This document shows, piece by piece, positions 1-64,000 of a stretch of DNA of 64,000 bases. Location of the stretch: the NCBI GenBank assembly GCA_902761355.1, contig CACWJY010000001.1, positions 124,001 through 188,000 on the forward strand, in the 5' to 3' direction. This DNA comes from Fibrobacter succinogenes (GTDB taxonomy: Bacteria > Fibrobacterota > Fibrobacteria > Fibrobacterales > Fibrobacteraceae). The translations under genes and the position numbers were made by a program. Each line of letters begins with the position of its first letter. Positions within the stretch are counted from its first letter, which is position 1. Under the pieces are notes generated by a model that saw nothing but the letters and a program-made list of their open reading frames with translations, ran no database searches and was not told the DNA's origin.

Positions 1-1
1 C

Positions 2-376
2 CGCACGCTCGGCATCCCGGTGAAGCCCACCTGCGCTCCGCAGTTTCTGCGTATCGCCGACCAACTCGACATCAAGACCCGCTACAGTCGTGGATGCCTC
101 GCCGGCCTCGACTACTGCATCGTAAGCCCCATCGGTAAGGTGCGCCCCTGCGCTTATATGATGGAAGAAGCGGGTGATGTACACGATACTCCGTTCGACG
201 AAATCTGGGCCAATGCGGAAATCTTCAAGCAGTTGCGTACAAAGGCCTATAAGGGGGCCTGTGGCAAGTGTAAATTTAACGACCGCTGTGGTGGTTGCCG
301 CGCTCGCGCCGCCTACTATCACGACGGTGACTACATGCAAGAAGATTCCTACTGCGCTTACGGGAGAGGCCTGTGA
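2..376 (+). CDS. Radical SAM/SPASM protein, C-terminal part (AhbC/AhbD/NirJ-like)
   Basis: The reading frame is open to the left edge, so only the C-terminal part of the protein is present; an internal GTG at 20 is not taken as the start. The visible part is a cysteine-rich SPASM domain: a C-x6-C pair in RGCLAGLDYC, then KVRPC, then CGKCKFNDRCGGC, and a last Cys close to the C-terminus. These cysteines bind auxiliary iron-sulfur clusters in radical SAM/SPASM enzymes. The arrangement, with GKVRPCAYM and CGGCRARA, resembles haem/haem d1 biosynthesis enzymes of the AhbC/AhbD/NirJ group. The CxxxCxxC radical SAM motif would lie outside the window, so the exact reaction is an inference. The tadA start overlaps its stop codon by 4 nt, so the two genes are probably cotranscribed. 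Confidence 0.75.
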   Translation, partial: RTLGIPVKPTCAPQFLRIADQLDIKTRYSRGCLAGLDYCIVSPIGKVRPCAYMMEEAGDVHDTPFDEIWANAEIFKQLRTKAYKGACGKCKFNDRCGGCRARAAYYHDGDYMQEDSYCAYGRGL

Positions 377-867
377 GTTTCACTGCCGACGACGAAAGGT
401 TTATGCGCATGGCGCTCCGCGAGGCGGAGAAGGCTTTTGACGAAAAGGAAATCCCTATTGGCTGCGTTATTGTGAAAGATGGGGTAGTCATCGGTAAAGG
501 CCACAACCAGATTGAGATGCTCAAGGATGCCACCGCTCATGCCGAAATTTTGTCTATTGGGACGGCGGCAAGTAGCCTTGAAAATTGGCGCTTAGATGGC
601 TGCACTTTGTATGTAACGCTGGAACCATGCCCGATGTGTGCTGGGGCCATTCTCAATAGCCGTATTTCTCGTGTGGTCTATGGTTCTCCGGATACCCGTT
701 TTGGCGGCTGTGGCACCACAGTTGACGTTATTTCGAATAATGCCCTTAAACGCGAAGTCGAAGTGCTTGGAGGACTTCTTGCTGACGAATGTTTGGGCAT
801 TTTAAAGGCTTTTTTCCAAAAGATGCGCCTCGAAAAGGGTGATTCTGGGAATAAAGGGCTTAACTAA
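373..867 (+). CDS. tadA: tRNA-specific adenosine deaminase TadA
   Basis: Deaminates adenosine-34 of tRNA-Arg(ACG) to inosine in the cytoplasm. The 164-residue length is normal for TadA. The zinc-binding deaminase signature is complete: H56-A-E58, with E58 as proton shuttle, and PCPMC with C86 and C89. The start is a GTG overlapping the stop of the upstream gene (GTGA), which points to translational coupling; the first internal ATG would remove part of the N-terminal helix. Other cytidine/guanine deaminases share the fold, but the NSRISRVVYGSPDTRFGGCG stretch after the zinc site is typical of TadA. Confidence 0.93.
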   Translation: MSFTADDERFMRMALREAEKAFDEKEIPIGCVIVKDGVVIGKGHNQIEMLKDATAHAEILSIGTAASSLENWRLDGCTLYVTLEPCPMCAGAILNSRISRVVYGSPDTRFGGCGTTVDVISNNALKREVEVLGGLLADECLGILKAFFQKMRLEKGDSGNKGLN

Positions 868-873
868 TCTAGG

Positions 874-896
874 ATTCGGAATTCTGAATTCCGAAT
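874..896. repeat. Near-perfect inverted repeat upstream of the lipoprotein gene
   Basis: Two 11-nt arms, ATTCGGAATTC (874-884) and GAATTCCGAAT (886-896), are exact reverse complements separated by a single base. It lies between tadA and the next operon, directly before its likely promoter. A similar GGAATTC-rich stretch occurs at 60408-60440. It could be an operator-like palindrome or an intergenic repeat; it lacks a T-tract, so a terminator is less likely. Confidence 0.5.
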
Positions 897-899
897 TAC

Positions 900-907
900 T
901 ATATTCA
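900..907 (+). promoter_or_regulatory. Possible -7 element (TATATTCA) of the motor-like operon
   Basis: TATATTCA sits 4 nt before the ATG at 912. It is a weaker match to the TAnnTTTG element of Bacteroidota sigma factors, but has the same position as the better matches elsewhere in this window. No Shine-Dalgarno sequence separates it from the ATG. Confidence 0.35.
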
Positions 908-911
908 TTAC

Positions 912-1742
912 ATGAATTTCTTTAAGTCTTTTTTGAGCGCAAGCGCTCTTTTTGCATTGTGTGCCTGTGACGGGAACGAATTCGTTCTTGAATTTAACAC
1001 CCAAAATGTTCCGCCGCAGACTTATTACCTCGAAACCTCTTTAAATGCTATCCTCCCGGCGACAGATTCTGTTTCGGCGACGCCTGAGGCCATGAATACA
1101 CACCTCGAAGTTCGTGCGACGAATTCGCTTTTGACGGCCTATGATGATGGCTCAGCCAAGTTCCAGCTAAAGATTGACTCGGTTGACTATAAGTCCGATA
1201 AACGTACGGTCGAAGAGTTCCGCAGCATGGAACGTTACATGTCTACAGAACATTTTCAGTTCAAAATGGCTAAAGATGGTGCCATTCGCGATGCTGTCGT
1301 CGAGGACTCCGTGATGCTTGGGACGGAGGCGTTGGACCTTATTCGCGTGTTCCTTAAGGTGCAACCGCTCTTGCCAGGGAAAGCCGTTAAGCTGGGTGAA
1401 ACTTGGGACCGCCCCGTCGAAATTCCGGGTAATTCAGGAAAAACGGTTGTGTATAAGTCCTTTACGTTGGAAGACCAGTATGTCCATGATGGAATCCAGA
1501 TGGCAAAGATTGGTATGAACTTAAAGTACAAGGAAATACCCGATTCGACATCTGACCTCCGTATGGAGAGTAAGGGCTTTATCGTGGGTACAGGCTCGAT
1601 TCTGTTTGATATGACTCATGGTGCCATTGCTAGCGTAAAAATGGAATTGACTGGCGACTTGAGTGTGAATGATATCGTTGCAAACAGCGTTATTCCTGAT
1701 ATGCATGTTATCCAGAAGATTAAACTGAGGAGTGAATTTTGA
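912..1742 (+). CDS. Exported lipoprotein of unknown function, first gene of the motor-like operon
   Basis: The protein has 276 residues. It begins with a basic N-terminus, a short hydrophobic segment and a lipobox-like LCAC at residues 16-19, so it is probably a lipoprotein of the outer membrane or periplasm. The rest is hydrophilic and beta-rich, with a KLGETWDRPVEI stretch of a kind common in DUF6263-like secreted proteins; that assignment is tentative. There are no catalytic motifs. Its end overlaps the next gene by 4 nt, and all following genes to 6450 are spaced by 2-15 nt, so it is very likely part of the same transcript as the MotA/MotB-like pair. It may be the outer-membrane component of that system. 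Confidence 0.7.
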   Translation: MNFFKSFLSASALFALCACDGNEFVLEFNTQNVPPQTYYLETSLNAILPATDSVSATPEAMNTHLEVRATNSLLTAYDDGSAKFQLKIDSVDYKSDKRTVEEFRSMERYMSTEHFQFKMAKDGAIRDAVVEDSVMLGTEALDLIRVFLKVQPLLPGKAVKLGETWDRPVEIPGNSGKTVVYKSFTLEDQYVHDGIQMAKIGMNLKYKEIPDSTSDLRMESKGFIVGTGSILFDMTHGAIASVKMELTGDLSVNDIVANSVIPDMHVIQKIKLRSEF

Positions 1743-2458
1743 TTTTGAAGGCTAGATATTTTGCAAGTGTTCTGGTTGCGCTCCTTTGCGTCTTTGCTGT
1801 AGCGGGGGAGATGCCTTTCCCGTCTATCGAAAATGGCAAGGTAAAACTGGTGGTGGCGGATAGTCCTTATTTGCTTGAGCAGGGGGCTGTTTTTTCGGCT
1901 AAGGATACCTTGGAAATTGAACCCGGGGTGACCGTACTCATGGGTGAGTATGCAAAGCTTATGTTCCGAGGATCCGTTAAGATTGTCGGTACTGATGCTG
2001 CTCCGATTGTGTTTAAGAGCGCAGATTCCTTAAAAAGCTGGAATGGCGTCCACTTTGTGTCGGCAAACCGCCCGTTTGAAATCAAGAACTTGATTATTGA
2101 AAACGCTTTCCGCAATACGGTGTTCCGCTCCAAGGGAATTTTTGAAAATGTAAAGTTCGTGAACAATTATTACGGACTTTGGATTGATGATGTTCCTGAA
2201 GTTTATTTGGCTCGTTGTGAGTTCTTACGTAACCGTTTTGCGCTTTCGGTTCGTGCTGGTCAGGTAATGTCGGCTGATACCAAGATAAGCGATAACGTTT
2301 ATGGCTTGTATCTAGAAGCGGGTGGCAAGTTCGATGGTGACAAGAGCCTTATCAAGGATAATCTAGAGGCCGATGTTCGTAACGAAGCCGAAGAATTGGC
2401 TGCTCAGGGTAAGCGCGTCAATCGCAATATTTGGCACCGCATAGAGACTGCTTTCTAA
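1739..2458 (+). CDS. Exported right-handed beta-helix-like protein
   Basis: A 239-residue protein with a signal peptide (ARYFASVLVALLCVFAVAGE) and a body of short repeats with I/V/F-rich strands and Asn turns (e.g. GIFENVKFVNNYYGLWID), typical of parallel beta-helix or carbohydrate-binding/sugar-hydrolase folds. No active site can be named. The TTG start at 1739 overlaps the upstream stop and is preceded by GAGGAG at 1727-1732 with 6-nt spacing; the next TTG at 1745 would have worse spacing. It is therefore translated in step with the lipoprotein upstream and probably acts in the periplasm in the same pathway. Confidence 0.65.
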   Translation: MILKARYFASVLVALLCVFAVAGEMPFPSIENGKVKLVVADSPYLLEQGAVFSAKDTLEIEPGVTVLMGEYAKLMFRGSVKIVGTDAAPIVFKSADSLKSWNGVHFVSANRPFEIKNLIIENAFRNTVFRSKGIFENVKFVNNYYGLWIDDVPEVYLARCEFLRNRFALSVRAGQVMSADTKISDNVYGLYLEAGGKFDGDKSLIKDNLEADVRNEAEELAAQGKRVNRNIWHRIETAF

Positions 2459-2467
2459 GGAGTTTTA

Positions 2468-3376
2468 GTGCAAGAGGTATTTCGCAGGTCCATTCGAAAA
2501 ATGACGGGCAGCAGTGTCCGTCTTTCGGTGCGCCCCAACCGATCTTCGATGATGTCGACACTTTCGCAATCGATGATGGTGACGTGGTCCATCGTGTTGC
2601 ATGAGCATTTGGATGCCATGCTGAATGACCCTGCTGTAAATGTGGGAACCTCGGAACTGATTTCTTTTAGTGAGACGGCGTGGAAATTGGCGGATTCCAG
2701 TTTTCCGCAGATTATCGCGGATGCCAATAAGCTGTATGATGAATTCCGCACCAAGTGGATGCAACGTTTTTCGACTGACGAAGTGATGCGTCTTTTGCTT
2801 GAAGGTGGCGATTTTTTGCATCACGACGAAGAAAAAGGCTGGGCCTTGACGGTCAAGAACAACAAGCAGGATATTAATGCTTTTTATTCGGCAACAATTC
2901 ACCTTTTGGTGAGCGACGCCGAACCCTTGTTCGTCCGCATGCACGGGCGCGTGATGCAACTCCAAGAAAAACTCTGCAAGTATTGGCACTCTGAAAGCGC
3001 CGTGGATGCGGTTTCCAAACTGCTCCCCAGTTTGGAAGCGTCGCTCCGAGATAAAGAAAATGCCATGGTGGTGTCGTTGCGTAGTTCGTTGAATTCTCTT
3101 GCTAAAAAGCGCTTTGCTGCGGCATTCACGACCAAGGGGACTCCTCATTATTACAACTCTGCGGCTTCTTGTGCTCGCAACATTTGTCGCTTTTGGAATC
3201 CGCATTACGCTTATGAAAACGCCTTCTTGGCGTTTACCGATGATTTTTGTGATTATGCTCGCGGGCTTACGATTCAGATTATTGAATGGTATCAAAGCAA
3301 GTGGGCCTTGTTCCTGCGAGGTTTCTCGCGTGGTCAATTGAATTTGTTCGAAACAACAGCCTCGTATAAGGCTTAA
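2468..3376 (+). CDS. Unknown soluble protein upstream of the MotA/MotB-like pair
   Basis: 302 residues, GTG start with AAGGAG just upstream. I do not recognise the family. There is no signal peptide and no membrane segment, so it should be cytoplasmic. The N-terminus is basic and Ser/Arg-rich (RRSIRKMTGSSVRLSVRPNR), and the rest appears mainly helical with scattered Trp/His residues. It ends 15 nt before the MotA-like gene. The position beside a proton-channel pair invites comparison with Zorya accessory proteins, but I see no ZorC-type signature, helicase motif or nuclease motif. Confidence 0.6.
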   Translation: MQEVFRRSIRKMTGSSVRLSVRPNRSSMMSTLSQSMMVTWSIVLHEHLDAMLNDPAVNVGTSELISFSETAWKLADSSFPQIIADANKLYDEFRTKWMQRFSTDEVMRLLLEGGDFLHHDEEKGWALTVKNNKQDINAFYSATIHLLVSDAEPLFVRMHGRVMQLQEKLCKYWHSESAVDAVSKLLPSLEASLRDKENAMVVSLRSSLNSLAKKRFAAAFTTKGTPHYYNSAASCARNICRFWNPHYAYENAFLAFTDDFCDYARGLTIQIIEWYQSKWALFLRGFSRGQLNLFETTASYKA

Positions 3377-3391
3377 GGATGCAGGTAAACT

Positions 3392-5146
3392 ATGAAGAAT
3401 GCATTTAATACGATTTTGGCACTTACGGTGGTCGGGCTGATAGCCTTGGTCATTGCGGCCTTTTATTTTGGGGCTCCGCTGTTTGGCTGGATTATTATGA
3501 TTGCCATTTTTGCCGTGTTTATCGGCGAACAGCTTGTGGCGCTCAAGACCGTTAAGCTTGTTACTGCGGAAAATGAGATTTTGGAAACTTGTAAAAACCG
3601 TGGCGGCTATGTGTCTGGCGACGGGGTGGTTGCCCAGCGTGTCTCTCTTGCTAAAAGCCTGTTGTCTAAAAAGATTCGCCTGGATTCTTCGATGGCATAC
3701 GAGGTGCTTTCGAATAGTGTAGGTATTTCAGTTCCGCGTAGCGCTGGCGGTACGGTGATTCTTTTGGGCCTTATGGGTACGTTTTTTGGCCTTATGTATT
3801 CTGTGGCGACTGCCGGTGGTGCTATCGATAATTCTACAACGCAGGGGACGCTTGATACCATCCAGCTCTTGTTCCAAAATATGAAGGGCATTTTTGGTAC
3901 AAGCCTTTGTGGTTTGTTTGCTGCTTTGATTTTAAACGTGAGCCGCAATATGATGACTGCTGCTCGTGATGCTTTTGTGGCTCGCCTCGATGCGTTTACG
4001 CTTGACTTGCAGGGCGCAGCCGCTGACGAAAGTGAAGAAGCTCAAGCCAAAACAGAACTGGAACGCCTGTTTGATTCTGTTGAAAATAATTTGTCTGTAG
4101 TTGCGTCTTCGGTCAAGGATGGTCTTTCTGGCGTTGTTTCGATGGTGGGGGATGAACTTTCTGCCATGACATCTAAATTGAATGACTCCCTTGCTGCGGT
4201 GTCGCTTAATATGAACAAGGCTGTCGAAAATCTGGGCCCGTCTGTCAAGGATTCTTTGTCGGGCGCGTTTACGCCGATGGAGCAGAATATCAAGGTCCTT
4301 TCAGCTTCTGTTGAATCGATTCCGGGTAAACTTGACGAAAAACTGAATGGAATTTCGACAACGCTGAAGGCTTCGCTTGAAGGTGTTTCGGGCAATGTAG
4401 AGACGGCGCTTGCCAAGGTGGCTTCTGATGTGAAGGCTGGCCTTGATGGTGTGGCTTCGGCTACGGAATCGGCTATGGATGCTTCTTCCAAGAACATCGC
4501 TAGTGCTGTGGCCGATCAGGTCAAACAGTCCGATGAACAGTGGAAGTCTTTTATGGAACGCCTTTCGGCAGAGACCTCTGCCAATGTGGATTCTCAGAAA
4601 GAAGGCCTCGAAACTCTCAAGAATGTGGCGCTCCAGGTGGCGGAAAAGGCTCAGGCGGGGTCTGCCGAACTCAGCAATTCTGTTGCCGAAAAACTTTCGG
4701 CTCTTTCTTCCGACATTCTGGGTGCTTTCCAGAAGCTTTTCGAAACGTCTGCCGTGCTGCTTGAAGCCCAAAAGGCTCTTACCGAAAGCATCGACAACCG
4801 TGTGGTTAAGGAAAAGGAAGCAACGGATGCTTTGGGCGGAAACATTGTAGAAACCGCAGAACTGATGCGCGTGAATCAGTCCGAACTCAGTGCGAACCTC
4901 GAAATGTTGCGTGCTGGTCTCGAAACCATCCTCGAAAAGCTCTCGGGCGACACTGCAGAACGCGAAGAAGAAGAAAGCTTTGTGGAACACCTCAACCAGT
5001 CCCTCGAAGCCTTCCACGAACGCGCAAGTGAAGTGCTTATGGAAAACGCGGTCAAGACACAAGAAATCTTGCTCGAAGTCCTGGAACAGACTCAGCGAGT
5101 TCCGTCTGCTTCGATCGAGTCGCATAAATCTGATGTCGAGGGCTAA
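3392..5146 (+). CDS. MotA/TolQ/ExbB-like channel with a long helical tail (ZorA-like)
   Basis: 584 residues. Two hydrophobic segments lie at about residues 8-48. Two more, at about 118-142 and 165-188, carry the MotA/TolQ/ExbB channel signature (LLGLMGTFFGL; GIFGTSLCGLFAALI). From about residue 215 to the end there are some 370 residues of helical, Ala/Ser/Lys/Glu-rich, apolipoprotein-like repeats such as SVKDGLSG, SVKDSLSG and DVKAGLDG. Flagellar MotA and ExbB/TolQ are about 220-300 residues and lack this tail; ZorA of Zorya defence systems has one, reaching into the cytoplasm. The MotB/OmpA-like partner starts 2 nt downstream. Inference: the stator-like half of an ion-driven envelope machine not linked to flagella. 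Confidence 0.8.
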   Translation: MKNAFNTILALTVVGLIALVIAAFYFGAPLFGWIIMIAIFAVFIGEQLVALKTVKLVTAENEILETCKNRGGYVSGDGVVAQRVSLAKSLLSKKIRLDSSMAYEVLSNSVGISVPRSAGGTVILLGLMGTFFGLMYSVATAGGAIDNSTTQGTLDTIQLLFQNMKGIFGTSLCGLFAALILNVSRNMMTAARDAFVARLDAFTLDLQGAAADESEEAQAKTELERLFDSVENNLSVVASSVKDGLSGVVSMVGDELSAMTSKLNDSLAAVSLNMNKAVENLGPSVKDSLSGAFTPMEQNIKVLSASVESIPGKLDEKLNGISTTLKASLEGVSGNVETALAKVASDVKAGLDGVASATESAMDASSKNIASAVADQVKQSDEQWKSFMERLSAETSANVDSQKEGLETLKNVALQVAEKAQAGSAELSNSVAEKLSALSSDILGAFQKLFETSAVLLEAQKALTESIDNRVVKEKEATDALGGNIVETAELMRVNQSELSANLEMLRAGLETILEKLSGDTAEREEEESFVEHLNQSLEAFHERASEVLMENAVKTQEILLEVLEQTQRVPSASIESHKSDVEG

Positions 5147-5148
5147 GC

Positions 5149-5790
5149 ATGCGCTTTAGAAAAGACGAAAACAGTAATCCTTGGATGGCATACACGGACT
5201 TGGGTGTAGCCCTGGTTTCGTTGTTTATCCTTGCGTTTGTGGCCATGGCGACTCTTAAGGAGCAAAAGGCTGAAGACCTGACGCGTACCGAAGAAGAAGT
5301 CTTGAGTTGCCAAGAAGAAATGCGCAAAATTGCCGCCGAACGCAATGCACTCTTGTCTAAGAGCCTACAGACATCTATTGAAGCTGGACTTATTGCTCTT
5401 GAAGACGGTAAGATTCAGATTCAGGCTTCGTTCCTATTTCCGATTAACGGTGCGGACCTGACTAAAGAAGGTGAAGGCGTGATTCGTGGTATTAGCAAGG
5501 GACTTTTGGAAGCTCTTGATTCTACTGATGTAATCATGGTGAGCGGCTTTACCGACGATACTCCGGTGAAATCGAAAACTTACACCAACTGGAATTTGTC
5601 GACGGAACGTGCCGTAAACGTGGTCAAAACCTTGATTGCGCAGGGCTTTCCGCCCGATAGGCTCTTTGCGGCGGGATTTGGCGAACATATGCCTAAGTAT
5701 CCCAATGATAGCGAAGAACACCGCCGCTTAAACCGTCGTGTCGAAATCGGTGTGACACCGCTTCAAAAAATGGATCATTCGGCTCACTAG
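5149..5790 (+). CDS. MotB/OmpA-like peptidoglycan-binding partner (ZorB-like)
   Basis: 213 residues. A short cytoplasmic N-terminus is followed by one membrane helix (about residues 12-36) with a conserved-looking Asp, D17, in WMAYTDLGVALVSLF, matching the ion-carrying Asp at the start of the MotB/ZorB helix. A short coiled coil follows, then an OmpA-like domain (about residues 85-200) with SGFTDDTPV, NWNLSTERAVNVV and RRLNRRVEI, which binds peptidoglycan. The order and size fit MotB and ZorB. The gene lies 2 nt after the channel gene, so the two should form one complex. TolR/ExbD can be excluded because they lack the OmpA domain. Confidence 0.85.
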   Translation: MRFRKDENSNPWMAYTDLGVALVSLFILAFVAMATLKEQKAEDLTRTEEEVLSCQEEMRKIAAERNALLSKSLQTSIEAGLIALEDGKIQIQASFLFPINGADLTKEGEGVIRGISKGLLEALDSTDVIMVSGFTDDTPVKSKTYTNWNLSTERAVNVVKTLIAQGFPPDRLFAAGFGEHMPKYPNDSEEHRRLNRRVEIGVTPLQKMDHSAH

Positions 5791-5793
5791 TTT

Positions 5794-6450
5794 ATGCAAG
5801 AGCGCCTAGAAACATTACGGACGAGTATTGATGCAATCCGCAAGAGCGGCAAGTTGCCTCATTGGCGTATGGTCTATGCCGAAAATCTGCTGAACCGTGC
5901 TGGCGAATATATGGCAGTTGATAGGCTGCCTGAAGCGGCTATGGTCGCCGATAAGTTGGATCGCTGGATTAAAACGCATACTCCGCGTACAGATTCGTCG
6001 GATCGATACGCCGAGAACCCAATGGTTTTCTGGAATGCGGACATGCTCAATGCGATGTCTGCGAAACTTAAGCAGACATTGGCTGAGAAGCGCTTGTTGG
6101 TTCCGGCCACGGAACGCGAGTCGACTATTCGCCGTTTGACTTTAGTCGAAGGGTGGGTCCGTGATGGTTTGCTTTTGCAGGCCCATGACGAATTACTGTC
6201 GCTCCGTACTGCGCTTATTGCTCGCTTAAGGCGTAGTTTGCGCGCGCGCCTTGTGGGAACGGATCTTTACCGTGGAACGGCTTCTGTTCCAGCAGGGAGT
6301 CTTGTTGGTCCTTATAACGCCTTGCATACCCTCGAAGAAACGTTCCATGTGGTGGGCGAACGCGATCCGATTTGGATTGAAGACTTCCTCGAAATCTATA
6401 ATGACCTGTTCCGCGTTGTTGAACGACTTGTTCCTCAAGATAAGAAATGA
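5794..6450 (+). CDS. Unknown protein, last gene of the motor-like operon
   Basis: 218 residues, starting 3 nt after the MotB-like gene. I do not recognise the family. No signal peptide or membrane segment is visible; the protein looks helical with many Arg and Leu residues (e.g. ALIARLRRSLRARLVG) and is probably cytoplasmic. It is followed by an intergenic repeat and a bidirectional terminator, which closes the operon. A role as a cytoplasmic partner of the long channel tail is possible but is inferred from position alone. Confidence 0.6.
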   Translation: MQERLETLRTSIDAIRKSGKLPHWRMVYAENLLNRAGEYMAVDRLPEAAMVADKLDRWIKTHTPRTDSSDRYAENPMVFWNADMLNAMSAKLKQTLAEKRLLVPATERESTIRRLTLVEGWVRDGLLLQAHDELLSLRTALIARLRRSLRARLVGTDLYRGTASVPAGSLVGPYNALHTLEETFHVVGERDPIWIEDFLEIYNDLFRVVERLVPQDKK

Positions 6451-6452
6451 CA

Positions 6453-6500
6453 CGTAGTGTCATCCTGAGCGTAGCGTAAGCGAAGTCGAAGGATCTCTAG
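6453..6500 (+). repeat. Intergenic repeat of the TCATCCTGAGCG...AAGTCGAAGGATCT type
   Basis: The stretch contains TGTCATCCTGAGCG, GCGAAGTCGAAGGATCT and partially self-complementary ends (ATCCT/AGGAT). From general knowledge, sequences of this form occur as dispersed intergenic repeats in many bacterial genomes. Only one copy is visible in this window, so its repetitive nature cannot be shown here. Confidence 0.5.
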
Positions 6501-6519
6501 ATAAATTTTATAGTCAAAA

Positions 6520-6545
6520 AAAAGAGCTCCCGAAGGAGCTCTTTT
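6520..6545. terminator. Bidirectional intrinsic terminator
   Basis: AAAAGAGCTCC (6520-6530), loop CGAA, GGAGCTCTTTT (6535-6545): a perfect 11-bp stem with an A-tract before and a T-tract after. It separates the plus-strand motor-like operon from the minus-strand barrel gene and can serve both. Confidence 0.88.
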
Positions 6546-6565
6546 AAGTTTTATGGAGGGGTAAA

Positions 6566-7816
6566 TTAGAAGCCGATGCTCAGCTGACCCATGTAGATAC
6601 GTTCTTCGTCCTGGCCGGTGTAGTACCCCAGTTCTTCGGCCCAGGTGGCGAATTCAACTGTAAAGAATTGTAGTGCTTCGACGGCAAATCCTGCGGCAGG
6701 GTAGCCGCCTTTGAAACCACCAGAAAGGCGTACGGCCAGAGCTCGGAAAATGTTGCTATAACTGGGCCAGGCAAGTAGGGTCTGTTCGACTTCCATACCG
6801 AAGTTGATGTGAGAGAATGTCTTGTAATTGCGGTCTCCGGCATTTAAGGCGTCTGCGTAGTCGAAAGCAATGTTGAACTTGCGGCTAAAAGCGGTATTCT
6901 TGTTAAAGAATCGGGGACTGTAGTTTACACCCAGCGTCCAGTTCGGGGTGAACTTGTCGCCGGCGAGTGACTTAAAGTAAATGTCGCGCAGAGATGTTCC
7001 CAAACGAACTTCGCGGGTGAGCTGGTAAAGAATGCCGAGGTCCATACCGAAGGAAATTGCATCGAGGTCGAACAGTTCGTCAGAAACGTCATGGTAGCGG
7101 TCTTCAAGGGAATCTTGAAGGTTCTTGTAGCTGCTTATACCGACGGTAATGATGTCTACCTTATGGCGCTTGGCGATCTTAAGACCTCCACCGACAGAGA
7201 GTCCGTCTATAATTTCGTATGCACCACCGGCCTGAGCTACCGCATCGACATAGAAGGTATCGATTGCTATTTGCGGGAGAAAAAGGCCTGCATCCAAGTA
7301 GGGGGCGATTGTACCATCGACCCAGAAGGCTCCACCAAAATTATGGAATGCAAGTTCTGCATCCATCTTGATTTTCATGGAGAGATATTCATGGTCATAG
7401 CTGTTTATCTTGTGAACTAATTCCGGATGTCCGGCAAGGGAGTCCATCAAAACATTTGACGGACTAAGGCCTTTGGCGTTTGCAACGTCGCGTGCATTGT
7501 TGTAAATGTCTTGCAAATCCTTGGCGACGTTATACGTTGAAAAATAAGTCTGAAACGGGCCTGCGCCGCCAAGGTTGAGCCGCATGTCGCCCCTGTTTCG
7601 GGGATAATAGCCTTGTTCTGGTTTTAACTCGTAGTTGCCCAGACGGTTGATTTGGGTTAAGCCGGCGTAGTTAAAATAGATGGCTTCTTTGTCGTCAACC
7701 AAGGCCACGTGGGCGTTACCCATGGCTTCGGCACGTATGGAACGGTGCGTTGGCGCTTTAGCCGCAAAAGAGGTTGTGGTTAGAACAAAAATCAGGATTA
7801 AAAGAACCTTCTTCAT
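6566..7816 (-). CDS. Outer-membrane beta-barrel protein (PorV/TraF-like)
   Basis: 416 residues with a clear signal peptide (KKVLLILIFVLTTTSFAAKA). The mature start, RSIRAEAMGNAHVALVDD followed by EAIYFNYAGL, is the pattern of FadL/PorV/TraF-like barrels in the FCB group. Alternating hydrophobic strands and a C-terminal aromatic end (MGQLSIGF) fit an outer-membrane barrel. Its ATG overlaps the stop of the upstream lipoprotein gene by one base (TAATG), so the two are translationally coupled and probably act together. The substrate or role is unknown. Confidence 0.75.
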   Translation of the reverse strand: MKKVLLILIFVLTTTSFAAKAPTHRSIRAEAMGNAHVALVDDKEAIYFNYAGLTQINRLGNYELKPEQGYYPRNRGDMRLNLGGAGPFQTYFSTYNVAKDLQDIYNNARDVANAKGLSPSNVLMDSLAGHPELVHKINSYDHEYLSMKIKMDAELAFHNFGGAFWVDGTIAPYLDAGLFLPQIAIDTFYVDAVAQAGGAYEIIDGLSVGGGLKIAKRHKVDIITVGISSYKNLQDSLEDRYHDVSDELFDLDAISFGMDLGILYQLTREVRLGTSLRDIYFKSLAGDKFTPNWTLGVNYSPRFFNKNTAFSRKFNIAFDYADALNAGDRNYKTFSHINFGMEVEQTLLAWPSYSNIFRALAVRLSGGFKGGYPAAGFAVEALQFFTVEFATWAEELGYYTGQDEERIYMGQLSIGF

Positions 7817-9288
7817 TATTTGTTCCTCCTCTCAAACCACTTAAGGTATCTGTCGTCATCGTAATTGGCCCAACAACCACCAATGTGCGTCTGTCTGTAT
7901 TTTAAATCAAGTTGGCGTGTTGCTAAGTCTGAAGCCGGTGCTTTTACTTTTGCGATAGAATCCTTAATGTCCTTGAATTGGCTGTAAGGTAAACCCATTG
8001 GGTTCCAAATGAGCTTTGTCGCAAAGTTAAAACGGTGATCGCCTTGTGTTGTAAGACCGGTGGCTTCGTTGATGTACGAATTTAGAATATTGGTTCTGTT
8101 GGCATAATCCCCTCTAAAAAAGCCCCATTCCCATTTTAGCTCTTGTTGATTCGTTGATTTATCTGTTGCTATGGTTATTCCGTTCATGTCGATGTCAACA
8201 TACCTGTATTTATTGTTAGGTTTTGTTTCTTTAACAATACGCATGTCGCTAATTAGGACATCTTGGCCTTTTTTTTGCTTTTCTAAGACTACTGAAACGG
8301 ATTTGCTTTCGTCGTAATCTACGTTATCCTTGTCACTAACGTCTTCGTCAATTTCTCCGTCACCATCGTTGTCTTCGCCATCGTAGACTTCTTCGTCAAT
8401 GCATCCGTCACCGTCATCATCGGTGATGTCGCTATAGGCCATTTGACCAATGATAATATTAAGAGTCTTTTTCTGTTCGTCTTCGTCATCGGCAGCATCT
8501 TTGGTTTGTTTAGCAAGCGCAGAGCACATGCTTCCAATTGCTGCTTGTTGAGCTTCGGGTCTTAGGTTGTTAAAACCTTGAAACATGTCGTCGAAGTAGT
8601 TTGACATGGATTCGGGGTTCATTTCGCAGGCTTCAAAAAATGCATTGAATGTTTCCATTGTTTCGCCTGGATCTTGTTTATATTGGTTTAATACTGTGGC
8701 ATAATCACATCCTGTGACGTTTGCTTTGGGATTTTCGCATCCAGAAGGCAGTTTCTTTTTGAGGATGACCATTGTCTTTAGTGCCTGTAACACCATGTAG
8801 CCGTCCGAAATGGTCTTGTAGGTAATGACCCCATCATTCTTGCCGGCCTTATCGCGTTCAATAAACTGCTGAGCTATATCATTAACTTCTGTAATGATTG
8901 GTTCGAGCATTCTGGCGACGGCGGTGTCCATTTTTACGAGAGGATTATTTGTTCCTCCAGAGGCGCGGTCATCCTGGGCGTATTTCAGCAAAGAAAAAAG
9001 ATTGGTTTCATTATGCTCAGCGAGTCTCTTGTTAAGAACGGACTTCATTAGGCCGTACCATGCCTCGGAGTGCGAGGAATCGGCAAAGATGGCTCTTCTA
9101 AAGTAGGTTTCGGCGGCGCTGTATTCGTTGTTGCGAAATTTAAGATAACCTTCGTAGGTGAGGGCGTTGGCGTCGTTACCCTTGATGTCTACACTTTCGG
9201 TCGGGTTGAACAGGTTGCAGCCGACAAAGCCAAATGCAAGAGCCAAGGCTGAGACCCATAAAAATTTGGATTTAAGTACGTTTTTCAT
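7816..9288 (-). CDS. Lipoprotein with TPR-like N-terminus and calcium-site-like repeats
   Basis: 490 residues. A signal peptide ends in a lipobox (GFVGC), so the protein is probably a lipoprotein. The segment after it (EGYLKFRNNEYSAAETYFRRAI) looks like a tetratricopeptide repeat. Near residues 295-330 there is an acidic block with DDDGDGCIDEE and GEDNDGDGEIDED, the DxDxDG pattern of thrombospondin type 3-like or EF-hand-like calcium-binding loops. Its stop overlaps the start of the barrel gene, so the pair forms a unit: an anchored partner plus a barrel. Function unknown. Confidence 0.7.
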   Translation of the reverse strand: MKNVLKSKFLWVSALALAFGFVGCNLFNPTESVDIKGNDANALTYEGYLKFRNNEYSAAETYFRRAIFADSSHSEAWYGLMKSVLNKRLAEHNETNLFSLLKYAQDDRASGGTNNPLVKMDTAVARMLEPIITEVNDIAQQFIERDKAGKNDGVITYKTISDGYMVLQALKTMVILKKKLPSGCENPKANVTGCDYATVLNQYKQDPGETMETFNAFFEACEMNPESMSNYFDDMFQGFNNLRPEAQQAAIGSMCSALAKQTKDAADDEDEQKKTLNIIIGQMAYSDITDDDGDGCIDEEVYDGEDNDGDGEIDEDVSDKDNVDYDESKSVSVVLEKQKKGQDVLISDMRIVKETKPNNKYRYVDIDMNGITIATDKSTNQQELKWEWGFFRGDYANRTNILNSYINEATGLTTQGDHRFNFATKLIWNPMGLPYSQFKDIKDSIAKVKAPASDLATRQLDLKYRQTHIGGCWANYDDDRYLKWFERRNK

Positions 9289-9428
9289 TACATTATTCCC
9301 ATTTTAACCAAAAGATAACATTATTCTTACAAAAAGGAAATGAGAATCTGTTTTTTCGTAAGTTTTTTGGAAATCCTTCGTTTTTTGTGGCTTTTTTGGA
9401 ACCTTTTTTCGGATATTGTTAAAATATC

Positions 9429-9436
9429 TATCTTTG
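9429..9436 (+). promoter_or_regulatory. -7 element TATCTTTG, 4 nt before ATG
   Basis: TATCTTTG matches TAnnTTTG, the -7 element known from Bacteroidota. Only TGGT separates it from the ATG at 9441 and there is no Shine-Dalgarno sequence, so the transcript would begin at or next to the start codon. Confidence 0.5.
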
Positions 9437-9440
9437 TGGT

Positions 9441-10250
9441 ATGGAATCTTATCGAGAGTATTTTCCGACGAAGGCTTTTCGATTGGCCGAAATGCGTCTT
9501 GCAACCCTTTTGAGGGCGGAAAGGGATCGCTTGGATGCCATTGCTGCGTCTTTAGGACGGGAATCTGCGATAGGAACGGACAATTTGCTGCAGGAACTCC
9601 CTAAAATCAAGGAGTTTACCCGCGAATACCACAAGCTTTTCTCTCAATATTTGGATGCTGTTTTACCCCAACAGCCTCGCCCTATTCAATGTCGCCCCGC
9701 TTGTGGTAATTGTTGCCATCATTACCCGATGTCGGTTGAACCGTTTGAGTTGCTAACCCTTTATAGTGACCTCCGGGGGCGGAATGACCTACTGAATATT
9801 ATGGAGGCATGTCAGGTTCGGGCCTCGCTTTTTAGTAAGTTGTTTGTTACTCGTCGTGAAGAAACCGAAAAAAAACAGGATGAAAGTGATCAAGGTGAAT
9901 CTGGGCCTATGGACCTGGATGATTTGGCCGAAGATAAGGCTTTGCATGATTACTTTAGCCGTTGGCAGCCGTGCCCTTTTTCGGATAAGGTAGGGGATTG
10001 TACTGTTTATCCGTTGCGCCCAGTATCTTGCCGCATGTATTTTAGCGAAACTGATCCCAAGTTTTGTACTCCAGAACACTTGCAGACGCCCGAGAACGAC
10101 AGCTATATCGTATATTTGCCTGACAGTATCGAAGATGCTGTTTATGGAATTTCGGAGCATTATGCCCTATTGGATTTGCCGGAAAGTTATTTTGGCGGGC
10201 TTTTGGCTGTAAATCGCTTTGAAGGGTTGCTGGGTGGAGTTGAAAAATGA
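9441..10250 (+). CDS. YkgJ-family cysteine-cluster protein
   Basis: 269 residues. The zinc/iron-chelating cysteine cluster of the YkgJ family is visible: C-x3-C-x2-CC in CRPACGNCC (about residues 80-88), then CPFSDKVGDCTVYPLRPVSC further on. The extra N-terminal 75 residues and an acidic insertion before the second half make it longer than minimal members. The family is thought to bind Fe-S or zinc; its function is not established. The last 4 nt overlap the SprT-like gene, so the two are coupled. Confidence 0.8.
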   Translation: MESYREYFPTKAFRLAEMRLATLLRAERDRLDAIAASLGRESAIGTDNLLQELPKIKEFTREYHKLFSQYLDAVLPQQPRPIQCRPACGNCCHHYPMSVEPFELLTLYSDLRGRNDLLNIMEACQVRASLFSKLFVTRREETEKKQDESDQGESGPMDLDDLAEDKALHDYFSRWQPCPFSDKVGDCTVYPLRPVSCRMYFSETDPKFCTPEHLQTPENDSYIVYLPDSIEDAVYGISEHYALLDLPESYFGGLLAVNRFEGLLGGVEK

Positions 10251-11035
10251 ATTTGTTTGGGATCCAGCTAGACCTTTTTGGGAACGCACCAAAGGAACCG
10301 GAAAAACCGAAGGTTCCGAGTAGTGTCTCGCAAAATGGGCTGGTACATTTCAAATATAATTCACAACTCAAGAAAAGTATCCGTTGCAAGGGGGGTGTGC
10401 TGTTTGGGCATCCCGAAGTGATTTTACCAGCTTATATGAAAGACCCGGAATTTGCTCCGGCTCGAGAACTGGCTGCAGAATGGGCTGAACATGCGGTTCG
10501 GCGTAAAACGGCTAAGAATAAGGCGGTTGTTAAGGATTTGGTGAACCGCTTTTGGACTCTTGTCGAGCAGATTCTTGCGGATCGTGGCGATGAGTCGCTT
10601 TCGAGTAAGGGGCGCCTTCCGCCTATAAAACCTCAGGGAAAGTATCACAACTTAAATGATGTGCTTGCGGCTATCAATAGCACTTATTTTGAAGATAAAT
10701 TAACTTGCCGGATTACCTGGAGCAATCGAGTGGGCGGTCTTAGCTTTCATTCGGTACGAAAAGATCCTGTGACCGGAGAGGAATTTCATCTGATTAGCAT
10801 TAGCAAGGGGTATGATGCCGCTAATTGCCCCGAATATGCCGTGGCGGGTGTCGTTTACCACGAATGCCTGCATATTGCCATTCCTGTAGAAGTGCGAAAC
10901 GGCCGCCGCATTGTGCATGGCCGTAATTTTAGGGTGCGAGAACGGCAGTATATCTATTATGACGAATGGATTAAGTGGCATAATCAGGTTTTGCCGCAGA
11001 ATATCCGCAAAATGCGCCGCCATGGCGAACTCTAA
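10247..11035 (+). CDS. SprT-like metalloprotease family protein
   Basis: 262 residues. The zinc-protease motif HExxH is present as HECLH in VVYHECLHIAIP (about residues 205-209), preceded by YFEDKLTCRITWSNRVGGLSF, which is typical of the SprT-like domain. In the wider family (SprT, Spartan) this domain cleaves DNA-protein crosslinks, but small bacterial members are uncharacterised. The ATG overlaps the upstream YkgJ-like stop by 4 nt. No C-terminal zinc ribbon of the four-cysteine SprT type is seen. Confidence 0.8.
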   Translation: MNLFGIQLDLFGNAPKEPEKPKVPSSVSQNGLVHFKYNSQLKKSIRCKGGVLFGHPEVILPAYMKDPEFAPARELAAEWAEHAVRRKTAKNKAVVKDLVNRFWTLVEQILADRGDESLSSKGRLPPIKPQGKYHNLNDVLAAINSTYFEDKLTCRITWSNRVGGLSFHSVRKDPVTGEEFHLISISKGYDAANCPEYAVAGVVYHECLHIAIPVEVRNGRRIVHGRNFRVRERQYIYYDEWIKWHNQVLPQNIRKMRRHGEL

Positions 11036-11041
11036 AATTTC

Positions 11042-11049
11042 TATCTTTC
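11042..11049 (+). promoter_or_regulatory. Possible lysS promoter element TATCTTTC
   Basis: TATCTTTC lies about 42 nt upstream of the lysS ATG at 11092 and is one base from TAnnTTTG. The remaining leader contains ACAGGATA, which is a weak ribosome-binding site. Confidence 0.35.
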
Positions 11050-11091
11050 TGCCGTAAATTTTAAACGTGATTTAATCACAGGATAAATACT

Positions 11092-12600
11092 ATGGCAATG
11101 CAAGATATGAACGACCAGGTGCAAGCGCGCCTCGCTAAGCTCGACAAGTTCAAGGAAATGGGTGTGGAAGCATATCCGCACAAGTTCAACCGCACGCATG
11201 ATTCCAAGGTTTTGAAAGAAAATAAGGATGCCCTGATGGCATCTGGCGAAGAAATCGCTTTTGCTGGCCGCGTGGTTCGTTTTAACCGCAAGGGCAAAAT
11301 GTGCTTTATGCACCTTAAGGACCGTTATGGCCGCTTGCAGGTGGTGGTCGCCCGCGACGAAGTCGGCGAAGAAAACTACGAAGTCGTGAAGATGACCGAC
11401 CTGGGTGACTTTATCGGCGTGAACGGTTCTATGTTCGAAACCCAGACGGGTGAATACTCTGTGCATGTGAAGAAGGTGACCATGCTCAGTAAGGCTGTGC
11501 GCCCGCTTCCGGTGGCTAAGGAAAAGGTTGACGAAAACGGCAACAAGGTCGTGTTCAACGAATTTGCCGACGTGGATACCCGCTACCGTCAGCGTTACAT
11601 TGACATGGCCTTGAACGATGATGTGAAGGACGTGTTCATCAAGCGTTTCAAGATTCTGCAGGCTATCCGCGAATACCTCATCGAAAAGGGATTCATCGAA
11701 GTCGAAACTCCGACGCTCCAGCCGATTTACGGCGGCGCGAACGCCCGTCCGTTCACCACACACCACAACGCTTGCGACATGACGCTTTACCTGCGCGTGG
11801 CCCCGGAACTTTACCTGAAGCGCTGCATCGTGGGCGGTATGGAAAAGGTGTTCGAATTCTCCAAGAACTTCCGTAACGAAGGTATGGACCGTACGCATAG
11901 CCCGGAATTCACCGGCCTCGAATTCTACGAAGCCTACGCCGACTACAACGACATGATGGTGCACTTCGAAAACATCTACGAACGTGCCTGTATTGCCGCT
12001 AACGGTACGACTAAGATTGAATACCAGGGTAAGGAAATCGACTTCAAGGCCCCGTGGCCGCGCTACAGCATGATCGAAGCCATCGAAAAGTTCGGCGGCC
12101 TCAAGGTCAACGAAATGAGCGACGACGAAATCAAGGCCAAGATGGAAGAACTCGGCGGACACCTCGACGGCGAATTCAGCCGTGGCCGCGGTATCCTTGA
12201 ACTGTTCGAGCTCACCGTGGAAGACAAGCTCATCCAGCCGACCTTCATCAAGGATATGCCGACCGAAAGTACGCCGCTCTGCAAGAAGCACCGTACCATC
12301 GAAGGCCTTATCGAACAGTTCGAGCCGTACGCTAACGGCTGGGAACTGGGCAACGCCTACACCGAACTTAACGACCCCATCCGTCAGCGTGAGCTCCTTG
12401 AAGACCAGGTGCGCCGCGGCCGCGGTGGTGAAGGCGAAACTCACCCGATGGACGAAAACTTCATGCACGCTATCGAAAGTGGTTTGCCGCCTACCGGTGG
12501 TGTGGGCTTCGGCATCGACCGCATGGTCATGCTCCTCACGAATCAGCAGACCATCCGCGACGTGCAGCTGTTCCCGCTGATGAAGCCGGAGACTTGCTAA
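11092..12600 (+). CDS. lysS: Lysyl-tRNA synthetase, class II
   Basis: Attaches lysine to tRNA-Lys. 502 residues, the normal length. An N-terminal OB-fold anticodon-binding domain (about residues 55-165) is followed by the class II catalytic core: motif 2 FRNEGMDRTHSPEF and motif 3 GVGFGIDRMVMLL near the C-terminus. The stop is 3 nt before the LolC/E-like gene, so transcription may continue into the lol and clp genes. Confidence 0.97.
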   Translation: MAMQDMNDQVQARLAKLDKFKEMGVEAYPHKFNRTHDSKVLKENKDALMASGEEIAFAGRVVRFNRKGKMCFMHLKDRYGRLQVVVARDEVGEENYEVVKMTDLGDFIGVNGSMFETQTGEYSVHVKKVTMLSKAVRPLPVAKEKVDENGNKVVFNEFADVDTRYRQRYIDMALNDDVKDVFIKRFKILQAIREYLIEKGFIEVETPTLQPIYGGANARPFTTHHNACDMTLYLRVAPELYLKRCIVGGMEKVFEFSKNFRNEGMDRTHSPEFTGLEFYEAYADYNDMMVHFENIYERACIAANGTTKIEYQGKEIDFKAPWPRYSMIEAIEKFGGLKVNEMSDDEIKAKMEELGGHLDGEFSRGRGILELFELTVEDKLIQPTFIKDMPTESTPLCKKHRTIEGLIEQFEPYANGWELGNAYTELNDPIRQRELLEDQVRRGRGGEGETHPMDENFMHAIESGLPPTGGVGFGIDRMVMLLTNQQTIRDVQLFPLMKPETC

Positions 12601-12603
12601 TCG

Positions 12604-13851
12604 ATGAATAAACTAGAGTGGCTTATCGCCTGGCGTTATTTGGGGGCCCAACGCAAAAGCCTCTTTGTGTCGCTGATTGGCATTTTCAGTATGCTTGGCG
12701 TTTCTATCGGCGTTTTTGCGCTGGTAGTTGCGCTTGCTGCCGTAAACGGCTTTGAAGAAGAAGTGACTGCCCAAATGATTGGGAAGGACGCTCACTTTGA
12801 AGTCATGGCATATAACGGTGATTTTATCGCTCCCTATGACAGCCTTACCAAGGAAGTCCGTTCGCGTGATTCGCGCGTGGTGGCATCATCCCCGTTTATC
12901 ATTTATAAGGTGGGCATCAGTTCCAAGAAGGTGAACGACGGTATCGTGATTTACGGTATCGATTCGGAATCATCGAAGGGTGTTACCGATATCTATAAGT
13001 CTATGAAGTGGGGTAACTACTCTGTGGATAGTCTTGAAGATTTAAGCGGTACAAGACGTCCTGGAATTATCCTTGGGGCAGGCCTTGCGAACAGACTCCG
13101 TGTGGTGGTAGGCGATAAGCTTGTGCTGCAGACCTTCCAGAGTCCTGACGCGATGGTTAGCAGTGGTGGCCCCAAAATGATGATGTGCGTGGTGAGCGGC
13201 ATCTTTGAAACGGGTACCTACGAATACGATGGAAACCTTGCCTATGTGGGTATCTCGGAGTTGCAGAAACTGCTTGGCTTGGGTGATGTGGTGACGGGAA
13301 TTCAGTTCCGTCTGAACAATCATTGGCTCGCCGGTGAAGCGGTGGATAGCCTTGCCTCTTGGCTTGGTTACCCCTATTATGCAATGGACTGGAAAACCAA
13401 AAACATCACGCTTCTCAAGTGGATGAACTACGAAAAGTTTATTGTGGCGGCGGTGATTTGCCTGATCATTCTGGTGGCTGCGTTCAATATTATCAGTAGC
13501 CTCATTATGGTGGTGATTGACAAGACGAAAGAAATCGGTATCCTCCGTAGCATGGGCTTTAGCAAGGCGGGTGTCATGCGCGTCTTTATGCTCATGGGTA
13601 GCTTTATTGGCGTAGGTGGAACGATTGTCGGTGGAACGATTGGTCTTGTCCTTTGCAAGTTGCAAGAGGCTTATCACTTTATCAAGCTCCCCGGCGATGT
13701 CTACGTGATTCCGTACTTCCCGATTTCGGTACACTTGTTGGATGTTCTCCTTATCTTTGTAATTGGTATCGCACTTTGCGTGGCTGCCACCTTGCTCCCG
13801 GCATGGAAGGCTAGCCGCTTGGATCCTGTGGGGGCGATTAGGCATGAGTAG
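12604..13851 (+). CDS. LolC/LolE-like lipoprotein-releasing ABC permease
   Basis: 415 residues, the normal size for LolC/E. A first membrane helix (about residues 20-50) is followed by a large periplasmic domain and three C-terminal helices (about 275-300, 320-350, 375-400), the FtsX/MacB permease layout. The N-terminus EWLIAWRYLGAQRKSLFVSLIGIFSMLGVSIGV is typical of LolC/E. The ATPase gene overlaps its end by 8 nt. With one permease visible, the transporter may be a LolF-type homodimer. It would extract lipoproteins from the inner membrane, in keeping with the many lipoproteins in this window. Confidence 0.88.
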   Translation: MNKLEWLIAWRYLGAQRKSLFVSLIGIFSMLGVSIGVFALVVALAAVNGFEEEVTAQMIGKDAHFEVMAYNGDFIAPYDSLTKEVRSRDSRVVASSPFIIYKVGISSKKVNDGIVIYGIDSESSKGVTDIYKSMKWGNYSVDSLEDLSGTRRPGIILGAGLANRLRVVVGDKLVLQTFQSPDAMVSSGGPKMMMCVVSGIFETGTYEYDGNLAYVGISELQKLLGLGDVVTGIQFRLNNHWLAGEAVDSLASWLGYPYYAMDWKTKNITLLKWMNYEKFIVAAVICLIILVAAFNIISSLIMVVIDKTKEIGILRSMGFSKAGVMRVFMLMGSFIGVGGTIVGGTIGLVLCKLQEAYHFIKLPGDVYVIPYFPISVHLLDVLLIFVIGIALCVAATLLPAWKASRLDPVGAIRHE

Positions 13852-14515
13852 CTTGTTGCAAACGATTGATCTTCGTCGCGAATTTTCTGAAACGGGCGAA
13901 AAACTTGAAATTTTGAAAGGTGTCAACTTTTCGATGGAAGAAGGTGAACTTGTGGCTCTTACGGGTTCTTCTGGTTCGGGTAAGTCTACTTTCTTGAATT
14001 TGGTGGGCATGCTCGATACGCCGACTTCTGGAGAAATCCTTTTTAAGGGTAAGGCCCTTTCTAAATTCAACGATGCTGAACGGGACCGCTATCACCGCGT
14101 GCAGGTGGGTTTTGTGTTTCAGTTCCACCATTTGTTGAGTGAATTTACGGCGATTGAAAACGTGTGCGTGCCGGGACGAGTTCTCGGAACCTCTGAAAAG
14201 GAATGCCGTGAACGAGCTGAAATGCTTTTGGAGACTGTTGGCCTTAAGGACCGTCTCAAGCATTTGCCTCGTGAACTCAGTGGCGGTGAACGTCAGCGTG
14301 TGGCGATTGCCCGTGCGCTCATGAACCATCCGGACTTGGTGCTTGCGGATGAGCCGAGCGGCAACCTGGATGAAGCGAATTCTGCAATGCTGAACGAACT
14401 GATTGGTGAACTCAACGAAAAGTTCAACCAGGCATTCTTGATTGTAACGCATGACGAAAAATTGGCTAGCTTTGCAAAACGCCGCGTCGTAATGCATGGT
14501 GGCGTGATTCAGTAG
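13844..14515 (+). CDS. lolD: LolD-like ABC transporter ATPase
   Basis: ATPase of the lipoprotein-release transporter. Starting at the ATG at 13844 (8-nt overlap with the permease gene) gives 223 residues, normal for LolD; an earlier in-frame start at 13763 would run through the permease coding region and adds nothing family-like. Walker A is GSSGSGKST, the signature motif is LSGGERQRVAIARAL, and Walker B is LVLADEPSGNLD. The substrate assignment rests on the LolC/E-like partner; MacB-type ATPases are close relatives. Confidence 0.88.
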   Translation: MSSLLQTIDLRREFSETGEKLEILKGVNFSMEEGELVALTGSSGSGKSTFLNLVGMLDTPTSGEILFKGKALSKFNDAERDRYHRVQVGFVFQFHHLLSEFTAIENVCVPGRVLGTSEKECRERAEMLLETVGLKDRLKHLPRELSGGERQRVAIARALMNHPDLVLADEPSGNLDEANSAMLNELIGELNEKFNQAFLIVTHDEKLASFAKRRVVMHGGVIQ

Positions 14516-14528
14516 TTGAGGCAAAATT

Positions 14529-17063
14529 ATGTCAGATATCAACGGTATTTTTTCGAAGAAAGCGAAAGCTGTTTTACAGGCTGCTCGTATTGCGGCCCGC
14601 AACTTGGGCAGCGACAGTGTGACAACTGAGCACTTGCTGCTAGGACTTGTTCGCGAAGATTCCGGTTTTGCGGCAGAAACGTTACGAGCTCTTAAGGTGA
14701 ATCTGAATGACCTTGGTGAAACCGTCCAGCGTTCTCTTACCACAAACGGTGGTATCATGACTGTGGGGGATGCCCATGGTGCATTGCTCTCTTTTACGAC
14801 TCGTTGCAAGGCTGCTCTTTTTAATGCTGCCAAGATTGCCAAAGAAGAAGGGGACCAGTACATTGGTCCGGAGCATTTGATGCTTGCCATACTGCAGCAG
14901 ACAGAATCTCCGGCGGCAGGGACACTTTCGACTTTTGGAATTACTTACGAAAACTTTGAAGAAGCCTTGGTCCAGATTAAGCGCGAGGCGATGAATGGAC
15001 AGACTCCGGGTGATGCTGAAAATGCGGAACCCGATGAACGCTATGAAAATCAGGGACGTGGCGAAACTCGTCAGCAGGTTCGTGCACAGAGCCGTTCTAA
15101 GACTCCGATTCTCGATCATTTTGGTCGAGACTTGACCGCTCTTGCCAAGCAGGGGAAGTTGGACCCGATTATTGGCCGTAGTAGCGAAATTGAAAGGTTG
15201 ATTCAGATTCTTTGCCGTCGCAAGAAGAATAACCCAGCCCTTATTGGTGAACCGGGTGTGGGTAAGACGGCCATTATCGAAGGCCTTGCTCAGAAAATTG
15301 TTCAGAAGAAGATTCCTGAACTCTTGATGAATAAGCGTGTGGTGACGCTTGATGTTGCCGCGATGGTTGCAGGTACCAAGTACCGTGGTCAGTTCGAAGA
15401 ACGTGTGAAGGGTCTGATTATGGAACTTCAGCGTGTCGACAATTCGGTTATCCTCTTTATCGACGAACTTCACACGATTGTGGGGGCCGGAGGTTCCGAA
15501 GGAAGTCTTGATGCTTCGAATATCTTTAAGCCGGCTCTTGCTCGTGGTGAACTTCAGTGTATCGGTGCAACAACGATTGATGAATACCGTAAGTATATCG
15601 AAAAGGATGCTGCGCTTGAACGCCGCTTCCAGACGATTATCGTCAATCCGCCCAATTCCGAAGATTCCATTCAGATTCTTGAGGGGCTTCGTCCCAAGTA
15701 CGAACAGCACCACAAGGTACATTATACTCCCGAGGCTATCCGTGCTTCGGTAACCTTGGCTGAACGTTACATTAGTGATAGATTCTTGCCAGATAAGGCT
15801 ATTGATGTACTTGATGAAGCTGGAGCACGTGTTCGATTGAATTCGATTCGCACGCCGCAAGACCTTAAAGAAATGGAAGATGAACTTGCGGCGGCCATGC
15901 AGAAAAAAGAAGAGGCGATTGCTGAGCAACAGTACGAAACCGCAGCGTCCCTTCGCGATAAGATTGAAGAATTGACGAGCCGCATCGCAGAAAGACGTGA
16001 TGCGTTGAATAAGGAAGATTCTGCGGATTTCCCGGTAGTCGATGAAAATGAAATCCGCGATTGTATTAGCAAGATGACGGGGATTCCTGTAAGTCGCCTT
16101 GCTGGAGAAGAAACGCAAAAACTCTTGAAACTGGGTGACGAAATTAAGGAAAGAGTCATTGGTCAGGATCAGGCTGTCGATGCTGTTGTTAAGGCGATTC
16201 GCCGTACTCGTGCGGGAATTCGTAACAACAAACGTCCGATGGGAAGTTTCTTGTTCCTTGGTCCCACGGGTGTTGGCAAGACTGAGTTGGCGAAGGTCTT
16301 GAGTCAATGCCTGTTTGGTAGCGAAGAATCCATGATTCGCATTGACATGAGCGAATACATGGAAAAGCATAGCATCAGTCGCCTGATTGGTGCGCCTCCG
16401 GGATATGTGGGCTTTGAAGATGGCGGCGGACAGTTGAGCGAAAAGGTTCGCAAGCGCCCCTATTGTGTTGTGCTCTTAGACGAAATTGAAAAGGCTCATC
16501 CGGATATCTATAATCTGCTTTTGCAGATTCTGGATGACGGTATCTTGACAGACAGTTATGGCCGTAAGATCAATTTCAAGAATACCATCATCATTATGAC
16601 GAGTAATGCTGGTGCTCGCGAAGTGCGCCATAGCTCTGGCATGGGCTTTACCAAGATGGGGGAGACCGACGATTACGAACGTATGGAAACCGCCATTCGC
16701 GAAGAAGTCAAGCGTGTGTTCTCTCCTGAATTCTTGAACCGTATCGATGAACAGATTGTGTTCCGTCCGCTGACTAAGAAAGATCTTGCCTCGGTGGTGG
16801 ATATTCAGCTTACGTTCCTCCAGAAGAATTTGTCCGAAAGGGGAATCCTCTTGGAAGTTTCTGAAGCTGCTAAGGAATTCATCGTTTCGCATAACTATGA
16901 TTCTGCTCTTGGTGCTCGCCCGATTCGCCGCTCCATTCAGAATCTGGTTGAAGACGAAATTGCCGAAGGCCTGTTGCTTGGAATCTATAAGGATTTCACG
17001 ACGATTTCGATTGATGTCGAAAACAACAAGCTCAAGTTTACATCTGAGGCTCTGCCAAGTTAA
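14529..17063 (+). CDS. clpC: ClpC-type AAA+ chaperone ATPase
   Basis: Unfolds proteins for the ClpP protease. 844 residues, the usual ClpC length. Two N-terminal Clp-N repeats (about 5-145) are followed by the first AAA domain with Walker A GEPGVGKT near residue 240, a UVR-type helical pair (about 455-490) and a second AAA domain with GPTGVGKT near residue 578 and the D2-type C-terminal domain. The short UVR-bearing middle region, rather than a long ClpB-type coiled coil, identifies ClpC. It starts 13 nt after lolD. Confidence 0.95.
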   Translation: MSDINGIFSKKAKAVLQAARIAARNLGSDSVTTEHLLLGLVREDSGFAAETLRALKVNLNDLGETVQRSLTTNGGIMTVGDAHGALLSFTTRCKAALFNAAKIAKEEGDQYIGPEHLMLAILQQTESPAAGTLSTFGITYENFEEALVQIKREAMNGQTPGDAENAEPDERYENQGRGETRQQVRAQSRSKTPILDHFGRDLTALAKQGKLDPIIGRSSEIERLIQILCRRKKNNPALIGEPGVGKTAIIEGLAQKIVQKKIPELLMNKRVVTLDVAAMVAGTKYRGQFEERVKGLIMELQRVDNSVILFIDELHTIVGAGGSEGSLDASNIFKPALARGELQCIGATTIDEYRKYIEKDAALERRFQTIIVNPPNSEDSIQILEGLRPKYEQHHKVHYTPEAIRASVTLAERYISDRFLPDKAIDVLDEAGARVRLNSIRTPQDLKEMEDELAAAMQKKEEAIAEQQYETAASLRDKIEELTSRIAERRDALNKEDSADFPVVDENEIRDCISKMTGIPVSRLAGEETQKLLKLGDEIKERVIGQDQAVDAVVKAIRRTRAGIRNNKRPMGSFLFLGPTGVGKTELAKVLSQCLFGSEESMIRIDMSEYMEKHSISRLIGAPPGYVGFEDGGGQLSEKVRKRPYCVVLLDEIEKAHPDIYNLLLQILDDGILTDSYGRKINFKNTIIIMTSNAGAREVRHSSGMGFTKMGETDDYERMETAIREEVKRVFSPEFLNRIDEQIVFRPLTKKDLASVVDIQLTFLQKNLSERGILLEVSEAAKEFIVSHNYDSALGARPIRRSIQNLVEDEIAEGLLLGIYKDFTTISIDVENNKLKFTSEALPS

Positions 17064-17075
17064 ATCGGAATTAAC

Positions 17076-17083
17076 TATATTTC
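17076..17083 (+). promoter_or_regulatory. Possible promoter element TATATTTC for the adenylate kinase gene
   Basis: TATATTTC, one base from TAnnTTTG, lies about 40 nt before the ATG at 17124. The leader has AAGAGGTTATACA before the ATG, a usable ribosome-binding site, so this transcript would not be leaderless. Confidence 0.35.
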
Positions 17084-17123
17084 CGCTCGAAAAATTTCAA
17101 CACTAAACCCAAGAGGTTATACA

Positions 17124-17771
17124 ATGGCTAAAATTCCTGCAGTTCTTATCTTTGGCGCACCGGGTTCTGGAAAGGGTACCGTTGGCGCAAAGCTCGCTGC
17201 TACTACTTCTCTCAAGCACATCTCTACGGGTGATATCTTCCGCGGTATCGCTCCGTCCAGCGAATCCGGCAAGCTCCTCGCTTCATACTCTAGCAAGGGC
17301 CTCTTGGTTCCGGACGAAGCCACTGTCGAAATCTTCGGTCGTTTCATCGAAGGTCTCGTGAACACCAATAAGGTGAATCCGGACAAGGACACCCTTCTCC
17401 TCGACGGTATTCCTCGCACGGTTGCTCAGGTCAAGCTCATTGAATCTGTGGTCGACGTGAAGCACATCTTCGTGCTCGACATCAAGGACGAAAAGACCAT
17501 CGTGGCCCGCCTCCTCAACCGCGCTAAGATTGAAGGCCGTAAGGATGACGCCGACGAAGCTGTCATCAAGAACCGCCTCAAGGTGTACAAGGAATCCACT
17601 GCCAAGGTGCTCGGCAAGTACAGCAAGTCCATCATCAGCCGCATTAACGGCGATAACACTCCGGACGAAGTGTTCTGCGACACTCTCGCTGCCTACGTGA
17701 AGTTCTGCAAGAGCGCTTGCAAGGCTTGCGCCAAGAAGGCTCCGGCTAAGAAGGCTTCCAAAAAGAAGTAA
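17124..17771 (+). CDS. Adenylate kinase-like nucleoside monophosphate kinase with Lys/Ala-rich tail
   Basis: 215 residues. The P-loop GAPGSGKGT and the AMP-site stretch HISTGDIFR are those of adenylate kinase, and DGIPRT replaces the usual DGFPRT. The LID region is short (RAKIEGRKDD), as in short-form adenylate kinases, and lacks the zinc-binding cysteines of long forms. The last 25 residues form a Cys- and Lys-rich tail (CKSACKACAKKAPAKKASKKK region) that is not part of the kinase fold. It probably interconverts ATP, AMP and ADP; a paralogous kinase role is possible because several family residues deviate. Confidence 0.82.
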   Translation: MAKIPAVLIFGAPGSGKGTVGAKLAATTSLKHISTGDIFRGIAPSSESGKLLASYSSKGLLVPDEATVEIFGRFIEGLVNTNKVNPDKDTLLLDGIPRTVAQVKLIESVVDVKHIFVLDIKDEKTIVARLLNRAKIEGRKDDADEAVIKNRLKVYKESTAKVLGKYSKSIISRINGDNTPDEVFCDTLAAYVKFCKSACKACAKKAPAKKASKKK

Positions 17772-17776
17772 TTTTA

Positions 17777-17828
17777 TTTAAGCTAAAAAGCTTAAAGAGA
17801 CCGTGGAAAATATCCGCGGTTTCTTTTT
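17777..17828 (+). terminator. Tandem hairpins ending in T-tract after the adenylate kinase gene
   Basis: First hairpin TTTAAGCT/AGCTTAAA (17777-17796), then GAGACCGTGG/CCGCGGTTTC (17797-17823) followed by five T. The second hairpin with its T-tract is the likely intrinsic terminator. Confidence 0.75.
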
Positions 17829-17941
17829 GTTTGGGGACAGCAAAATTTTTTGCATTTTAGTACGAAAAAACTTAAGAAAAACTTTCAAAGCTGATTATGT
17901 TTTTCTATTTTTACATCAAAATGAGTTTTTAAAGGTAAAAA

Positions 17942-20116
17942 ATGGAACCGAATCCGCAATATTCTTCTTCCGCTTCAAATTCTGCTTCTCATAATAAAGA
18001 TGATGACGAAATCGACTTGCTCGAAGTCTTGGGAATCCTTTTAAAGCATAAGCTTTTTCTTTCTGTATGTATCATCTTTGGTTGTGTTGTTGGATTTTTG
18101 GTCTCAAATTGGATGACCCCGCAATATACAAGCGACGCCCTTTTGCAGATTGATGTTAAGGGTAACAAGGCTGGTAAAGCTATGGGCGAAATGGGTGCCC
18201 TCTTGGATGTTGCTAGCCCGGCCGAAGCAGAAATTGAACTCTTGAAGAGCCGCATGGTGCTAAGTTTTGTGGTGGAACAGGAACATCTTTGTTTTAACGC
18301 TTATCCGATTGGTGCTCTGGATCGCTTGCTGCATAAACAGGGCCGCATGGATATTGAAAACCTTTATATTCCAGAAATAGCTCGTGCCGAAAAATGGACT
18401 GCGGAAGCGGTCAGTGAAAATGAAATTGCTGTTTATACGCCTGAAGGAATCAAACTATTGCAGGGACCTGTTGGAGAACGTCTGACTGCTGCCTATGGTG
18501 GCGATACTTTGGTGATTCAGGTGAAACACCTGCTTGCAACGCCGGGTCAGAAATTTGTAATTGCTCAGTCCGAACCTCTAGATGCGGTTCGAGGATTGGT
18601 GAAGTCCTTGGATGTCGCTGAAAAAGGCAAACAGACGGGTATTATTGGTGTTTCTTATACCAACCGCTATGCTGACAAGGCTGCTTCGGTTTTGAATTCT
18701 ATTGCCAATATCTATCTGCGTCAGAATGTCGAAATGCGCAGTGCTGAAGCCGAAAAAACTTTGGAGTTCTTGGAAGCGCAGCTCCCGGGTGTCAAGGCCA
18801 AGTTGGATACTGCAGAAAAGGCCTTGGCTGATTACCGATTGAAAATTGGCTCTGTGGATATGACGGGTGAAACGAGATCTCACCTTGAAAAGGTTGCAGA
18901 ACTCGAGAAACAAATTTTGGAATTGGATCAACAACGTCAAGAAGCCACTCGCTTGTTCAAGGAAGAACACCCGGCTGTTCAGACCATTATGCAGCAGCAG
19001 AGCCGTTTGCGTTCAGAACTTTCTAGGTTGAAAAAGTCTGCTGAAAATATGCCGAGAACGCAGCAAGATGTGTTGAGCTTGCAAGAAGAAGTTGCTGTGA
19101 ACAATGCTCAATACACGGCGATGCTTAACAATATCCAGCAGCTTCGTGTGGTGCGCGCTGGCGAAGTCGGTAACGTTCGTATAGTGGACTATGCCCAGAT
19201 TGAACGTAAGCCGAGCAAGCCGAATAAGAAAGTTGTCTTTGCTGGCTGTGTTGGCGGTTTTTTCCTTTTGGGTGCATTGCTGATTTACCTGTTGCAGATG
19301 ACCAAGCGTGGCGTTCGTAGCTCTCTCGAAATTGAACGTGAAACGGGAATCAGTGTTTACGCTAAAATTCCGAAATCCGAAAATACGATTTTGTCTCGCC
19401 GCAATAAGGGCAAGAATACGAAGCCTCTAGTGAATGAAGATCCTGAAGCTCCCGCGAGTGAATCGTTGCGTTCTCTTTATACGGCTATTGATTTTGCTGT
19501 TGCAGATATGCATGTGATGCTTGTGACTGGCATGATTCCGGGTGTCGGCAAGTCGTTTGTTTCTAAGAATGTTGCCGCGCTGTTTGCTGGGTCTGGCAAG
19601 AAAACGTTGTTGATTGATGCGGACATGCGTCGTGGCGTGGTTTATAGTCATCGTAAGCAAGGACTTGGTGATGTTCTTGAAGGTAAGTGTTCTTTGGATA
19701 GTGCAGTTGCTGATTCCATTACGCCGAATATGTTTGTGCTTGGTGCTGGTAAAACGACTGTTGCTCCTAGCGAACTATTGCGTGGCGATACCTTTAAGAA
19801 TTTGCTGGATGAGGCCAGGTCCAAGTTTGATATTGTAATTGTGGATACACCTCCTCTGGAATTGGTGACGGATACGGAATTGATTTATCCGAATGTTGAT
19901 TTTGCCTTGTTCGTACTTCATTACGGTAAGCATTCCATGGACCAGATTAAAGAATCCATGAAAAAACTTGATCGTTGCTGTGAAGGTAAACCAAGAGCAT
20001 TTGTAATGAACCACTGTGAACATGATGGCCATGGATACGGATATGGTGGCTACGGTGGTTATGGCTACTATGGTAAGTACGGCTATTACAACAAAGACAA
20101 AAAGAAAAGAAGCTAG
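17942..20116 (+). CDS. Wzc-like polysaccharide co-polymerase / tyrosine autokinase
   Basis: 724 residues. Chain-length Wzz domain with first membrane helix at about 36-55, a coiled-coil region (about 265-380) and second helix at about 428-450, then a BY-kinase domain: Walker A GMIPGVGKSF near 530, A' LLIDADMRRG and Walker B FDIVIVDTPP. The C-terminus is rich in Tyr and Gly (GYGYGGYGGYGYYGKYGYY), the expected autophosphorylation cluster of such kinases, in an unusually regular Gly-Tyr form. It controls export and length of a surface polysaccharide. The epimerase gene starts 17 nt downstream; no Wza-like exporter or glycosyltransferases are in the window. Confidence 0.93.
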   Translation: MEPNPQYSSSASNSASHNKDDDEIDLLEVLGILLKHKLFLSVCIIFGCVVGFLVSNWMTPQYTSDALLQIDVKGNKAGKAMGEMGALLDVASPAEAEIELLKSRMVLSFVVEQEHLCFNAYPIGALDRLLHKQGRMDIENLYIPEIARAEKWTAEAVSENEIAVYTPEGIKLLQGPVGERLTAAYGGDTLVIQVKHLLATPGQKFVIAQSEPLDAVRGLVKSLDVAEKGKQTGIIGVSYTNRYADKAASVLNSIANIYLRQNVEMRSAEAEKTLEFLEAQLPGVKAKLDTAEKALADYRLKIGSVDMTGETRSHLEKVAELEKQILELDQQRQEATRLFKEEHPAVQTIMQQQSRLRSELSRLKKSAENMPRTQQDVLSLQEEVAVNNAQYTAMLNNIQQLRVVRAGEVGNVRIVDYAQIERKPSKPNKKVVFAGCVGGFFLLGALLIYLLQMTKRGVRSSLEIERETGISVYAKIPKSENTILSRRNKGKNTKPLVNEDPEAPASESLRSLYTAIDFAVADMHVMLVTGMIPGVGKSFVSKNVAALFAGSGKKTLLIDADMRRGVVYSHRKQGLGDVLEGKCSLDSAVADSITPNMFVLGAGKTTVAPSELLRGDTFKNLLDEARSKFDIVIVDTPPLELVTDTELIYPNVDFALFVLHYGKHSMDQIKESMKKLDRCCEGKPRAFVMNHCEHDGHGYGYGGYGGYGYYGKYGYYNKDKKKRS

Positions 20117-20133
20117 TCTACGGAGTTGTTGAC

Positions 20134-21171
20134 ATGAAAGTTCTTGTGACCGGTGCTGCAGGGTTTATCGGTTCTAAAGTCATGCAGATGTTGGCTGCTC
20201 GTGGTGACGAGGTCGTTGGTTTAGACAACATCAACAATTATTATGATGTTCGTCTTAAGTATGGCCGCTTGCGAGAAAATGGCTTTGATTGCCCGTCGTG
20301 CGATATGGCTTGGGGGCAGATGCAAACGAGCTCCCGCTTTTCAAATTGCCGTTTTGTGCGCATGGGGCTAGAAGACAAGGCTTCGATTGATAGTCTTTTT
20401 GAAAAAGAAAAATTTGATAAGGTCTTAAACCTGGCGGCTCAGGCTGGGGTTCGTTACTCGATTACTAATCCGTATGCCTATATGCAGAGCAATATGGTAG
20501 GTTTTCTGAATATTTTGGAAGCCTGTCGCCACTTTGGTGTAAACCATCTTGTTTATGCATCTAGCAGTTCCGTGTATGGCATGAATTCTAAGGTGCCTTA
20601 TAACGAAGACGATAAGGTAGATTCTCCTGTTAGTTTGTATGCGGCTAGCAAGAAGAGCAACGAACTGATGGCCCATGCCTATGCAAAGTTGTATGGAATC
20701 GCCATGACGGGGCTCCGTTTCTTTACGGTTTATGGACCGTGGGGTCGTCCGGATATGTCGCCCATGCTTTTTGCAACGGCAATTGCGCGTGGTGAGCCCA
20801 TTAAGGTTTTCAACAATGGTGACATGATTCGTGATTTTACCTATATCGACGATATTGCCGAAGGTACCATTCATGTGCTTGACCGTAAGCCCGATGCAAA
20901 CCTCTGTGCGAACAATGTCCCGTACAAGGTTTATAACATCGGCTGTAGCCATCCTGTAAAGTTGATGGACTTTATTGATGAAATCGAAAAGGCTTATGGA
21001 ATGCCTGCTCAAAAGAAGTTTCTGCCGATGCAACCGGGTGATGTCTATCAAACGAATGCTGATACTTCTAAGCTGGAAGCCGAGGCCGACTACAAGCCGC
21101 ATTGGCGTTTGCATGATGGTATTCAACAATTCATGCAGTGGTTCAAAAGCGACCTGAATCCTTTGAAGTAA
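20134..21171 (+). CDS. NAD-dependent nucleotide-sugar epimerase (UDP-glucuronate 4-epimerase-like)
   Basis: 345 residues of the short-chain dehydrogenase epimerase fold. The NAD site is TGAAGFIG at the N-terminus, and the catalytic YxxxK is YAASK after SSSSVYG. NNYYDVRLKYGRL and the FFTVYGPWGRPDMSP stretch are typical of UDP-glucuronate 4-epimerases (CapI/LspL type). An insertion of about 25 residues after GRL, with two closely spaced Cys (CPSC) and a third Cys further on, is not usual for this group. The gene directly follows the Wzc-like kinase, suggesting it supplies a sugar precursor for the same polysaccharide. Confidence 0.88.
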   Translation: MKVLVTGAAGFIGSKVMQMLAARGDEVVGLDNINNYYDVRLKYGRLRENGFDCPSCDMAWGQMQTSSRFSNCRFVRMGLEDKASIDSLFEKEKFDKVLNLAAQAGVRYSITNPYAYMQSNMVGFLNILEACRHFGVNHLVYASSSSVYGMNSKVPYNEDDKVDSPVSLYAASKKSNELMAHAYAKLYGIAMTGLRFFTVYGPWGRPDMSPMLFATAIARGEPIKVFNNGDMIRDFTYIDDIAEGTIHVLDRKPDANLCANNVPYKVYNIGCSHPVKLMDFIDEIEKAYGMPAQKKFLPMQPGDVYQTNADTSKLEAEADYKPHWRLHDGIQQFMQWFKSDLNPLK

Positions 21172-21176
21172 TTTTC

Positions 21177-21184
21177 TATCTTTA
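21177..21184 (+). promoter_or_regulatory. Possible -7 element TATCTTTA, 5 nt before the cimA ATG
   Basis: TATCTTTA is one base from TAnnTTTG and lies 5 nt before the ATG at 21190, within the 18-nt gap after the epimerase gene. The AAGGA directly before the ATG could also act as a short ribosome-binding site, so readthrough from the epimerase remains possible. Confidence 0.35.
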
Positions 21185-21189
21185 AGGAC

Positions 21190-22893
21190 ATGAAAGTCCT
21201 TTTATATGATACTACCCTCCGTGACGGTAACCAAGACCGTAAGATAAGCCTTTCTCTTGCTGATAAGTTGCAGATTGCGCGAATTCTGGACCATTTCGGT
21301 TTTGATTACATTGAAGGGGGTTGGCCTAATCCGAGCAACCCGACTGATGAAGAATTTTTTCAGAAGATTAAGGATGTCAAGCTGAAGCATGCCAAGATAG
21401 CTGCATTCGGTTCGACTCGTCGTCCTAAGATGCTGCCCGAGAATGATCCCTTGTTGCAGGCACTTGTTAAATCGGGTGCTCCGGTTAAGACCATTTTTGG
21501 AAAGAGCTGGGACTTGCATGTGACGGATGTTATCCGTACGACGCTCGAAGAAAATCTTGATATGATTGAATCTTCGGTCGCCTACCTCAAGGATCATTCC
21601 GAAGAAGTGATTTATGATGCGGAACATTTTTTTGATGGCTACAAGGCAAATCCTGAATATGCAATAGAAACACTCCGTGCTGCCGAAAAGGGTTGTGCTG
21701 ATTGCATTGTTCTTTGTGATACCAATGGCGGCACGATGCCTTGGGAACTCGAAGAAATTGTAAAGGATGTAAAAAAGAAAATTTCGACGCCCATCGGAAT
21801 CCATGTTCATAATGATGCTGGCCTTGCCGTATGCAATAGCATCTATGCCGTTAAGAATGGCGCCTTGATGGTGCAGGGCGTGGTGAACGGCTATGGTGAA
21901 CGTTGCGGTAATGCAAATCTTACGACGATCGCCGCCGACCTTTACTTTAAGATGGGGGCGAAGTTCTTTGCCGCTAAAAAGATGGCAAGACTCCGTCAGT
22001 TGAGTAGTAATGTGGATCAGATTGTGAACTTGCCGAGCGATGTTCATGCACCGTATGTGGGGGATGCCGCCTTTGCGCATAAGGGCGGTGCTCACATCGA
22101 TGGTGTGATGAAGGTGTCTCGCAGCTTTGAACACATTGACCCGCATGCCGTGGGTAATGACCGCGTGTTTGTGACGAGCGATCAGGCAGGTGGTTCCTTG
22201 GTGGTTGAAAAGCTCAAGGCTATCAAGCCGGGCATCGATAAGAAGGACCCGGTGGTCGGTAAGCTTCTTACCCTTATCAAGGAACGTGAAAACGCTGGTT
22301 GGCATTTTGATAGCGCCGAGGCGAGTTTCAAGATGTTGGTATACCGTCAGCTGGGAATGGTCGAAGAACCGTTCAAGGTGCTGAACTACCGCGTGATTGA
22401 AGATAAGACTCCGCAGGGCGTTTCTGTGTCGCAGGCGACGGTTAAGCTCCAGATTGGCGACAAGATTAGCCATCAGGTGAGCGAAGGCGACGGTCCGGTG
22501 AACGCGCTTGATGCGGCGCTCCGTAAGGCATTGCTCCCGTTCTTCCCGAACATGGCGAAGGTCAAACTCGATGACTATAAGGTGCGCGTACTTGGAAGCA
22601 AGGTGGCCTCCGATGCGACGGTCCGCGTGTGGACAACTTTCGGCGACGAGAAAGGTTACTGGAATGTGGTCGGTGTTTCGAGCAACATCATCGAAGCTTC
22701 TTGGATGGCTTTCGTGGATGGCCTCACCTACAAGATTCTGGTGGACAACAAGGTGATTGAAAACGCCTACAAGCATCTGGACGTGAATCCAGTTGCTCCT
22801 GCCAAGGCAAAAGAGGAACCCGCTCCGACAAAATCGAAAAATTTGACTGCCCGTAAGGTCCGTAACCTCGCCGGTGTTTCAAGGAAAAAGTAA
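21190..22893 (+). CDS. cimA: Citramalate synthase (long CimA type)
   Basis: Condenses acetyl-CoA with pyruvate to citramalate, the first step of the pyruvate route to isoleucine. 567 residues. The N-terminal TIM barrel (about 1-270) has LYDTTLRDGNQ, the metal-binding HVHNDAG and NGYGERCGNANL; the C-terminal LeuA-type allosteric domain is at about 390-530. The length and the absence of a typical 2-isopropylmalate synthase N-terminus fit the long CimA group. A Lys-rich tail ends the protein. hisD starts 3 nt after the stop. ilvBN and leuB in the window serve the same branched-chain pathways. Confidence 0.92.
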   Translation: MKVLLYDTTLRDGNQDRKISLSLADKLQIARILDHFGFDYIEGGWPNPSNPTDEEFFQKIKDVKLKHAKIAAFGSTRRPKMLPENDPLLQALVKSGAPVKTIFGKSWDLHVTDVIRTTLEENLDMIESSVAYLKDHSEEVIYDAEHFFDGYKANPEYAIETLRAAEKGCADCIVLCDTNGGTMPWELEEIVKDVKKKISTPIGIHVHNDAGLAVCNSIYAVKNGALMVQGVVNGYGERCGNANLTTIAADLYFKMGAKFFAAKKMARLRQLSSNVDQIVNLPSDVHAPYVGDAAFAHKGGAHIDGVMKVSRSFEHIDPHAVGNDRVFVTSDQAGGSLVVEKLKAIKPGIDKKDPVVGKLLTLIKERENAGWHFDSAEASFKMLVYRQLGMVEEPFKVLNYRVIEDKTPQGVSVSQATVKLQIGDKISHQVSEGDGPVNALDAALRKALLPFFPNMAKVKLDDYKVRVLGSKVASDATVRVWTTFGDEKGYWNVVGVSSNIIEASWMAFVDGLTYKILVDNKVIENAYKHLDVNPVAPAKAKEEPAPTKSKNLTARKVRNLAGVSRKK

Positions 22894-22896
22894 GTT

Positions 22897-24186
22897 ATGC
22901 AAATTGTAAAAGTTACTCCGAAATCTGCTGAAATTGAACGCATCTGCGGCCGCGAGGTTGCTCCGTCTAAAGATATTCATGACAAGGTGATGCAAATTCT
23001 TGCCGATATCAAGAAGGGCGGCATCGCCAAGGCGACTGAATACGCTCAGAAGTTTGATGGCCTTAAGGGCAAGAACATTCGCGTGCCGGCATCTGCAATC
23101 GAAAAGTCTGCGGCCAAATGCCCTGCGGAACTTCAAAAGGCCTTAAAGCAGGCAATCAAGAACGTACGCGATTTCCATCAAAATCAGATGGAAGAATCCT
23201 GGCTTATGGAAGGCAAGGATGGTGTGGTTCTTGGTCAGCGTATTCGCCCGATGAAGCGTGTTGGTCTTTATGTGCCGGGTGGTGCTGGTATTTATCCGAG
23301 TACCGTGATTATGAATGCGGTGCCGGCTCTGGTGGCTGGCGTGCAGGATATCGTGGTGGTGACTCCGATTAAGGGTGAAATCAACCGCGCGGTAGCATTT
23401 GTTCTCAAGGAACTTGGCATTACTGAAGTTTACCATATTGGTGGTGCGCAGGCTATTGGTCTTTTGGCTTACGGCGCAAAAGATGCCAAGGGTAAGACGG
23501 TCGTAGAACGCGTCGACAAGATTGTGGGACCGGGCAATGTGTTTGCAGCCATTGCAAAGAAAGAAGTCTTTGGCGTTGTCGATATCGATATGGTGGCTGG
23601 TCCTTCGGAGGTGTTGGTTCTTTGTGATAACACTTGCGATCCGGATTTTGTCGCTGCAGACCTGCTTTCTCAGGCTGAACATGGTTCTGGCTTTGAGGCC
23701 GCCATCTGCATTACAGACAACATGGAAACGGCCCAGATGGTGAGTGCCTGTGTTGACGTTCAGGTGGAAAACTCACCGAAGCGAGAACTTTTGGAAAAGG
23801 TTCTTGGAAACTTTGGCCGTATTCTGGTGGTCAAGGATTGGTTTGACGGAATTGAAATTGCAAACCGCATTGCTCCGGAACATTTGGAAGTGATGACTGC
23901 CGAAGCGGAATCGATGGCTGCTCAGATTGAAAACGCTGGCGCTGTGTTTATCGGCCCGTGGTCCAGCGAACCGGTGGGTGACTACTTTGCTGGCCCCAAC
24001 CACGTGCTGCCTACCAACGGCACGGGTCGGTTCTTCAGCCCGCTTGGTGTGTACGACTTTCTCAAGCGTATGAGCATCATCCGCTACAGTGAAAAGGCCA
24101 TCAAAAAGAATGCGAAGGCGATTGCCGCCGTTGCTACTGAAGAAGGCTTTATCCACCACGCTGCAGCTGTTCTCAAGCGCCTGTAA
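22897..24186 (+). CDS. hisD: Histidinol dehydrogenase
   Basis: Catalyses the last two oxidation steps of histidine synthesis. 429 residues, normal length. Recognisable stretches are YVPGGAGIYPSTVIMNAVPA, the HIGGAQAIG motif, DKIVGPGN, DMVAGPSEVL, and the zinc-site region LLSQAEHG, with PNHVLPT near the C-terminus. It sits 3 nt after cimA, an unusual pairing of isoleucine and histidine genes; no other his genes are near. A strong terminator follows. Confidence 0.97.
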   Translation: MQIVKVTPKSAEIERICGREVAPSKDIHDKVMQILADIKKGGIAKATEYAQKFDGLKGKNIRVPASAIEKSAAKCPAELQKALKQAIKNVRDFHQNQMEESWLMEGKDGVVLGQRIRPMKRVGLYVPGGAGIYPSTVIMNAVPALVAGVQDIVVVTPIKGEINRAVAFVLKELGITEVYHIGGAQAIGLLAYGAKDAKGKTVVERVDKIVGPGNVFAAIAKKEVFGVVDIDMVAGPSEVLVLCDNTCDPDFVAADLLSQAEHGSGFEAAICITDNMETAQMVSACVDVQVENSPKRELLEKVLGNFGRILVVKDWFDGIEIANRIAPEHLEVMTAEAESMAAQIENAGAVFIGPWSSEPVGDYFAGPNHVLPTNGTGRFFSPLGVYDFLKRMSIIRYSEKAIKKNAKAIAAVATEEGFIHHAAAVLKRL

Positions 24187-24207
24187 TAGTTAAGTGCCTA
24201 TAAGAAG

Positions 24208-24233
24208 GGCTCCTCGTTTGAGGAGCCTTTTTT
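24208..24233 (+). terminator. Intrinsic terminator after hisD
   Basis: GGCTCCTC (24208-24215), loop GTTT, GAGGAGCC (24220-24227), then TTTTTT. It ends the cimA-hisD transcript. Confidence 0.9.
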
Positions 24234-24247
24234 AATTATAAACACTT

Positions 24248-25246
24248 TTAGAATAAAAACATTGTGCCGTCGCCGAGGTTGACACAGACTCGGTTACGTC
24301 CATTTTCTTTGGCATTGTATAGAGCATCATCGGCGCGTTTGATGATTGTCTCGACGGAATCGCCCGGTTGACGTTCTGTAAATCCAACGCTAATCGTGAC
24401 AGAAATGCAGTCATTTTTGTCGGGAAGCGGAATTTTCATCGCCTCGACAGTAGCGCGCAGTCTTTCACCTACGATCTTTGCGTTTTCGATACTTGTTCCT
24501 GGCAAGAAAATGGTGAATTCTTCGCCTCCGTAACGAACGGGCATGTCGGTTGGTCGCAAGCATTGCAAAATAGCCTTGGCGACGGCAATCAGCACCTGGT
24601 CGCCTACAAGGTGGCCGTAGGTGTCGTTGATGTTCTTAAAGTGATCGATATCCAACATGAATGCGGAAAGGTGTAGATTTCCGGCGTTACTGCGGCTGAG
24701 TTCGCGGGTGTACATTTCTTCGAGCCAACGGCGGTTATGAAGTCCGGTGAGAGAGTCCACCTTGGCGTTTTCTTCGATGCAACGGATATGGTATTCTTCT
24801 TCACATACAACCCTGTTGTTGTTGCGAAGTCGATGACTTAAAATCTGTAAAAAATTGAGACAAAGGTCATGTGACGCGTTCAGCATGGCGAGAGCCGTAT
24901 CGCCATCAATAATCAGAATTTTGCTAGTCTCTTTTGCATAGACCTTGGCGCTGGGTTTTACGTTCTCGAAAATAGACATTTCGCCGGCGCAATGCCCTGG
25001 TCTGATAAAGTCGGTGTAGTTGCCGCCTTGTGACTCGACTCTAACTTCTAGAAGACCATCTAGTAGGACGATAAGCCGCCGCATGGGGTGGTCAGGGTTG
25101 ATAAGCATTGTCCCTGGGGTGGCGACAAGAGTCTTACAGCCGAGCAGGTACCCTGCAAGGCTTTCGAAGGCGACATTCTTGAATATTTCTTGTCGCACGA
25201 ATTCTGCCCTAGAAATAGGCAGTGTTTCTAGTTCGTTAGCACTCAT
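24248..25246 (-). CDS. Cyclic nucleotide-binding-like domain fused to a GGDEF diguanylate cyclase
   Basis: 332 residues. The N-terminal half (about 25-140) has a CRP-like sensor fold: LIVLLDGLLEVRVES, GHCAGEMSIFEN. The C-terminal half is a GGDEF domain (about 165-325) with DSLTGLHNRR, MLDIDHFKNINDTYGHLVGD and an active-site GGEEF. RPTD lies five residues before GGEEF, a complete RxxD inhibitory site. It should make cyclic di-GMP in the cytoplasm under control of a small ligand bound by the N-terminal domain, with product inhibition. No EAL domain or DNA-binding helix-turn-helix is present. It stands alone on the minus strand. Confidence 0.92.
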   Translation of the reverse strand: MSANELETLPISRAEFVRQEIFKNVAFESLAGYLLGCKTLVATPGTMLINPDHPMRRLIVLLDGLLEVRVESQGGNYTDFIRPGHCAGEMSIFENVKPSAKVYAKETSKILIIDGDTALAMLNASHDLCLNFLQILSHRLRNNNRVVCEEEYHIRCIEENAKVDSLTGLHNRRWLEEMYTRELSRSNAGNLHLSAFMLDIDHFKNINDTYGHLVGDQVLIAVAKAILQCLRPTDMPVRYGGEEFTIFLPGTSIENAKIVGERLRATVEAMKIPLPDKNDCISVTISVGFTERQPGDSVETIIKRADDALYNAKENGRNRVCVNLGDGTMFLF

Positions 25247-25328
25247 ACCATAATTATATACAAAATCTTTTAAAACGGAACTCTAAAATGCTATTTTTTG
25301 GAAAAAGTATGGTAAAAAAGGTCTGTAA

Positions 25329-26582
25329 ATGGCAAAGCTTATACTCCAATCTGTATTATTCCAAGGCAAGAAGCAAGATATTTTGATTTCTGAAAAAAAA
25401 TTTTCTAAGGTGGGCCAGCCTCTTACGGAACGTGATCGAGAAAAGGCTGAAGTGGTAAATTGTGATGGTCTTGCCATTGTTCCGCCGTTTTACAATGGTC
25501 ATTGTCATGCCGCCATGACTCTTTTGCGTGGCTATGCCGATGACATGCCGCTACAGGAGTGGCTTACAAAATATATTTGGCCTTTCGAAGCAAAACTGAC
25601 GAATAAGGCTGTTGAAATCGGAACTCGCCTAGCTGTCCTCGAAATGATCAAGTCCGGAACGGTATTCTTCGCGGATATGTACTGGCGCCGCGAATACACC
25701 ATGAAGGTTGTCAAGGAAATGGGTATCCGCGCCGCCATTGGCGTTACCTTTGCAGAAAATCTGGATACTCCGGAACACATCGAAGAAAATTTTGATTTTG
25801 TCCGCAAGCATTTGCATGAATCGGAACGAGTACAGATTGCGGTGATGCCACATTCCATTTACCTGGTCGGCGAAAAACTTTTCAAGCGTTGCGCGAAGAT
25901 TGCCCATGAAGAAGGAATGGTGCTTCATACGCATTTGTCCGAAACTCTTAAAGAGGTCCGCGACTGCAATAAGCAACATGGTTGCTCGCCGGTAGAATTG
26001 CTTGACCGATATGGGGTTTTGGATGAAAATCTGGTGGCTGCACATTGTGTCCATTTGACAGATTGTGATATGTCTTTGATGGCTGATGCGGGTGCCGCTT
26101 CGATTTTGAATCCGTGTTCTAACTTGAAGCTTGGAAGCGGTATTCCGAAGATTGCTAAGATGCTGGATAGTGGCATGTTGCTTGGTATCGGGACCGATGG
26201 CGCTTCATCTAATAACAACCTTGATATGCACGAAGACATGAAACTGGTGTCCCTGTTGGCCAAAGCGAACGGTCGCGCCGATACACTTCCGGCATGTGAG
26301 GTGCTGAATATGGCGACTGCTCACGGGGCTATGGCTTACAATATTCCTGCGGGTGTGATTAGCGAAGGTTTCTTGGCGGATGCTCTGTTGCTGGACTTAA
26401 AGAATGAAAGACTTAATCCGCTTCATAATCTCGAAAGCAATTGGGTGTATGCGGCTGATTCTAGTGCGATTCATTCGGTTATCTGTAATGGAAAGTTTGT
26501 GATGCGTAATCGTCATGTAGATGGCGAAGAAGATATTGTTAAAGAGGCTAATGCTTGTGCTTTAAAATTAGCCGGCAAATAA
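25329..26582 (+). CDS. Amidohydrolase, MtaD/TRZ-like (methylthioadenosine/S-adenosylhomocysteine deaminase type)
   Basis: 417 residues of the metal-dependent amidohydrolase superfamily. Metal ligands are in PPFYNGHCHAAMTLLRG (HxH), LHTHLSE, and GTDGASSNNNLDMHEDM. The stretch GYADDMPLQEWL and the whole layout fit the 5'-methylthioadenosine/S-adenosylhomocysteine deaminase group, which deaminates the adenine of these by-products. The related chlorohydrolase-like and guanine deaminase groups cannot be fully excluded from sequence alone. It is a single gene between a GGDEF gene and a cvpA gene. Confidence 0.85.
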   Translation: MAKLILQSVLFQGKKQDILISEKKFSKVGQPLTERDREKAEVVNCDGLAIVPPFYNGHCHAAMTLLRGYADDMPLQEWLTKYIWPFEAKLTNKAVEIGTRLAVLEMIKSGTVFFADMYWRREYTMKVVKEMGIRAAIGVTFAENLDTPEHIEENFDFVRKHLHESERVQIAVMPHSIYLVGEKLFKRCAKIAHEEGMVLHTHLSETLKEVRDCNKQHGCSPVELLDRYGVLDENLVAAHCVHLTDCDMSLMADAGAASILNPCSNLKLGSGIPKIAKMLDSGMLLGIGTDGASSNNNLDMHEDMKLVSLLAKANGRADTLPACEVLNMATAHGAMAYNIPAGVISEGFLADALLLDLKNERLNPLHNLESNWVYAADSSAIHSVICNGKFVMRNRHVDGEEDIVKEANACALKLAGK

Positions 26583-26586
26583 AAAA

Positions 26587-26605
26587 GTGCCGATTAGCTC
26601 GGCAC
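26587..26605. terminator. Intrinsic terminator between convergent genes
   Basis: GTGCCGA (26587-26593), loop TTAGC, TCGGCAC (26599-26605). The upstream A-run gives six T on the minus strand, making it a good terminator for the nadB-kinase-cvpA operon; on the plus strand the T-tract is weaker (TGATGTTTT). Confidence 0.75.
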
Positions 26606-26653
26606 TGATGTTTTATTCCTGCGTTGACAAAGGGGGGGGCGAACTTTAAGAAT

Positions 26654-27370
26654 CTATTGCTTTATAGGTTCTGTTGCTTTATCTGTAATTTCGTTGGCGG
26701 CTTTTTGTGCAGCCTCTTTAGCGGCTTCTTTTGCCGCATCTACCGCTTTGTCTGTTGCTTCTTTGGCGGCCCCTTTTGCTGCCTCAGTCGCTTTTTCGGT
26801 TGCTTCTTTGACTGCCTCGTTTGTTTTTTCGGCGGCTTTGTTAGCCATGTTTTTGGTAAATTCGGTTGCCTTTCGTTCTGCGACACCCACAAGGTCGATA
26901 GGTTCGGAGGAGTATCCCATTGCTTCTAGCGAGCCTTTATAGGCTGCGTAGGCGACTGCATCGTCGCGGGTTTCTTGGACGACTCCGCCAAAGGGGAGTA
27001 TGTGCAGAATGGTGAGCAATACAAAACAGATAAGAATGGCCTTGACGACGCCGAATATGCCGCCAAGAATTCGGTCGGCTCTGCCTGCAACGGTTCCTGT
27101 GATAGCCTTGTTTACCATGTGGCTTACAAAGAGTAAAGCGAGGAACGGAATTAGGAAACCGATGCAGATACAGACAAGCGTTGTCGAAAACGTACTTGTT
27201 TGTAAGGTGCTAGAGATCGTGTCCGAAAGAAGGTTGTTGGCAAAATAGGCTCCGGCGATAGCTGCTGCCCAGGCTAGTAAGCGGAATATTCCGCGCAAAA
27301 AGCCATGCCAAATTCCAATCAGCATAAAAAAGATAATCAAAACGAGGCAGACAATGTCGATGCTGTTCAT
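26654..27370 (-). CDS. CvpA-family membrane protein with long Ala/Lys-rich helical tail
   Basis: 238 residues. The N-terminal half has four hydrophobic helices and matches the CvpA family (DIVCLVLIIFFMLIGIWHGFLRG; LGGIFGVVKAILICF), membrane proteins linked to colicin V production and envelope maintenance. The last 75 residues are a repeat-rich charged helix (TEKATEAAKGAAKEATDKA and similar, with 11-residue-like periodicity) reminiscent of late embryogenesis abundant or apolipoprotein proteins. Normal CvpA is about 160-180 residues, so this tail is an addition. It is the last gene of a minus-strand run with nadB and a protein kinase. Confidence 0.85.
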   Translation of the reverse strand: MNSIDIVCLVLIIFFMLIGIWHGFLRGIFRLLAWAAAIAGAYFANNLLSDTISSTLQTSTFSTTLVCICIGFLIPFLALLFVSHMVNKAITGTVAGRADRILGGIFGVVKAILICFVLLTILHILPFGGVVQETRDDAVAYAAYKGSLEAMGYSSEPIDLVGVAERKATEFTKNMANKAAEKTNEAVKEATEKATEAAKGAAKEATDKAVDAAKEAAKEAAQKAANEITDKATEPIKQ

Positions 27371-27377
27371 TGTTGAA

Positions 27378-28448
27378 TTACTTTATAATGAAATAGGTGA
27401 TTAAATAGCTAATAAGAGCACCAAGGAGAGTTCCTATGATCGCTCCCTTAAAAAAGTGAAATTTAAAATACGTGGGATAGGTGGGCGGTGTTACGAAAAG
27501 GGTCTCGTCAAGAGTTTCTGTTTTTTGCTTGATGGAGTCCTTAATGGCATAAATCCAATTGGCCATGTAGGGAACCATGTCGCGAGGCAGGTTTCTCATG
27601 ACGATTGAAACCTGTTCAGCAGCGTCAAAAGCGGTGAGGGGGCGCTTACGAGGATCTTTGTTCAAGAGCTTGACGATAATCTTTATGAGACGAGAGGGAA
27701 TCTCTTTGGAGAAAGCTTTTTCGGTGACCTTGAGCTTTTGAATTCGCTGAATGGTATCGCTGAAACTTGTCCCGCGGAAAAGATTTTGACCCATGAGCAT
27801 TTCGCATGCGATAATGCCAACTGCAAATAGGTCCGAGGCGGGGGTTGCTTCTTCACCGATGGTTTGTTCTGGGCTCATGTAGGTGACTGTTCCGAGAATG
27901 GCTCCGGTTTGCGTGAGTCGCTCGGCGTCTTCGCCTTTGCTGAATTTTAACGGAGATTCTGTATGGGCGATACCAAAATCGAGCAGATGGATACGACCGT
28001 CGTTATCGACCATGATGTTCGCTGGCTTTAGGTCTCGGTGAACAATTCCTTTGCGGTGAGCTTCGCCCAAGGCGCATAAGATTTCGTGCAGGATGCTGTA
28101 AACGACCCACAGGGGAGGCTGCTTTACTTTGTCTAGGATTTGACGAAGCGTTAGCCCATGAATGAATTCCATCGAAAGCGATAACTTGCCGTCTTTTTCT
28201 TTCCAAAGGGCATAGGGCTTTGTGATGGCGGGGTGGTTTAGATGTGCGAGAATATTGCCTTCTTGCAGAAAACGGCGGATGTTGATATCGCTGTCTTCGA
28301 TATCTTGCTGCATCTGCTTGACGACAACCATGCGGTCTAGAGACTTGTCGTGGCAAAGCCACAGCTTGCCCATGGCTCCAGAACCGAGTTCCTGAGTGGG
28401 CGTGTATCCGCCAATTTTAGAAGGCTTTGTATTCTTCGCTTCGGGCAT
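27378..28448 (-). CDS. Membrane-anchored Ser/Thr protein kinase (PknB type)
   Basis: 356 residues. The kinase domain (about 12-275) has the glycine loop ELGSGAMGKLW, the ATP-binding lysine in VVVKQM, the catalytic loop HRDLKPANIM, DFG as LLDFGIAH, and YMSPEQ. The C-terminus is a single hydrophobic helix (KGAIIGTLLGALISYLITYF) with almost nothing beyond it, so there is no external sensor domain. It phosphorylates unknown targets. It lies between nadB (9 nt upstream) and cvpA (7 nt downstream), in one likely operon. Confidence 0.93.
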   Translation of the reverse strand: MPEAKNTKPSKIGGYTPTQELGSGAMGKLWLCHDKSLDRMVVVKQMQQDIEDSDINIRRFLQEGNILAHLNHPAITKPYALWKEKDGKLSLSMEFIHGLTLRQILDKVKQPPLWVVYSILHEILCALGEAHRKGIVHRDLKPANIMVDNDGRIHLLDFGIAHTESPLKFSKGEDAERLTQTGAILGTVTYMSPEQTIGEEATPASDLFAVGIIACEMLMGQNLFRGTSFSDTIQRIQKLKVTEKAFSKEIPSRLIKIIVKLLNKDPRKRPLTAFDAAEQVSIVMRNLPRDMVPYMANWIYAIKDSIKQKTETLDETLFVTPPTYPTYFKFHFFKGAIIGTLLGALISYLITYFIIK

Positions 28449-28457
28449 TCTTTTTTC

Positions 28458-30041
28458 TTATTTCATCCCGTCTAAATAAATAGTGTGGTGCTTTGTCTTG
28501 GGGTCCAGATTCGGGTAGTCAAGAATATAATGGAGACCGCGGGATTCCTTGCGGTGGAGTGCTGCGGTAAGAATCATCTTGGAAACTTGCAAGGCGTTAA
28601 GGAATTCGAGGAAATAAAAATTCTCGGTTTCCTTGTTTTTGATGGCTGCGTCAACATCTTTCTGGAGGTCTTCGATGACCTTGAGTCCCTGATTCAAACC
28701 TGCTACGGTACGTACGATACCGCAGTGGGTCCACATCATGTCTTGCAGAATCTTCTTACGCTTGCGCCAGTAAGCGGCCTTGGTAAAGGAAACCTTTTCG
28801 GTCTTGCTGGATTTGGAAACGGTGATTTTATCTTTGGTTAGTCCGCTTTCGCAAATGTTGTCAACGGCGCGAATGGCGTAAACGACACTTTCCAAGAGAG
28901 AGTTCGATGCCAGACGGTTTGCTCCATGGACGCCCGTTGCGGCGACTTCGCCGCAGGCGTACAAGCCTTTGATTTCTGTCCTGGACCAAGTGTCGACCAG
29001 TACGCCTCCGCACATGTAATGTGCGGCGGGCACCACCGGAATCCATTGCTTGGTGATGTCGATGCCTGCTTCTAGGCATTTGGCGTAAATGTTGGGAAAG
29101 TGGCTCTTGATGTCTTTTGGCGTGCGGCCCGAAAGATCAATGAACATGTTGGGCTTGCCGAGGCGCTGCATTTCGCTGTGGATGGCGCGTGCCACGATAT
29201 CGCGGGGGGCGAGTGAATGCAGCGGGTGCACCTGGTTCATGAATTCTTCGCCCTTGTCGTTTTTCAGAATTCCGCCAAAACCGCGTACCGCTTCCGAAAT
29301 CAAGAATGGCTTCTTGAGACTGGGGGCATAAAGGCTTGTGGGGTGGAACTGCATGAATTCAATATCTTGCAGTGCTGCTCCGGCACGCGCTGCGATTGCC
29401 ATGCCGTCGCCACAGCTATCGTGGGGGCAAACGGTGTACTGCCAAATACGGCCTGCGCCACCAGTAGAAAGAATAGAGGCCTTTGCGTAAAGGTTTTCTA
29501 CGATGCCTGTCTTTTGATGGATAATCTTTGCACCGACGCAACGCTTGCTTTTGCCTTCGCCCTTGCAAATCAAATCCTTGATGTAGCAGTTTTCGATGTA
29601 GTGAATATTCTTGTGCTTGTGCAGTTCGCAAAGCAGAGCTCGCATGATTTCTTTACCCGTAAGGTCTGCTGCGTGCAAAATGCGGTGGTGGCTGTGTCCA
29701 CCTTCTAGGTGCAAGTCGAATTGGGTCTTGTCGGCGGGCGAGGGGGTGAATTGCACACCCCATTTGACAAGCTGGCGGATAGTTGCGGGGCCGCTCTTGG
29801 TCAAAATGTTCACAGGTTCCTTTTTGCAAAGGCCGGCGCCTGCTTCTAGGGTGTCGTCAATATGGAACTTAAACTTGTCCGTCTTTTCGGTAACGGTAGC
29901 GATTCCGCCCTGGGCGTAGTTGGATGATCCGTCTGGTTTTGCCCCCTTGGTAAGGATAACGACCGAGAGACCTTTCTCTGCTGCGTGTATGGCTGCACTT
30001 AAACCGGATATGCCTGCTCCCAGAACCAAAATGTCGTACAT
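28458..30041 (-). CDS. nadB: L-aspartate oxidase
   Basis: Oxidises aspartate to iminoaspartate with FAD, the first step of bacterial NAD synthesis. 527 residues, normal. The FAD-binding GAGISGLSAAIHAAEKG opens the protein; SSNYAQGGIA, the HHRILHAAD region and LYACGEVAATGVHGANRLASNSLLE are family hallmarks. The neighbours are a protein kinase and CvpA rather than nadA or nadC. A GGAG in the leader (AATGGAGTTCGGTC) precedes the ATG. Confidence 0.95.
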   Translation of the reverse strand: MYDILVLGAGISGLSAAIHAAEKGLSVVILTKGAKPDGSSNYAQGGIATVTEKTDKFKFHIDDTLEAGAGLCKKEPVNILTKSGPATIRQLVKWGVQFTPSPADKTQFDLHLEGGHSHHRILHAADLTGKEIMRALLCELHKHKNIHYIENCYIKDLICKGEGKSKRCVGAKIIHQKTGIVENLYAKASILSTGGAGRIWQYTVCPHDSCGDGMAIAARAGAALQDIEFMQFHPTSLYAPSLKKPFLISEAVRGFGGILKNDKGEEFMNQVHPLHSLAPRDIVARAIHSEMQRLGKPNMFIDLSGRTPKDIKSHFPNIYAKCLEAGIDITKQWIPVVPAAHYMCGGVLVDTWSRTEIKGLYACGEVAATGVHGANRLASNSLLESVVYAIRAVDNICESGLTKDKITVSKSSKTEKVSFTKAAYWRKRKKILQDMMWTHCGIVRTVAGLNQGLKVIEDLQKDVDAAIKNKETENFYFLEFLNALQVSKMILTAALHRKESRGLHYILDYPNLDPKTKHHTIYLDGMK

Positions 30042-30186
30042 GACCGAACTCCATTGATGAGTTTTATTTATTACTATATAATAGATAGAAAAAATGCGCT
30101 ATTTCGGCATTATTTGGATGTAAAATAAAAGAATTTGTTTTTTTTTGCTACATTTTGCCCGACAAAATTTTTATGGAGTCTACTCT

Positions 30187-32139
30187 ATGTTAACGTGGAT
30201 TAATGAAAAAGCCAAGTGGATCATTGTTATCTTTGCCGCGGGTATCGTGGTGGGCCTTCTGGCCATGGACCGCGTCCCGAACCAGGGACACAGCTATCCG
30301 GTTGGCGTGGTAAACGACAAGAAAATCACGTATTCCGAATTTGATTCTCGTATCAAGAACATTGTGCAGAACCAGTATCAGGGGCAGCACCTCGAAGACG
30401 AACAGTATAACCAGTTGCGTACCGAAGTCTTCCGCAGCTTTGTTCGCCAGATTCTTTTGAACGAACAGTTCGAAAAGGCTGAACTGAGCGCCTCGGTTGC
30501 CGAACTTGAATCTGAATTCAGCCGCAATCCGGATGCTGTCCGTGCCCGCTTGGTGCAAGAAGCCCAGCGCCGCCTGTACATGATTCAGCAGCAGGCTACC
30601 AGCCAAGAAGACTTGATGCAGCGTTCTCAGGCCTACATCGCAAGCCTTCCGAAATTCCTTACCGATTCTACCTTCAATAAGGATGAATACGATGCTTGGC
30701 TTAAGACTCCCGAAGCATTCCGCTGGGGCGTAATGCTTCAGTTCGAAGAAGACCTGAAGGCCAACACAATTCCGATGCGCCAACTGCAGATGCTGGTCGG
30801 AGCTTCGGTTCACCCGACTTCTCTCGAAGCGAATTGGGCTGTTAATCGCCGCTTGAATGATTACGAACTGCAGGTGGCAGTCGCTTCTAACAACGACTTT
30901 AAGGCTGATGAAAATTCTGTGGATAGCGTGATGGTGGCTGGCTACTTTAACGCCCATCGCGATAGCTTCTTTGTGAAGAAGGATATGGCTCAGTTTGAAT
31001 TCGCCTACCTGCCGGTTGAAGCCACCGCTGGTGACGACGCTCGTATTCGCGAATATGCTATGACGCTTTATTATCAGCTGACGGACTCTTCTTCGACCAC
31101 CACGTTCGAAGACATGGCTCGCATCTCTTCTGAAGATCAGGGCACTGCTGAAAAGGGGGGCATCTTGAGCGACGACTATGTGGGTCGTGGCGTTTATGTG
31201 AAGGAATTTGAAGACGTTGCTTTCAAACTGGATTCTGGTGCTGTGTCCGAACCGGTGCGTACTCGTTTCGGTTACCACATCATCAAGAGCTACGGCAAGT
31301 CCAAGGATTCTACCGGTGCTGAACTCGTGAAGGTCGGTCATATCCTCCTGATTGTGAATGCTTCTTCTGAAACGATTGACAGCCTCGAAGGTATCCTTAC
31401 CAAGATTAAGGCTTCCGTCGATGCCGGAAAGAGCTTTGCTGAAGCAGCCAAGGAACAGAATCTTGACACCCATACTTCTAACTGGATTTCTCGTGGCGAA
31501 AATATCGAAGGCGTTGGTTACCTCAAGGGTCTTGGCGCCTATGCTTGGCCGAACGAAAATCTCCCGGACGAAACAAGCAAGGTTTCTCCGATCATGAAGA
31601 ACAACAAGTGGGTGGTCGTTGCTGAAAAGGTGAATGACCTCAAGGCTGGTGAACGAAGCCTTGCCCTTTACTATAACAGCATCAAGAATACGTTGCTCCG
31701 CAACAAGGCTGCTTCTGCTGCCGAAGCTTACCTGAACTCTGTTGCTGACAAGGTCAAGGCATGGGCTCCGGCTGACAGCGCTGCTGATTCTGCAAAGGTT
31801 GCTGCAAACAAGATTGAAAAGGTTTCTATTGAAACGGTGACATCTTCTGTGGATGGCTATGTGCCGGGCTTTGGCTACGGTAACGCTCGCCTTGCTAAGG
31901 CTCTTGAAAATGCTAAGGAAGGTGAATGGAGCTCTGCAATTGCTACGGATAACGGCGCTGTAATGGTGAAGGTCGTTTCTAAGAAGGCTCCGGAAGAAGA
32001 TGCTGTGAAGGCTGCTGTTAAGACGGATGTTGCCAACACTGCAAGCTTTGCTGCGATGAGCCTCTTCAATGAATTTGTCACGAATCTCGAAAACTCGACG
32101 GCTGTGGAAAGCAACCTCGACCTCTATTACAGAGACTAA
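30187..32139 (+). CDS. PpiD/SurA-like peptidyl-prolyl isomerase foldase
   Basis: 650 residues from the ATG at 30187, which has GGAG at 30175-30178; an earlier in-frame start at 30145 would only add leader sequence. One N-terminal membrane helix (residues 11-30) anchors a large periplasmic part: a SurA-N-like helical domain, a parvulin domain ending in RFGYHIIKSYG (about residues 275-368), and a second parvulin-like segment starting KVGHILLIV. The layout fits PpiD, which helps outer-membrane and periplasmic proteins fold as they leave the translocon. The C-terminal 150 residues are Ala- and Lys-rich. Confidence 0.88.
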   Translation: MLTWINEKAKWIIVIFAAGIVVGLLAMDRVPNQGHSYPVGVVNDKKITYSEFDSRIKNIVQNQYQGQHLEDEQYNQLRTEVFRSFVRQILLNEQFEKAELSASVAELESEFSRNPDAVRARLVQEAQRRLYMIQQQATSQEDLMQRSQAYIASLPKFLTDSTFNKDEYDAWLKTPEAFRWGVMLQFEEDLKANTIPMRQLQMLVGASVHPTSLEANWAVNRRLNDYELQVAVASNNDFKADENSVDSVMVAGYFNAHRDSFFVKKDMAQFEFAYLPVEATAGDDARIREYAMTLYYQLTDSSSTTTFEDMARISSEDQGTAEKGGILSDDYVGRGVYVKEFEDVAFKLDSGAVSEPVRTRFGYHIIKSYGKSKDSTGAELVKVGHILLIVNASSETIDSLEGILTKIKASVDAGKSFAEAAKEQNLDTHTSNWISRGENIEGVGYLKGLGAYAWPNENLPDETSKVSPIMKNNKWVVVAEKVNDLKAGERSLALYYNSIKNTLLRNKAASAAEAYLNSVADKVKAWAPADSAADSAKVAANKIEKVSIETVTSSVDGYVPGFGYGNARLAKALENAKEGEWSSAIATDNGAVMVKVVSKKAPEEDAVKAAVKTDVANTASFAAMSLFNEFVTNLENSTAVESNLDLYYRD

Positions 32140-32169
32140 TCGAGCCTAGACAGAAATTGCATTGTTTGC

Positions 32170-32177
32170 TATATTTG
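32170..32177 (+). promoter_or_regulatory. -7 element TATATTTG of the tRNA-Glu gene
   Basis: TATATTTG fits TAnnTTTG exactly and lies 12 nt before the mature 5' end of the tRNA, the right position for a tRNA promoter with a short leader. Confidence 0.5.
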
Positions 32178-32189
32178 GCAAACAATTTT

Positions 32190-32262
32190 GGTGCCATCGT
32201 CTAGCGGTCCAGGACACTGGCCTCTCACGCCGGTAACAAGGGTTCGAGTCCCTTTGGCACTA
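32190..32262 (+). tRNA. tRNA-Glu (anticodon CUC)
   Basis: A complete 73-nt cloverleaf can be folded. The acceptor stem is GGTGCCA with TGGCACT, the T arm is AGGG/CCCT-type with TTCGAGT, and the anticodon arm is CTGGC-CTCTCAC-GCCGG with anticodon CTC, reading GAG for glutamate. The CCA end is not encoded. A terminator follows directly, so it is a single-gene transcript. Confidence 0.95.
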
Positions 32263-32264
32263 TT

Positions 32265-32293
32265 AAACGGATTCCTGGTGGAATCCGTTTTTT
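32265..32293 (+). terminator. Intrinsic terminator after tRNA-Glu
   Basis: AAACGGATTCC (32265-32275), loop TGGT, GGAATCCGTTT (32280-32290) followed by more T. A perfect 11-bp stem. Confidence 0.92.
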
Positions 32294-32294
32294 C

Positions 32295-32302
32295 TATATT
32301 TG
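32295..32302 (+). promoter_or_regulatory. -7 element TATATTTG for the MBOAT pair
   Basis: An exact TAnnTTTG match directly after the tRNA terminator, 13 nt before the ATG at 32316. Here a GGAG (32307-32310) lies between element and ATG, so the mRNA has a short leader with a ribosome-binding site. Confidence 0.5.
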
Positions 32303-32315
32303 GATTGGAGGCTTT

Positions 32316-32714
32316 ATGCTCAAGAAACTATTTGTCCTTATGTTTGCCGCCGTGGTGTTTGCCGCGGCAGATCCCATTGCTATCGAAGGTCGCCTGACCG
32401 AAATCCCAGGCAAGATGCCGAGTAACGACCTATACAGTTATGTGTATGTATTCAAGTATAAGGTGCTGAAGGTGGAGTCTGGTAAACTGGATGCCAAGGA
32501 TGTTTTGGTGGGCGTTTATAACCCGCTGATTGCCCGCGGTAAGGTGAAAGACAAGATGGCGGACAAGTCCAAGGGAAATGTGGGCGAGTTCAAGGCGAAG
32601 GCTAAGCATAAGCTCAAACTTGTGCCGCTTGAAGGCAACTGGGATGGAGCTGTCGAAGATGAATACTTTGACGACGAATCTCCGCGTTACCTGGCCATCG
32701 AAGTGAATGAGTAA
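32316..32714 (+). CDS. Small exported protein upstream of an MBOAT acyltransferase
   Basis: 132 residues with a signal peptide (LKKLFVLMFAAVVFAAADP). The mature part is small, Lys-rich and beta-like; I do not recognise a family. The stop is 3 nt before the GTG of the MBOAT gene, so the two are coupled, and this protein may be the exported partner in the acylation pathway, as MBOAT enzymes usually need one. That role is inferred from position only. Confidence 0.65.
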   Translation: MLKKLFVLMFAAVVFAAADPIAIEGRLTEIPGKMPSNDLYSYVYVFKYKVLKVESGKLDAKDVLVGVYNPLIARGKVKDKMADKSKGNVGEFKAKAKHKLKLVPLEGNWDGAVEDEYFDDESPRYLAIEVNE

Positions 32715-32717
32715 CTA

Positions 32718-34136
32718 GTGGTTTTCTCTTCCCAGATTTTTCTTTTCTATTTCTTGCCGACTTTTCTGGTCGGCTACTTTGTGCTGCACAAGCTGCATGC
32801 AAAGCATTCGACGCTGAACTTTTTTATCACGATTTTTAGCTACATCTTTTACGGCTGGCTTGAACCGTGGCTTGTTTTTTTGATGTTCAGTTGCACTTTG
32901 GTGGTGTATGTGGCGGGGCGTTTTATCTCTGCACCGGGAGCTTCCAAATTGCAACGGAACTTGGCTCTGGGGGCTGCCGTTGCGGTTAATCTGGGGGCTT
33001 TGGGCTACTTTAAGTATTACATGTTTGCCATGGGCTTTTTGAATGACGTGGCGACCAAGCTTGGCTGTGAGCCGTTTTCGGTGATGACGGTCCTGTTGCC
33101 CGTGGGTATTTCGTTCTATTCGTTCCAGTCCATGAGCTATGCGATTGATGTATGGCGTGGAACTGCGCCTCCGGTCAAGAACTTTGCGACTTTTGCCTGC
33201 TACGTGGCCCTGTTCCCGCAGTTGGTGGCTGGTCCGATTGTACGCTACAATACGGTGGCCGAGGAGCTAGAAACTCGCACGCATACGCTTGAAAACTTTG
33301 TGCGCGGCATGGTGTTTTTCTGTTTTGGTTTTGCAGAAAAGATTTTTCTTGCGAACCAGGTGGGGATTATCGCTGACCGTGTGTTTGCGGCCGATGCGCC
33401 GGGTGTTCTCAATAGCTGGTGGGGCGCCTTGGCGTACATGTTCCAGATTTACTTTGACTTTTCTGCTTATTCGAACATGGCGATTGGCCTAGGCTTGATG
33501 CTAGGGTTCCATTTTCCGCGAAACTTTGATGGTCCGTATCGTTCAAGGAGCATTACCGAATTTTGGAAACGCTGGCATATTTCTTTGACAAGTTGGTTCC
33601 GAGATTACCTCTACATTCCGCTGGGAGGAAACCGCGTAGGTAAGTTCCGGCTTTATTTTAACCTGTTCTTGGTGATGTTTGTGAGCGGCGTGTGGCACGG
33701 CGCGAACTGGACGTTTGTTTGTTGGGGCCTTTATCATGCTTTCTTTATGATTGTGGAACGTGCGAACAACAAACAGGCTCTTTATTCTAAGTTGCCCAAG
33801 GTTGTGCAGCTTGCCGCTACGCAGATTATTGTTCTGTTTGGTTGGGTGCTGTTCCGGGCCGATTCTATAGGTGAAGCATGGCGTATGTGGAAGTGCATGC
33901 TTGGCTTGAATGCGGTGAGCTCTGCAGATCTAATCCTTTCGGCTGAAATTTTTACGCCTAGTTGTCAGTTTTTTATGGCACTGGCTTTTATGCTCTCGTT
34001 CTGGAAATTCCGTAGCTATGATTGGTGCGATAAGGTTTCGCCGTATCGTGTAGTTGTGGTTTTTGCCATTTTTGTGTTAGCGGTTCTAGCTCTGTTTACG
34101 CAGAGTTATAATCCGTTCCTTTATTTCCAATTTTGA
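32718..34136 (+). CDS. MBOAT O-acyltransferase, AlgI-like
   Basis: 472 residues with about ten membrane helices. The MBOAT signature is present: RSRSITEFWKRWHISLTSWF, then RDYLYIPLGGNR, and the catalytic-His stretch VSGVWHGANWTFVCWG. The N-terminus VFSSQIFLFYFLPTFLVGYF is AlgI-like. Such proteins move acetyl groups across the membrane for O-acetylation of surface polysaccharide or peptidoglycan. The start is GTG, 3 nt after the upstream stop. No AlgJ/AlgX or SGNH hydrolase gene follows; the small exported protein upstream is the only candidate partner. Confidence 0.92.
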   Translation: MVFSSQIFLFYFLPTFLVGYFVLHKLHAKHSTLNFFITIFSYIFYGWLEPWLVFLMFSCTLVVYVAGRFISAPGASKLQRNLALGAAVAVNLGALGYFKYYMFAMGFLNDVATKLGCEPFSVMTVLLPVGISFYSFQSMSYAIDVWRGTAPPVKNFATFACYVALFPQLVAGPIVRYNTVAEELETRTHTLENFVRGMVFFCFGFAEKIFLANQVGIIADRVFAADAPGVLNSWWGALAYMFQIYFDFSAYSNMAIGLGLMLGFHFPRNFDGPYRSRSITEFWKRWHISLTSWFRDYLYIPLGGNRVGKFRLYFNLFLVMFVSGVWHGANWTFVCWGLYHAFFMIVERANNKQALYSKLPKVVQLAATQIIVLFGWVLFRADSIGEAWRMWKCMLGLNAVSSADLILSAEIFTPSCQFFMALAFMLSFWKFRSYDWCDKVSPYRVVVVFAIFVLAVLALFTQSYNPFLYFQF

Positions 34137-34158
34137 TTAAAGTATAGTCTATAAAAAA

Positions 34159-34190
34159 AACTGACTCGGCAGAGCCGGGTCAGTTCTTTG
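34159..34190. terminator. Terminator hairpin after the MBOAT gene
   Basis: AACTGACTCGGC (34159-34170), loop AGA, GCCGGGTCAGTT (34174-34185), with CTTTG after it on the plus strand and an eight-base T-run on the minus strand. It ends the MBOAT transcript; the minus-strand T-run is stronger although no minus-strand gene ends here. Confidence 0.8.
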
Positions 34191-34396
34191 GGGGTTAGGA
34201 GGAGAACAAAGAGTTCTGGCATATAATGTACAAAATTTAGAGAGAGAAAAAGGGAAAAAAGCTGAAAATATTGTTATATTTTTATTACATTTGTAAAAAA
34301 GTTGTGATTTCTGATACAAAATACCCCTTTTTTCTGCTTTTTCTTCAGTTGCCCTAAAATGAAGGGGTTATATTTATTGATATAAATGGAGCGAAT

Positions 34397-34810
34397 ATGG
34401 CCTGCCGAATTTTAATGCGTTTTGTGGGAGTAAGTGAAGAACTTGCTGCCATTTATGACATGCTAATGGAACAATATCCTGAAATGGATTTGCCTAGTGA
34501 AGACTGTGGGGAATGGTATTCTGTTGATGACGTAATGATGGATGAATACGAGTGCCGTTTTGAAGAGCTTCCTGACGGAGAATTGTTGGCGATGGATGGC
34601 TCGGTCCTTATAGAAGACGAATTCCCGGATGATTTTTTCTCGAACTTAATGGACCAATTTGAGCATGTATTTGGTGCATTTAAATGGTCTTCGTTGGATG
34701 TGGGCGTCGGTTGTGGCGTTAGCGATGGATGGGGAGAATTTAATCCGGATTTTGCCGATGACTATTCGGATGAAGCTAACGAAATCTCTGAAGCTGTACT
34801 GGGCTTTTGA
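34397..34810 (+). CDS. Orphan acidic protein of unknown function
   Basis: 137 residues. I do not recognise it. It is strikingly acidic (many Asp/Glu, few Lys/Arg), with no signal peptide or membrane helix, and has the composition of a small cytoplasmic binding or inhibitor protein. ATGGAG at 34387-34392 gives a GGAG before the ATG. It follows about 260 nt of AT-rich noncoding DNA and converges on hflX, whose stop is 2 nt from its own. It is probably a real gene because the frame is clean and the composition coherent, but no function is proposed. Confidence 0.55.
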   Translation: MACRILMRFVGVSEELAAIYDMLMEQYPEMDLPSEDCGEWYSVDDVMMDEYECRFEELPDGELLAMDGSVLIEDEFPDDFFSNLMDQFEHVFGAFKWSSLDVGVGCGVSDGWGEFNPDFADDYSDEANEISEAVLGF

Positions 34811-34812
34811 TT

Positions 34813-35982
34813 CTATTCTTTCCAAGGCATCTCGGAGAGTTCTTTTTCTTTAATTTGGTGCGCTTCTCTTTTTTGGTGCCATTGTGAGAGCTGTTCTTTG
34901 AATGTTTCGCGTAAGCGTTCCATGCCGATGTTTTCGCGGGCGCTTACTTGGATTGCTTCGGGGTAGTTTTCGCGTAGCTCAGCGCGTCTGGCGTCATCTA
35001 CAATTTCGACCTTGTTAAAGACCCTGATACGTGGCGTGTCTTTGCTAATGATGCCTTCGAGCGTTTTGTGGGTGACTTCTAGATGTTCACGGTAATCAGG
35101 AGCAGAACCGTCAACGACTTCTAGGATGCAGTCGGCATGGGCGGCCACGCCGAGTGTACTTTTGAAAGTCTCTATTAAGTTGTGCGGAAGTTTACGTATA
35201 AAACCGACGGTGTCGGATAGGATGATGTTTTCGCCATCTAGATAAAGTTTTCGAGTGGTACTATCGAGTGTGGCGAACAGCTTGTCTTCTACGTAGACGT
35301 CGGCTCCGGTGAGTCGATTTGTCAATGTGGACTTTCCAGCATTGGTATAGCCGACGATGCCAACGTGAAAAATATCGTTTCGGTTTTCGGCTTGGCTTTC
35401 TCTGGCGTCTTCGATCTTGGCAAGTTTTTTCTTGAGTTCCTGGATACGCTTGCGGATCATTCGGCGGTCCGTTTCCAACTGAGTTTCGCCAGGGCCCTTG
35501 GTTCCGATGCCACCGTTGTGCTGGCGGCAAAGGTGGGTCCATGCACCTGTCAGTCGTGGCATCATGTACTGAAGTTGAGCGACCTCGACCATAAGGCGGC
35601 TTTCGGCGGTAACGGCATGCTTGGCAAAAATGTCGAGGATAAGACCGGTACGGTCAAGAACCTTGATTCCGGGTAAGCGCTGCTCTAGATTACGGACCTG
35701 CGAACCGGACAAATCGTCGTCGAAAACGACCATCTTGGCATCCAGTTCTGAAAGAGCCTGCTTAATTTCGTTAACTTTACCTTCGCCGATAAGGGTGGCG
35801 GGGCTAAAATTTTGTACTCGCTGCAAAAAACTTTGGACCACTTCGGCACCGGCCGTTTCGGCGAGCCTTGCTAGTTCCGAAAGCTGTTCCGATGCGAGCC
35901 ACGGCCTTACTTTGGGGGTAGAAATGCCTACAAGGATGCATCGTTCCTTTTTGGGGCTGTGTTCGATGGTAAAATCTTTCAT
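34813..35982 (-). CDS. hflX: Ribosome-associated GTPase HflX
   Basis: 389 residues, a normal HflX. The N-terminal HflX domain (about 40-185) has GEGKVNEIKQAL and the FDDDLSGSQVRNLE stretch; the family hallmark GPGETQLETDRR follows, then the GTPase domain with P-loop GYTNAGKSTLTNRL, DTVGFIRKLPHNLIE and NKVE. HflX splits stalled ribosomes under stress. It ends 2 nt from the convergent acidic protein gene. Confidence 0.95.
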   Translation of the reverse strand: MKDFTIEHSPKKERCILVGISTPKVRPWLASEQLSELARLAETAGAEVVQSFLQRVQNFSPATLIGEGKVNEIKQALSELDAKMVVFDDDLSGSQVRNLEQRLPGIKVLDRTGLILDIFAKHAVTAESRLMVEVAQLQYMMPRLTGAWTHLCRQHNGGIGTKGPGETQLETDRRMIRKRIQELKKKLAKIEDARESQAENRNDIFHVGIVGYTNAGKSTLTNRLTGADVYVEDKLFATLDSTTRKLYLDGENIILSDTVGFIRKLPHNLIETFKSTLGVAAHADCILEVVDGSAPDYREHLEVTHKTLEGIISKDTPRIRVFNKVEIVDDARRAELRENYPEAIQVSARENIGMERLRETFKEQLSQWHQKREAHQIKEKELSEMPWKE

Positions 35983-36039
35983 ACGTGGTACATATTAGAA
36001 AAAGTTTTATTATAATTGCGTTGTAAAATTGAGAAATTC

Positions 36040-38613
36040 ATGCAAAATGTAAAACACAGACGTCTGATTAATCCAAGCCCCGCTGTTATTGCAGTTATGT
36101 TTGCAATGGTGGTGGTTACCTGTTTATTTGCGTTTTTCTCAAGAGAATCTTTCTATGAACAAGTAAGAAATACGTTGGCCTTGAATACGCAGAAGGTTGC
36201 CGAGCAAACGCATCTTTCTTTGCGTTATGCCCGAACAAGCATTATGCAGGTGTCAGGGACTGTTTCTCGTAAAATGGATGGTCCTGTTTTACAGAATTCT
36301 GATTTGAATTTGGCCCTGCTGGTAAAACAGACTCCTTTTTCGAAATTGGATTATACCCGTAGTGATGGAATTAATGTTGTTGAAGGGGATTCGACAAACG
36401 TATCGAATAAAGAGTTCTTTTTAAGAGGTATGGTGGGCGAAACGGGACTGGTGATAGAATATCATTCCAAAAAATCCCAAGAAGCTATTGTTCGCTTTTT
36501 TACACCCCTTGTTTATAAGGATTCTATTGTAGGAGTTCTTTCTGGAATGATGGGGGGTAAATCCGATATCCGTTCGATGTTGGATTATAAAATTTATGGC
36601 GAAAATATTGTGGGTGTTTTATGTGACAACCACATGAATATCATATCTTCGAATGTCATAGAAGATGATTATGGAATGTCTTTTGAAAAAAAGGCTGTTG
36701 AATTTTTACCTCAAGAGGTTGTTGAAAAAATAAAGAAGGCGGCGACATTAAATAATTCGGAGCCGTTCCGTTTTTCGATGGGGCTGCAATCGTCTATTGT
36801 AAGCGTTGCCCGACTCAATGGAACTGGCTGGGTGGTCATTCAGATGCTGCCGTATCACGTGTTGAGTGATTTTACCTTTAGTGTTGTTTTGCGTGTGTCC
36901 CTTGCTATTTTGGCAGTGTCGGTCTTGTTTGTTTTTTACCTGATTTCGGTCTATCGCGGCAATCGTAGGTTGCGCAGTGAAATAGAAAACCGTCATTTGA
37001 ATGTAATCGATGCCTTGGCCGAATCGTATGGCAGTGTCTTTGTGATAGACCTTAAAACGGGACTCGGTGTGGTTTATCGAGTCAATCCTAGATTGCAGTC
37101 CATCATGAACGATGTTTTAAATGGACAGAATCAGTATAATCAGGTGATGTCGCTTTATGTGAATCGTATGGTTCTTCCCGAAGATCGCTCTTTGTTTGAT
37201 AGAGTGATGACGCTTGAAAGTTTGAACCGCGAATTCTACATCCATGACCATGTTGAATTTGTTTATAGAGTTGGTGTCGGTAAAACGATTCATTACATAC
37301 AAGCGCATTTTGTAAAGCCTTCTAAAGATCGTCCTGAATTGGTTGTCGGCTTTAAAATTGTCGATGAATCGATGAGGGCTGAAATAGAAAAACGTAGAGA
37401 ATTAAATGACCAGCGCATGGCTTTGGTGAAGGCTTTGGACAATGCACAAAAAGCGGATAGGGCCAAGTCTAAGTTTTTGTTTAGCATGAGCCATGATATT
37501 CGTACCCCCATGAATGCCGTGCTGGGGTATGGCTCGCTTGCAAAGAATCTGTTATGGAAGTTGAATTGCTCTAAGGATGATACACTGTCTCTGAATCATT
37601 ATTTGGATAATATTCAAATAGCTGGGGGGCAGTTGTTGGATATGATTGATTCTGTGCTTGATATGGCACGTATTGAATCTGGTGTTGAAACCTTGAATGA
37701 ATATCCGTTTTTCCCGATGGAACTATCGGATAACTTGATGGTTATTTTTGAAAGGGCCTTGGTCGAAAAAAATATTATGCTGCAGATTTCTAGAAACATC
37801 AAGGACCGCTGTGTCTTGGGTGATAAAATGAAGTTGCAGCAGATTGTGTTGAATGTGGTTAGCAATGCAATTAAGTTTACGCGAAAGAATGGCGTTGTCC
37901 GTGTTTCATTTAATGAACTTCCTCATGAAAACCCGAATATGTGTAACCTTGAGATGGTTGTCGAAGATACGGGGGTCGGAATTTCAGAAAGTTTCTTGCC
38001 ACGCATCTTTAATGATTTTGAACGAGAAGAATCTGCGATGACCCGCGGAATTAAGGGTTCTGGACTTGGACTCAGTATTGTGAAAAAATTGCTGGACTTG
38101 ATGCATGGTTCCATTAAGGTTACAAGTCGAGTGGGGCAGGGCACCAAGGTTGTCGTGGTTACTCCGCATCGTATTTCTAAAGATTATGCGCCAATTAGTG
38201 AAGGCGATGCCTCTAGTTATTCTGATAAACTAGGAGGAAAGAAAATCCTTCTGGTGGATGATGATGCGATGACCCTCGAAATTGTGGGGAACATGCTGAA
38301 GGATGCTGGCGCTATTGTGACGAATGCTTCGGACGGTATGGAATGCTGCCGTTACATGGAACAAGAACCGGCTGGTACATTCGATGCTATTTTGATGGAT
38401 ATCTTGATGCCGGGCATGGATGGCTTTGAAACGACCCGCAAAATCCGTTCGATGACAGATCCTAAAAAATCTGGAATCTTTATTTTTGCAATGACGGCGA
38501 ATGCTTTTGATGAAGAACGCCGTTCGGCTATTATATCGGGAATGAATGGTCATGTTTCTAAGCCGATTGATTTTGCAAGACTTTTTGAAATGCTTTCAAG
38601 CTCATTGAACTAG
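36040..38613 (+). CDS. Hybrid sensor histidine kinase with receiver domain
   Basis: 857 residues from the ATG at 36040; an upstream TTG at 36016 has no better signal. Membrane helices at about residues 12-32 and 282-305 flank a periplasmic Cache-like sensor of some 245 residues. Then come a PAS-like region, HisKA with the phospho-accepting His near residue 485 (FLFSMSHDIRTPMNAVLGYG), the ATP-binding domain (NAIKFTRKNGV, VEDTGVGIS, GSGLGLSIVKKL) and a C-terminal receiver with the phospho-Asp near residue 787 (ILMDILMPGMDG). No DNA-binding output is attached. The thiH gene begins 35 nt downstream, probably a separate unit. Confidence 0.93.
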   Translation: MQNVKHRRLINPSPAVIAVMFAMVVVTCLFAFFSRESFYEQVRNTLALNTQKVAEQTHLSLRYARTSIMQVSGTVSRKMDGPVLQNSDLNLALLVKQTPFSKLDYTRSDGINVVEGDSTNVSNKEFFLRGMVGETGLVIEYHSKKSQEAIVRFFTPLVYKDSIVGVLSGMMGGKSDIRSMLDYKIYGENIVGVLCDNHMNIISSNVIEDDYGMSFEKKAVEFLPQEVVEKIKKAATLNNSEPFRFSMGLQSSIVSVARLNGTGWVVIQMLPYHVLSDFTFSVVLRVSLAILAVSVLFVFYLISVYRGNRRLRSEIENRHLNVIDALAESYGSVFVIDLKTGLGVVYRVNPRLQSIMNDVLNGQNQYNQVMSLYVNRMVLPEDRSLFDRVMTLESLNREFYIHDHVEFVYRVGVGKTIHYIQAHFVKPSKDRPELVVGFKIVDESMRAEIEKRRELNDQRMALVKALDNAQKADRAKSKFLFSMSHDIRTPMNAVLGYGSLAKNLLWKLNCSKDDTLSLNHYLDNIQIAGGQLLDMIDSVLDMARIESGVETLNEYPFFPMELSDNLMVIFERALVEKNIMLQISRNIKDRCVLGDKMKLQQIVLNVVSNAIKFTRKNGVVRVSFNELPHENPNMCNLEMVVEDTGVGISESFLPRIFNDFEREESAMTRGIKGSGLGLSIVKKLLDLMHGSIKVTSRVGQGTKVVVVTPHRISKDYAPISEGDASSYSDKLGGKKILLVDDDAMTLEIVGNMLKDAGAIVTNASDGMECCRYMEQEPAGTFDAILMDILMPGMDGFETTRKIRSMTDPKKSGIFIFAMTANAFDEERRSAIISGMNGHVSKPIDFARLFEMLSSSLN

Positions 38614-38648
38614 AAAAAGCTAAATTGCGTTTCCAAAGGATAGTAAAC

Positions 38649-39914
38649 ATGGATAGCGCAAAGAAAGACAATAATTACTTATTTGATTCTGGAAACCTTT
38701 CGGAAGGGGCGCTCGCCAAAAAGCACCGTATCGAAAATGATCCGTCGGCTCGTACCAATATCATGGATTACTTGCCTGGAATGGAAGTGATTCAGTCTGA
38801 TATTTGTGAAAAGGTTCTTAATGAAGCCGACCATTTTGACTATTCTAAGTATACCGGCAAAGATGTAAAGCGGGCCTTGGAACATGAGCGCTGCTCTTTA
38901 GAAGATTTTAAGGCGCTTCTGTCTCCTGCGGCGGCTCCGTATTTGGAACAGATGGCGGCTAAGGCCAAAATTGAAACCAGCAAGCATTTCGGCAATAACG
39001 TCTATTTCTTTACGCCGCTCTATATTGCGAATTATTGCGAAAACTACTGCGTTTACTGCGGGTTCAACTGCTACAACCATATTAAGCGCATGCAGCTGAC
39101 CATGGAGCAGATTGAGCACGAGATGAAGGTGATTGCCGATAGTGGCATGGAAGAAATCCTGATTCTCACCGGCGAAAGCCGTGCGAAGAGCAGTGTGGAG
39201 TACATCGGTGAAGCCTGCAAGCTTGCCCGCAAGTATTTCCGCATGGTTGGTGTCGAAGTTTATCCGGTGAACACGGACGAATACCGCTACCTGCACGAAT
39301 GCGGGGTTGACTACGTGACGGTTTTCCAGGAAACTTATGATAAGGTGCGTTTTGAACAACTTCACCTGATGGGGCACAAGCGTGTGTTTCCGTACCGTTT
39401 TGATTCGCAGGAACGCGCTTTGATGGCGGGCATGCGTGGTGTGGCATTCTCCGCTTTGCTAGGACTTTCCGACTTCCGCCGTGACGCGCTCGCAAGCGCG
39501 CTCCATGTTTACTTCTTGCAGAAGAAGTATCCACATGCCGAAATGAGCCTAAGCTGTCCGCGACTCCGCCCGATTATCAATAACGACAAAATTGATCCGC
39601 TTGATGTTCATGAAAAGGAACTCTGCCAGGTGCTTTGCGCTTATCGCATTTTCCTACCGTATGTGGGCATTACGGTTTCCAGCCGTGAAAGCAAGGAATT
39701 CCGCAATGGTATCGTGAAGATCGCGGCGACGAAAGTTTCTGCTGGTGTATCGACCGGTATTGGTGACCACGAAAGCAAGTACAGCGGTCACGATGATGGC
39801 GAAGGCGGCGACGAACAGTTTGAAATTAATGATGGCCGCAGCTTCAACGCCATGTACAGCGACATCTCGGGTGAAGGTTTGCAGCCCGTTTTGAATGATT
39901 ACTTGTACGTGTAG
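38649..39914 (+). CDS. thiH: 2-iminoacetate synthase ThiH
   Basis: Radical SAM enzyme that splits tyrosine to give dehydroglycine for the thiazole half of thiamine. Starting at the ATG at 38649, which has AAAGGA 8 nt upstream, gives 421 residues; an earlier TTG at 38625 is less likely. The cluster motif is CENYCVYCGF (CxxxCxxC), and YPVNTDEYRYLHECGVDYVTVFQETYD is characteristic of ThiH. ThiE is encoded 900 nt further on, past a minus-strand pseudopilin gene, so two thiamine genes sit together without being adjacent. Confidence 0.93.
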   Translation: MDSAKKDNNYLFDSGNLSEGALAKKHRIENDPSARTNIMDYLPGMEVIQSDICEKVLNEADHFDYSKYTGKDVKRALEHERCSLEDFKALLSPAAAPYLEQMAAKAKIETSKHFGNNVYFFTPLYIANYCENYCVYCGFNCYNHIKRMQLTMEQIEHEMKVIADSGMEEILILTGESRAKSSVEYIGEACKLARKYFRMVGVEVYPVNTDEYRYLHECGVDYVTVFQETYDKVRFEQLHLMGHKRVFPYRFDSQERALMAGMRGVAFSALLGLSDFRRDALASALHVYFLQKKYPHAEMSLSCPRLRPIINNDKIDPLDVHEKELCQVLCAYRIFLPYVGITVSSRESKEFRNGIVKIAATKVSAGVSTGIGDHESKYSGHDDGEGGDEQFEINDGRSFNAMYSDISGEGLQPVLNDYLYV

Positions 39915-40715
39915 TTAGTCGCTTTTGGCACAACCTGCATCGCCATACGTAGAAAAGCAGATCCCGTAATCGGTGCGGAATGCAGAATTCCATTTTTTGC
40001 CATTAGGCAAAAGGTATACTTCGAGTGAATGCCCTGGACTCTTTGGATTGCTCCAACGTGCGTTCATTGTGTAGCGAGTGTTGGCGTTTTCTTTGCCTTT
40101 GTTTAAGGCCAAGCTAGTGAACATGGGCTTTCTAGGAGCTGTTCTTTGCCAATCCTTGTTCTTTTCATCGTCATGCCATTGAAATGATGTGTATGTGGAG
40201 GTGTTATTTTTATAGTTTCCCGTAATTCTGTCGGCGACAATGTCGGCGACACCTTCAAACCCTGCCTCATTCAATGCATTGCACCATGTTCCGCTGGTTC
40301 CTAGAATGGCGCTAATGTTGTTGGCGTTATTAGCATCTCCATGGGAGTTTTGTACATTGACGGAAAGCCCGTTATGGACCTCGATCACAAAAAGGGTAGC
40401 TCCAGCATCTGTTGCGAGAACCCGGTTCATTTTATCGATGACATCCTGTTTATCTTTGGCGGTTGCATTTTTCTTTGCAAGGGTTGTATTGGATAGAGCA
40501 TCAGCGCTCTCAATTAAAGCCTTATTCAATGCATCGCGCAGGTAGTATAACTTCATCAAGTCTGTTTTTTCTTTGGTCTTTTCGATGACTCCCATAATCT
40601 TGGGGGCACCCACTCCTGCGAGGACGCCGAGTATGACTATAACGACCATGATTTCAATGAGGGTGAAACCACTTCTTTTGTAATCCTTTCGATTTGTAAA
40701 AAGAGCGCTGTTCAT
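39915..40715 (-). CDS. Prepilin-like protein (type II secretion/type IV pilin family)
   Basis: 266 residues. The N-terminal cleavage/methylation signature is complete: a basic leader, then G-FTLIEIMVVIVILGVLAGV, with Glu at position +5 of the processed protein, followed by a long helix. The C-terminal part is Asn-rich and specific to this protein. At 266 residues it is longer than major pilins (about 150) and may be a minor pilin or pseudopilin. No secretion or pilus assembly genes are in the window. It is transcribed against thiH and thiE. Confidence 0.88.
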   Translation of the reverse strand: MNSALFTNRKDYKRSGFTLIEIMVVIVILGVLAGVGAPKIMGVIEKTKEKTDLMKLYYLRDALNKALIESADALSNTTLAKKNATAKDKQDVIDKMNRVLATDAGATLFVIEVHNGLSVNVQNSHGDANNANNISAILGTSGTWCNALNEAGFEGVADIVADRITGNYKNNTSTYTSFQWHDDEKNKDWQRTAPRKPMFTSLALNKGKENANTRYTMNARWSNPKSPGHSLEVYLLPNGKKWNSAFRTDYGICFSTYGDAGCAKSD

Positions 40716-40805
40716 ATTTCGTCCTGTCTTGTAATAAATATATATTATTTGGTTAACAATTCAAAGATGGTAGTTGTTTGAAAGCTTTTATTGTGTGTGT
40801 TTTTC

Positions 40806-40813
40806 TATTTTTG
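40806..40813 (+). promoter_or_regulatory. -7 element TATTTTTG, 5 nt before the thiE ATG
   Basis: An exact TAnnTTTG match; TGACG is all that separates it from the ATG at 40819. No Shine-Dalgarno sequence. Fits a leaderless transcript, and argues for the ATG at 40819 rather than any earlier start. Confidence 0.5.
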
Positions 40814-40818
40814 TGACG

Positions 40819-41448
40819 ATGAAAAATCTCGATACGACACTATACTTTATTACGGACAGTACCTGCGTGCCTGAAGAACGTTTTCTGCCGGTGGTGGAGG
40901 CTGCATGCAAGGGCGGCGCGACCATCATTCAGTTGCGTGAGAAGGACAAGTCCACCCGCGAGTATATGCAGCTTGCCGAAGCCGTACATGCGATTACGTC
41001 CCGTTACGGAATCCCGTTGATTATTGATGACCGTGTGGATGTTGCCTTGGCTATTGGAGCTGAAGGGGTACATGTGGGGCAATCCGACATGCCGGTAAGC
41101 ATGGCCCGCAAGCTTATGGGCGAAGATAAAATTGTAGGAGCTACGGCCAAGACTGTTCCGCAGGCATTGGAGGCTTTTGAACAAGGAGCTGATTACTTGG
41201 GCTGTGGAGCCATTTATCCCACCACGACCCACGTAAAAACAGTTATTACTCCAGTAGAAACCTTAAAAGATGTTGTGAAGGCGGTGCCGATTCCTGTAAA
41301 TGCAATTGGTGGACTCAACAAAGACAATATCTTTGTGCTAAAGGGGTCGGGCATTGCGGGCGTTTGCGCAGTTTCTGCGATTATGAAAGTGGATAATCCT
41401 GAAACTGCGACACGTGAACTGAAAGAAGCGTTCCTTGCTTTAAATTAG
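40819..41448 (+). CDS. thiE: Thiamine-phosphate synthase
   Basis: Joins the pyrimidine and thiazole halves to thiamine phosphate. From the ATG at 40819 the protein has 209 residues, normal for ThiE; longer in-frame starts would place the start before the apparent promoter. Key stretches are TIIQLREKDKSTREY, IPLIIDDRVDVALAIGAEGVHVGQSDM, GADYLGCGAIYPTTTH and NAIGGLNKDNI. It lies next to thiH with a pseudopilin gene between them. Confidence 0.94.
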   Translation: MKNLDTTLYFITDSTCVPEERFLPVVEAACKGGATIIQLREKDKSTREYMQLAEAVHAITSRYGIPLIIDDRVDVALAIGAEGVHVGQSDMPVSMARKLMGEDKIVGATAKTVPQALEAFEQGADYLGCGAIYPTTTHVKTVITPVETLKDVVKAVPIPVNAIGGLNKDNIFVLKGSGIAGVCAVSAIMKVDNPETATRELKEAFLALN

Positions 41449-41461
41449 AATGGGGGCAGTC

Positions 41462-42439
41462 TTATTTGCTGCCGTATAGTTTTTGACCGGCTTTGAGCGG
41501 TGCGCCTGGCTTTAAGTTGTTGATGCGGCAAAGCGACTGAATTGAAATGTTGAACCAATTGGCGACATCCCCTTGGGAGTCGCCTTTTTTGGCAATGTAA
41601 TAGTTGTTGGCTCGGAGCTTGTTTTGGAGCTTGCGGTGCTCAACGGTCGCTTTTTTCATCGAGTATTTTTCGACACCGTTCTTAAGAGTCCAGTGTGGAA
41701 AATCAATGACGGTTGTGGGGTCGATGTTGACTTCGCCGTAGCGAATTTCAAAGTGCAAATGTGCTGCCGATGAACGACCCGAGTTGCCGGCTAGACCGAC
41801 AATATCTCCTGGAAAAACTTGGTCGCCGACTTTTAGAAGTCGCTTGGAAAGGTGTGCGTAAAGTGTTTCAAGACCATTGGGGTGCTTGATAAGAACATAG
41901 TTGCCGTAACCGCCTTGGTTGTAGCGAGACATGGTGACTTCTCCTGGATAGGCGGCGACTACAGGCTCGTCTTTTATAACATTTACGTCGACACCGCGAT
42001 GTAGGCGGTGGCTTCGGATGCCGTAAGGAGAACCAACAAGAGCTTCGTGCGTGATGGGCAGAAGCATTGTTGAAAAGTCGAACGTTTGTTCTGATTCGTT
42101 ATCGTTTGTTGATGTAGGCTGTTTTTCTTTTTTAGAGCGTTTTTTCTTTTTGGATTCTATAATTTCGTATTCGACGCCCTGTTTGTCGTAGAGGAGTGCC
42201 TTGGTGAATGCTTTAGGATCGTTTGCGTTGATTTTAATTTTCTTGGGAGGCTTTTCTTTCTTTTTAGATGATGCTTTGCTTGGCTTTGACTTGGTTGATT
42301 TTTCGGAAGTCTTTTGTGTTTCTTTGTGGGATTTCTTGTTTGGGCTGGATTTGGCGTTGGCCGGTGCGCAGAGACAGGCGATTGCCACGGTTACCGCGAC
42401 AAGGAGTCCTGTCCATCTGTGAAAACCCGAAAGAATCAT
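41462..42439 (-). CDS. M23 family metallopeptidase with C-terminal LysM-like domain
   Basis: Peptidoglycan endopeptidase type, 325 residues from the ATG at 42439; the longer frame from 42475 would overlap the upstream gene. A signal peptide (WTGLLVAVTVAIACLCAPANA) is followed by about 80 Lys/Ser-rich residues, then the M23 zinc site: HRGVD (HxxxD), and HLHFEIRYG (HxH), with an intervening YAHLSK. A LysM-like repeat at the very C-terminus (YIAKKGDSQGDVANWF...INNLKPGAPLKAGQKLYG) binds glycan. The order peptidase then LysM is the reverse of many M23 proteins. Confidence 0.9.
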   Translation of the reverse strand: MILSGFHRWTGLLVAVTVAIACLCAPANAKSSPNKKSHKETQKTSEKSTKSKPSKASSKKKEKPPKKIKINANDPKAFTKALLYDKQGVEYEIIESKKKKRSKKEKQPTSTNDNESEQTFDFSTMLLPITHEALVGSPYGIRSHRLHRGVDVNVIKDEPVVAAYPGEVTMSRYNQGGYGNYVLIKHPNGLETLYAHLSKRLLKVGDQVFPGDIVGLAGNSGRSSAAHLHFEIRYGEVNIDPTTVIDFPHWTLKNGVEKYSMKKATVEHRKLQNKLRANNYYIAKKGDSQGDVANWFNISIQSLCRINNLKPGAPLKAGQKLYGSK

Positions 42440-42443
42440 GAAT

Positions 42444-42815
42444 TTATTTGAGGAATGCAAAGAATACCGCTGCAATAATGCAGGCGAAGGCCACGATGTG
42501 GTTCCAGTGTAGGGCCTCGTTGTTAAAAACGGTTGTTGCGATGATGGTGAACACCGTGAGCGAAATGGCTTCCTGGATGATTTTTAGTTGCATCAGGGTG
42601 AAGGGGCCGCCGTTGATGCGGCTGCCGATGACATTTGCCGGAACGGCGATGCAGTATTCAAAAAAGGCGATTCCCCAGGAGGCTACGATTACGAGAAATA
42701 GCGGCCAGTCGGTGCTGATGTGCATTTCCTTGAGCTTGAGGTTCCCGTACCAGGCGAAAGTCATGAATACGTTGGAACAGCAAAGGAGGAGGATGGTAAA
42801 AATGCCGGCTTTCAT
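42444..42815 (-). CDS. DUF486/DMT-family small membrane protein
   Basis: 123 residues with four hydrophobic helices, matching the DUF486 family (FMTFAWYGNLKLKEMHISTDWPLF near the start; FTLMQLKIIQEAISL; ALHWNHIVAFACIIAAVFFAF). Members are small inner-membrane proteins of unknown transport function, related to drug/metabolite transporters. It ends 5 nt before the M23 peptidase start on the minus strand, so they may share a transcript. Confidence 0.85.
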   Translation of the reverse strand: MKAGIFTILLLCCSNVFMTFAWYGNLKLKEMHISTDWPLFLVIVASWGIAFFEYCIAVPANVIGSRINGGPFTLMQLKIIQEAISLTVFTIIATTVFNNEALHWNHIVAFACIIAAVFFAFLK

Positions 42816-42821
42816 GATGTA

Positions 42822-42858
42822 GTAGACAGTAGTCAGTGGTTGGTGGTTAGTGATTAGC
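42822..42858. repeat. Low-complexity GTAGT/GTGGT stretch
   Basis: The sequence between DUF486 and DUF4416 genes is a run of GTAGTAGACAGTAGTCAGT and GGTTGGTGGTTAGTGATTAG type repeats. It extends into the 3' end of the DUF4416 gene. It could be slippage-generated or part of a dispersed repeat; only one copy is seen. Confidence 0.4.
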
Positions 42859-43413
42859 TCGCAAACGGTATGGTTTGCCGGTGCTGAGTTGGTAGGCGAG
42901 GCGGGCGCGCACTTGTTCCAGGTAGGTGATGTACTTATCGCTTTGATAGTCGCGGTAGGTCCAGTCGAAGGCGTGAAAGTGCCCGTCCTGGAAGTATAGC
43001 GTGGGCTCTACGAAAATACCGCGTTGCATGTAAACGCGCTGGCGTTGGTCCTTGGTGGTTGCCAAGAAAAACTGTCCGAGCGTCATGTAGCCGGGGTCCA
43101 GGTTTACGGGGCGAAGGCCGGGCGTGCCGTTTTGCTTGGCGATTTCGAGTTCAACGTCGTTGCTCCAGAGTTTGATGTCGACTATGGTTTCGCGGTCAAC
43201 CAGGGGCTCGTAGCTAAAGAAGGCTCGCACGGGGGCGTTTCCGATTTCTTCTTTGTAATAGTTGGTAAAGGTAAATGGAAACGGCGGGAGCGCAAGCTCC
43301 TCTTCGCCAAAACGGTTGCGGAGTGTTTCTCGAACGGCTTCTACCGCCTGGGAATCTTTTGCTAGAATCCCTACGATTATCTTGACTTTGGCTGGTGTCC
43401 TAAGTTCGCCCAT
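42847..43413 (-). CDS. DUF4416 family protein
   Basis: 188 residues. The family pattern is visible: PAKVKIIVGILAK, PPFPFTFTNYYKEEIG, LRPVNLDPGYMTLGQF and FDWTYRDYQSDKYI. DUF4416 proteins are soluble, of unknown function, and widespread in anaerobes and FCB-group bacteria. The gene is divergent from the glutamine cyclotransferase gene; both have a TAATTTTG element 4-5 nt before the start codon in a 26-nt gap. Confidence 0.88.
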   Translation of the reverse strand: MGELRTPAKVKIIVGILAKDSQAVEAVRETLRNRFGEEELALPPFPFTFTNYYKEEIGNAPVRAFFSYEPLVDRETIVDIKLWSNDVELEIAKQNGTPGLRPVNLDPGYMTLGQFFLATTKDQRQRVYMQRGIFVEPTLYFQDGHFHAFDWTYRDYQSDKYITYLEQVRARLAYQLSTGKPYRLRANH

Positions 43414-43418
43414 GGGGG

Positions 43419-43426
43419 CAAAATTA
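43419..43426 (-). promoter_or_regulatory. -7 element TAATTTTG for the DUF4416 gene
   Basis: On the minus strand TAATTTTG ends 5 nt (GGGGG read on plus) before the ATG at 43413. It is an exact TAnnTTTG match and mirrors the plus-strand element at 43428-43435. Confidence 0.5.
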
Positions 43427-43427
43427 G

Positions 43428-43435
43428 TAATTTTG
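43428..43435 (+). promoter_or_regulatory. -7 element TAATTTTG for the glutamine cyclotransferase gene
   Basis: Exact TAnnTTTG match, with only GATT between it and the ATG at 43440. It lies one base from the minus-strand element, so both promoters share a 26-nt gap. Confidence 0.5.
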
Positions 43436-43439
43436 GATT

Positions 43440-44177
43440 ATGCGCTATTTGCTGTTTTTTGTTTTTTTAGCCTCTATTGCCTTTGCTGAAGCTCCGCGAG
43501 TGGTTCCGCAGATTCTTGATTCTATTCCTCATGAACAGACTCATTTTACGCAGGGCCTTTTTTTTGACGGAAAAGAACTGATTGAAACGACGGGACAGTA
43601 TGGTCGATCGGGGCTTTATCGGCGTACGCTTGATGGAAAAATTCTGGATTCTGCTCGAATTGAGGACAAGTATTTTGGCGAGGGCTCAATTGCCGTGGGC
43701 GACGATATCTTCTTTTTGACCTGGAAATCGAAGAAAGCCTTCATTTATAGTCGCAATCCTTTTGTGAGAAAAGGGGAGTTCAGTATTCCTACAGAAGGCT
43801 GGGGCCTAACCTACTGGAAAAATGCGCTCTTGATGAGTAACGGTTCTAACGAACTATTACAGATTGCTCTTGGCGGTTTTTATGTTGTTGGGGTAATCCG
43901 CGTTACAGATAATGGGAACCCCGTAAAACTGCTGAATGAACTTGAACTAGTGGGTGATACGTTGTATGCAAATATATGGCAAACGGGTGCCATTGCGGTA
44001 ATAGAACTCCCGAGTGGGCGAGTTTTACGATACTTGGATTTGAGCCGCAAGGTGGCTGAACTCAGACGCAAGTACCCTGATATTGACGTGCTCAACGGCA
44101 TTGCCTATGATGGTAAGAATTTATGGGTTACCGGTAAGGATTGGCCCTGGATTTATAAAATTGGATCTGCGCGTTAA
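43440..44177 (+). CDS. Glutamine cyclotransferase (glutaminyl-peptide cyclotransferase family)
   Basis: 245 residues with a short signal peptide (RYLLFFVFLASIAFAEA). The body has the beta-propeller pattern of the glutaminyl cyclase family: HEQTHFTQGLFFDG, ELIETTGQYGRSGLYR, YFGEGSIAVGDDIFFLTWK and LNGIAYDGKNLWVTGKDWPWIYKI. These enzymes convert N-terminal Gln to pyroglutamate on exported proteins and are common in FCB-group bacteria. It is exported to the periplasm or surface. The DUF2279-like gene starts 17 nt downstream. Confidence 0.92.
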   Translation: MRYLLFFVFLASIAFAEAPRVVPQILDSIPHEQTHFTQGLFFDGKELIETTGQYGRSGLYRRTLDGKILDSARIEDKYFGEGSIAVGDDIFFLTWKSKKAFIYSRNPFVRKGEFSIPTEGWGLTYWKNALLMSNGSNELLQIALGGFYVVGVIRVTDNGNPVKLLNELELVGDTLYANIWQTGAIAVIELPSGRVLRYLDLSRKVAELRRKYPDIDVLNGIAYDGKNLWVTGKDWPWIYKIGSAR

Positions 44178-44181
44178 TTTC

Positions 44182-44189
44182 TATATTTG
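44182..44189 (+). promoter_or_regulatory. -7 element TATATTTG, 5 nt before GTG
   Basis: Exact TAnnTTTG match; five A separate it from the GTG at 44195. It overlaps the end of the upstream gene region, so the two genes need not be one transcript. Confidence 0.5.
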
Positions 44190-44194
44190 AAAAA

Positions 44195-45124
44195 GTGAAA
44201 TTCTTTAAAGACATTAAGCGTGGTTTGGCCTTTGCTGCCCTAGCTGGAGCTAGTGCGTTGGCTTCTCCTAGTGATCCCTTGACGTGGCGTGATTCTACGT
44301 GGGATTATCGTAGCGAAGATCCGGCAGATACGAATCGCGTACTTTCGATTCCCAAAACAGTAGGTGTTGCGTCGACCGTCTTGATTGCCTATGGAGCCGC
44401 TTACTGGCTAGTGTTTGACAAAGGCTGGTGGGATGAACAGGGAAATCATTTTCACTTTGAAAATGATTTTGACTATGCGCTGAATCTTGATAAGTTCGGA
44501 CATTTTGCGGCGGGCGTCATTTTAGGCGAAAGTTTTTATGAGGCTTATCACTGGGCGGGAGTTTCTGAATTCCAGTCCTACCTTTATGCAGGCCTTTCTG
44601 CAATGGCAACGCACATCGCTATTGACGTAAAAGACGGCTTTTCGCCTCAATGGGGCTTTAGCATCTTTGATGTGATGTCGGGAACCCTGGGTGGCTTTTT
44701 GCCCATGGCGGAGCGCTACATACCGTTGTTTAAGTATGTTGACTTAAAGTGGAGTTATTGGATTAACACCAAGGCTTATTATAGACAAAGTGATACAGGG
44801 GTCTTTACGGATGATTACTGTAACCAGACCTTTTGGGCGTCGTTTAAAATATATCGCTTGCTACCCAAGGCGGCACGTCCGTATTACCCGAGCTGGCTTG
44901 CCCTTGCGGCTGGCTTGAGTATTGACGAAGGTGTGTTTACGCATGATCCACATCCACGTCGCGAAGTCTATATAGCCCTGGATTATGATTTAGAGGCTTT
45001 CCGTCCACAAAGCCGTATGGCTCGTACCATTGTAAAATACCTCAATTATTTTAAGTTGCCGGCGCCCACCGTTCAAGTGTACCCCGAAGTTCATTGGTAC
45101 CTGTTGTATCCCATAAAATTTTAA
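44195..45124 (+). CDS. DUF2279-like exported protein
   Basis: 309 residues, GTG start. A hydrophobic N-terminus (RGLAFAALAGASALASPSD) looks like a signal peptide. The core matches the DUF2279/YfiM type: LDKFGHFAAGVILGESFYEAYHW and HIAIDVKDGFSPQWGFSIFDVMSGTLGG, with conserved His and Asp residues. The family is membrane or periplasmic with unknown function. It follows the cyclotransferase gene by 17 nt but has its own likely promoter. Confidence 0.78.
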   Translation: MKFFKDIKRGLAFAALAGASALASPSDPLTWRDSTWDYRSEDPADTNRVLSIPKTVGVASTVLIAYGAAYWLVFDKGWWDEQGNHFHFENDFDYALNLDKFGHFAAGVILGESFYEAYHWAGVSEFQSYLYAGLSAMATHIAIDVKDGFSPQWGFSIFDVMSGTLGGFLPMAERYIPLFKYVDLKWSYWINTKAYYRQSDTGVFTDDYCNQTFWASFKIYRLLPKAARPYYPSWLALAAGLSIDEGVFTHDPHPRREVYIALDYDLEAFRPQSRMARTIVKYLNYFKLPAPTVQVYPEVHWYLLYPIKF

Positions 45125-45167
45125 GGATTCTAAAAGAATCTAGAGTTTTAACACAAGAATATCAAAA

Positions 45168-45200
45168 AAATCCTCAGCAGAATTGCTGGGGATTTTTGGT
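45168..45200. terminator. Bidirectional terminator between convergent genes
   Basis: AAATCCTCAGCA (45168-45179), loop GAAT, TGCTGGGGATTT (45184-45195) plus further T. One wobble pair. The A-run on the 5' side gives a T-tract for the minus strand as well. Confidence 0.88.
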
Positions 45201-45220
45201 AAGGTCTTTTTAGCTGAAAG

Positions 45221-46720
45221 CTAGAAACTGAATACCGTTTCAACACCAAACTTGAGATTCAGGTCTTCACCATACTGATGACTGTTCGGGCTAACCTTGT
45301 CTTCGTGGCCAGCCTTTTCCCAGTCGTCACCCATGGGGAGGATTGCCATGGCAAAGCCTGTCACGTCGAGGCCGTCAACCGGAGTAAAGTAGACGCGGGT
45401 ACCGAAGTTGAGGCTTCCGAGATCGGTATCGTCATCACGGGAATTGGTATGCAATTCGCCGAGAAGACCGATGGTGAGTATGTCGTTCAACTTAATGTCG
45501 CCTTCACCATAGGCAAACATGTATTCAGGAATTTCGTCGCCGTGAACGGTAGCCTTGTTCAGGTCATCATTAAAGAGGGCGTAAAAGAAACCAGCCTTGA
45601 TGTTGACGTTTGCCACCTTGAAGGAGGGTTCAGCCAAGAATGCGTGAGTAGCCTTCTTGTTGTCGTCTGTCAGACGGTCTGCATGCAGGCCGTAGACGGC
45701 GTGGATGGCGAACGGTCCGAATTCGAGAGCGGCTTCCAAGCCGGCGTGAAGCTCATTGGCCTTGGATTCTTGTAAGCTCCTGTAATGGGCGAATGGACGC
45801 AGTGCCTGTCCGGCGAAGTCGAACTGGTAGGCGACATGTGCGTCGTAGCTCTTGCCGTTGTCTTCGTCGCCACGGGTGAAGCCGAGGCCGAGCTGCAGGC
45901 CGTAAAGGTCGAGTTCGAGACCGCGAATATCATGTTCTTTCATGCCAGCGGCGTAATCTGCAGGATCGTCATAGTCGTAGTAGTTGAATGCTCCTTCTGA
46001 GAAGGTCAAATCGCCGAATTTAACAGTGAGGTTTTCGCCTTGGGTGTATTGGACGAAAGCTCCATTGTAGATTGCTCCGGGGTTCGTGCTTGCACCGTCG
46101 GCTTCAAGTTCGACCTGAGCAGACCACTGTTCGTTGAACTTAACCTGGAAGTCAACGTCTAATGTAGACCAATAGTCATGATAAAGGGTCTTGTCGTCAC
46201 CCGTTGTCATACTGGCGTATGCATCGAATTCTGCGGCACCGGAAACCTTGAATTCCATTGCCTTCTTTTCTTCGGGGGCGGCGTCGGCCTTGGTGATGTT
46301 CAGACGTTCAACAAAGCTTGCGCCAGCAGCTTCCGTTTTCTTTTCTTCGGTAGCTTGGGCAGCCTTAGTTTCTTCAGCCTTCTTAGCCTCTTCAGCGGCC
46401 TTTGCTTCTTCGGCCTTCTTAGCCTCTTCAGCCGCCTTAGCCTCTTCGGCCTTCTTAGCCTCTTCAGCCGCCTTAGCTTCTTCGGCCTTCTTGGCCTCTT
46501 CGGCGGCCTTAGCTTCTTCAGCCTTCTTGGCCTCTTCGGCGGCTACAGCCTTTTGGTCGGCTGCGGGAGCTGCTGCCTGCTGAGCAGCTTCTGCCTTGGG
46601 GGCTTCTGCTGCGGGTTGTGCAGTGGGGGTGGCTGCCGGAGCTGCGGCAGGGGCTGCCTGTGCAAACGCGCTAGCGGCTGCGAGGCCGAGTACGATTGCG
46701 GAGAGTTTCATAGACTTCAT
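45221..46720 (-). CDS. Outer-membrane porin-like protein with Ala/Glu/Lys repeat region
   Basis: 499 residues. Signal peptide (KLSAIVLGLAAASAFAQAA), then an Ala/Pro-rich stretch, then five tandem copies of a 12-residue unit AAEEAKKAEEAK (residues 60-119), predicted as a charged helix. From about residue 150 the protein is a beta-barrel: alternating strands such as YWSTLDVDFQVKFNEQWSAQVELEADG, ending with LNLKFGVETVFSF. The helical repeat could span the periplasm or contact peptidoglycan. AAGGAG lies before the ATG. Channel substrate unknown. Confidence 0.82.
   Translation of the reverse strand: MKSMKLSAIVLGLAAASAFAQAAPAAAPAATPTAQPAAEAPKAEAAQQAAAPAADQKAVAAEEAKKAEEAKAAEEAKKAEEAKAAEEAKKAEEAKAAEEAKKAEEAKAAEEAKKAEETKAAQATEEKKTEAAGASFVERLNITKADAAPEEKKAMEFKVSGAAEFDAYASMTTGDDKTLYHDYWSTLDVDFQVKFNEQWSAQVELEADGASTNPGAIYNGAFVQYTQGENLTVKFGDLTFSEGAFNYYDYDDPADYAAGMKEHDIRGLELDLYGLQLGLGFTRGDEDNGKSYDAHVAYQFDFAGQALRPFAHYRSLQESKANELHAGLEAALEFGPFAIHAVYGLHADRLTDDNKKATHAFLAEPSFKVANVNIKAGFFYALFNDDLNKATVHGDEIPEYMFAYGEGDIKLNDILTIGLLGELHTNSRDDDTDLGSLNFGTRVYFTPVDGLDVTGFAMAILPMGDDWEKAGHEDKVSPNSHQYGEDLNLKFGVETVFSF
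46364..46543 (-). repeat. Five tandem 36-bp units inside the porin-like gene
   Basis: The DNA encodes AAEEAKKAEEAK five times (the last copy ends EETK) with near-identical codons (AAG/GCC/GAA choices), so it is a true tandem repeat at DNA level and prone to changes in copy number. Confidence 0.85.
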
Positions 46721-46865
46721 TATGGACTCCTTTCGAGTTTGTTCAAATTTTTAGATAATTTAACAATTGCCAAATTTGTGCTTGCTTGTAAGCCGTGTGA
46801 TTTGCGTTATTTTTGATACATTTTATGGAAATGTTTCGGAATTTGTGGCTTCTGCGTCCGGTTAT

Positions 46866-46896
46866 GCAAAAAATCCACCCCGAAAGGGCGGATTTC
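46866..46896 (-). terminator. Intrinsic terminator of ilvBN
   Basis: On the minus strand AAATCCGCCC, a short loop, GGGTGGATTT and a T-run (six T in total). It lies after the structured 3' element, so that element is within the ilvBN transcript. Confidence 0.8.
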
Positions 46897-46940
46897 CAAT
46901 ATGCGTAAGAGCCGAACGGTGATAAAATCGAGCGGTCTCT

Positions 46941-47030
46941 GTGAGCAACAAACGCCTCGTATGAACGAGGCGTGGTTGCGAGAGGACTGGCTCCATGGTA
47001 CGAACCTTGAAGCATTAGCCAGTCCGGTCT
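46941..47030 (-). ncRNA. Structured 3' element after ilvN (copy A)
   Basis: Begins 3 nt after the ilvN stop codon. Minus-strand structure: P1, GGACTGGCT with AGCCAGTCC (plus 47017-47025 and 46984-46992) around a 24-nt loop; P2, GCAAC with GTTGC (plus 46975-46979 and 46945-46949), enclosing P3, ACGCCTCG/CGAGGCGT with a TTCATA loop (plus 46966-46973 and 46952-46959). A homologous element lies after leuB at 63405-63496. Helices are kept although bases differ, which supports a selected RNA. Function unknown; the family name is unknown to me. Confidence 0.75.
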
Positions 47031-47032
47031 TG

Positions 47033-47530
47033 TTAGGTCTGTTCTTCGCCGCGGAGCATGATGACCTTACCCGTGCGAATGTATTCGACGATTTCGAACT
47101 TCTGCAACAGGCTCTTGAGCGTGTCGACCTTCTGGCTGTTTCCGGTGATCTGGATAATCATCGAAGTAGCGGTCATGTCCACGGTGTTGGCGTGGAAGTG
47201 GTCGCAAAGCTGCAGAATTTCGGTACGCTGATCCGGAGTGCAACGCACCTTGATGAGTGCGAGTTCCTTTTCCACGGCGTCGGTATCGGTATGGTCCTTG
47301 GCCTGCACCACGTCCACGAGCTTTTCGAGCTGCTTGATAATCTGCATCAAGATCTCGGGATTACCGTGAGCGATGATGTTCATGCGGCTAAAGTTCGGGT
47401 CGAGCGTGGGGGAGACCACCAGAGAATCGATGTTGTAACCACGGCGGGAGAACACGAGGGCGATGCGCACGAGCACGCCCGGGCGGTTTGCAACTAACAA
47501 ACTAATAGAATGTGCTTTATCCTTTAACAT
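47033..47530 (-). CDS. ilvN: Acetolactate synthase small (regulatory) subunit
   Basis: 165 residues, normal for the small subunit. The N-terminal ACT domain opens HSISLLVANRPGVLVRIALVFSRRGYNIDSL, the usual effector-binding sequence, followed by a C-terminal domain with LALIKV and the DMTATSMIIQITG stretch. It gives valine feedback control to the large subunit, whose gene ends 11 nt upstream on the same strand. Its stop is followed directly by the structured element. Confidence 0.96.
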   Translation of the reverse strand: MLKDKAHSISLLVANRPGVLVRIALVFSRRGYNIDSLVVSPTLDPNFSRMNIIAHGNPEILMQIIKQLEKLVDVVQAKDHTDTDAVEKELALIKVRCTPDQRTEILQLCDHFHANTVDMTATSMIIQITGNSQKVDTLKSLLQKFEIVEYIRTGKVIMLRGEEQT

Positions 47531-47541
47531 GGCTTATCTCC

Positions 47542-49260
47542 TTAGGTCGATCCCGTGGGCTTTTCAAGTTGAGTCTTCGGCTGTTCGGTAATCATGCTCG
47601 TAATCGGAGCACCGGCCGGAATCATCGGGAACACGTTGTCTTCCTTTTCGCATTCGCAGTGGATGAGCACCGGGCCTTCGTTGTATTCCAAAGCCTTCTG
47701 AATTACGCGTTCGGCGTCGGCGCTGCGCTTGATGCGGAGACCGAGGATGCCGTAGGCTTCAGCGAGCTTCACGAAGTCGGGGTTGCCCTTCATGTCCACG
47801 CAGCTGTAACGCTTGTCGTAGAACATGTCCTGCCACTGGCGCACCATGCCGAGGTACTTGTTGTCCATCACGAAAATCTTGATGGGGAGCTTGTGGATGG
47901 CGGCTGTTGCAAGTTCGGCTTCAGTCATCTGGAAACCACCGTCACCGCAGAAGGTAATCACCGGCCAACCGCTGGTATTGCCGAAAGCGGCGCCAATGCA
48001 AGATGGGAGGCCAAAGCCCATGGTTCCTGCACCGCCACTGGAGTGGAGCTGGCGCGGATAATTGGTGTGGAAGAACTGTGCCACCCACATCTGGTGCTGG
48101 CCTACGTCGGTCGTGACGATGGCCTTGCCCTGAGTGAGGTCGCTCACCGTCTGAATCACATGCTGCATACGGAGACCGCCCTGCTTCGGGTAGGTCAGCG
48201 GGAAACGCTTCTTCCAGGTCTGGCAGGTCTTCACCCATTCGGCGGTGTCGAGCTTACCCACGAGCGGGAGGAGCTGTTCCAAAACGAGCTTTGCATCGCC
48301 GCACATGAACACATCCGGCTGCAACACCTTGCCTTCTTCGGCGGGGTCGATGTCGATGTGCATCTTGATGGCGTCTTTGCAGAACACTTCGAGCTTACCG
48401 GTGATACGGTCATCCCAGCGGCTACCGATTGAAAGAATCAAGTCGCAGTCGAGAACGGCCTTGTTGGCGTACACGGTGCCGTGCATACCGAGCATGCCGA
48501 GAGAAAGTTCATGGTCGGTCGGGAAGGTGCCGAGGCCGAGCAAGGTGCATGCCACCGGGGCGTTCAGCTTTTCGGCGAGTTCCTTCACCTGGCGGCTAGC
48601 GCCAGAAATCATGGCGCCGTGGCCCACGAGCAGTAGGGGCTTCTTGGACTTCTTCAGGTATTCGGCAGCCTTTTCCACGCTTTCGGTAGAGGCGTAGCTC
48701 GGAATCCTGTAGCCCGGAAGGTCCATCTTGTCGGTGAACGGTGCGGTGCAGGGACCTGCAGTCACATCCTTCGGCAAGTCAATCAGCACGGGGCCCGGAC
48801 GGCCGCTGCGTGCAATGTGGAAGGCTTCCTTCATCACGCGCGGAAGGTCATTGGAATCCTTCACCAAGTAAGAATGCTTCACGGCGGCAAATGTCATACC
48901 GCTGGTATCGCATTCCTGGAAGGCGTCCTTGCCCAAGTTCGGAGTAGTCGTCTGAGCGGCAAGAACCACGATCGGGCTAGAATCCATAAGGGCGGTGTAG
49001 ATACCGGTAAAGGTGTTGGTGGCGCCCGGACCGCTGGTGACGAGAGCGACGCCGACCTTGCCGGTCTGGCGAGCGTAACCGTCGGCCATGTGGGTAGCAC
49101 CCTGTTCGTGGCGGGTCAACACTACTTTAATATTGGAATCCAGAATGGCATCGAACATCGGGATGGCCGATCCACCGGGATAACCGAAAATGGTATCAAT
49201 TCCTTCGCGCTTGAGGCATTCGATAATCACCTCTGCGCCACTTAATGGAGAATTTGCCAT
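47542..49260 (-). CDS. ilvB: Acetolactate synthase large (catalytic) subunit
   Basis: Makes acetolactate or acetohydroxybutyrate, the committed step to valine, leucine and isoleucine. 572 residues, normal. The catalytic glutamate lies in [15 protein letters not shown], the FAD-binding region is in the middle, and the thiamine diphosphate motif is [15 protein letters not shown]. It shares an operon with ilvN. A 450-nt AT-rich gap lies upstream, with a possible promoter 45-52 nt before the ATG. Confidence 0.97.
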
Positions 49261-49304
49261 AACTTTTCCTATCTAAATTAGGTTCTTGTTTTAAAAATAT
49301 GGCT

Positions 49305-49312
49305 GAAATATA
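49305..49312 (-). promoter_or_regulatory. Possible ilvB promoter element TATATTTC
   Basis: On the minus strand TATATTTC, one base from TAnnTTTG, lies 44 nt upstream of the ilvB ATG at 49260. The leader has AGGAAAA before the ATG. Confidence 0.35.
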
Positions 49313-49670
49313 GAACGAATACCCCCTAGTGGCAAGAGATTTTCCCTAAATTTGTGAAAAAAGTTTGATTTTTTTTGAAAAAATGGTGTCTTTGAATTGT
49401 TTTTGCTTCTAAAATTGTCTGTTTTTAGAGTGAAATTGTGATTTAAAAAATGGAATGTACCTAAAAAATTGATGAAATTTGATTGAAGTTTGTGATTTTT
49501 TAATTTAGAATAAATTAAATTTTGTGTATTTTGACTGTGTTTTGCCATTTTTTCTTGATTGAACTCCTTCAAATGATGGTTTTTCTCTACTGAGAAGCAT
49601 TTTTTCTTTCTTTTTGAGTAAAGACGAGCTTTTCCCGGACTTTTTTGGTGTCTTTTTTCCACTTTTGGCG

Positions 49671-49697
49671 TGTTTATACGTGTATAAGGTATAAACA
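49671..49697. promoter_or_regulatory. Inverted repeat (operator candidate) upstream of radC
   Basis: TGTTTATA (49671-49678) and TATAAACA (49690-49697) are exact reverse complements with 11 nt between them, 18 nt before the radC ATG. The spacing of about two helical turns is typical of a dimeric repressor site. No LexA-type box is recognised. Confidence 0.4.
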
Positions 49698-49714
49698 TCA
49701 AAAAAAGGAACCCT

Positions 49715-50452
49715 ATGTCGAGTACATCTTTTCTACCGGTTTCACCGGATTTGACCGAAAATCTCTATCTGGCGTCGAATAAGAAACTTCTTCCACGCGA
49801 GAAAATGGAAAAAATGGGGGCTTCGGCCATGAGCAACGAGGAATTGTTGGCGTTGATTCTTGGAAGTGGCTGTCAGGATTGCGATGTCTTTGAGCTTTCG
49901 CGGAATTTGGCTGTCTTTTTGTCCGAAGAAACCGAAATGCCGACTCTCCAGAAACTCCGTCAAATCCGTGGCCTTGGACGAGCTAAGGCCACTCAGGTAT
50001 TGGCTTGCTTAGAACTGTCAGGACGCTATATTTTAAGTGGTTCCGCAATGTATGTCGGCAGTCCCGAGGATATTGTTTCGAGACTTTCATTTATGAAATA
50101 TGAACCCCAGGAGCATTTTGTGCTGGTGACTCTCGATTCGGCGAATCATGTTATTCGAGTCCATGAACTGACAAGGGGGCTGGTTAACCGGACTCCGGTG
50201 CATCCCCGCGAGGCCTTTGTCAAGGCTATCGAAGACCGGGCGGTGTCGGTTATCTTTGCGCACAATCATCCTTCGGGTGAAACGACCCCAAGTGATGACG
50301 ATATCAATGTAACACGGGTGCTTTGTGCCTCGGGGCGCATATTAAAAATACCCGTACTGGACCATATTATAATGGGCAAGTGCGGGCATACGAGTATTTG
50401 CCGGATGTTTCCCGAATACTTTGAAAAAGCGTTTTCTCCCGAAAGCGAGTAA
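49715..50452 (+). CDS. radC: RadC-family JAB/MPN domain protein
   Basis: 245 residues, a standard RadC. An N-terminal helix-hairpin-helix region (SNEELLALILGSG, LRQIRGLGRAKATQV) is followed by the JAMM metal site: HNHPSGETTPSDDD with the upstream Glu in the ELTRG region. Historically called a DNA repair protein, its function is not settled. A GGAACC precedes the ATG. It converges on grpE. Confidence 0.94.
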   Translation: MSSTSFLPVSPDLTENLYLASNKKLLPREKMEKMGASAMSNEELLALILGSGCQDCDVFELSRNLAVFLSEETEMPTLQKLRQIRGLGRAKATQVLACLELSGRYILSGSAMYVGSPEDIVSRLSFMKYEPQEHFVLVTLDSANHVIRVHELTRGLVNRTPVHPREAFVKAIEDRAVSVIFAHNHPSGETTPSDDDINVTRVLCASGRILKIPVLDHIIMGKCGHTSICRMFPEYFEKAFSPESE

Positions 50453-50470
50453 CGCTTTTGGGGAATGGGG

Positions 50471-51118
50471 CTATTTTCCAGAAGAGACGATGACCTTGGC
50501 CGTCTTCAAAATCTTGTTCTTGAGCTTATAACCTTTCTGGAATACGGTCACGACGTGGCCTTCGGGAATGGTTTCCGAAGGCTGCTGCATGAGTGCTTCA
50601 TGGCAATTCGGGTCGAATTCTGCGCCGGTGGGGTCAATCTGCTCGAGACCGGCATCGGTGAGAATCTTTGCAAACTGATTGTAGATCATCTGCATGCCCT
50701 TTTCAAAGGCTTCGAGGTCTTTAGCCTTGTTCTCGCTGGCAAAGGCGCGTTCAAAGTTGTCTTGCACTTCAGAAAGCTTTTCTAGGAGCTTGCCGTTTGC
50801 AGTTTCAATGAGCTCGAGCTGTTCTTTGGCGGTACGGCGGCGGAAGTTGTCGAATTCTGCCATCAGGCGCAAATTGCGGTCGTTGGCTTCGGAAAGCTGC
50901 TGCTTCAGGATCTCTTCGGCAGAAGGGGCTTGTGTTTTATCTTCAGCCGGAGCATCTGCGGCCTGTTCGGCTGCGGGCTCGTTTGCTGCGGCTTGTTCGT
51001 CGTTCTTGTTGGCTTCGGCTTCCATCTTCATGGCTTCTTCGGCGGCCTTGAGAACATCTTGTTCAAATTTGGCCTTTTCTTCTGCGGTCGGTTCCTGCTG
51101 GTTCAAATCTTCTGCCAT
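50471..51118 (-). CDS. grpE: Nucleotide exchange factor GrpE
   Basis: Exchanges ADP for ATP on DnaK. 215 residues, slightly long because of an acidic, Ala-rich N-terminal 60 residues. The long helix contains NLRLMAEFDNFRRRTAKEQ, and the C-terminal beta domain has EFDPNCHEALMQQPS and GHVVTVFQKGYKL..ILKTAKVIV, all diagnostic. No dnaK or dnaJ lies near; the gene stands alone with AGGA before the ATG. Confidence 0.95.
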   Translation of the reverse strand: MAEDLNQQEPTAEEKAKFEQDVLKAAEEAMKMEAEANKNDEQAAANEPAAEQAADAPAEDKTQAPSAEEILKQQLSEANDRNLRLMAEFDNFRRRTAKEQLELIETANGKLLEKLSEVQDNFERAFASENKAKDLEAFEKGMQMIYNQFAKILTDAGLEQIDPTGAEFDPNCHEALMQQPSETIPEGHVVTVFQKGYKLKNKILKTAKVIVSSGK

Positions 51119-51336
51119 TTTTATTTTTCCTATAATAAATGCCCCGAGGGCTTTCGTTTTGCAATTTTCGACGCAAATTCAGCGAAAGGCGAGTGCCGCG
51201 GCAAAACAATTTTTTTTGACATGGCCGAGCCTAGCTGAAAGCGCTCTTTTCGAGCGCAAATTTAGCAAAATTTGTGCCAACAGAAAAGATGACCGTTTTT
51301 GTTTTAATTTGAAACAGTAAAATTAGGTTCGAGGGT

Positions 51337-51403
51337 GTTGATAGCTGCAAACAGGTGTTGACATCGAAAAAAAGTTGTTAATAGCTGCAAACAGCTGTTT
51401 GCA
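51337..51403. promoter_or_regulatory. Direct repeat plus 18-bp palindrome, operator candidate
   Basis: GTTGATAGCTGCAAACAG (51337-51354) is repeated as GTTAATAGCTGCAAACAG (51376-51393), 39 bp apart. The second copy continues into a perfect palindrome TGCAAACAGCTGTTTGCA (51386-51403); the first has only one half. TTGACA (51358-51363) lies between them. The layout looks like two sites for one DNA-binding protein, one full and one half. Confidence 0.5.
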
Positions 51404-51442
51404 AAATGAGAGAGTGTTTCGTTATGGGGCATTTTTTGTGCC

Positions 51443-51450
51443 TATATTTA
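51443..51450 (+). promoter_or_regulatory. Possible promoter element TATATTTA of a small RNA
   Basis: TATATTTA, one base from TAnnTTTG, directly precedes the hairpin at 51454. If used, transcription would begin near 51455. Confidence 0.35.
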
Positions 51451-51453
51451 AAA

Positions 51454-51471
51454 AGCCGACGAATGTCGGCT
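51454..51471 (-). terminator. Terminator hairpin for pepA (minus strand)
   Basis: AGCCGAC (51454-51460), GAAT, GTCGGCT (51465-51471), read on the minus strand with five T after it. It lies about 85 nt after the pepA stop. Confidence 0.65.
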
Positions 51472-51548
51472 TATGCACATCAACCCGATGGCAATCTATC
51501 AGTGGGGTCCCGCCAAGGCAAGAGCGCTATTGCTGCGGCGGGACTTTT
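51455..51548 (+). ncRNA. Candidate small RNA opposite the pepA 3' end
   Basis: About 94 nt from a TATATTTA promoter-like element to a plus-strand terminator: GTCCCGCC ... GGCGGGAC followed by TTTTT (51507-51548). A second hairpin forms the 5' end. There is no plus-strand gene to terminate here, so the plus-strand T-tract suggests a separate transcript. Alternatively both hairpins are merely part of the pepA 3' end. It lacks the GGAAGGAAGCAGCC-type loop of SRP RNA. Confidence 0.35.
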
Positions 51549-51552
51549 TGAA

Positions 51553-53022
51553 TTAGGCTTCGACAGAGCTCATTTCACGGGCGAGTTCAATTAAGGTCTG
51601 TACGCCAAATCCGGTGGCACCGTATTCGGTGTACTTCCACTTTTTATCGACGAAAGCGGTACCGGCGATGTCCCAGTGCGTCCAGGCGGTGTTTTCGGGC
51701 ACGAATTCCTGGAGGAAAAGTGCTGCGGAAATGGCACCCGCGTCGCTGCCGGTATTTTTGAGGTCGGCGAACTTGTCCTTGAGGGCGTCGGCGTATTCTT
51801 CTTCGAGCGGCATGCTCCAGAATTTTTCGCAGCAGGCTTCGCCGCAGTTGATTACCTTGAGGCCAAGGTCGTCATCGTTGCTGAAGAATCCGGTAACGGC
51901 GTAACCGAGAGCGCGGACCATGGCGCCCGTAAGGGTGGCTAGGTCCACAATATGGGTGGCGCCGATTTCGCCGGCTTCGGCAAGTCCGTCGCTTAAGACT
52001 AGACGGCCTTCGGCGTCGGTGTTGTCGACCATGACGGTCTTGCCGTTCTTGGCGGTAAAGATATCGCCCGGGAGAACCGACTGATTGCCAATTGCGTTTT
52101 CGGCAAGGCAGCAGACGGCGCTCACGCGAATCGGAAGCTTGAGCGTTGCAATGGCCTGGATAGCGGCGAGCGCGGTCGCTGCGCCACTCATGTCGCTGAT
52201 CATTTCGGGCATGGATTTAGGCGGTTTCAGGCAGAGGCCGCCGGTATCGAAGGTGAGTCCCTTGCCGACAATCACCAGGTGGTCCTTGGAGGTGCGCTTG
52301 GAGGGCTTGTATTCGAGCGTAATCATGTGCGGCTCGTGCGAGCTGCCCTTACCGACGGTCACGTGGCCCATGAAGCCTTCCTTTTCGAGCTGCTTCATGT
52401 TGCGGACCTTGATGCTCAAGCCTTCGGTGTACTTAACAACGGTCTTTGCGCGTTCCACGAATTCGGCAGGGTAGAGGTCCGAAGCACTTGTGTTAATCAA
52501 GTTTTTGGCGAGCGTAATCGCCTTCTGTTCGACGGCGACATCTTCGGCAATCTTCTTGAAATCCCTGACATGTTCGCCTGCGACGATTTCGTAGGTCACG
52601 GCGAAGTTTTCTTTCTGTTTGCTCTTGTAGGCGTCAAACTTGTAGTTTGCGTAGTAAAGTCCGTGTAAAATGGACTTGAACTGTTCATCGGCGGCGTCGG
52701 CCAGGAATAGGCTCACGGTAGCAATCTGTTTCTTCATGGCGCGCTTGGCCAGGCGGTAGGCGGCCATACGCAAGTGATCAAGTGCCGAAAGGCCGCGTTC
52801 CTTGGCGGCGTCTACAAAGAAGGTGTTGCAGCCGTCGATTTCGAGATATTCCAAATCTTCAAAGGGGCCGTCGTTCATGCCCTTGAGAATGGTTTCGACC
52901 TGTTCTTCGCCTTCAGCGGTGAGAACGGTGGAAAATTGAATGGACTGCTTGACAAAAAAGAGGGCGTATGCCTTGTTGTCAGTGTTTTTGAGATTTTCAG
53001 AGGAAACGATATTCAAGTTCAT
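51553..53022 (-). CDS. pepA: Leucyl aminopeptidase (M17 family)
   Basis: Removes N-terminal residues from peptides using two metal ions. 489 residues, normal. The catalytic C-terminal half has VGKGLTFDTGG, the hallmark NTDAEGRLVLSDGL and a Lys/Asp metal cluster; the N-terminal half is the regulatory alpha/beta domain. The ATG at 53022 follows a TACATTTA element by 4 nt. The related PepB is shorter. Confidence 0.94.
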   Translation of the reverse strand: MNLNIVSSENLKNTDNKAYALFFVKQSIQFSTVLTAEGEEQVETILKGMNDGPFEDLEYLEIDGCNTFFVDAAKERGLSALDHLRMAAYRLAKRAMKKQIATVSLFLADAADEQFKSILHGLYYANYKFDAYKSKQKENFAVTYEIVAGEHVRDFKKIAEDVAVEQKAITLAKNLINTSASDLYPAEFVERAKTVVKYTEGLSIKVRNMKQLEKEGFMGHVTVGKGSSHEPHMITLEYKPSKRTSKDHLVIVGKGLTFDTGGLCLKPPKSMPEMISDMSGAATALAAIQAIATLKLPIRVSAVCCLAENAIGNQSVLPGDIFTAKNGKTVMVDNTDAEGRLVLSDGLAEAGEIGATHIVDLATLTGAMVRALGYAVTGFFSNDDDLGLKVINCGEACCEKFWSMPLEEEYADALKDKFADLKNTGSDAGAISAALFLQEFVPENTAWTHWDIAGTAFVDKKWKYTEYGATGFGVQTLIELAREMSSVEA

Positions 53023-53026
53023 GCCT

Positions 53027-53034
53027 TAAATGTA
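53027..53034 (-). promoter_or_regulatory. -7-like element TACATTTA, 4 nt before the pepA ATG
   Basis: On the minus strand TACATTTA (one base from TAnnTTTG) is followed by AGGC and the ATG at 53022. There is no room for a Shine-Dalgarno leader. Confidence 0.4.
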
Positions 53035-53093
53035 GTAAACTTCGCTGTGTGTCGACTTATTTTGAACTCCTGTCGTTATTTTCTACAATTATT

Positions 53094-53122
53094 TTGCTTT
53101 TTGTACTAAAAAATGCTATAAT
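53094..53122 (+). promoter_or_regulatory. Sigma-70-type promoter before the barrel-protein gene
   Basis: TTGCTT (53094-53099), 17-nt spacer, TATAAT (53117-53122), with TG one base before it (extended -10). This differs from the TAnnTTTG type seen elsewhere and would give a 5' leader of about 18 nt holding GGAGG. Confidence 0.55.
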
Positions 53123-53146
53123 ACAGTTGTAAAAATGGAGGTTCGT

Positions 53147-54220
53147 ATGAATCGTAAAATTACAGGTATTCTTAGTGTTCTTGCCCTTTCGGCAATGACT
53201 TTTGCGCAGGCTCCAGCCGCCCCTGCCGAACAGTCCGCACCCGCTGCTGCCACAGAACCGGCAGCCGCTGCTCCTGCTGCTGCTCCGGTTGAAGCGGCTG
53301 CTCCGGCTCCGGATGCTGCCCCTGCCGAAACTCCGGCAGAATCTGCCGCCCCGGTAGCTGTTCGTGGTGCTGATGCGGCTGCGCCTGCAGAACAGCCCGT
53401 AGCTCCGGCTGTGACTGCTGCCGAACCTGTCGAAGAACCTGCTGTTGTTGTCGCTCCCAAGGCAGTCCGTGGCGCTGATAAGGAATCTTCTGATGCAGCT
53501 GTTCAGCGTTTCCGTGAAGCCAAGGCTGTTTATTACGAAACAGTCTACACCAACGAAGACGGGGTCCCCGTACGTACGGTGTATGTGGCCCAGAAGGATA
53601 GCAAGGATACGGTGACCATGGATAAGCTCATGGGGCTTTATCCGATGAAGTTCAAGATTGGTGCGCATGGTACGGTGGCAGCCTACCAGATGGCCGGTAA
53701 CGATTGGGATAGCGACCGTTATGGTGGCATGGCCTGGAAAGTCGGTGTGATGTCCCTTATTCCGCTGAACGAATACACGATGGGTATCAAGCTGGGCGTC
53801 CTCTATGAACAGGCCAAGGCTAGCGAATCGTATTCCATTAACAATACTCCGGTTAACTTTGAGTTCAAGCAGAAAAAGATTGACATCCCGGTGATGTTCA
53901 CTTTCAAGGCTGCCTCTTCTAGGGTCTATTTCGACCTCGGTGTCGAAATGTCTGTCCCGCTTTACGACAAACTTAAGATTTCTTATACCGATAGCAAGGA
54001 CAACAAGGTTTCTAGCCGTACCAACCTGATGGATGATTACCGCAGTTCGTTGGATTGGTCTTTCCTCTTTGGGTTCTCTATCATGGCGAATCAGTATGTC
54101 TCGCTTGATATCGGTGCTGACCTGGGTATGTCGGACCTGTATGACGGCCATCTGAAGTACACAAACCTTAACTTGAGTGCATCGTCCTTTAACGTAGGGC
54201 TCACCGTTTATCCGTTCTAA
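53147..54220 (+). CDS. Exported beta-barrel protein with Ala/Pro-rich linker
   Basis: 357 residues from the ATG at 53147, which has GGAGG (53137-53141) 5 nt upstream; the in-frame ATG at 53135 lies inside that site. Signal peptide (ITGILSVLALSAMTFAQAP), then about 90 residues rich in Ala, Pro and Glu, with two AVRGAD repeats, then a small outer-membrane-barrel-like domain (about 150-357) ending in LSASSFNVGLTVYPF. Function unknown. It has the same domain plan as two other barrel proteins in this window. A CaCA exchanger gene starts 3 nt after it. Confidence 0.75.
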   Translation: MNRKITGILSVLALSAMTFAQAPAAPAEQSAPAAATEPAAAAPAAAPVEAAAPAPDAAPAETPAESAAPVAVRGADAAAPAEQPVAPAVTAAEPVEEPAVVVAPKAVRGADKESSDAAVQRFREAKAVYYETVYTNEDGVPVRTVYVAQKDSKDTVTMDKLMGLYPMKFKIGAHGTVAAYQMAGNDWDSDRYGGMAWKVGVMSLIPLNEYTMGIKLGVLYEQAKASESYSINNTPVNFEFKQKKIDIPVMFTFKAASSRVYFDLGVEMSVPLYDKLKISYTDSKDNKVSSRTNLMDDYRSSLDWSFLFGFSIMANQYVSLDIGADLGMSDLYDGHLKYTNLNLSASSFNVGLTVYPF

Positions 54221-54223
54221 TTT

Positions 54224-55219
54224 ATGCTGCTTGCAATTGTTGCTGTAATTATAGGACTTGTTGTCCTTGTTTGGAGTGCCGATAAGTTTGTCGACGGTGC
54301 TGTAGGCATTGCTGAATATTGCGGAATGTCGACGCTTCTGATCGGTATGGTTATCGTGGGCTTTGGAACGTCTGCTCCGGAGCTTACGGTGTCAGCTCTG
54401 TCGGCTGCGCAAGGGAACCCGGAGCTTGCTTTGGGTAATGCTTATGGCAGTAACATTGCAAACATCGCTCTGATTCTTGGCGCGACGGCCTTGATTTCTC
54501 CGATTTTGATGCAGCGTTCCGTGATTCGCGGGGACCTGCCTAATTTACTCGTCGTCTCTATCCTTTCGATTATTTTGGTGTGGGACGGGAGTGTTGTGCG
54601 TTGGAACGGAATCCTTTTGCTAGCTGTTTTTGCCGTAACTATGGCATTCAGTATTCGTCGCGAAATGAAAAAGGCTAAAACAGGGAAAGGGGAAGGCCTT
54701 CCCCTCGCTTCAGCTTCGCAGGGCGAATCTTCCGCTACCCCTTCTGAGAAGTCCCTTGGCAAATCCATCTTGTGGCTTGTTTTGGGATTACTGTTGCTGG
54801 TCGCAAGTTCGCGCGCCTTGGTATGGGGAGCCGTCGCTATCGCGCGCACGCTTGGCGTGAGTGACTTGCTGATAGGCCTTACGATTGTTGCCATTGGAAC
54901 GTCGCTCCCAGAACTTGCCAGTTCTATTGCAGCGGCTCGCAAAGGGGAGAACGATTTGGCCTTGGGCAATATCATCGGTTCGAACTTGTTCAATACGCTT
55001 GCCGTGGTAGGTCTTGCCGCGACGGTTTCTCCGATGGACGAAATAGAAAAGGCTGTCACTTACCGTGACATGCCCTTGATGATTGTTTTGACGCTCGCCC
55101 TGATTGTGCTTGGTTATAGGCGTAAGGGCGATGGCCGTTTGAATCGTATTGCTGGAGCTATTCTCTTAGCTATCTATGCTGGCTATCTTGCCCTGCTTAT
55201 AGCTCAAGCGAAAGGCTAA
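54224..55219 (+). CDS. CaCA-family Ca2+/Na+ antiporter (YrbG-like)
   Basis: 331 residues with about ten membrane helices. The two alpha repeats of the family are seen: IVGFGTSAPELTVSALSAAQGNPELALGNAYGSNI split as GFGTSAPEL and GNAYGSN in the first half, and AIGTSLPELASS and GNIIGSNLFN in the second. The Glu of each PEL binds the cation. A charged cytoplasmic loop separates the halves. It exchanges Ca2+ for Na+ or H+ across the inner membrane. Gene spacing of 3 nt to the barrel-protein gene implies one transcript. Confidence 0.92.
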   Translation: MLLAIVAVIIGLVVLVWSADKFVDGAVGIAEYCGMSTLLIGMVIVGFGTSAPELTVSALSAAQGNPELALGNAYGSNIANIALILGATALISPILMQRSVIRGDLPNLLVVSILSIILVWDGSVVRWNGILLLAVFAVTMAFSIRREMKKAKTGKGEGLPLASASQGESSATPSEKSLGKSILWLVLGLLLLVASSRALVWGAVAIARTLGVSDLLIGLTIVAIGTSLPELASSIAAARKGENDLALGNIIGSNLFNTLAVVGLAATVSPMDEIEKAVTYRDMPLMIVLTLALIVLGYRRKGDGRLNRIAGAILLAIYAGYLALLIAQAKG

Positions 55220-55596
55220 TTTTTTTATTGTCACACGGATGAACTAAAGTACTAAATGCTAGGCTCAGTTATAGGTCTGCAAGCAGACCTGCAACATTCG
55301 CCTTACGCATTTATCGAATTTTACTAACGTAAAATCTGTTTGATAAAGTATTTATCAATAGAAAATTTTTTTATAAAATAGCTTTGAATAAACGTTAGTT
55401 TTTAGTTCATAGAACTTAACTCAACTAAAACAAAGGCTCTTGTTTAGTTTCGTATATCGAATCCGTGTGGTGTATAAAGATTCTTGCTATACGATACTCT
55501 GTTTGTTGTTCAAGCTAGAGCATAAAAAAATGAAGAATTTTCTTTCTTCATTTTCTTTCGTCTCTCGTCTGTAGGTGTGTAGCACCGTCCTCTAGT
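55220..55596. other. Structure-rich noncoding gap of 377 nt
   Basis: No credible open frame. Contains perfect hairpins AGGTCTGC-AA-GCAGACCT (around 55274-55291) and TTGATAAA-GTA-TTTATCAA (55340-55358), a further near-match pair AACTAAAACAA/TTGTTTAGTT (around 55422-55450), and a minus-strand terminator (55529-55552). It may hold an RNA gene or be the remains of a repeat; I cannot assign it. Confidence 0.5.
55529..55552 (-). terminator. Terminator of the SpmA-SpmB gene
   Basis: On the minus strand AATGAAGAA, a short loop and TTCTTCATT followed by a run of T. It lies about 45 nt after the stop at 55597. Confidence 0.8.
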
Positions 55597-56841
55597 CTAA
55601 TTAGGTGGGAAGAACAGGTAGGCGATTGCGATGGCTGCAATCACGCCGGCTGCGTCTGCGATTAGGGCGCAGGTGACAGCGTGGCGGGTTTTCTTGACAC
55701 CTACAGAACCGAAGTACACGGCGATAATGTAGAAGGTCGTGTCTGCTGCTCCCTGGAACATGCAACTGAGGCGTCCGGCAAAACTGTCGGGGCCGAGCGT
55801 CTTCATGGCGTCGATCATCATGCCACGAGCCCCGCTACCGCTCAGGGGTTTCATGATGGCGGTGGGGAGGGCGGGGACGATATCGTTGCCCACTCCGCAG
55901 AGTCCGAGTATCCAAGAAACTCCGTTCAAAAGCAGATCCATAGCGCCGCTGGCGCGGAACACTGCGACACCAACAAGAATAGCCACTAGATTCGGGATAA
56001 TCATGACGGCGGTATGGAAACCGTCCTTGGCGCCTTCGACAAAGGCTTCGTAGGCTTGGACCTTCTTATAAACAGCTAGTCCGAGGAAGGCTACGATAAT
56101 GCCGAACAATGCAATGCCGCTAATTAAGAGGCTGGTCGTACCGATGGCTTCTGCTGTCAAATGGCTAAAGTAAACCATGATCGAAATGACGCAGGCCGAA
56201 AGTCCGGCGAGCCATGCGATGGTTACGGGGTCCTTGAGTTTGACCTTCTGGAAAAAGCTGAGAGCGAATATGCCTGCCAGAGTGCTAAAGAAAGTCGAAA
56301 GTAAAAGCGGTAAGAAAACGTCGCTTGGGTTTGCTGCTCCCATTTGCGCGCGGTAGGTCATGATGCTGACGGGAATCAGCGTAAGGCCGCTCGCGTTGAG
56401 CACCAGGAACATAATCTGGGAATTGCTTGCAACGGATTTGTCTTCGTTCGGGTTGATTTCTTGCAACTGCTTCATGGCTTGCAAACCCATCGGCGTTGCG
56501 GCGTTGTCGAGGCCGAGCATGTTGGCGCTGATGTTCATGAGCATGGTTCCGATCACCGGATGGTTCTTCGGAATTTCGGGGAACAGGCGGCTGAATAGCG
56601 GCGAGACAATCTTGGCGAGAATTTGCACCGCTCCGGCCTTTTCGCCAATCTTCATAATGCCAAGCCACAGCGAAAGGATGCCGGTCAGGCCGATGGCGAT
56701 TTCGAAAGCCGTTTTCGACATGTCGAATGCGCCGAGGATAGCCTTGTTGAAAATTCCAGAGTCGCCAAAGGCAATCCACTGGACCATGCAGGCGACAAAT
56801 GCGCCAAAGAAAAATACAAGCCAAATGATATTTAACACCAT
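55597..56841 (-). CDS. SpmA-SpmB fusion, nucleoside-recognition (Gate) domain membrane protein
   Basis: 414 residues from the ATG at 56841; an upstream TTG (56883) is less likely. The N-terminal half matches SpmA (FDMSKTAFEIAIGLTGILSLWLGIMKIGEKAG; NMLGLDNAATPMGL), the C-terminal half SpmB (FVEGAKDGFHTAVMIIPNLVAILVGV; MKPLSGSGARGMMID; QGAADTTFYIIAVYFGSVG). In Bacillus these are two spore maturation proteins; in Gram-negative bacteria fused forms are common and their substrate is unknown. About nine membrane helices. Confidence 0.88.
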   Translation of the reverse strand: MVLNIIWLVFFFGAFVACMVQWIAFGDSGIFNKAILGAFDMSKTAFEIAIGLTGILSLWLGIMKIGEKAGAVQILAKIVSPLFSRLFPEIPKNHPVIGTMLMNISANMLGLDNAATPMGLQAMKQLQEINPNEDKSVASNSQIMFLVLNASGLTLIPVSIMTYRAQMGAANPSDVFLPLLLSTFFSTLAGIFALSFFQKVKLKDPVTIAWLAGLSACVISIMVYFSHLTAEAIGTTSLLISGIALFGIIVAFLGLAVYKKVQAYEAFVEGAKDGFHTAVMIIPNLVAILVGVAVFRASGAMDLLLNGVSWILGLCGVGNDIVPALPTAIMKPLSGSGARGMMIDAMKTLGPDSFAGRLSCMFQGAADTTFYIIAVYFGSVGVKKTRHAVTCALIADAAGVIAAIAIAYLFFPPN

Positions 56842-56886
56842 AGCATAAAAATAGCAATAATGAAAGGAAATGCTTCTTAACAAAAA

Positions 56887-56915
56887 AAGCGGACCGATTA
56901 TTCATCGGTCCGCTT
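56887..56915. terminator. Terminator after the lipoprotein gene
   Basis: AAGCGGACCGAT (56887-56898), loop TATTC, ATCGGTCCGCTT (56904-56915). On the minus strand a seven-base T-run follows, so it ends the 58990-56938 operon. Confidence 0.88.
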
Positions 56916-56937
56916 TAAAGCTGTTTAGACGATTCGA

Positions 56938-57603
56938 TTAATACAGATATTCTGGATATACATCATCAGAGGGGTATCCGTAATCATCGAAGGAGCCACC
57001 TGCGCAGGCGGTCATCCAACCGTTCATATCGGTAGCTTTGCAGTTGCTTCCATCGCTGGAGCAGGAATAGTAGTTTCCGTTTGTACCGCAAATATACCAT
57101 GTTCCGCTGCTGCATTCAATGGGCTGGTACATGCCTACGCCACAAAGGTCGCTGATGCTAGAACCAGAGCTGGACTGCGAAGGCTGTTCCGATGAGCTCG
57201 GATTTGTACTCGGACTGGAGGACGTTTGCTTGCTCTTCCATTCGTTGTAGCCACTTTGGATTTCAGAACATGAAACCGAGCTCTCGTACGCATAGATGGT
57301 GTAGCCACCTACGGCACAAGTTTGTGCGTAGTCGGGATCACATGCACTGACGACAGAGCCTCCGCCTTGCGTACAGTACGAAGTTTCAATTTCTCCACAG
57401 AAGTGGAGCGTACTGTTTCCGGCCTTCACAGTGACGTTACACGGAGCCGTATTGCCCAACTGCTGCCCACCGTTACCGGTGTTCTGTTGTTTAGAAGGCC
57501 ACAGTTCGGAATCGTCAAACGAGGTTCCGGCACCACCTTTACCGGAACATGCTGCCAAGGCAAGTAGTCCTGCCGTGAGAATCAGTTTGGTTGATTTGTT
57601 CAT
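56938..57603 (-). CDS. Cys-rich lipoprotein of unknown function
   Basis: 221 residues. Signal peptide with lipobox (LLALAACSG). The mature part is rich in Ser, Gly, Asn and Cys, with a Ser/Pro-rich linker in the middle (about residues 130-150) and two Cys-bearing halves, e.g. CSSGTWYICGTNGNYYSC. The paired Cys probably form disulfides in a small surface domain. I recognise no family; such Ser-linker lipoproteins are typical of Fibrobacter-like genomes (general impression, not proven here). It lies 22 nt after the barrel-protein gene. Confidence 0.65.
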   Translation of the reverse strand: MNKSTKLILTAGLLALAACSGKGGAGTSFDDSELWPSKQQNTGNGGQQLGNTAPCNVTVKAGNSTLHFCGEIETSYCTQGGGSVVSACDPDYAQTCAVGGYTIYAYESSVSCSEIQSGYNEWKSKQTSSSPSTNPSSSEQPSQSSSGSSISDLCGVGMYQPIECSSGTWYICGTNGNYYSCSSDGSNCKATDMNGWMTACAGGSFDDYGYPSDDVYPEYLY

Positions 57604-57625
57604 ACCGTACCTCGGATTGATTTAA

Positions 57626-58990
57626 TTAGAAGATGAGGAATGCACCAAAGTTGCCGATGAGACCGCTCCAAGCCTGGCTGTTCAGGTTGTTGGCGATGGA
57701 GGCTTCGAGCGTTAGCTGCTTGTACTGGAAGCGAACACCGGCGTCGGCCATGGTACCGTGGGTCTTCATATTAATGGTAGATGCATCGTTAGACTGGGTT
57801 CCGGTTTCGGAAGACGTTGCATCGCGGGAGAATGCTTCCCACTGATAAGTGGCTTCTGCAAACACGATCCAGTTTTCGTTGATGGCGATTTCACCCAAGA
57901 TGTTCGGGCTGGTATAAACACCAATCATGTTGTGGTTGTCCTTGGTCATCGGAGCCATCAAACCGTTATCCTTTTCGATTTCGTCGTAGATACGAATTGG
58001 TACGATGGTGTTCAAGCCGAGTAACACCTGAGCGCCCGTAGCCTGGAGAACGGGAAGACCGAAGTTGAAATACGGAGCGAACTGCATGTAGGCGTTGTTA
58101 TTGGTCGTTTCGGTGGATTCGTTACCCTGAGAAGTCTTGTTCCAGCTCTTCTGGCGGAGGAACTGAACACCGACAGACCATGCAAAGCTGCTAGCGGACG
58201 GGCCGTTAGAAAGATTCAGGTTGGCACCGAGATCCCAGAAATCGTTATCGGTTTCTCTTTTCGGTGTGAGACCGTCATCGTTTTCGGTATCGACTTCATC
58301 ATTGAAGGTGAGCCAGTAGACGGCTGCGGTAATATCCATGGCACCGAGCTTGGCACCGATGCGAGCCTGGAGCAAGTCACCCATTCTGGTGGTAGAGGTG
58401 CTAGAAGTAGTCTTTGTGTTGTTGGCAGGGTTCTTGTTTTCGGTGGAGGCCCAAGTCTTGTCGAGAACGAAGTCAACGGCTACACCGAAGCTGCCCATAG
58501 CAAGACCGGCGGTGACCAAGCCCTGGTCCTGACCGATGCCGTTGTCGAATGCCAAGATGTAGGTCATGCTACCCTTAGCAAGAGAAAGGGCGCCGTATTC
58601 ACCAGTCGGTTCAACATAGACGAGGTTGCGGCCAGACATCTTGTAGATGGCACCCATGTCGCCACCGTTAGAGTTACCGATGGTGGCACCGGCGAATTCG
58701 TTACCGACCTGGTTGTAAGCATTGCCATGGAGAACGTTCAAGGTTGCATCACCAGCGGCCGGAGCAGCTTCTGCAGTCTGGCCGGTGAGAGATTCAAAAC
58801 CATCGTTGACCGCCGGTGCAGGTGCGGGGGCCGGGGCTGGTTCCGGTTCCGGTGCGGGGGCTGCCGGAGCTTCTTCCTGGACGCTTTCGGCAGCGGCCGG
58901 AGCTTCTTCTTCGTATTCATCATCGTAGTCTTGAGCGACTGCGGCAGAAACTGCAAGGGCTGCAGCTACAGATACGAGCTTAATATTCAT
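57626..58990 (-). CDS. Outer-membrane barrel protein with Ala/Pro-rich linker
   Basis: 454 residues. Signal peptide (IKLVSVAAALAVSAAVAQDY), an acidic patch, a Pro/Ala/Glu-rich linker (about 30-75), then a beta-barrel-like domain with long alternating strands and C-terminal NFGAFLIF. It is probably an outer-membrane protein whose linker crosses the periplasm or touches peptidoglycan. AGAGGAAAA lies before the ATG, and a TACATTTG element (59037-59044) lies 46 nt upstream. It is cotranscribed with the Cys-rich lipoprotein gene downstream. Confidence 0.75.
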   Translation of the reverse strand: MNIKLVSVAAALAVSAAVAQDYDDEYEEEAPAAAESVQEEAPAAPAPEPEPAPAPAPAPAVNDGFESLTGQTAEAAPAAGDATLNVLHGNAYNQVGNEFAGATIGNSNGGDMGAIYKMSGRNLVYVEPTGEYGALSLAKGSMTYILAFDNGIGQDQGLVTAGLAMGSFGVAVDFVLDKTWASTENKNPANNTKTTSSTSTTRMGDLLQARIGAKLGAMDITAAVYWLTFNDEVDTENDDGLTPKRETDNDFWDLGANLNLSNGPSASSFAWSVGVQFLRQKSWNKTSQGNESTETTNNNAYMQFAPYFNFGLPVLQATGAQVLLGLNTIVPIRIYDEIEKDNGLMAPMTKDNHNMIGVYTSPNILGEIAINENWIVFAEATYQWEAFSRDATSSETGTQSNDASTINMKTHGTMADAGVRFQYKQLTLEASIANNLNSQAWSGLIGNFGAFLIF

Positions 58991-59036
58991 AGTTTATTTT
59001 CCTCTTATTAGGGGTTAGTGTTTTATTTTACTTTTT

Positions 59037-59044
59037 CAAATGTA
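59037..59044 (-). promoter_or_regulatory. -7 element TACATTTG for the barrel-lipoprotein operon
   Basis: Exact TAnnTTTG match on the minus strand, 46 nt before the ATG at 58990, leaving a leader with a GAGGA site. Confidence 0.45.
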
Positions 59045-59075
59045 ATAAATATCTTATTTCTCGTAAGAAAGTGTA

Positions 59076-60362
59076 TTACTTTTTCGGGGTGATGAATTCA
59101 AGCCCACCCATGTACGGACGCAGCACTTCAGGAATCTTGAGCGAGCCGTCTTTCTGCTGGTAGTTGTCGCAGATGCCGACCATCACGCGCGGAGTGGCGA
59201 GGCCAGAACCGTTAAGTGTGTGGAGGTAGACGTTCTTGCCGTTGACCTTCGTCTTGATGTTAGCGCGGCGTGCCTGGTAGTCTTCGAAGTTCGAGCAGGA
59301 GCTGACTTCGAGCCACTTCTTTTCGACCGGAGCGTAAACTTCGAGGTCGTAGCACTTGGCTGCACCGAAACCGAGGTCGCCCTTGCAGAGGGCGAGGCGG
59401 TGGTAGGGGAGGCCGAGCTTTTCGAGGAGCTTTTCGCCGAAGCGGGTGAGTTCTTCGTGGTCTTCGTAGCTGTGTTCCGGATGAGCGAAGTAAACCATTT
59501 CAACCTTGTTGAACTGGTGCAAGCGGAGGAGACCGCGGGTGTCCTTGCCGTAGCTACCGGCTTCGCGGCGGAAGCAAGCAGAGTAGGCGCAGATGCGCTT
59601 CGGAAGTTCAGATTCCGGAATCACTTCGCCAGAGTAGAGGTTCGTGAGCGGAACTTCTGCAGTCGGGATGAGGAACAGGTCGTCATCCTTGTCGCAGCGG
59701 TACATGTCTTCTTCGAACTTCGGGAGCTGGCCCGTGCCGCGCATGGTATTGCGGGTCACCAGGTACGGAGGCGTGAATTCTTCGAAGCCGGCCTTCTGGT
59801 GTTCGTCGAGGAAGAACTGGATGAGGGCGCGTTCCAGGCGGGAACCGAGGCCGCGGTAAACCGGGAAGCCGGAACCAGAAATCTTGGCGCCACGTTCAAA
59901 GTCAAAAATGCCGAGGCGTTCGCCGAGGGTCTTGTGGTCCACGCGGGCGAAGTCGTCGTTCTTGGTGTAGTAGTCGGCGGGTATCGGACCGTCTTTTTCG
60001 ACCACGTTGTCGCTGGAGTCCTTGCCTTCCGGAGAGCGGGGGGCAATGTTCGGCACGTGCATGAGCATTTCGGTCTGCTTGTAGTCGAGTTCCTTGAGCT
60101 TCTTGTCGAGTTCGTCAATCTTGTTGCCAAGTTCGCGAGTGGCGGCCTGGGCTTCGTCGGCGTTTTCGCCCTTCTTCTTGAGTTCGCCAATGCGCTTGGA
60201 TTGGGCGTTGCGTTCGCTCTTGAGGCGTTCGACTTCGGTGAGGAGCGGGCGGCGTTCGTTATCGACGGCCAACACGTCACGAAGGCTTACGGTTGTATAT
60301 TTCTTTTCGGTTTCAGCAATGTAGTATTCCGGATTTTCACGGATTTTCTTGATGTCAAGCAT
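59076..60362 (-). CDS. serS: Seryl-tRNA synthetase
   Basis: Charges tRNA-Ser and tRNA-Sec with serine. 428 residues, normal. The N-terminal two-helix coiled coil (about 25-100) is followed by the class II core: motif 2 FRREAGSYGKDTRGLLRLHQF and motif 3 TLNGSGLATPRVMVGICDNYQ. GAGG precedes the ATG. Confidence 0.97.
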   Translation of the reverse strand: MLDIKKIRENPEYYIAETEKKYTTVSLRDVLAVDNERRPLLTEVERLKSERNAQSKRIGELKKKGENADEAQAATRELGNKIDELDKKLKELDYKQTEMLMHVPNIAPRSPEGKDSSDNVVEKDGPIPADYYTKNDDFARVDHKTLGERLGIFDFERGAKISGSGFPVYRGLGSRLERALIQFFLDEHQKAGFEEFTPPYLVTRNTMRGTGQLPKFEEDMYRCDKDDDLFLIPTAEVPLTNLYSGEVIPESELPKRICAYSACFRREAGSYGKDTRGLLRLHQFNKVEMVYFAHPEHSYEDHEELTRFGEKLLEKLGLPYHRLALCKGDLGFGAAKCYDLEVYAPVEKKWLEVSSCSNFEDYQARRANIKTKVNGKNVYLHTLNGSGLATPRVMVGICDNYQQKDGSLKIPEVLRPYMGGLEFITPKK

Positions 60363-60407
60363 TTTATGCCTCGGTTGATAAAAATTTTACGCGAAAAAAG
60401 ATAGTTA

Positions 60408-60440
60408 ATTCGGAATTCAAAGTTCGAAATTCAGAATTAG
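60408..60440. repeat. AATTC/GAATT-rich intergenic stretch
   Basis: Contains AATTCGGAATTC followed by TTCGAAATTCAGAATT, imperfect inverted and direct copies of the GGAATTC sequence at 874-896. Found between serS and the lptE-like gene. May be a short dispersed repeat. Confidence 0.35.
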
Positions 60441-60529
60441 AAAGTGAAGTTGAATAGCCTTTAAATGAGCCTTTCTAAACGAATCAGGCTGAAGGCCAGA
60501 GTGAAGTCGAAAAATCGAGGATTTTTTTG

Positions 60530-60537
60530 TAAATTTA
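60530..60537 (+). promoter_or_regulatory. -7-like element TAAATTTA, 4 nt before the lptE-like ATG
   Basis: TAAATTTA (one base from TAnnTTTG) is followed by TGCT and the ATG at 60542. No ribosome-binding site can fit between. Confidence 0.4.
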
Positions 60538-60541
60538 TGCT

Positions 60542-61057
60542 ATGCTTTTGACAAAGAATATTTTTCGCCGAATTTTGATGTTGCTTGTTGCCCTGCTGGT
60601 TTGTTCTTTGTCCGGCTGTTACAGCTTTACGGCGTCCACACTCCCGAGTCATATCAAGACGGTTAAAATTCATGAAGTAGAAGACAAAACGCTTGATCCG
60701 GTGCTTGCAAACAACATTCGTGAAGGCGTGGTCGAAATGTTCCGTAAGAATGCGGGTGGCGTACGTTTAGTCAACGAGAATGCTAATGCCGACTTTGAAA
60801 TGACTTTGTTAAGTTATACGAATAAACCGGAAAACTACAATAGCAATAGCGATGTTGAAACCTATCGTGTAACTATTCGCGTCAGTGTGAAATTTTATGA
60901 TAACGTAAAAGAAAAGGTGATTTACGAATCTAAGTCTTTGAGTGCTGAAGGGACTTATGATGTGCAGGCGAATGAATCTGAAGATCGCCATGGGCAAGCC
61001 CGTGCCATCGAAAAAATGCAGGACCTTATTATTACCAACGCGTTAGCTAAGTGGTAG
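60542..61057 (+). CDS. LptE-like LPS-assembly lipoprotein
   Basis: 171 residues. Signal peptide with lipobox (LVCSLSGCYSF). The mature start YSFTASTLPSHIKTVKIHEVEDKT and the pattern VLANNIREGVVEMFRKNAGGVRLVNENANADFEM match the LptE family, which sits in the outer membrane with LptD to insert lipopolysaccharide. LptE sequences are weakly conserved, so the call rests on this opening pattern and overall size. Confidence 0.8.
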   Translation: MLLTKNIFRRILMLLVALLVCSLSGCYSFTASTLPSHIKTVKIHEVEDKTLDPVLANNIREGVVEMFRKNAGGVRLVNENANADFEMTLLSYTNKPENYNSNSDVETYRVTIRVSVKFYDNVKEKVIYESKSLSAEGTYDVQANESEDRHGQARAIEKMQDLIITNALAKW

Positions 61058-61182
61058 TCCAATTTTATCTCAATGAAGGGGTTGTTGTAGTCTTATACAA
61101 CACTAATTAGGTGAAAAAGGTCGTATTACACTAATCTAGATATATATTAATTTCAGAACAATATATCTTGAAGAGTGTTTGT

Positions 61183-62649
61183 ATGAAATATGTACTGCCG
61201 ATTTTAATCGCTGCATCTATGTCCTTCGCGCAGTGGGGTGGCGGAGGAGGAAAATCCTTAAATGATTACAAGAAAATGTCTGTTTCGGGTAGAGACATTC
61301 ATGTGTATGCCCCGTCTAATCTTGCTCCAAAGAGCCCGTTACTCATTTCGTGCCACGGCATGGACCAGGATCCCAATTACCAGCAGTCCAATACTCATTG
61401 GGAAGCGGTTGCCGATACGGCGGGATTTGTCGTAGTCTACCCAAGAGGTGGAACGGGCATGAACACTTGGGATATCTCTGGAGATAAAGATACCAAGTGG
61501 ATGACTGAAATTATTGCGCAGATGGTCAAGGACTATGATATTGACGAAAAGCGAGTCTACCTTTCGGGCTTCTCGATGGGTGGTATGTTTACCTACCATG
61601 CCATGAGCAAAATCGCCGATAAGATTGCTGCTTTTGCTCCCACCTCCGGTACAAACGTGATGGGCGCCTCGAAGGCGATGCGTCCTGTTCCTATTATTCA
61701 CCCTCATGGAACTAGCGACGATGTTCTGCCATATAGCCAAGTCGAAGGCTTTATCAAGAATTACCGAAATCAGTTCAATTGCCCGTCTCAAGCGGAAGTT
61801 CAGGAAAATTACCCCAATAGTGAAAATCGGGCGACGATGTACACCTGGGGCCCCTGCGATGAAGGTGTTTATATTAAGCACCTCAAACTTGAAGGTCGTG
61901 GCCATAGCCCTTCCAAGGCGGATGTTTCTGACATCTGGAATTTTGTGAAGCAGTATTCCTTGGATGGTGCTAACATTACGCCGCCCATTGAGGTTCCGAC
62001 CAACAGGGATACCGTGTTTAACGGAACCTTCTCGGATTCGCTTAAGCTTGCTGGCTGGACGCTGCAACAGCATAGTGGCGAAGGCTCCCTTAAGTTGACT
62101 GAAGGCATGGCCGAAATCAACGTGACCAAGGTGGGAACCAACGCCTATGATATTCAGATGATTCAAAAGGGTATGCATTATGAAAAAGGTCAAAGCTACA
62201 AGCTTACGTTCGAGGCAAAAGCTTCTGAGGCAAGAACTCTTGAAGTAAATCTTGAAAAGGATACGGACCCCTGGACGAGCTATGTGGGCGAAGCGAAGAC
62301 GTTCGAACTCGGTACCGAGAAAAAGACTTATGAGCTCGAGTTCACCATGGAAGAACCTACTGACGAAGATGGTCGAATTTCCTTTAATGCGGGCCTTGCG
62401 ACGGGTAGTGTGTTCATTGACAATGTGGTGATTCAAAAGTCTGACGGAAAGACTGGCCTTGCTAAGGTTGCTGTAACTCTTGCCTCAGAAAGAACTTTTA
62501 GTGTTTACAACATGAAGGGGGCTTTTGTGGGTAAGCTTTCGGCTTCTTGTATGGGAGACGTTCAGGTAAAATTGAATGCCATGAACCTAGAAAAGGGCCT
62601 GTATGTTGTAAAGGACGGCCATTATAACAAGGTTTTCTCTGTAAAGTAG
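61183..62649 (+). CDS. Exported CE1-family esterase (feruloyl/acetyl xylan esterase type) with C-terminal sorting-like domain
   Basis: 488 residues from the ATG at 61183; an upstream TTG at 61168 is less likely. Signal peptide (KYVLPILIAASMSFAQWG), then an alpha/beta hydrolase of the PHB depolymerase/CE1 type (about 25-260): SCHGMDQDPN for the oxyanion region, the nucleophile in GFSMGG (Ser near residue 131), HPHGTSDDVLPY and a His in GRGHSP. A beta-sandwich carbohydrate-binding-like domain follows (about 275-420), then a basic-tailed end (FSVYNMKGAFVGKL..LEKGLYVVKDGHYNKVFSVK) like secretion-sorting domains of FCB bacteria. It would remove ester groups from plant-wall xylan outside the cell. 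Confidence 0.85.
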   Translation: MKYVLPILIAASMSFAQWGGGGGKSLNDYKKMSVSGRDIHVYAPSNLAPKSPLLISCHGMDQDPNYQQSNTHWEAVADTAGFVVVYPRGGTGMNTWDISGDKDTKWMTEIIAQMVKDYDIDEKRVYLSGFSMGGMFTYHAMSKIADKIAAFAPTSGTNVMGASKAMRPVPIIHPHGTSDDVLPYSQVEGFIKNYRNQFNCPSQAEVQENYPNSENRATMYTWGPCDEGVYIKHLKLEGRGHSPSKADVSDIWNFVKQYSLDGANITPPIEVPTNRDTVFNGTFSDSLKLAGWTLQQHSGEGSLKLTEGMAEINVTKVGTNAYDIQMIQKGMHYEKGQSYKLTFEAKASEARTLEVNLEKDTDPWTSYVGEAKTFELGTEKKTYELEFTMEEPTDEDGRISFNAGLATGSVFIDNVVIQKSDGKTGLAKVAVTLASERTFSVYNMKGAFVGKLSASCMGDVQVKLNAMNLEKGLYVVKDGHYNKVFSVK

Positions 62650-62674
62650 TTTGAATCTGTAAGGGTATTTAAAG

Positions 62675-62706
62675 AGTCCATGGCTTGTTGCTGTGGGCTT
62701 TTTTTT
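62675..62706 (+). terminator. Intrinsic terminator after the esterase gene
   Basis: AGTCCATGG pairs with CTGTGGGCT through a short loop with some G-U pairs, followed by a run of eight T. Confidence 0.7.
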
Positions 62707-62717
62707 CTTAAAAAACA

Positions 62718-62746
62718 CACCGCCTTTGATTGAATCTCAGGCGGTG
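62718..62746 (-). terminator. Intrinsic terminator for the Nudix gene
   Basis: CACCGCCT (62718-62725) and AGGCGGTG (62739-62746). On the minus strand TGTTTTTTAAG follows. It faces the esterase terminator, as expected for convergent genes. Confidence 0.75.
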
Positions 62747-62886
62747 CTAGGGGGTTGGTTTGGATATTTATAAAGTAATCTTATTCTGCTTAAATGGTTG
62801 CAAGATTTTTTGTAAAATATTTTTTGGACGAAAAGGGATGTTTAGTAGTTTGTATGAGTTGAAACTTTTTGCCCCGTTTTTTTTAG

Positions 62887-63384
62887 TTACGGATTGCTTT
62901 GTATAAAATCCTTTACGGTTACGGGTTCTTCGTTTAGCAATGCTTCGGTCAAGGTACTGCCTTTATAGGTGAGTTTGAGCGAAAAGAACGGCTCGCCACG
63001 TTCGAGTAATGCTAGGAAAATTAGGTCGCCGTCCCAGTGGGGGAGTTTCGCTACGTTTTCCTTGGGAACCCATTCGAGTGTTCCTTCGTCGCAGTCCTTG
63101 AGTTCACCGGTGAATTCCGTCGCCGTGAACAGGTGCATAAATTCCGTTTGGTCCATGCCGTCGCTAATGAAGGTGACAATCCCTCTGTACTTGGGACGAA
63201 TCAGGGTGAGACCTGTTTCTTCGAGAGCCTCGCGCTTGATGCAGTCCTCGGGAGATTCCCATTCCTCGAACTTGCCGCCAATGCCAATCCACTTGTCCTT
63301 GTTGATGTCGTTCTTTTTCTTGACGCGGTGGAGCAGCAGGTACTTGCCGTCTTGTTCGATGTAGCAGAGGGTTGTGTTGAGCAT
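62887..63384 (-). CDS. Nudix hydrolase (8-oxo-dGTP diphosphatase-like)
   Basis: 165 residues. The complete Nudix box is present: GGKFEEWESPEDCIKREALEETGL (given by parts GGKFEEWESPED and REALEETGL), with the metal-binding EExxE as REALEE. The N-terminus MLNTTLCYIEQDGKYLLLHR is typical of the MutT/MTH1-like group that cleans oxidised nucleotides, but other nucleotide substrates are possible. It lies downstream of leuB and the structured element, probably with its own or a shared transcript. Confidence 0.87.
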   Translation of the reverse strand: MLNTTLCYIEQDGKYLLLHRVKKKNDINKDKWIGIGGKFEEWESPEDCIKREALEETGLTLIRPKYRGIVTFISDGMDQTEFMHLFTATEFTGELKDCDEGTLEWVPKENVAKLPHWDGDLIFLALLERGEPFFSLKLTYKGSTLTEALLNEEPVTVKDFIQSNP

Positions 63385-63404
63385 TTTAGTAGACCGTGAT
63401 TAGT

Positions 63405-63496
63405 GTGAGCAACAAAGCCCCTAGTATTAACTAGGGGCGGTTGCGAGAGAACTGGCTCCAGAGTAAGGATTCTGTTGAATTTAGCCAGTTCGGTCT
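63405..63496 (-). ncRNA. Structured 3' element after leuB (copy B)
   Basis: Begins a few nt after the leuB stop codon and is homologous to 46941-47030. P1: GAACTGGCT with AGCCAGTTC (plus 63483-63491 and 63449-63457) around a 25-nt loop. P2: GCAAC with GTTGC (plus 63440-63444 and 63409-63413). P3: GCCCCTAG/CTAGGGGC with loop TTAATA (plus 63431-63438 and 63417-63424). Compared with copy A, four base pairs changed in a compensated way. No terminator follows, so it lies between leuB and the Nudix gene, possibly in one transcript. Confidence 0.75.
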
Positions 63497-63498
63497 TT

Positions 63499-63999
<501 letters not shown>

Positions 64000-64000
64000 C

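Follow-up and report, generated by a model that had tools for sequence, protein, structure and literature searches.

A divergent type III Zorya-like motor operon of Fibrobacter, more probably put to routine envelope use than to dedicated phage defence

Type III Zorya is listed as a phage defence system, and a distant version of it forms a vertically inherited core locus in the bacteria considered here. The six genes at positions 912-6450 of the window (i.e., the whole 64,000-nucleotide stretch of Fibrobacter succinogenes DNA that was analysed) thus raise the question whether motors of this kind serve primarily for defence. Our main reading, held at a probability of roughly 0.62, is that the six genes code for a divergent motor like that of type III Zorya, for which routine envelope use is more likely than dedicated phage defence.

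The operon consists of six + strand open reading frames in the order lipoprotein, beta-helix protein, F, A, B, and G, with the following features (window positions):

912..1742, + strand: lipoprotein gene (gene 1), 276 aa, lipobox LCAC with Cys19, distantly DUF6263-like
1739..2458, + strand: gene of an exported beta-helix protein (gene 2), 239 aa, TTG start
2468..3376, + strand: F gene (gene 3), soluble all-helical protein of 302 aa, probable distant homologue of DUF3348
3392..5146, + strand: A gene (gene 4), ZorA-like channel with a long tail, 584 aa (PADLOC ZorA3, hhalign)
3392..4006, + strand: MotA/ExbB-type channel domain of A, residues 1-205
4832..5086, + strand: tail tip of A, residues 481-565, the most conserved block, kept in motorless relatives
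5149..5790, + strand: B gene (gene 5), ZorB-like, 213 aa, one TM helix and an OmpA domain (PADLOC ZorB3, hhalign)
5197..5199, + strand: codon of Asp17 of B, putative equivalent of the MotB ion-binding Asp
5794..6450, + strand: G gene (gene 6), soluble protein of 218 aa, predicted distant homologue of DUF2894
6520..6545, no strand assigned (bidirectional): terminator-like hairpin at the operon end

All six open reading frames were confirmed as the tightly spaced set described in the first-pass annotation, with a 4-nt overlap of genes 1 and 2 and later intergenic gaps of 9, 15, 2, and 3 nt. GC content is flat across the operon, and the hairpin lies downstream of it, ahead of a convergent gene. 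Palindromic intergenic sequences resembling dispersed repeat elements were observed on both sides of the operon (window 871-899 and 6445-6500); the upstream one reads GGAATTCTGAATTCC, and the downstream one begins TGACACGTAGTGTCATCCTGAGCG. The assignment of gene 1 as a lipoprotein held, the lipobox cysteine (Cys19) being invariant among 20 relatives. The N-terminus of the beta-helix protein resembles a signal sequence, and its Beta_helix match stays below threshold (E 8e-5). In A, four hydrophobic helices were found ahead of a tail of about 370 residues, in agreement with the channel-like protein described for gene 4.

Sequence comparison shows A to be a homologue of type III ZorA, and B one of type III ZorB. 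A matched PADLOC ZorA3 (E 4e-13) and type III ZorA in hhalign (E 5e-9), and B matched PADLOC ZorB3 (E 1.6e-43) and type III ZorB in hhalign (E 7e-41). In profile-profile comparison, the channel scored 70.1 against the type III channel (maximum of 20.2 in 100 column shuffles). Among PDB sequences, Zorya ZorA chains alone gave credible matches to the channel profile (best E 0.0014). B contains an OmpA domain (E 5e-16) with OmpA residues, and its Asp17, already pointed out in the first-pass annotation, aligned to the MotB aspartate position (solved MotB 6ysl); an Asp occupies this position in 39/39 relatives. The operon thus has both features of the type III motor, i.e., a ZorA made up of a channel and a long cytoplasmic tail and a ZorB with a TM helix, the Asp, and an OmpA-type domain. 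The earlier reading as a non-flagellar, ZorAB-like, ion-driven motor that would span the envelope is supported, and the soluble and exported partners do co-occur with it.

In type III Zorya, the zor pair is flanked by DUF3348 and DUF2894 genes, and ZorC, ZorD, and ZorE are lacking (Payne et al. 2021, PMC8565338). The first-pass claim that the operon is unlike known Zorya since these three are absent therefore fails; PADLOC models of ZorC, ZorD, and ZorE had no match in five of the six operon proteins and the lipoprotein, or in ten downstream ORFs. The type III gene order DUF3348-zorA-zorB-DUF2894 is matched by F-A-B-G. With B of the window as query, plasmid loci annotated DUF3348-DUF802-OmpA-DUF2894 were retrieved, and HMM searches recovered this order in 52 proteobacterial loci; F was lacking in just three, each of them starting at a contig end. 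In a collection-wide genome scan, the best matches outside Beta- and Gammaproteobacteria were the Fibrobacter loci. The designations differ between sources: in PADLOC-DB (PDLC00652-00658), DUF2894 is ZorF3 and DUF3348 is ZorG3, but Payne et al. 2021 and PMC11890865 have the two names the other way round in their text.

Pfam and PADLOC models of DUF3348 and DUF2894 gave no direct match to F or G, and F and G as unrelated unknowns, the outcome of these scans, were rejected after profile-profile tests. The two soluble proteins formerly called unknown are, as far as profiles can tell, distant homologues of DUF3348 (F) and DUF2894 (G), F less strongly so than G. For G, DUF2894 ranked first of 23 profiles (E 1.9e-5; 39.9 vs 18.6 for the next) and scored 41.5 against a shuffle maximum of 17.6. 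For F, nothing was detected against DUF3348 with a family-level profile; with a class-wide F profile, DUF3348 ranked first of 24 (30.8 vs 20.0), the low-threshold alignment was collinear end to end, and the score was 34.3 against a shuffle maximum of 26.8. The tail of A scored 23.5 against the type III tail (shuffle maximum 19.3; 100 column shuffles in each case). Column shuffles remove helix periodicity, and reversed-profile controls (scores of 12-22) and unrelated profiles therefore matter too; F, G, tail, and channel each exceeded 100/100 shuffles and the reversed control. Away from the locus, the DUF2894 model yielded only sub-threshold scatter in Fibrobacterota.

F and a DUF3348 protein were both predicted by AlphaFold, with confidence, to be all-helical (pLDDT 87 for F and 88 for DUF3348, the latter with an input alignment from genome loci only, plasmid-record rows being left out), and the two models were compared by order and spacing of their elements, without superposition. 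The helix order is the same in both: three short helices, 10-11 and then 2 residues apart, are followed after 14-15 residues by a longer helix, and the later helices measure 31-33, 11-26, 25, and 33-34 residues, the middle two being one residue apart; in F, an insertion precedes the 31-33-residue helix. A fold search against the PDB gave no significant match for the model of F (best E 0.08) or of DUF3348 (0.23), so the folds give no clue to activity.

Gene order was examined in 41 loci (the window and 40 Fibrobacterota loci) using HMMs built from the proteins of the window. The complete six-gene order was found in 38/41, far beyond chance, and F and G, i.e., the 302- and 218-residue neighbours singled out in the first-pass annotation, accompany A and B in these complete loci. 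Among the three exceptions, the order is incomplete at a contig end in L034, while L047, from a neighbouring family, also lies at a contig end with no lipoprotein or beta-helix gene seen. The third is L033, where the beta-helix gene has been lost (L033:8337-8555, genome G009) and the other five genes are kept. The tadA gene usually lies just upstream of the operon; it is absent from that place in L040 and L042, where all six genes are still together, and the conserved unit is therefore the six genes. The same order occurs on named Fibrobacter MAG contigs (L124-L126).

Within the genus of the window, the ZorA channel domain is present in one copy per genome in 64 of the 67 sampled genomes, the three without a match being 65-88% complete. 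The lipoprotein is present in all 79 sampled Fibrobacteraceae genomes with a ZorA channel (79/79), as a single copy inside the operon wherever ZorA occurs in this family. Protein distances correlate with those of rpoB across 18 genomes (Spearman) at 0.93 for the lipoprotein, 0.92 for F, 0.89 for B, and 0.94 for G (tadA, 0.84). The operon is bordered by tadA and, downstream, by a class II tRNA synthetase, an FtsX/ABC pair, a Clp ATPase, adenylate kinase, and polysaccharide genes; PADLOC matches among the downstream genes are generic ATPase and transporter matches. The operon is a core, vertically inherited system of Fibrobacter-like bacteria and not a mobile island, and the suggestion of a new defence system found no support in this setting, in which a chromosomal locus surrounded by housekeeping genes is inherited vertically in single copy. 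Outside class Fibrobacteria, weak lipoprotein relatives were observed in G005 (L005, C825:4696-5523) and other members of the phylum; no match to F was found in these members.

Conservation along A is uneven. Mean pairwise identity is 0.54 in residues 1-55, 0.67 in 111-200, 0.33-0.43 in 201-400, 0.61 in 401-480, and 0.76 in 481-565, i.e., the tail tip (76%) is more conserved than residues 111-200 of the channel (67%), and total length varies from 506 to 644 residues among relatives. F was found in 104/151 Fibrobacterota genomes, among them genomes of the sister genus g7, of g11, and of families f3, f4, and f5, groups in which the channel is absent. In 20 such motorless loci of other genera and families, G still follows F with one gene between them. 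In f3 and f5, the middle protein has 413-569 residues, with a coiled-coil-like body and one or two hydrophobic helices; in g7 and g11, it has 168-244 residues, a single helix, and a repeat rich in proline, such as PKIEIPKIE. In eight g7 and g11 loci (L171-L174, L176-L178, L180), the repeat was seen as (P-K-I-E-I/V/L-P)n between the TM helix and the ZorA-like tail tip. In 19 loci, a tail-tip HMM from the family of the window matched the middle protein alone (E 5e-13 to 8e-26), and in L184 it matched an ORF that overlaps the F-G gap (4e-6); the channel HMM had no match in the motorless loci at E up to 10. The lipoprotein gene adjoins F in genus g14 of f3 and is absent from g7 and g11.

Relocation of ZorB or the channel elsewhere in the motorless genomes was considered and rejected. 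The best B matches in 23 of these genomes reached at most 84 bits and nearly all covered the OmpA domain only (185-419 bits over the full length in motor holders), and the channel profile found nothing save one weak 25-bit match in G131. Some motorless genomes are incomplete (73-94%); the F-middle-G string is contiguous in each locus. Loss of the motor, once or more often, is the simpler reading of the motorless state, because proteobacterial relatives have the motor and g7 and g11 share a family with motor holders, but g7 lies on a long branch in the rpoB tree. Related bacteria thus offer a natural dissection of the system: F, G, and the final ~85 tail residues persist together where channel and ZorB are missing, and this co-retention makes the tail tip a candidate docking site for F and G.

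A working mechanism can be proposed by analogy with the solved Zorya and MotAB complexes, the ZorA5B2 structure (PMC11890865) serving as model for an ion-turned A pentamer with its tail. A and B would form a 5:2 complex in which B grips the peptidoglycan via its OmpA domain, ions passing Asp17 would turn the A pentamer, and the five A tails would bundle into a cytoplasmic rod. Judging from tip conservation and co-retention in motorless loci, F and G may bind at the tip of the tail, within its final ~85 residues. If so, the mid tail would be a spacer, and F and G would be moved by the motor, receive its signals, or regulate it. On the periplasmic or outer side, the lipoprotein and the beta-helix protein would be the parts of this machine at work.

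As to what the machine does, we hold a routine envelope function to be slightly better than an even bet and dedicated phage defence to be distinctly less probable, with a small remainder for other functions. DUF3348 occurs in 74/120 sampled Burkholderiaceae genomes, nearly always as a single copy (among the 20 listed genomes that lack it, 17 are <3.5 Mb), and, less commonly, in 32/100 Xanthomonadaceae genomes; together with the Fibrobacteraceae pattern, these counts lean towards a routine function. Bona fide defence, in which infection would disturb the peptidoglycan, ZorB would sense this, the motor would turn, and F and G would be effector or regulator, appears doubtful. It agrees with the homology to type III Zorya, with the Stenotrophomonas type III system, which in E. 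coli reduced plaque formation by at least one phage and gave protection in liquid culture (PMC8565338), and with the need for the ZorB Asp, the tail, and peptidoglycan binding in defence by types I and II (PMC11890865). Most defence systems, however, spread patchily, whereas this locus combines a single copy in 64/67 genomes of the genus with rpoB-like inheritance and housekeeping neighbours, and motorless relatives persist.

Somewhat short of an even chance is given to a machine that would maintain envelope tension or stabilise the outer membrane (a role like that of Tol-Pal), or drive surface adhesion in cellulose-attached cells, with the lipoprotein and the beta-helix protein as outer parts. 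The core distribution, the co-conservation of the lipoprotein (79/79) and also of the beta-helix protein, and a B that by analogy would bind peptidoglycan are consistent with it; no TolA/TonB-like coupler is found in the operon, however, and the lipoprotein, being also beside F in motorless f3 loci, is not motor-specific. A proteomics paper lists for the Fibrobacter S85 envelope an ExbB/MotA-domain "fimbriae-associated" protein, FSU_0286, which may or may not be A (PMC6851124). A flagellar or gliding stator is very improbable in spite of the MotAB-like fold signatures, as B scores far below the cut-offs of all NCBIfam MotB/MotD/MotS equivalogs, the only credible solved relatives of the channel are Zorya ZorA chains, and the operon is without motility genes. 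A broader proposal is offered tentatively, at odds below even: type III Zorya may at root be a conserved cell-envelope machine whose essential unit is F plus G on a membrane-tethered tail tip, the ion motor being a detachable power source that is absent from whole Fibrobacteria lineages, which would still keep an F-tail-G complex without it.

Compared with known systems, the divergent motor operon is closest to type III Zorya, which it resembles in the F-A-B-G order, ZorA3/ZorB3 homology, probable F and G homology from profile comparison, the lack of ZorC, ZorD, and ZorE, and a long ZorA tail with a related C-terminal tip. It differs in being very divergent (B shows 33-38% identity, F and G are missed by Pfam and PADLOC, and DUF802 has no match in A), in having motorless relatives on the Fibrobacterota side, and in its lipoprotein and beta-helix genes, which the proteobacterial type III loci examined do not have; the two exported genes had been named as a difference from known Zorya, and this difference is genuine with respect to those loci. 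Zorya types I and II (ZorAB with ZorC and ZorD or ZorE) share the ZorA/ZorB-type motor, the OmpA-type ZorB, the conserved Asp, and the long tail, but the partner genes are others. MotAB and PomAB likewise have a four-helix A subunit and a B subunit with TM helix, conserved Asp, and OmpA domain, whereas the operon combines a B below MotB equivalog cut-offs with a long-tailed A and fixed F and G partners. TolQR-Pal and ExbBD-TonB are, by analogy, comparable as ion-driven inner-membrane motors acting on the envelope; unlike a short ExbD/TolR-type subunit, B has its own OmpA domain, and the operon contains no TolA or TonB. Three things appear to be new here: the operon includes a lipoprotein and a beta-helix protein, conservation of the ZorA tail over its final ~85 residues exceeds that of the channel, and in motorless loci F and G flank a single membrane-anchored protein that ends in the tail tip.
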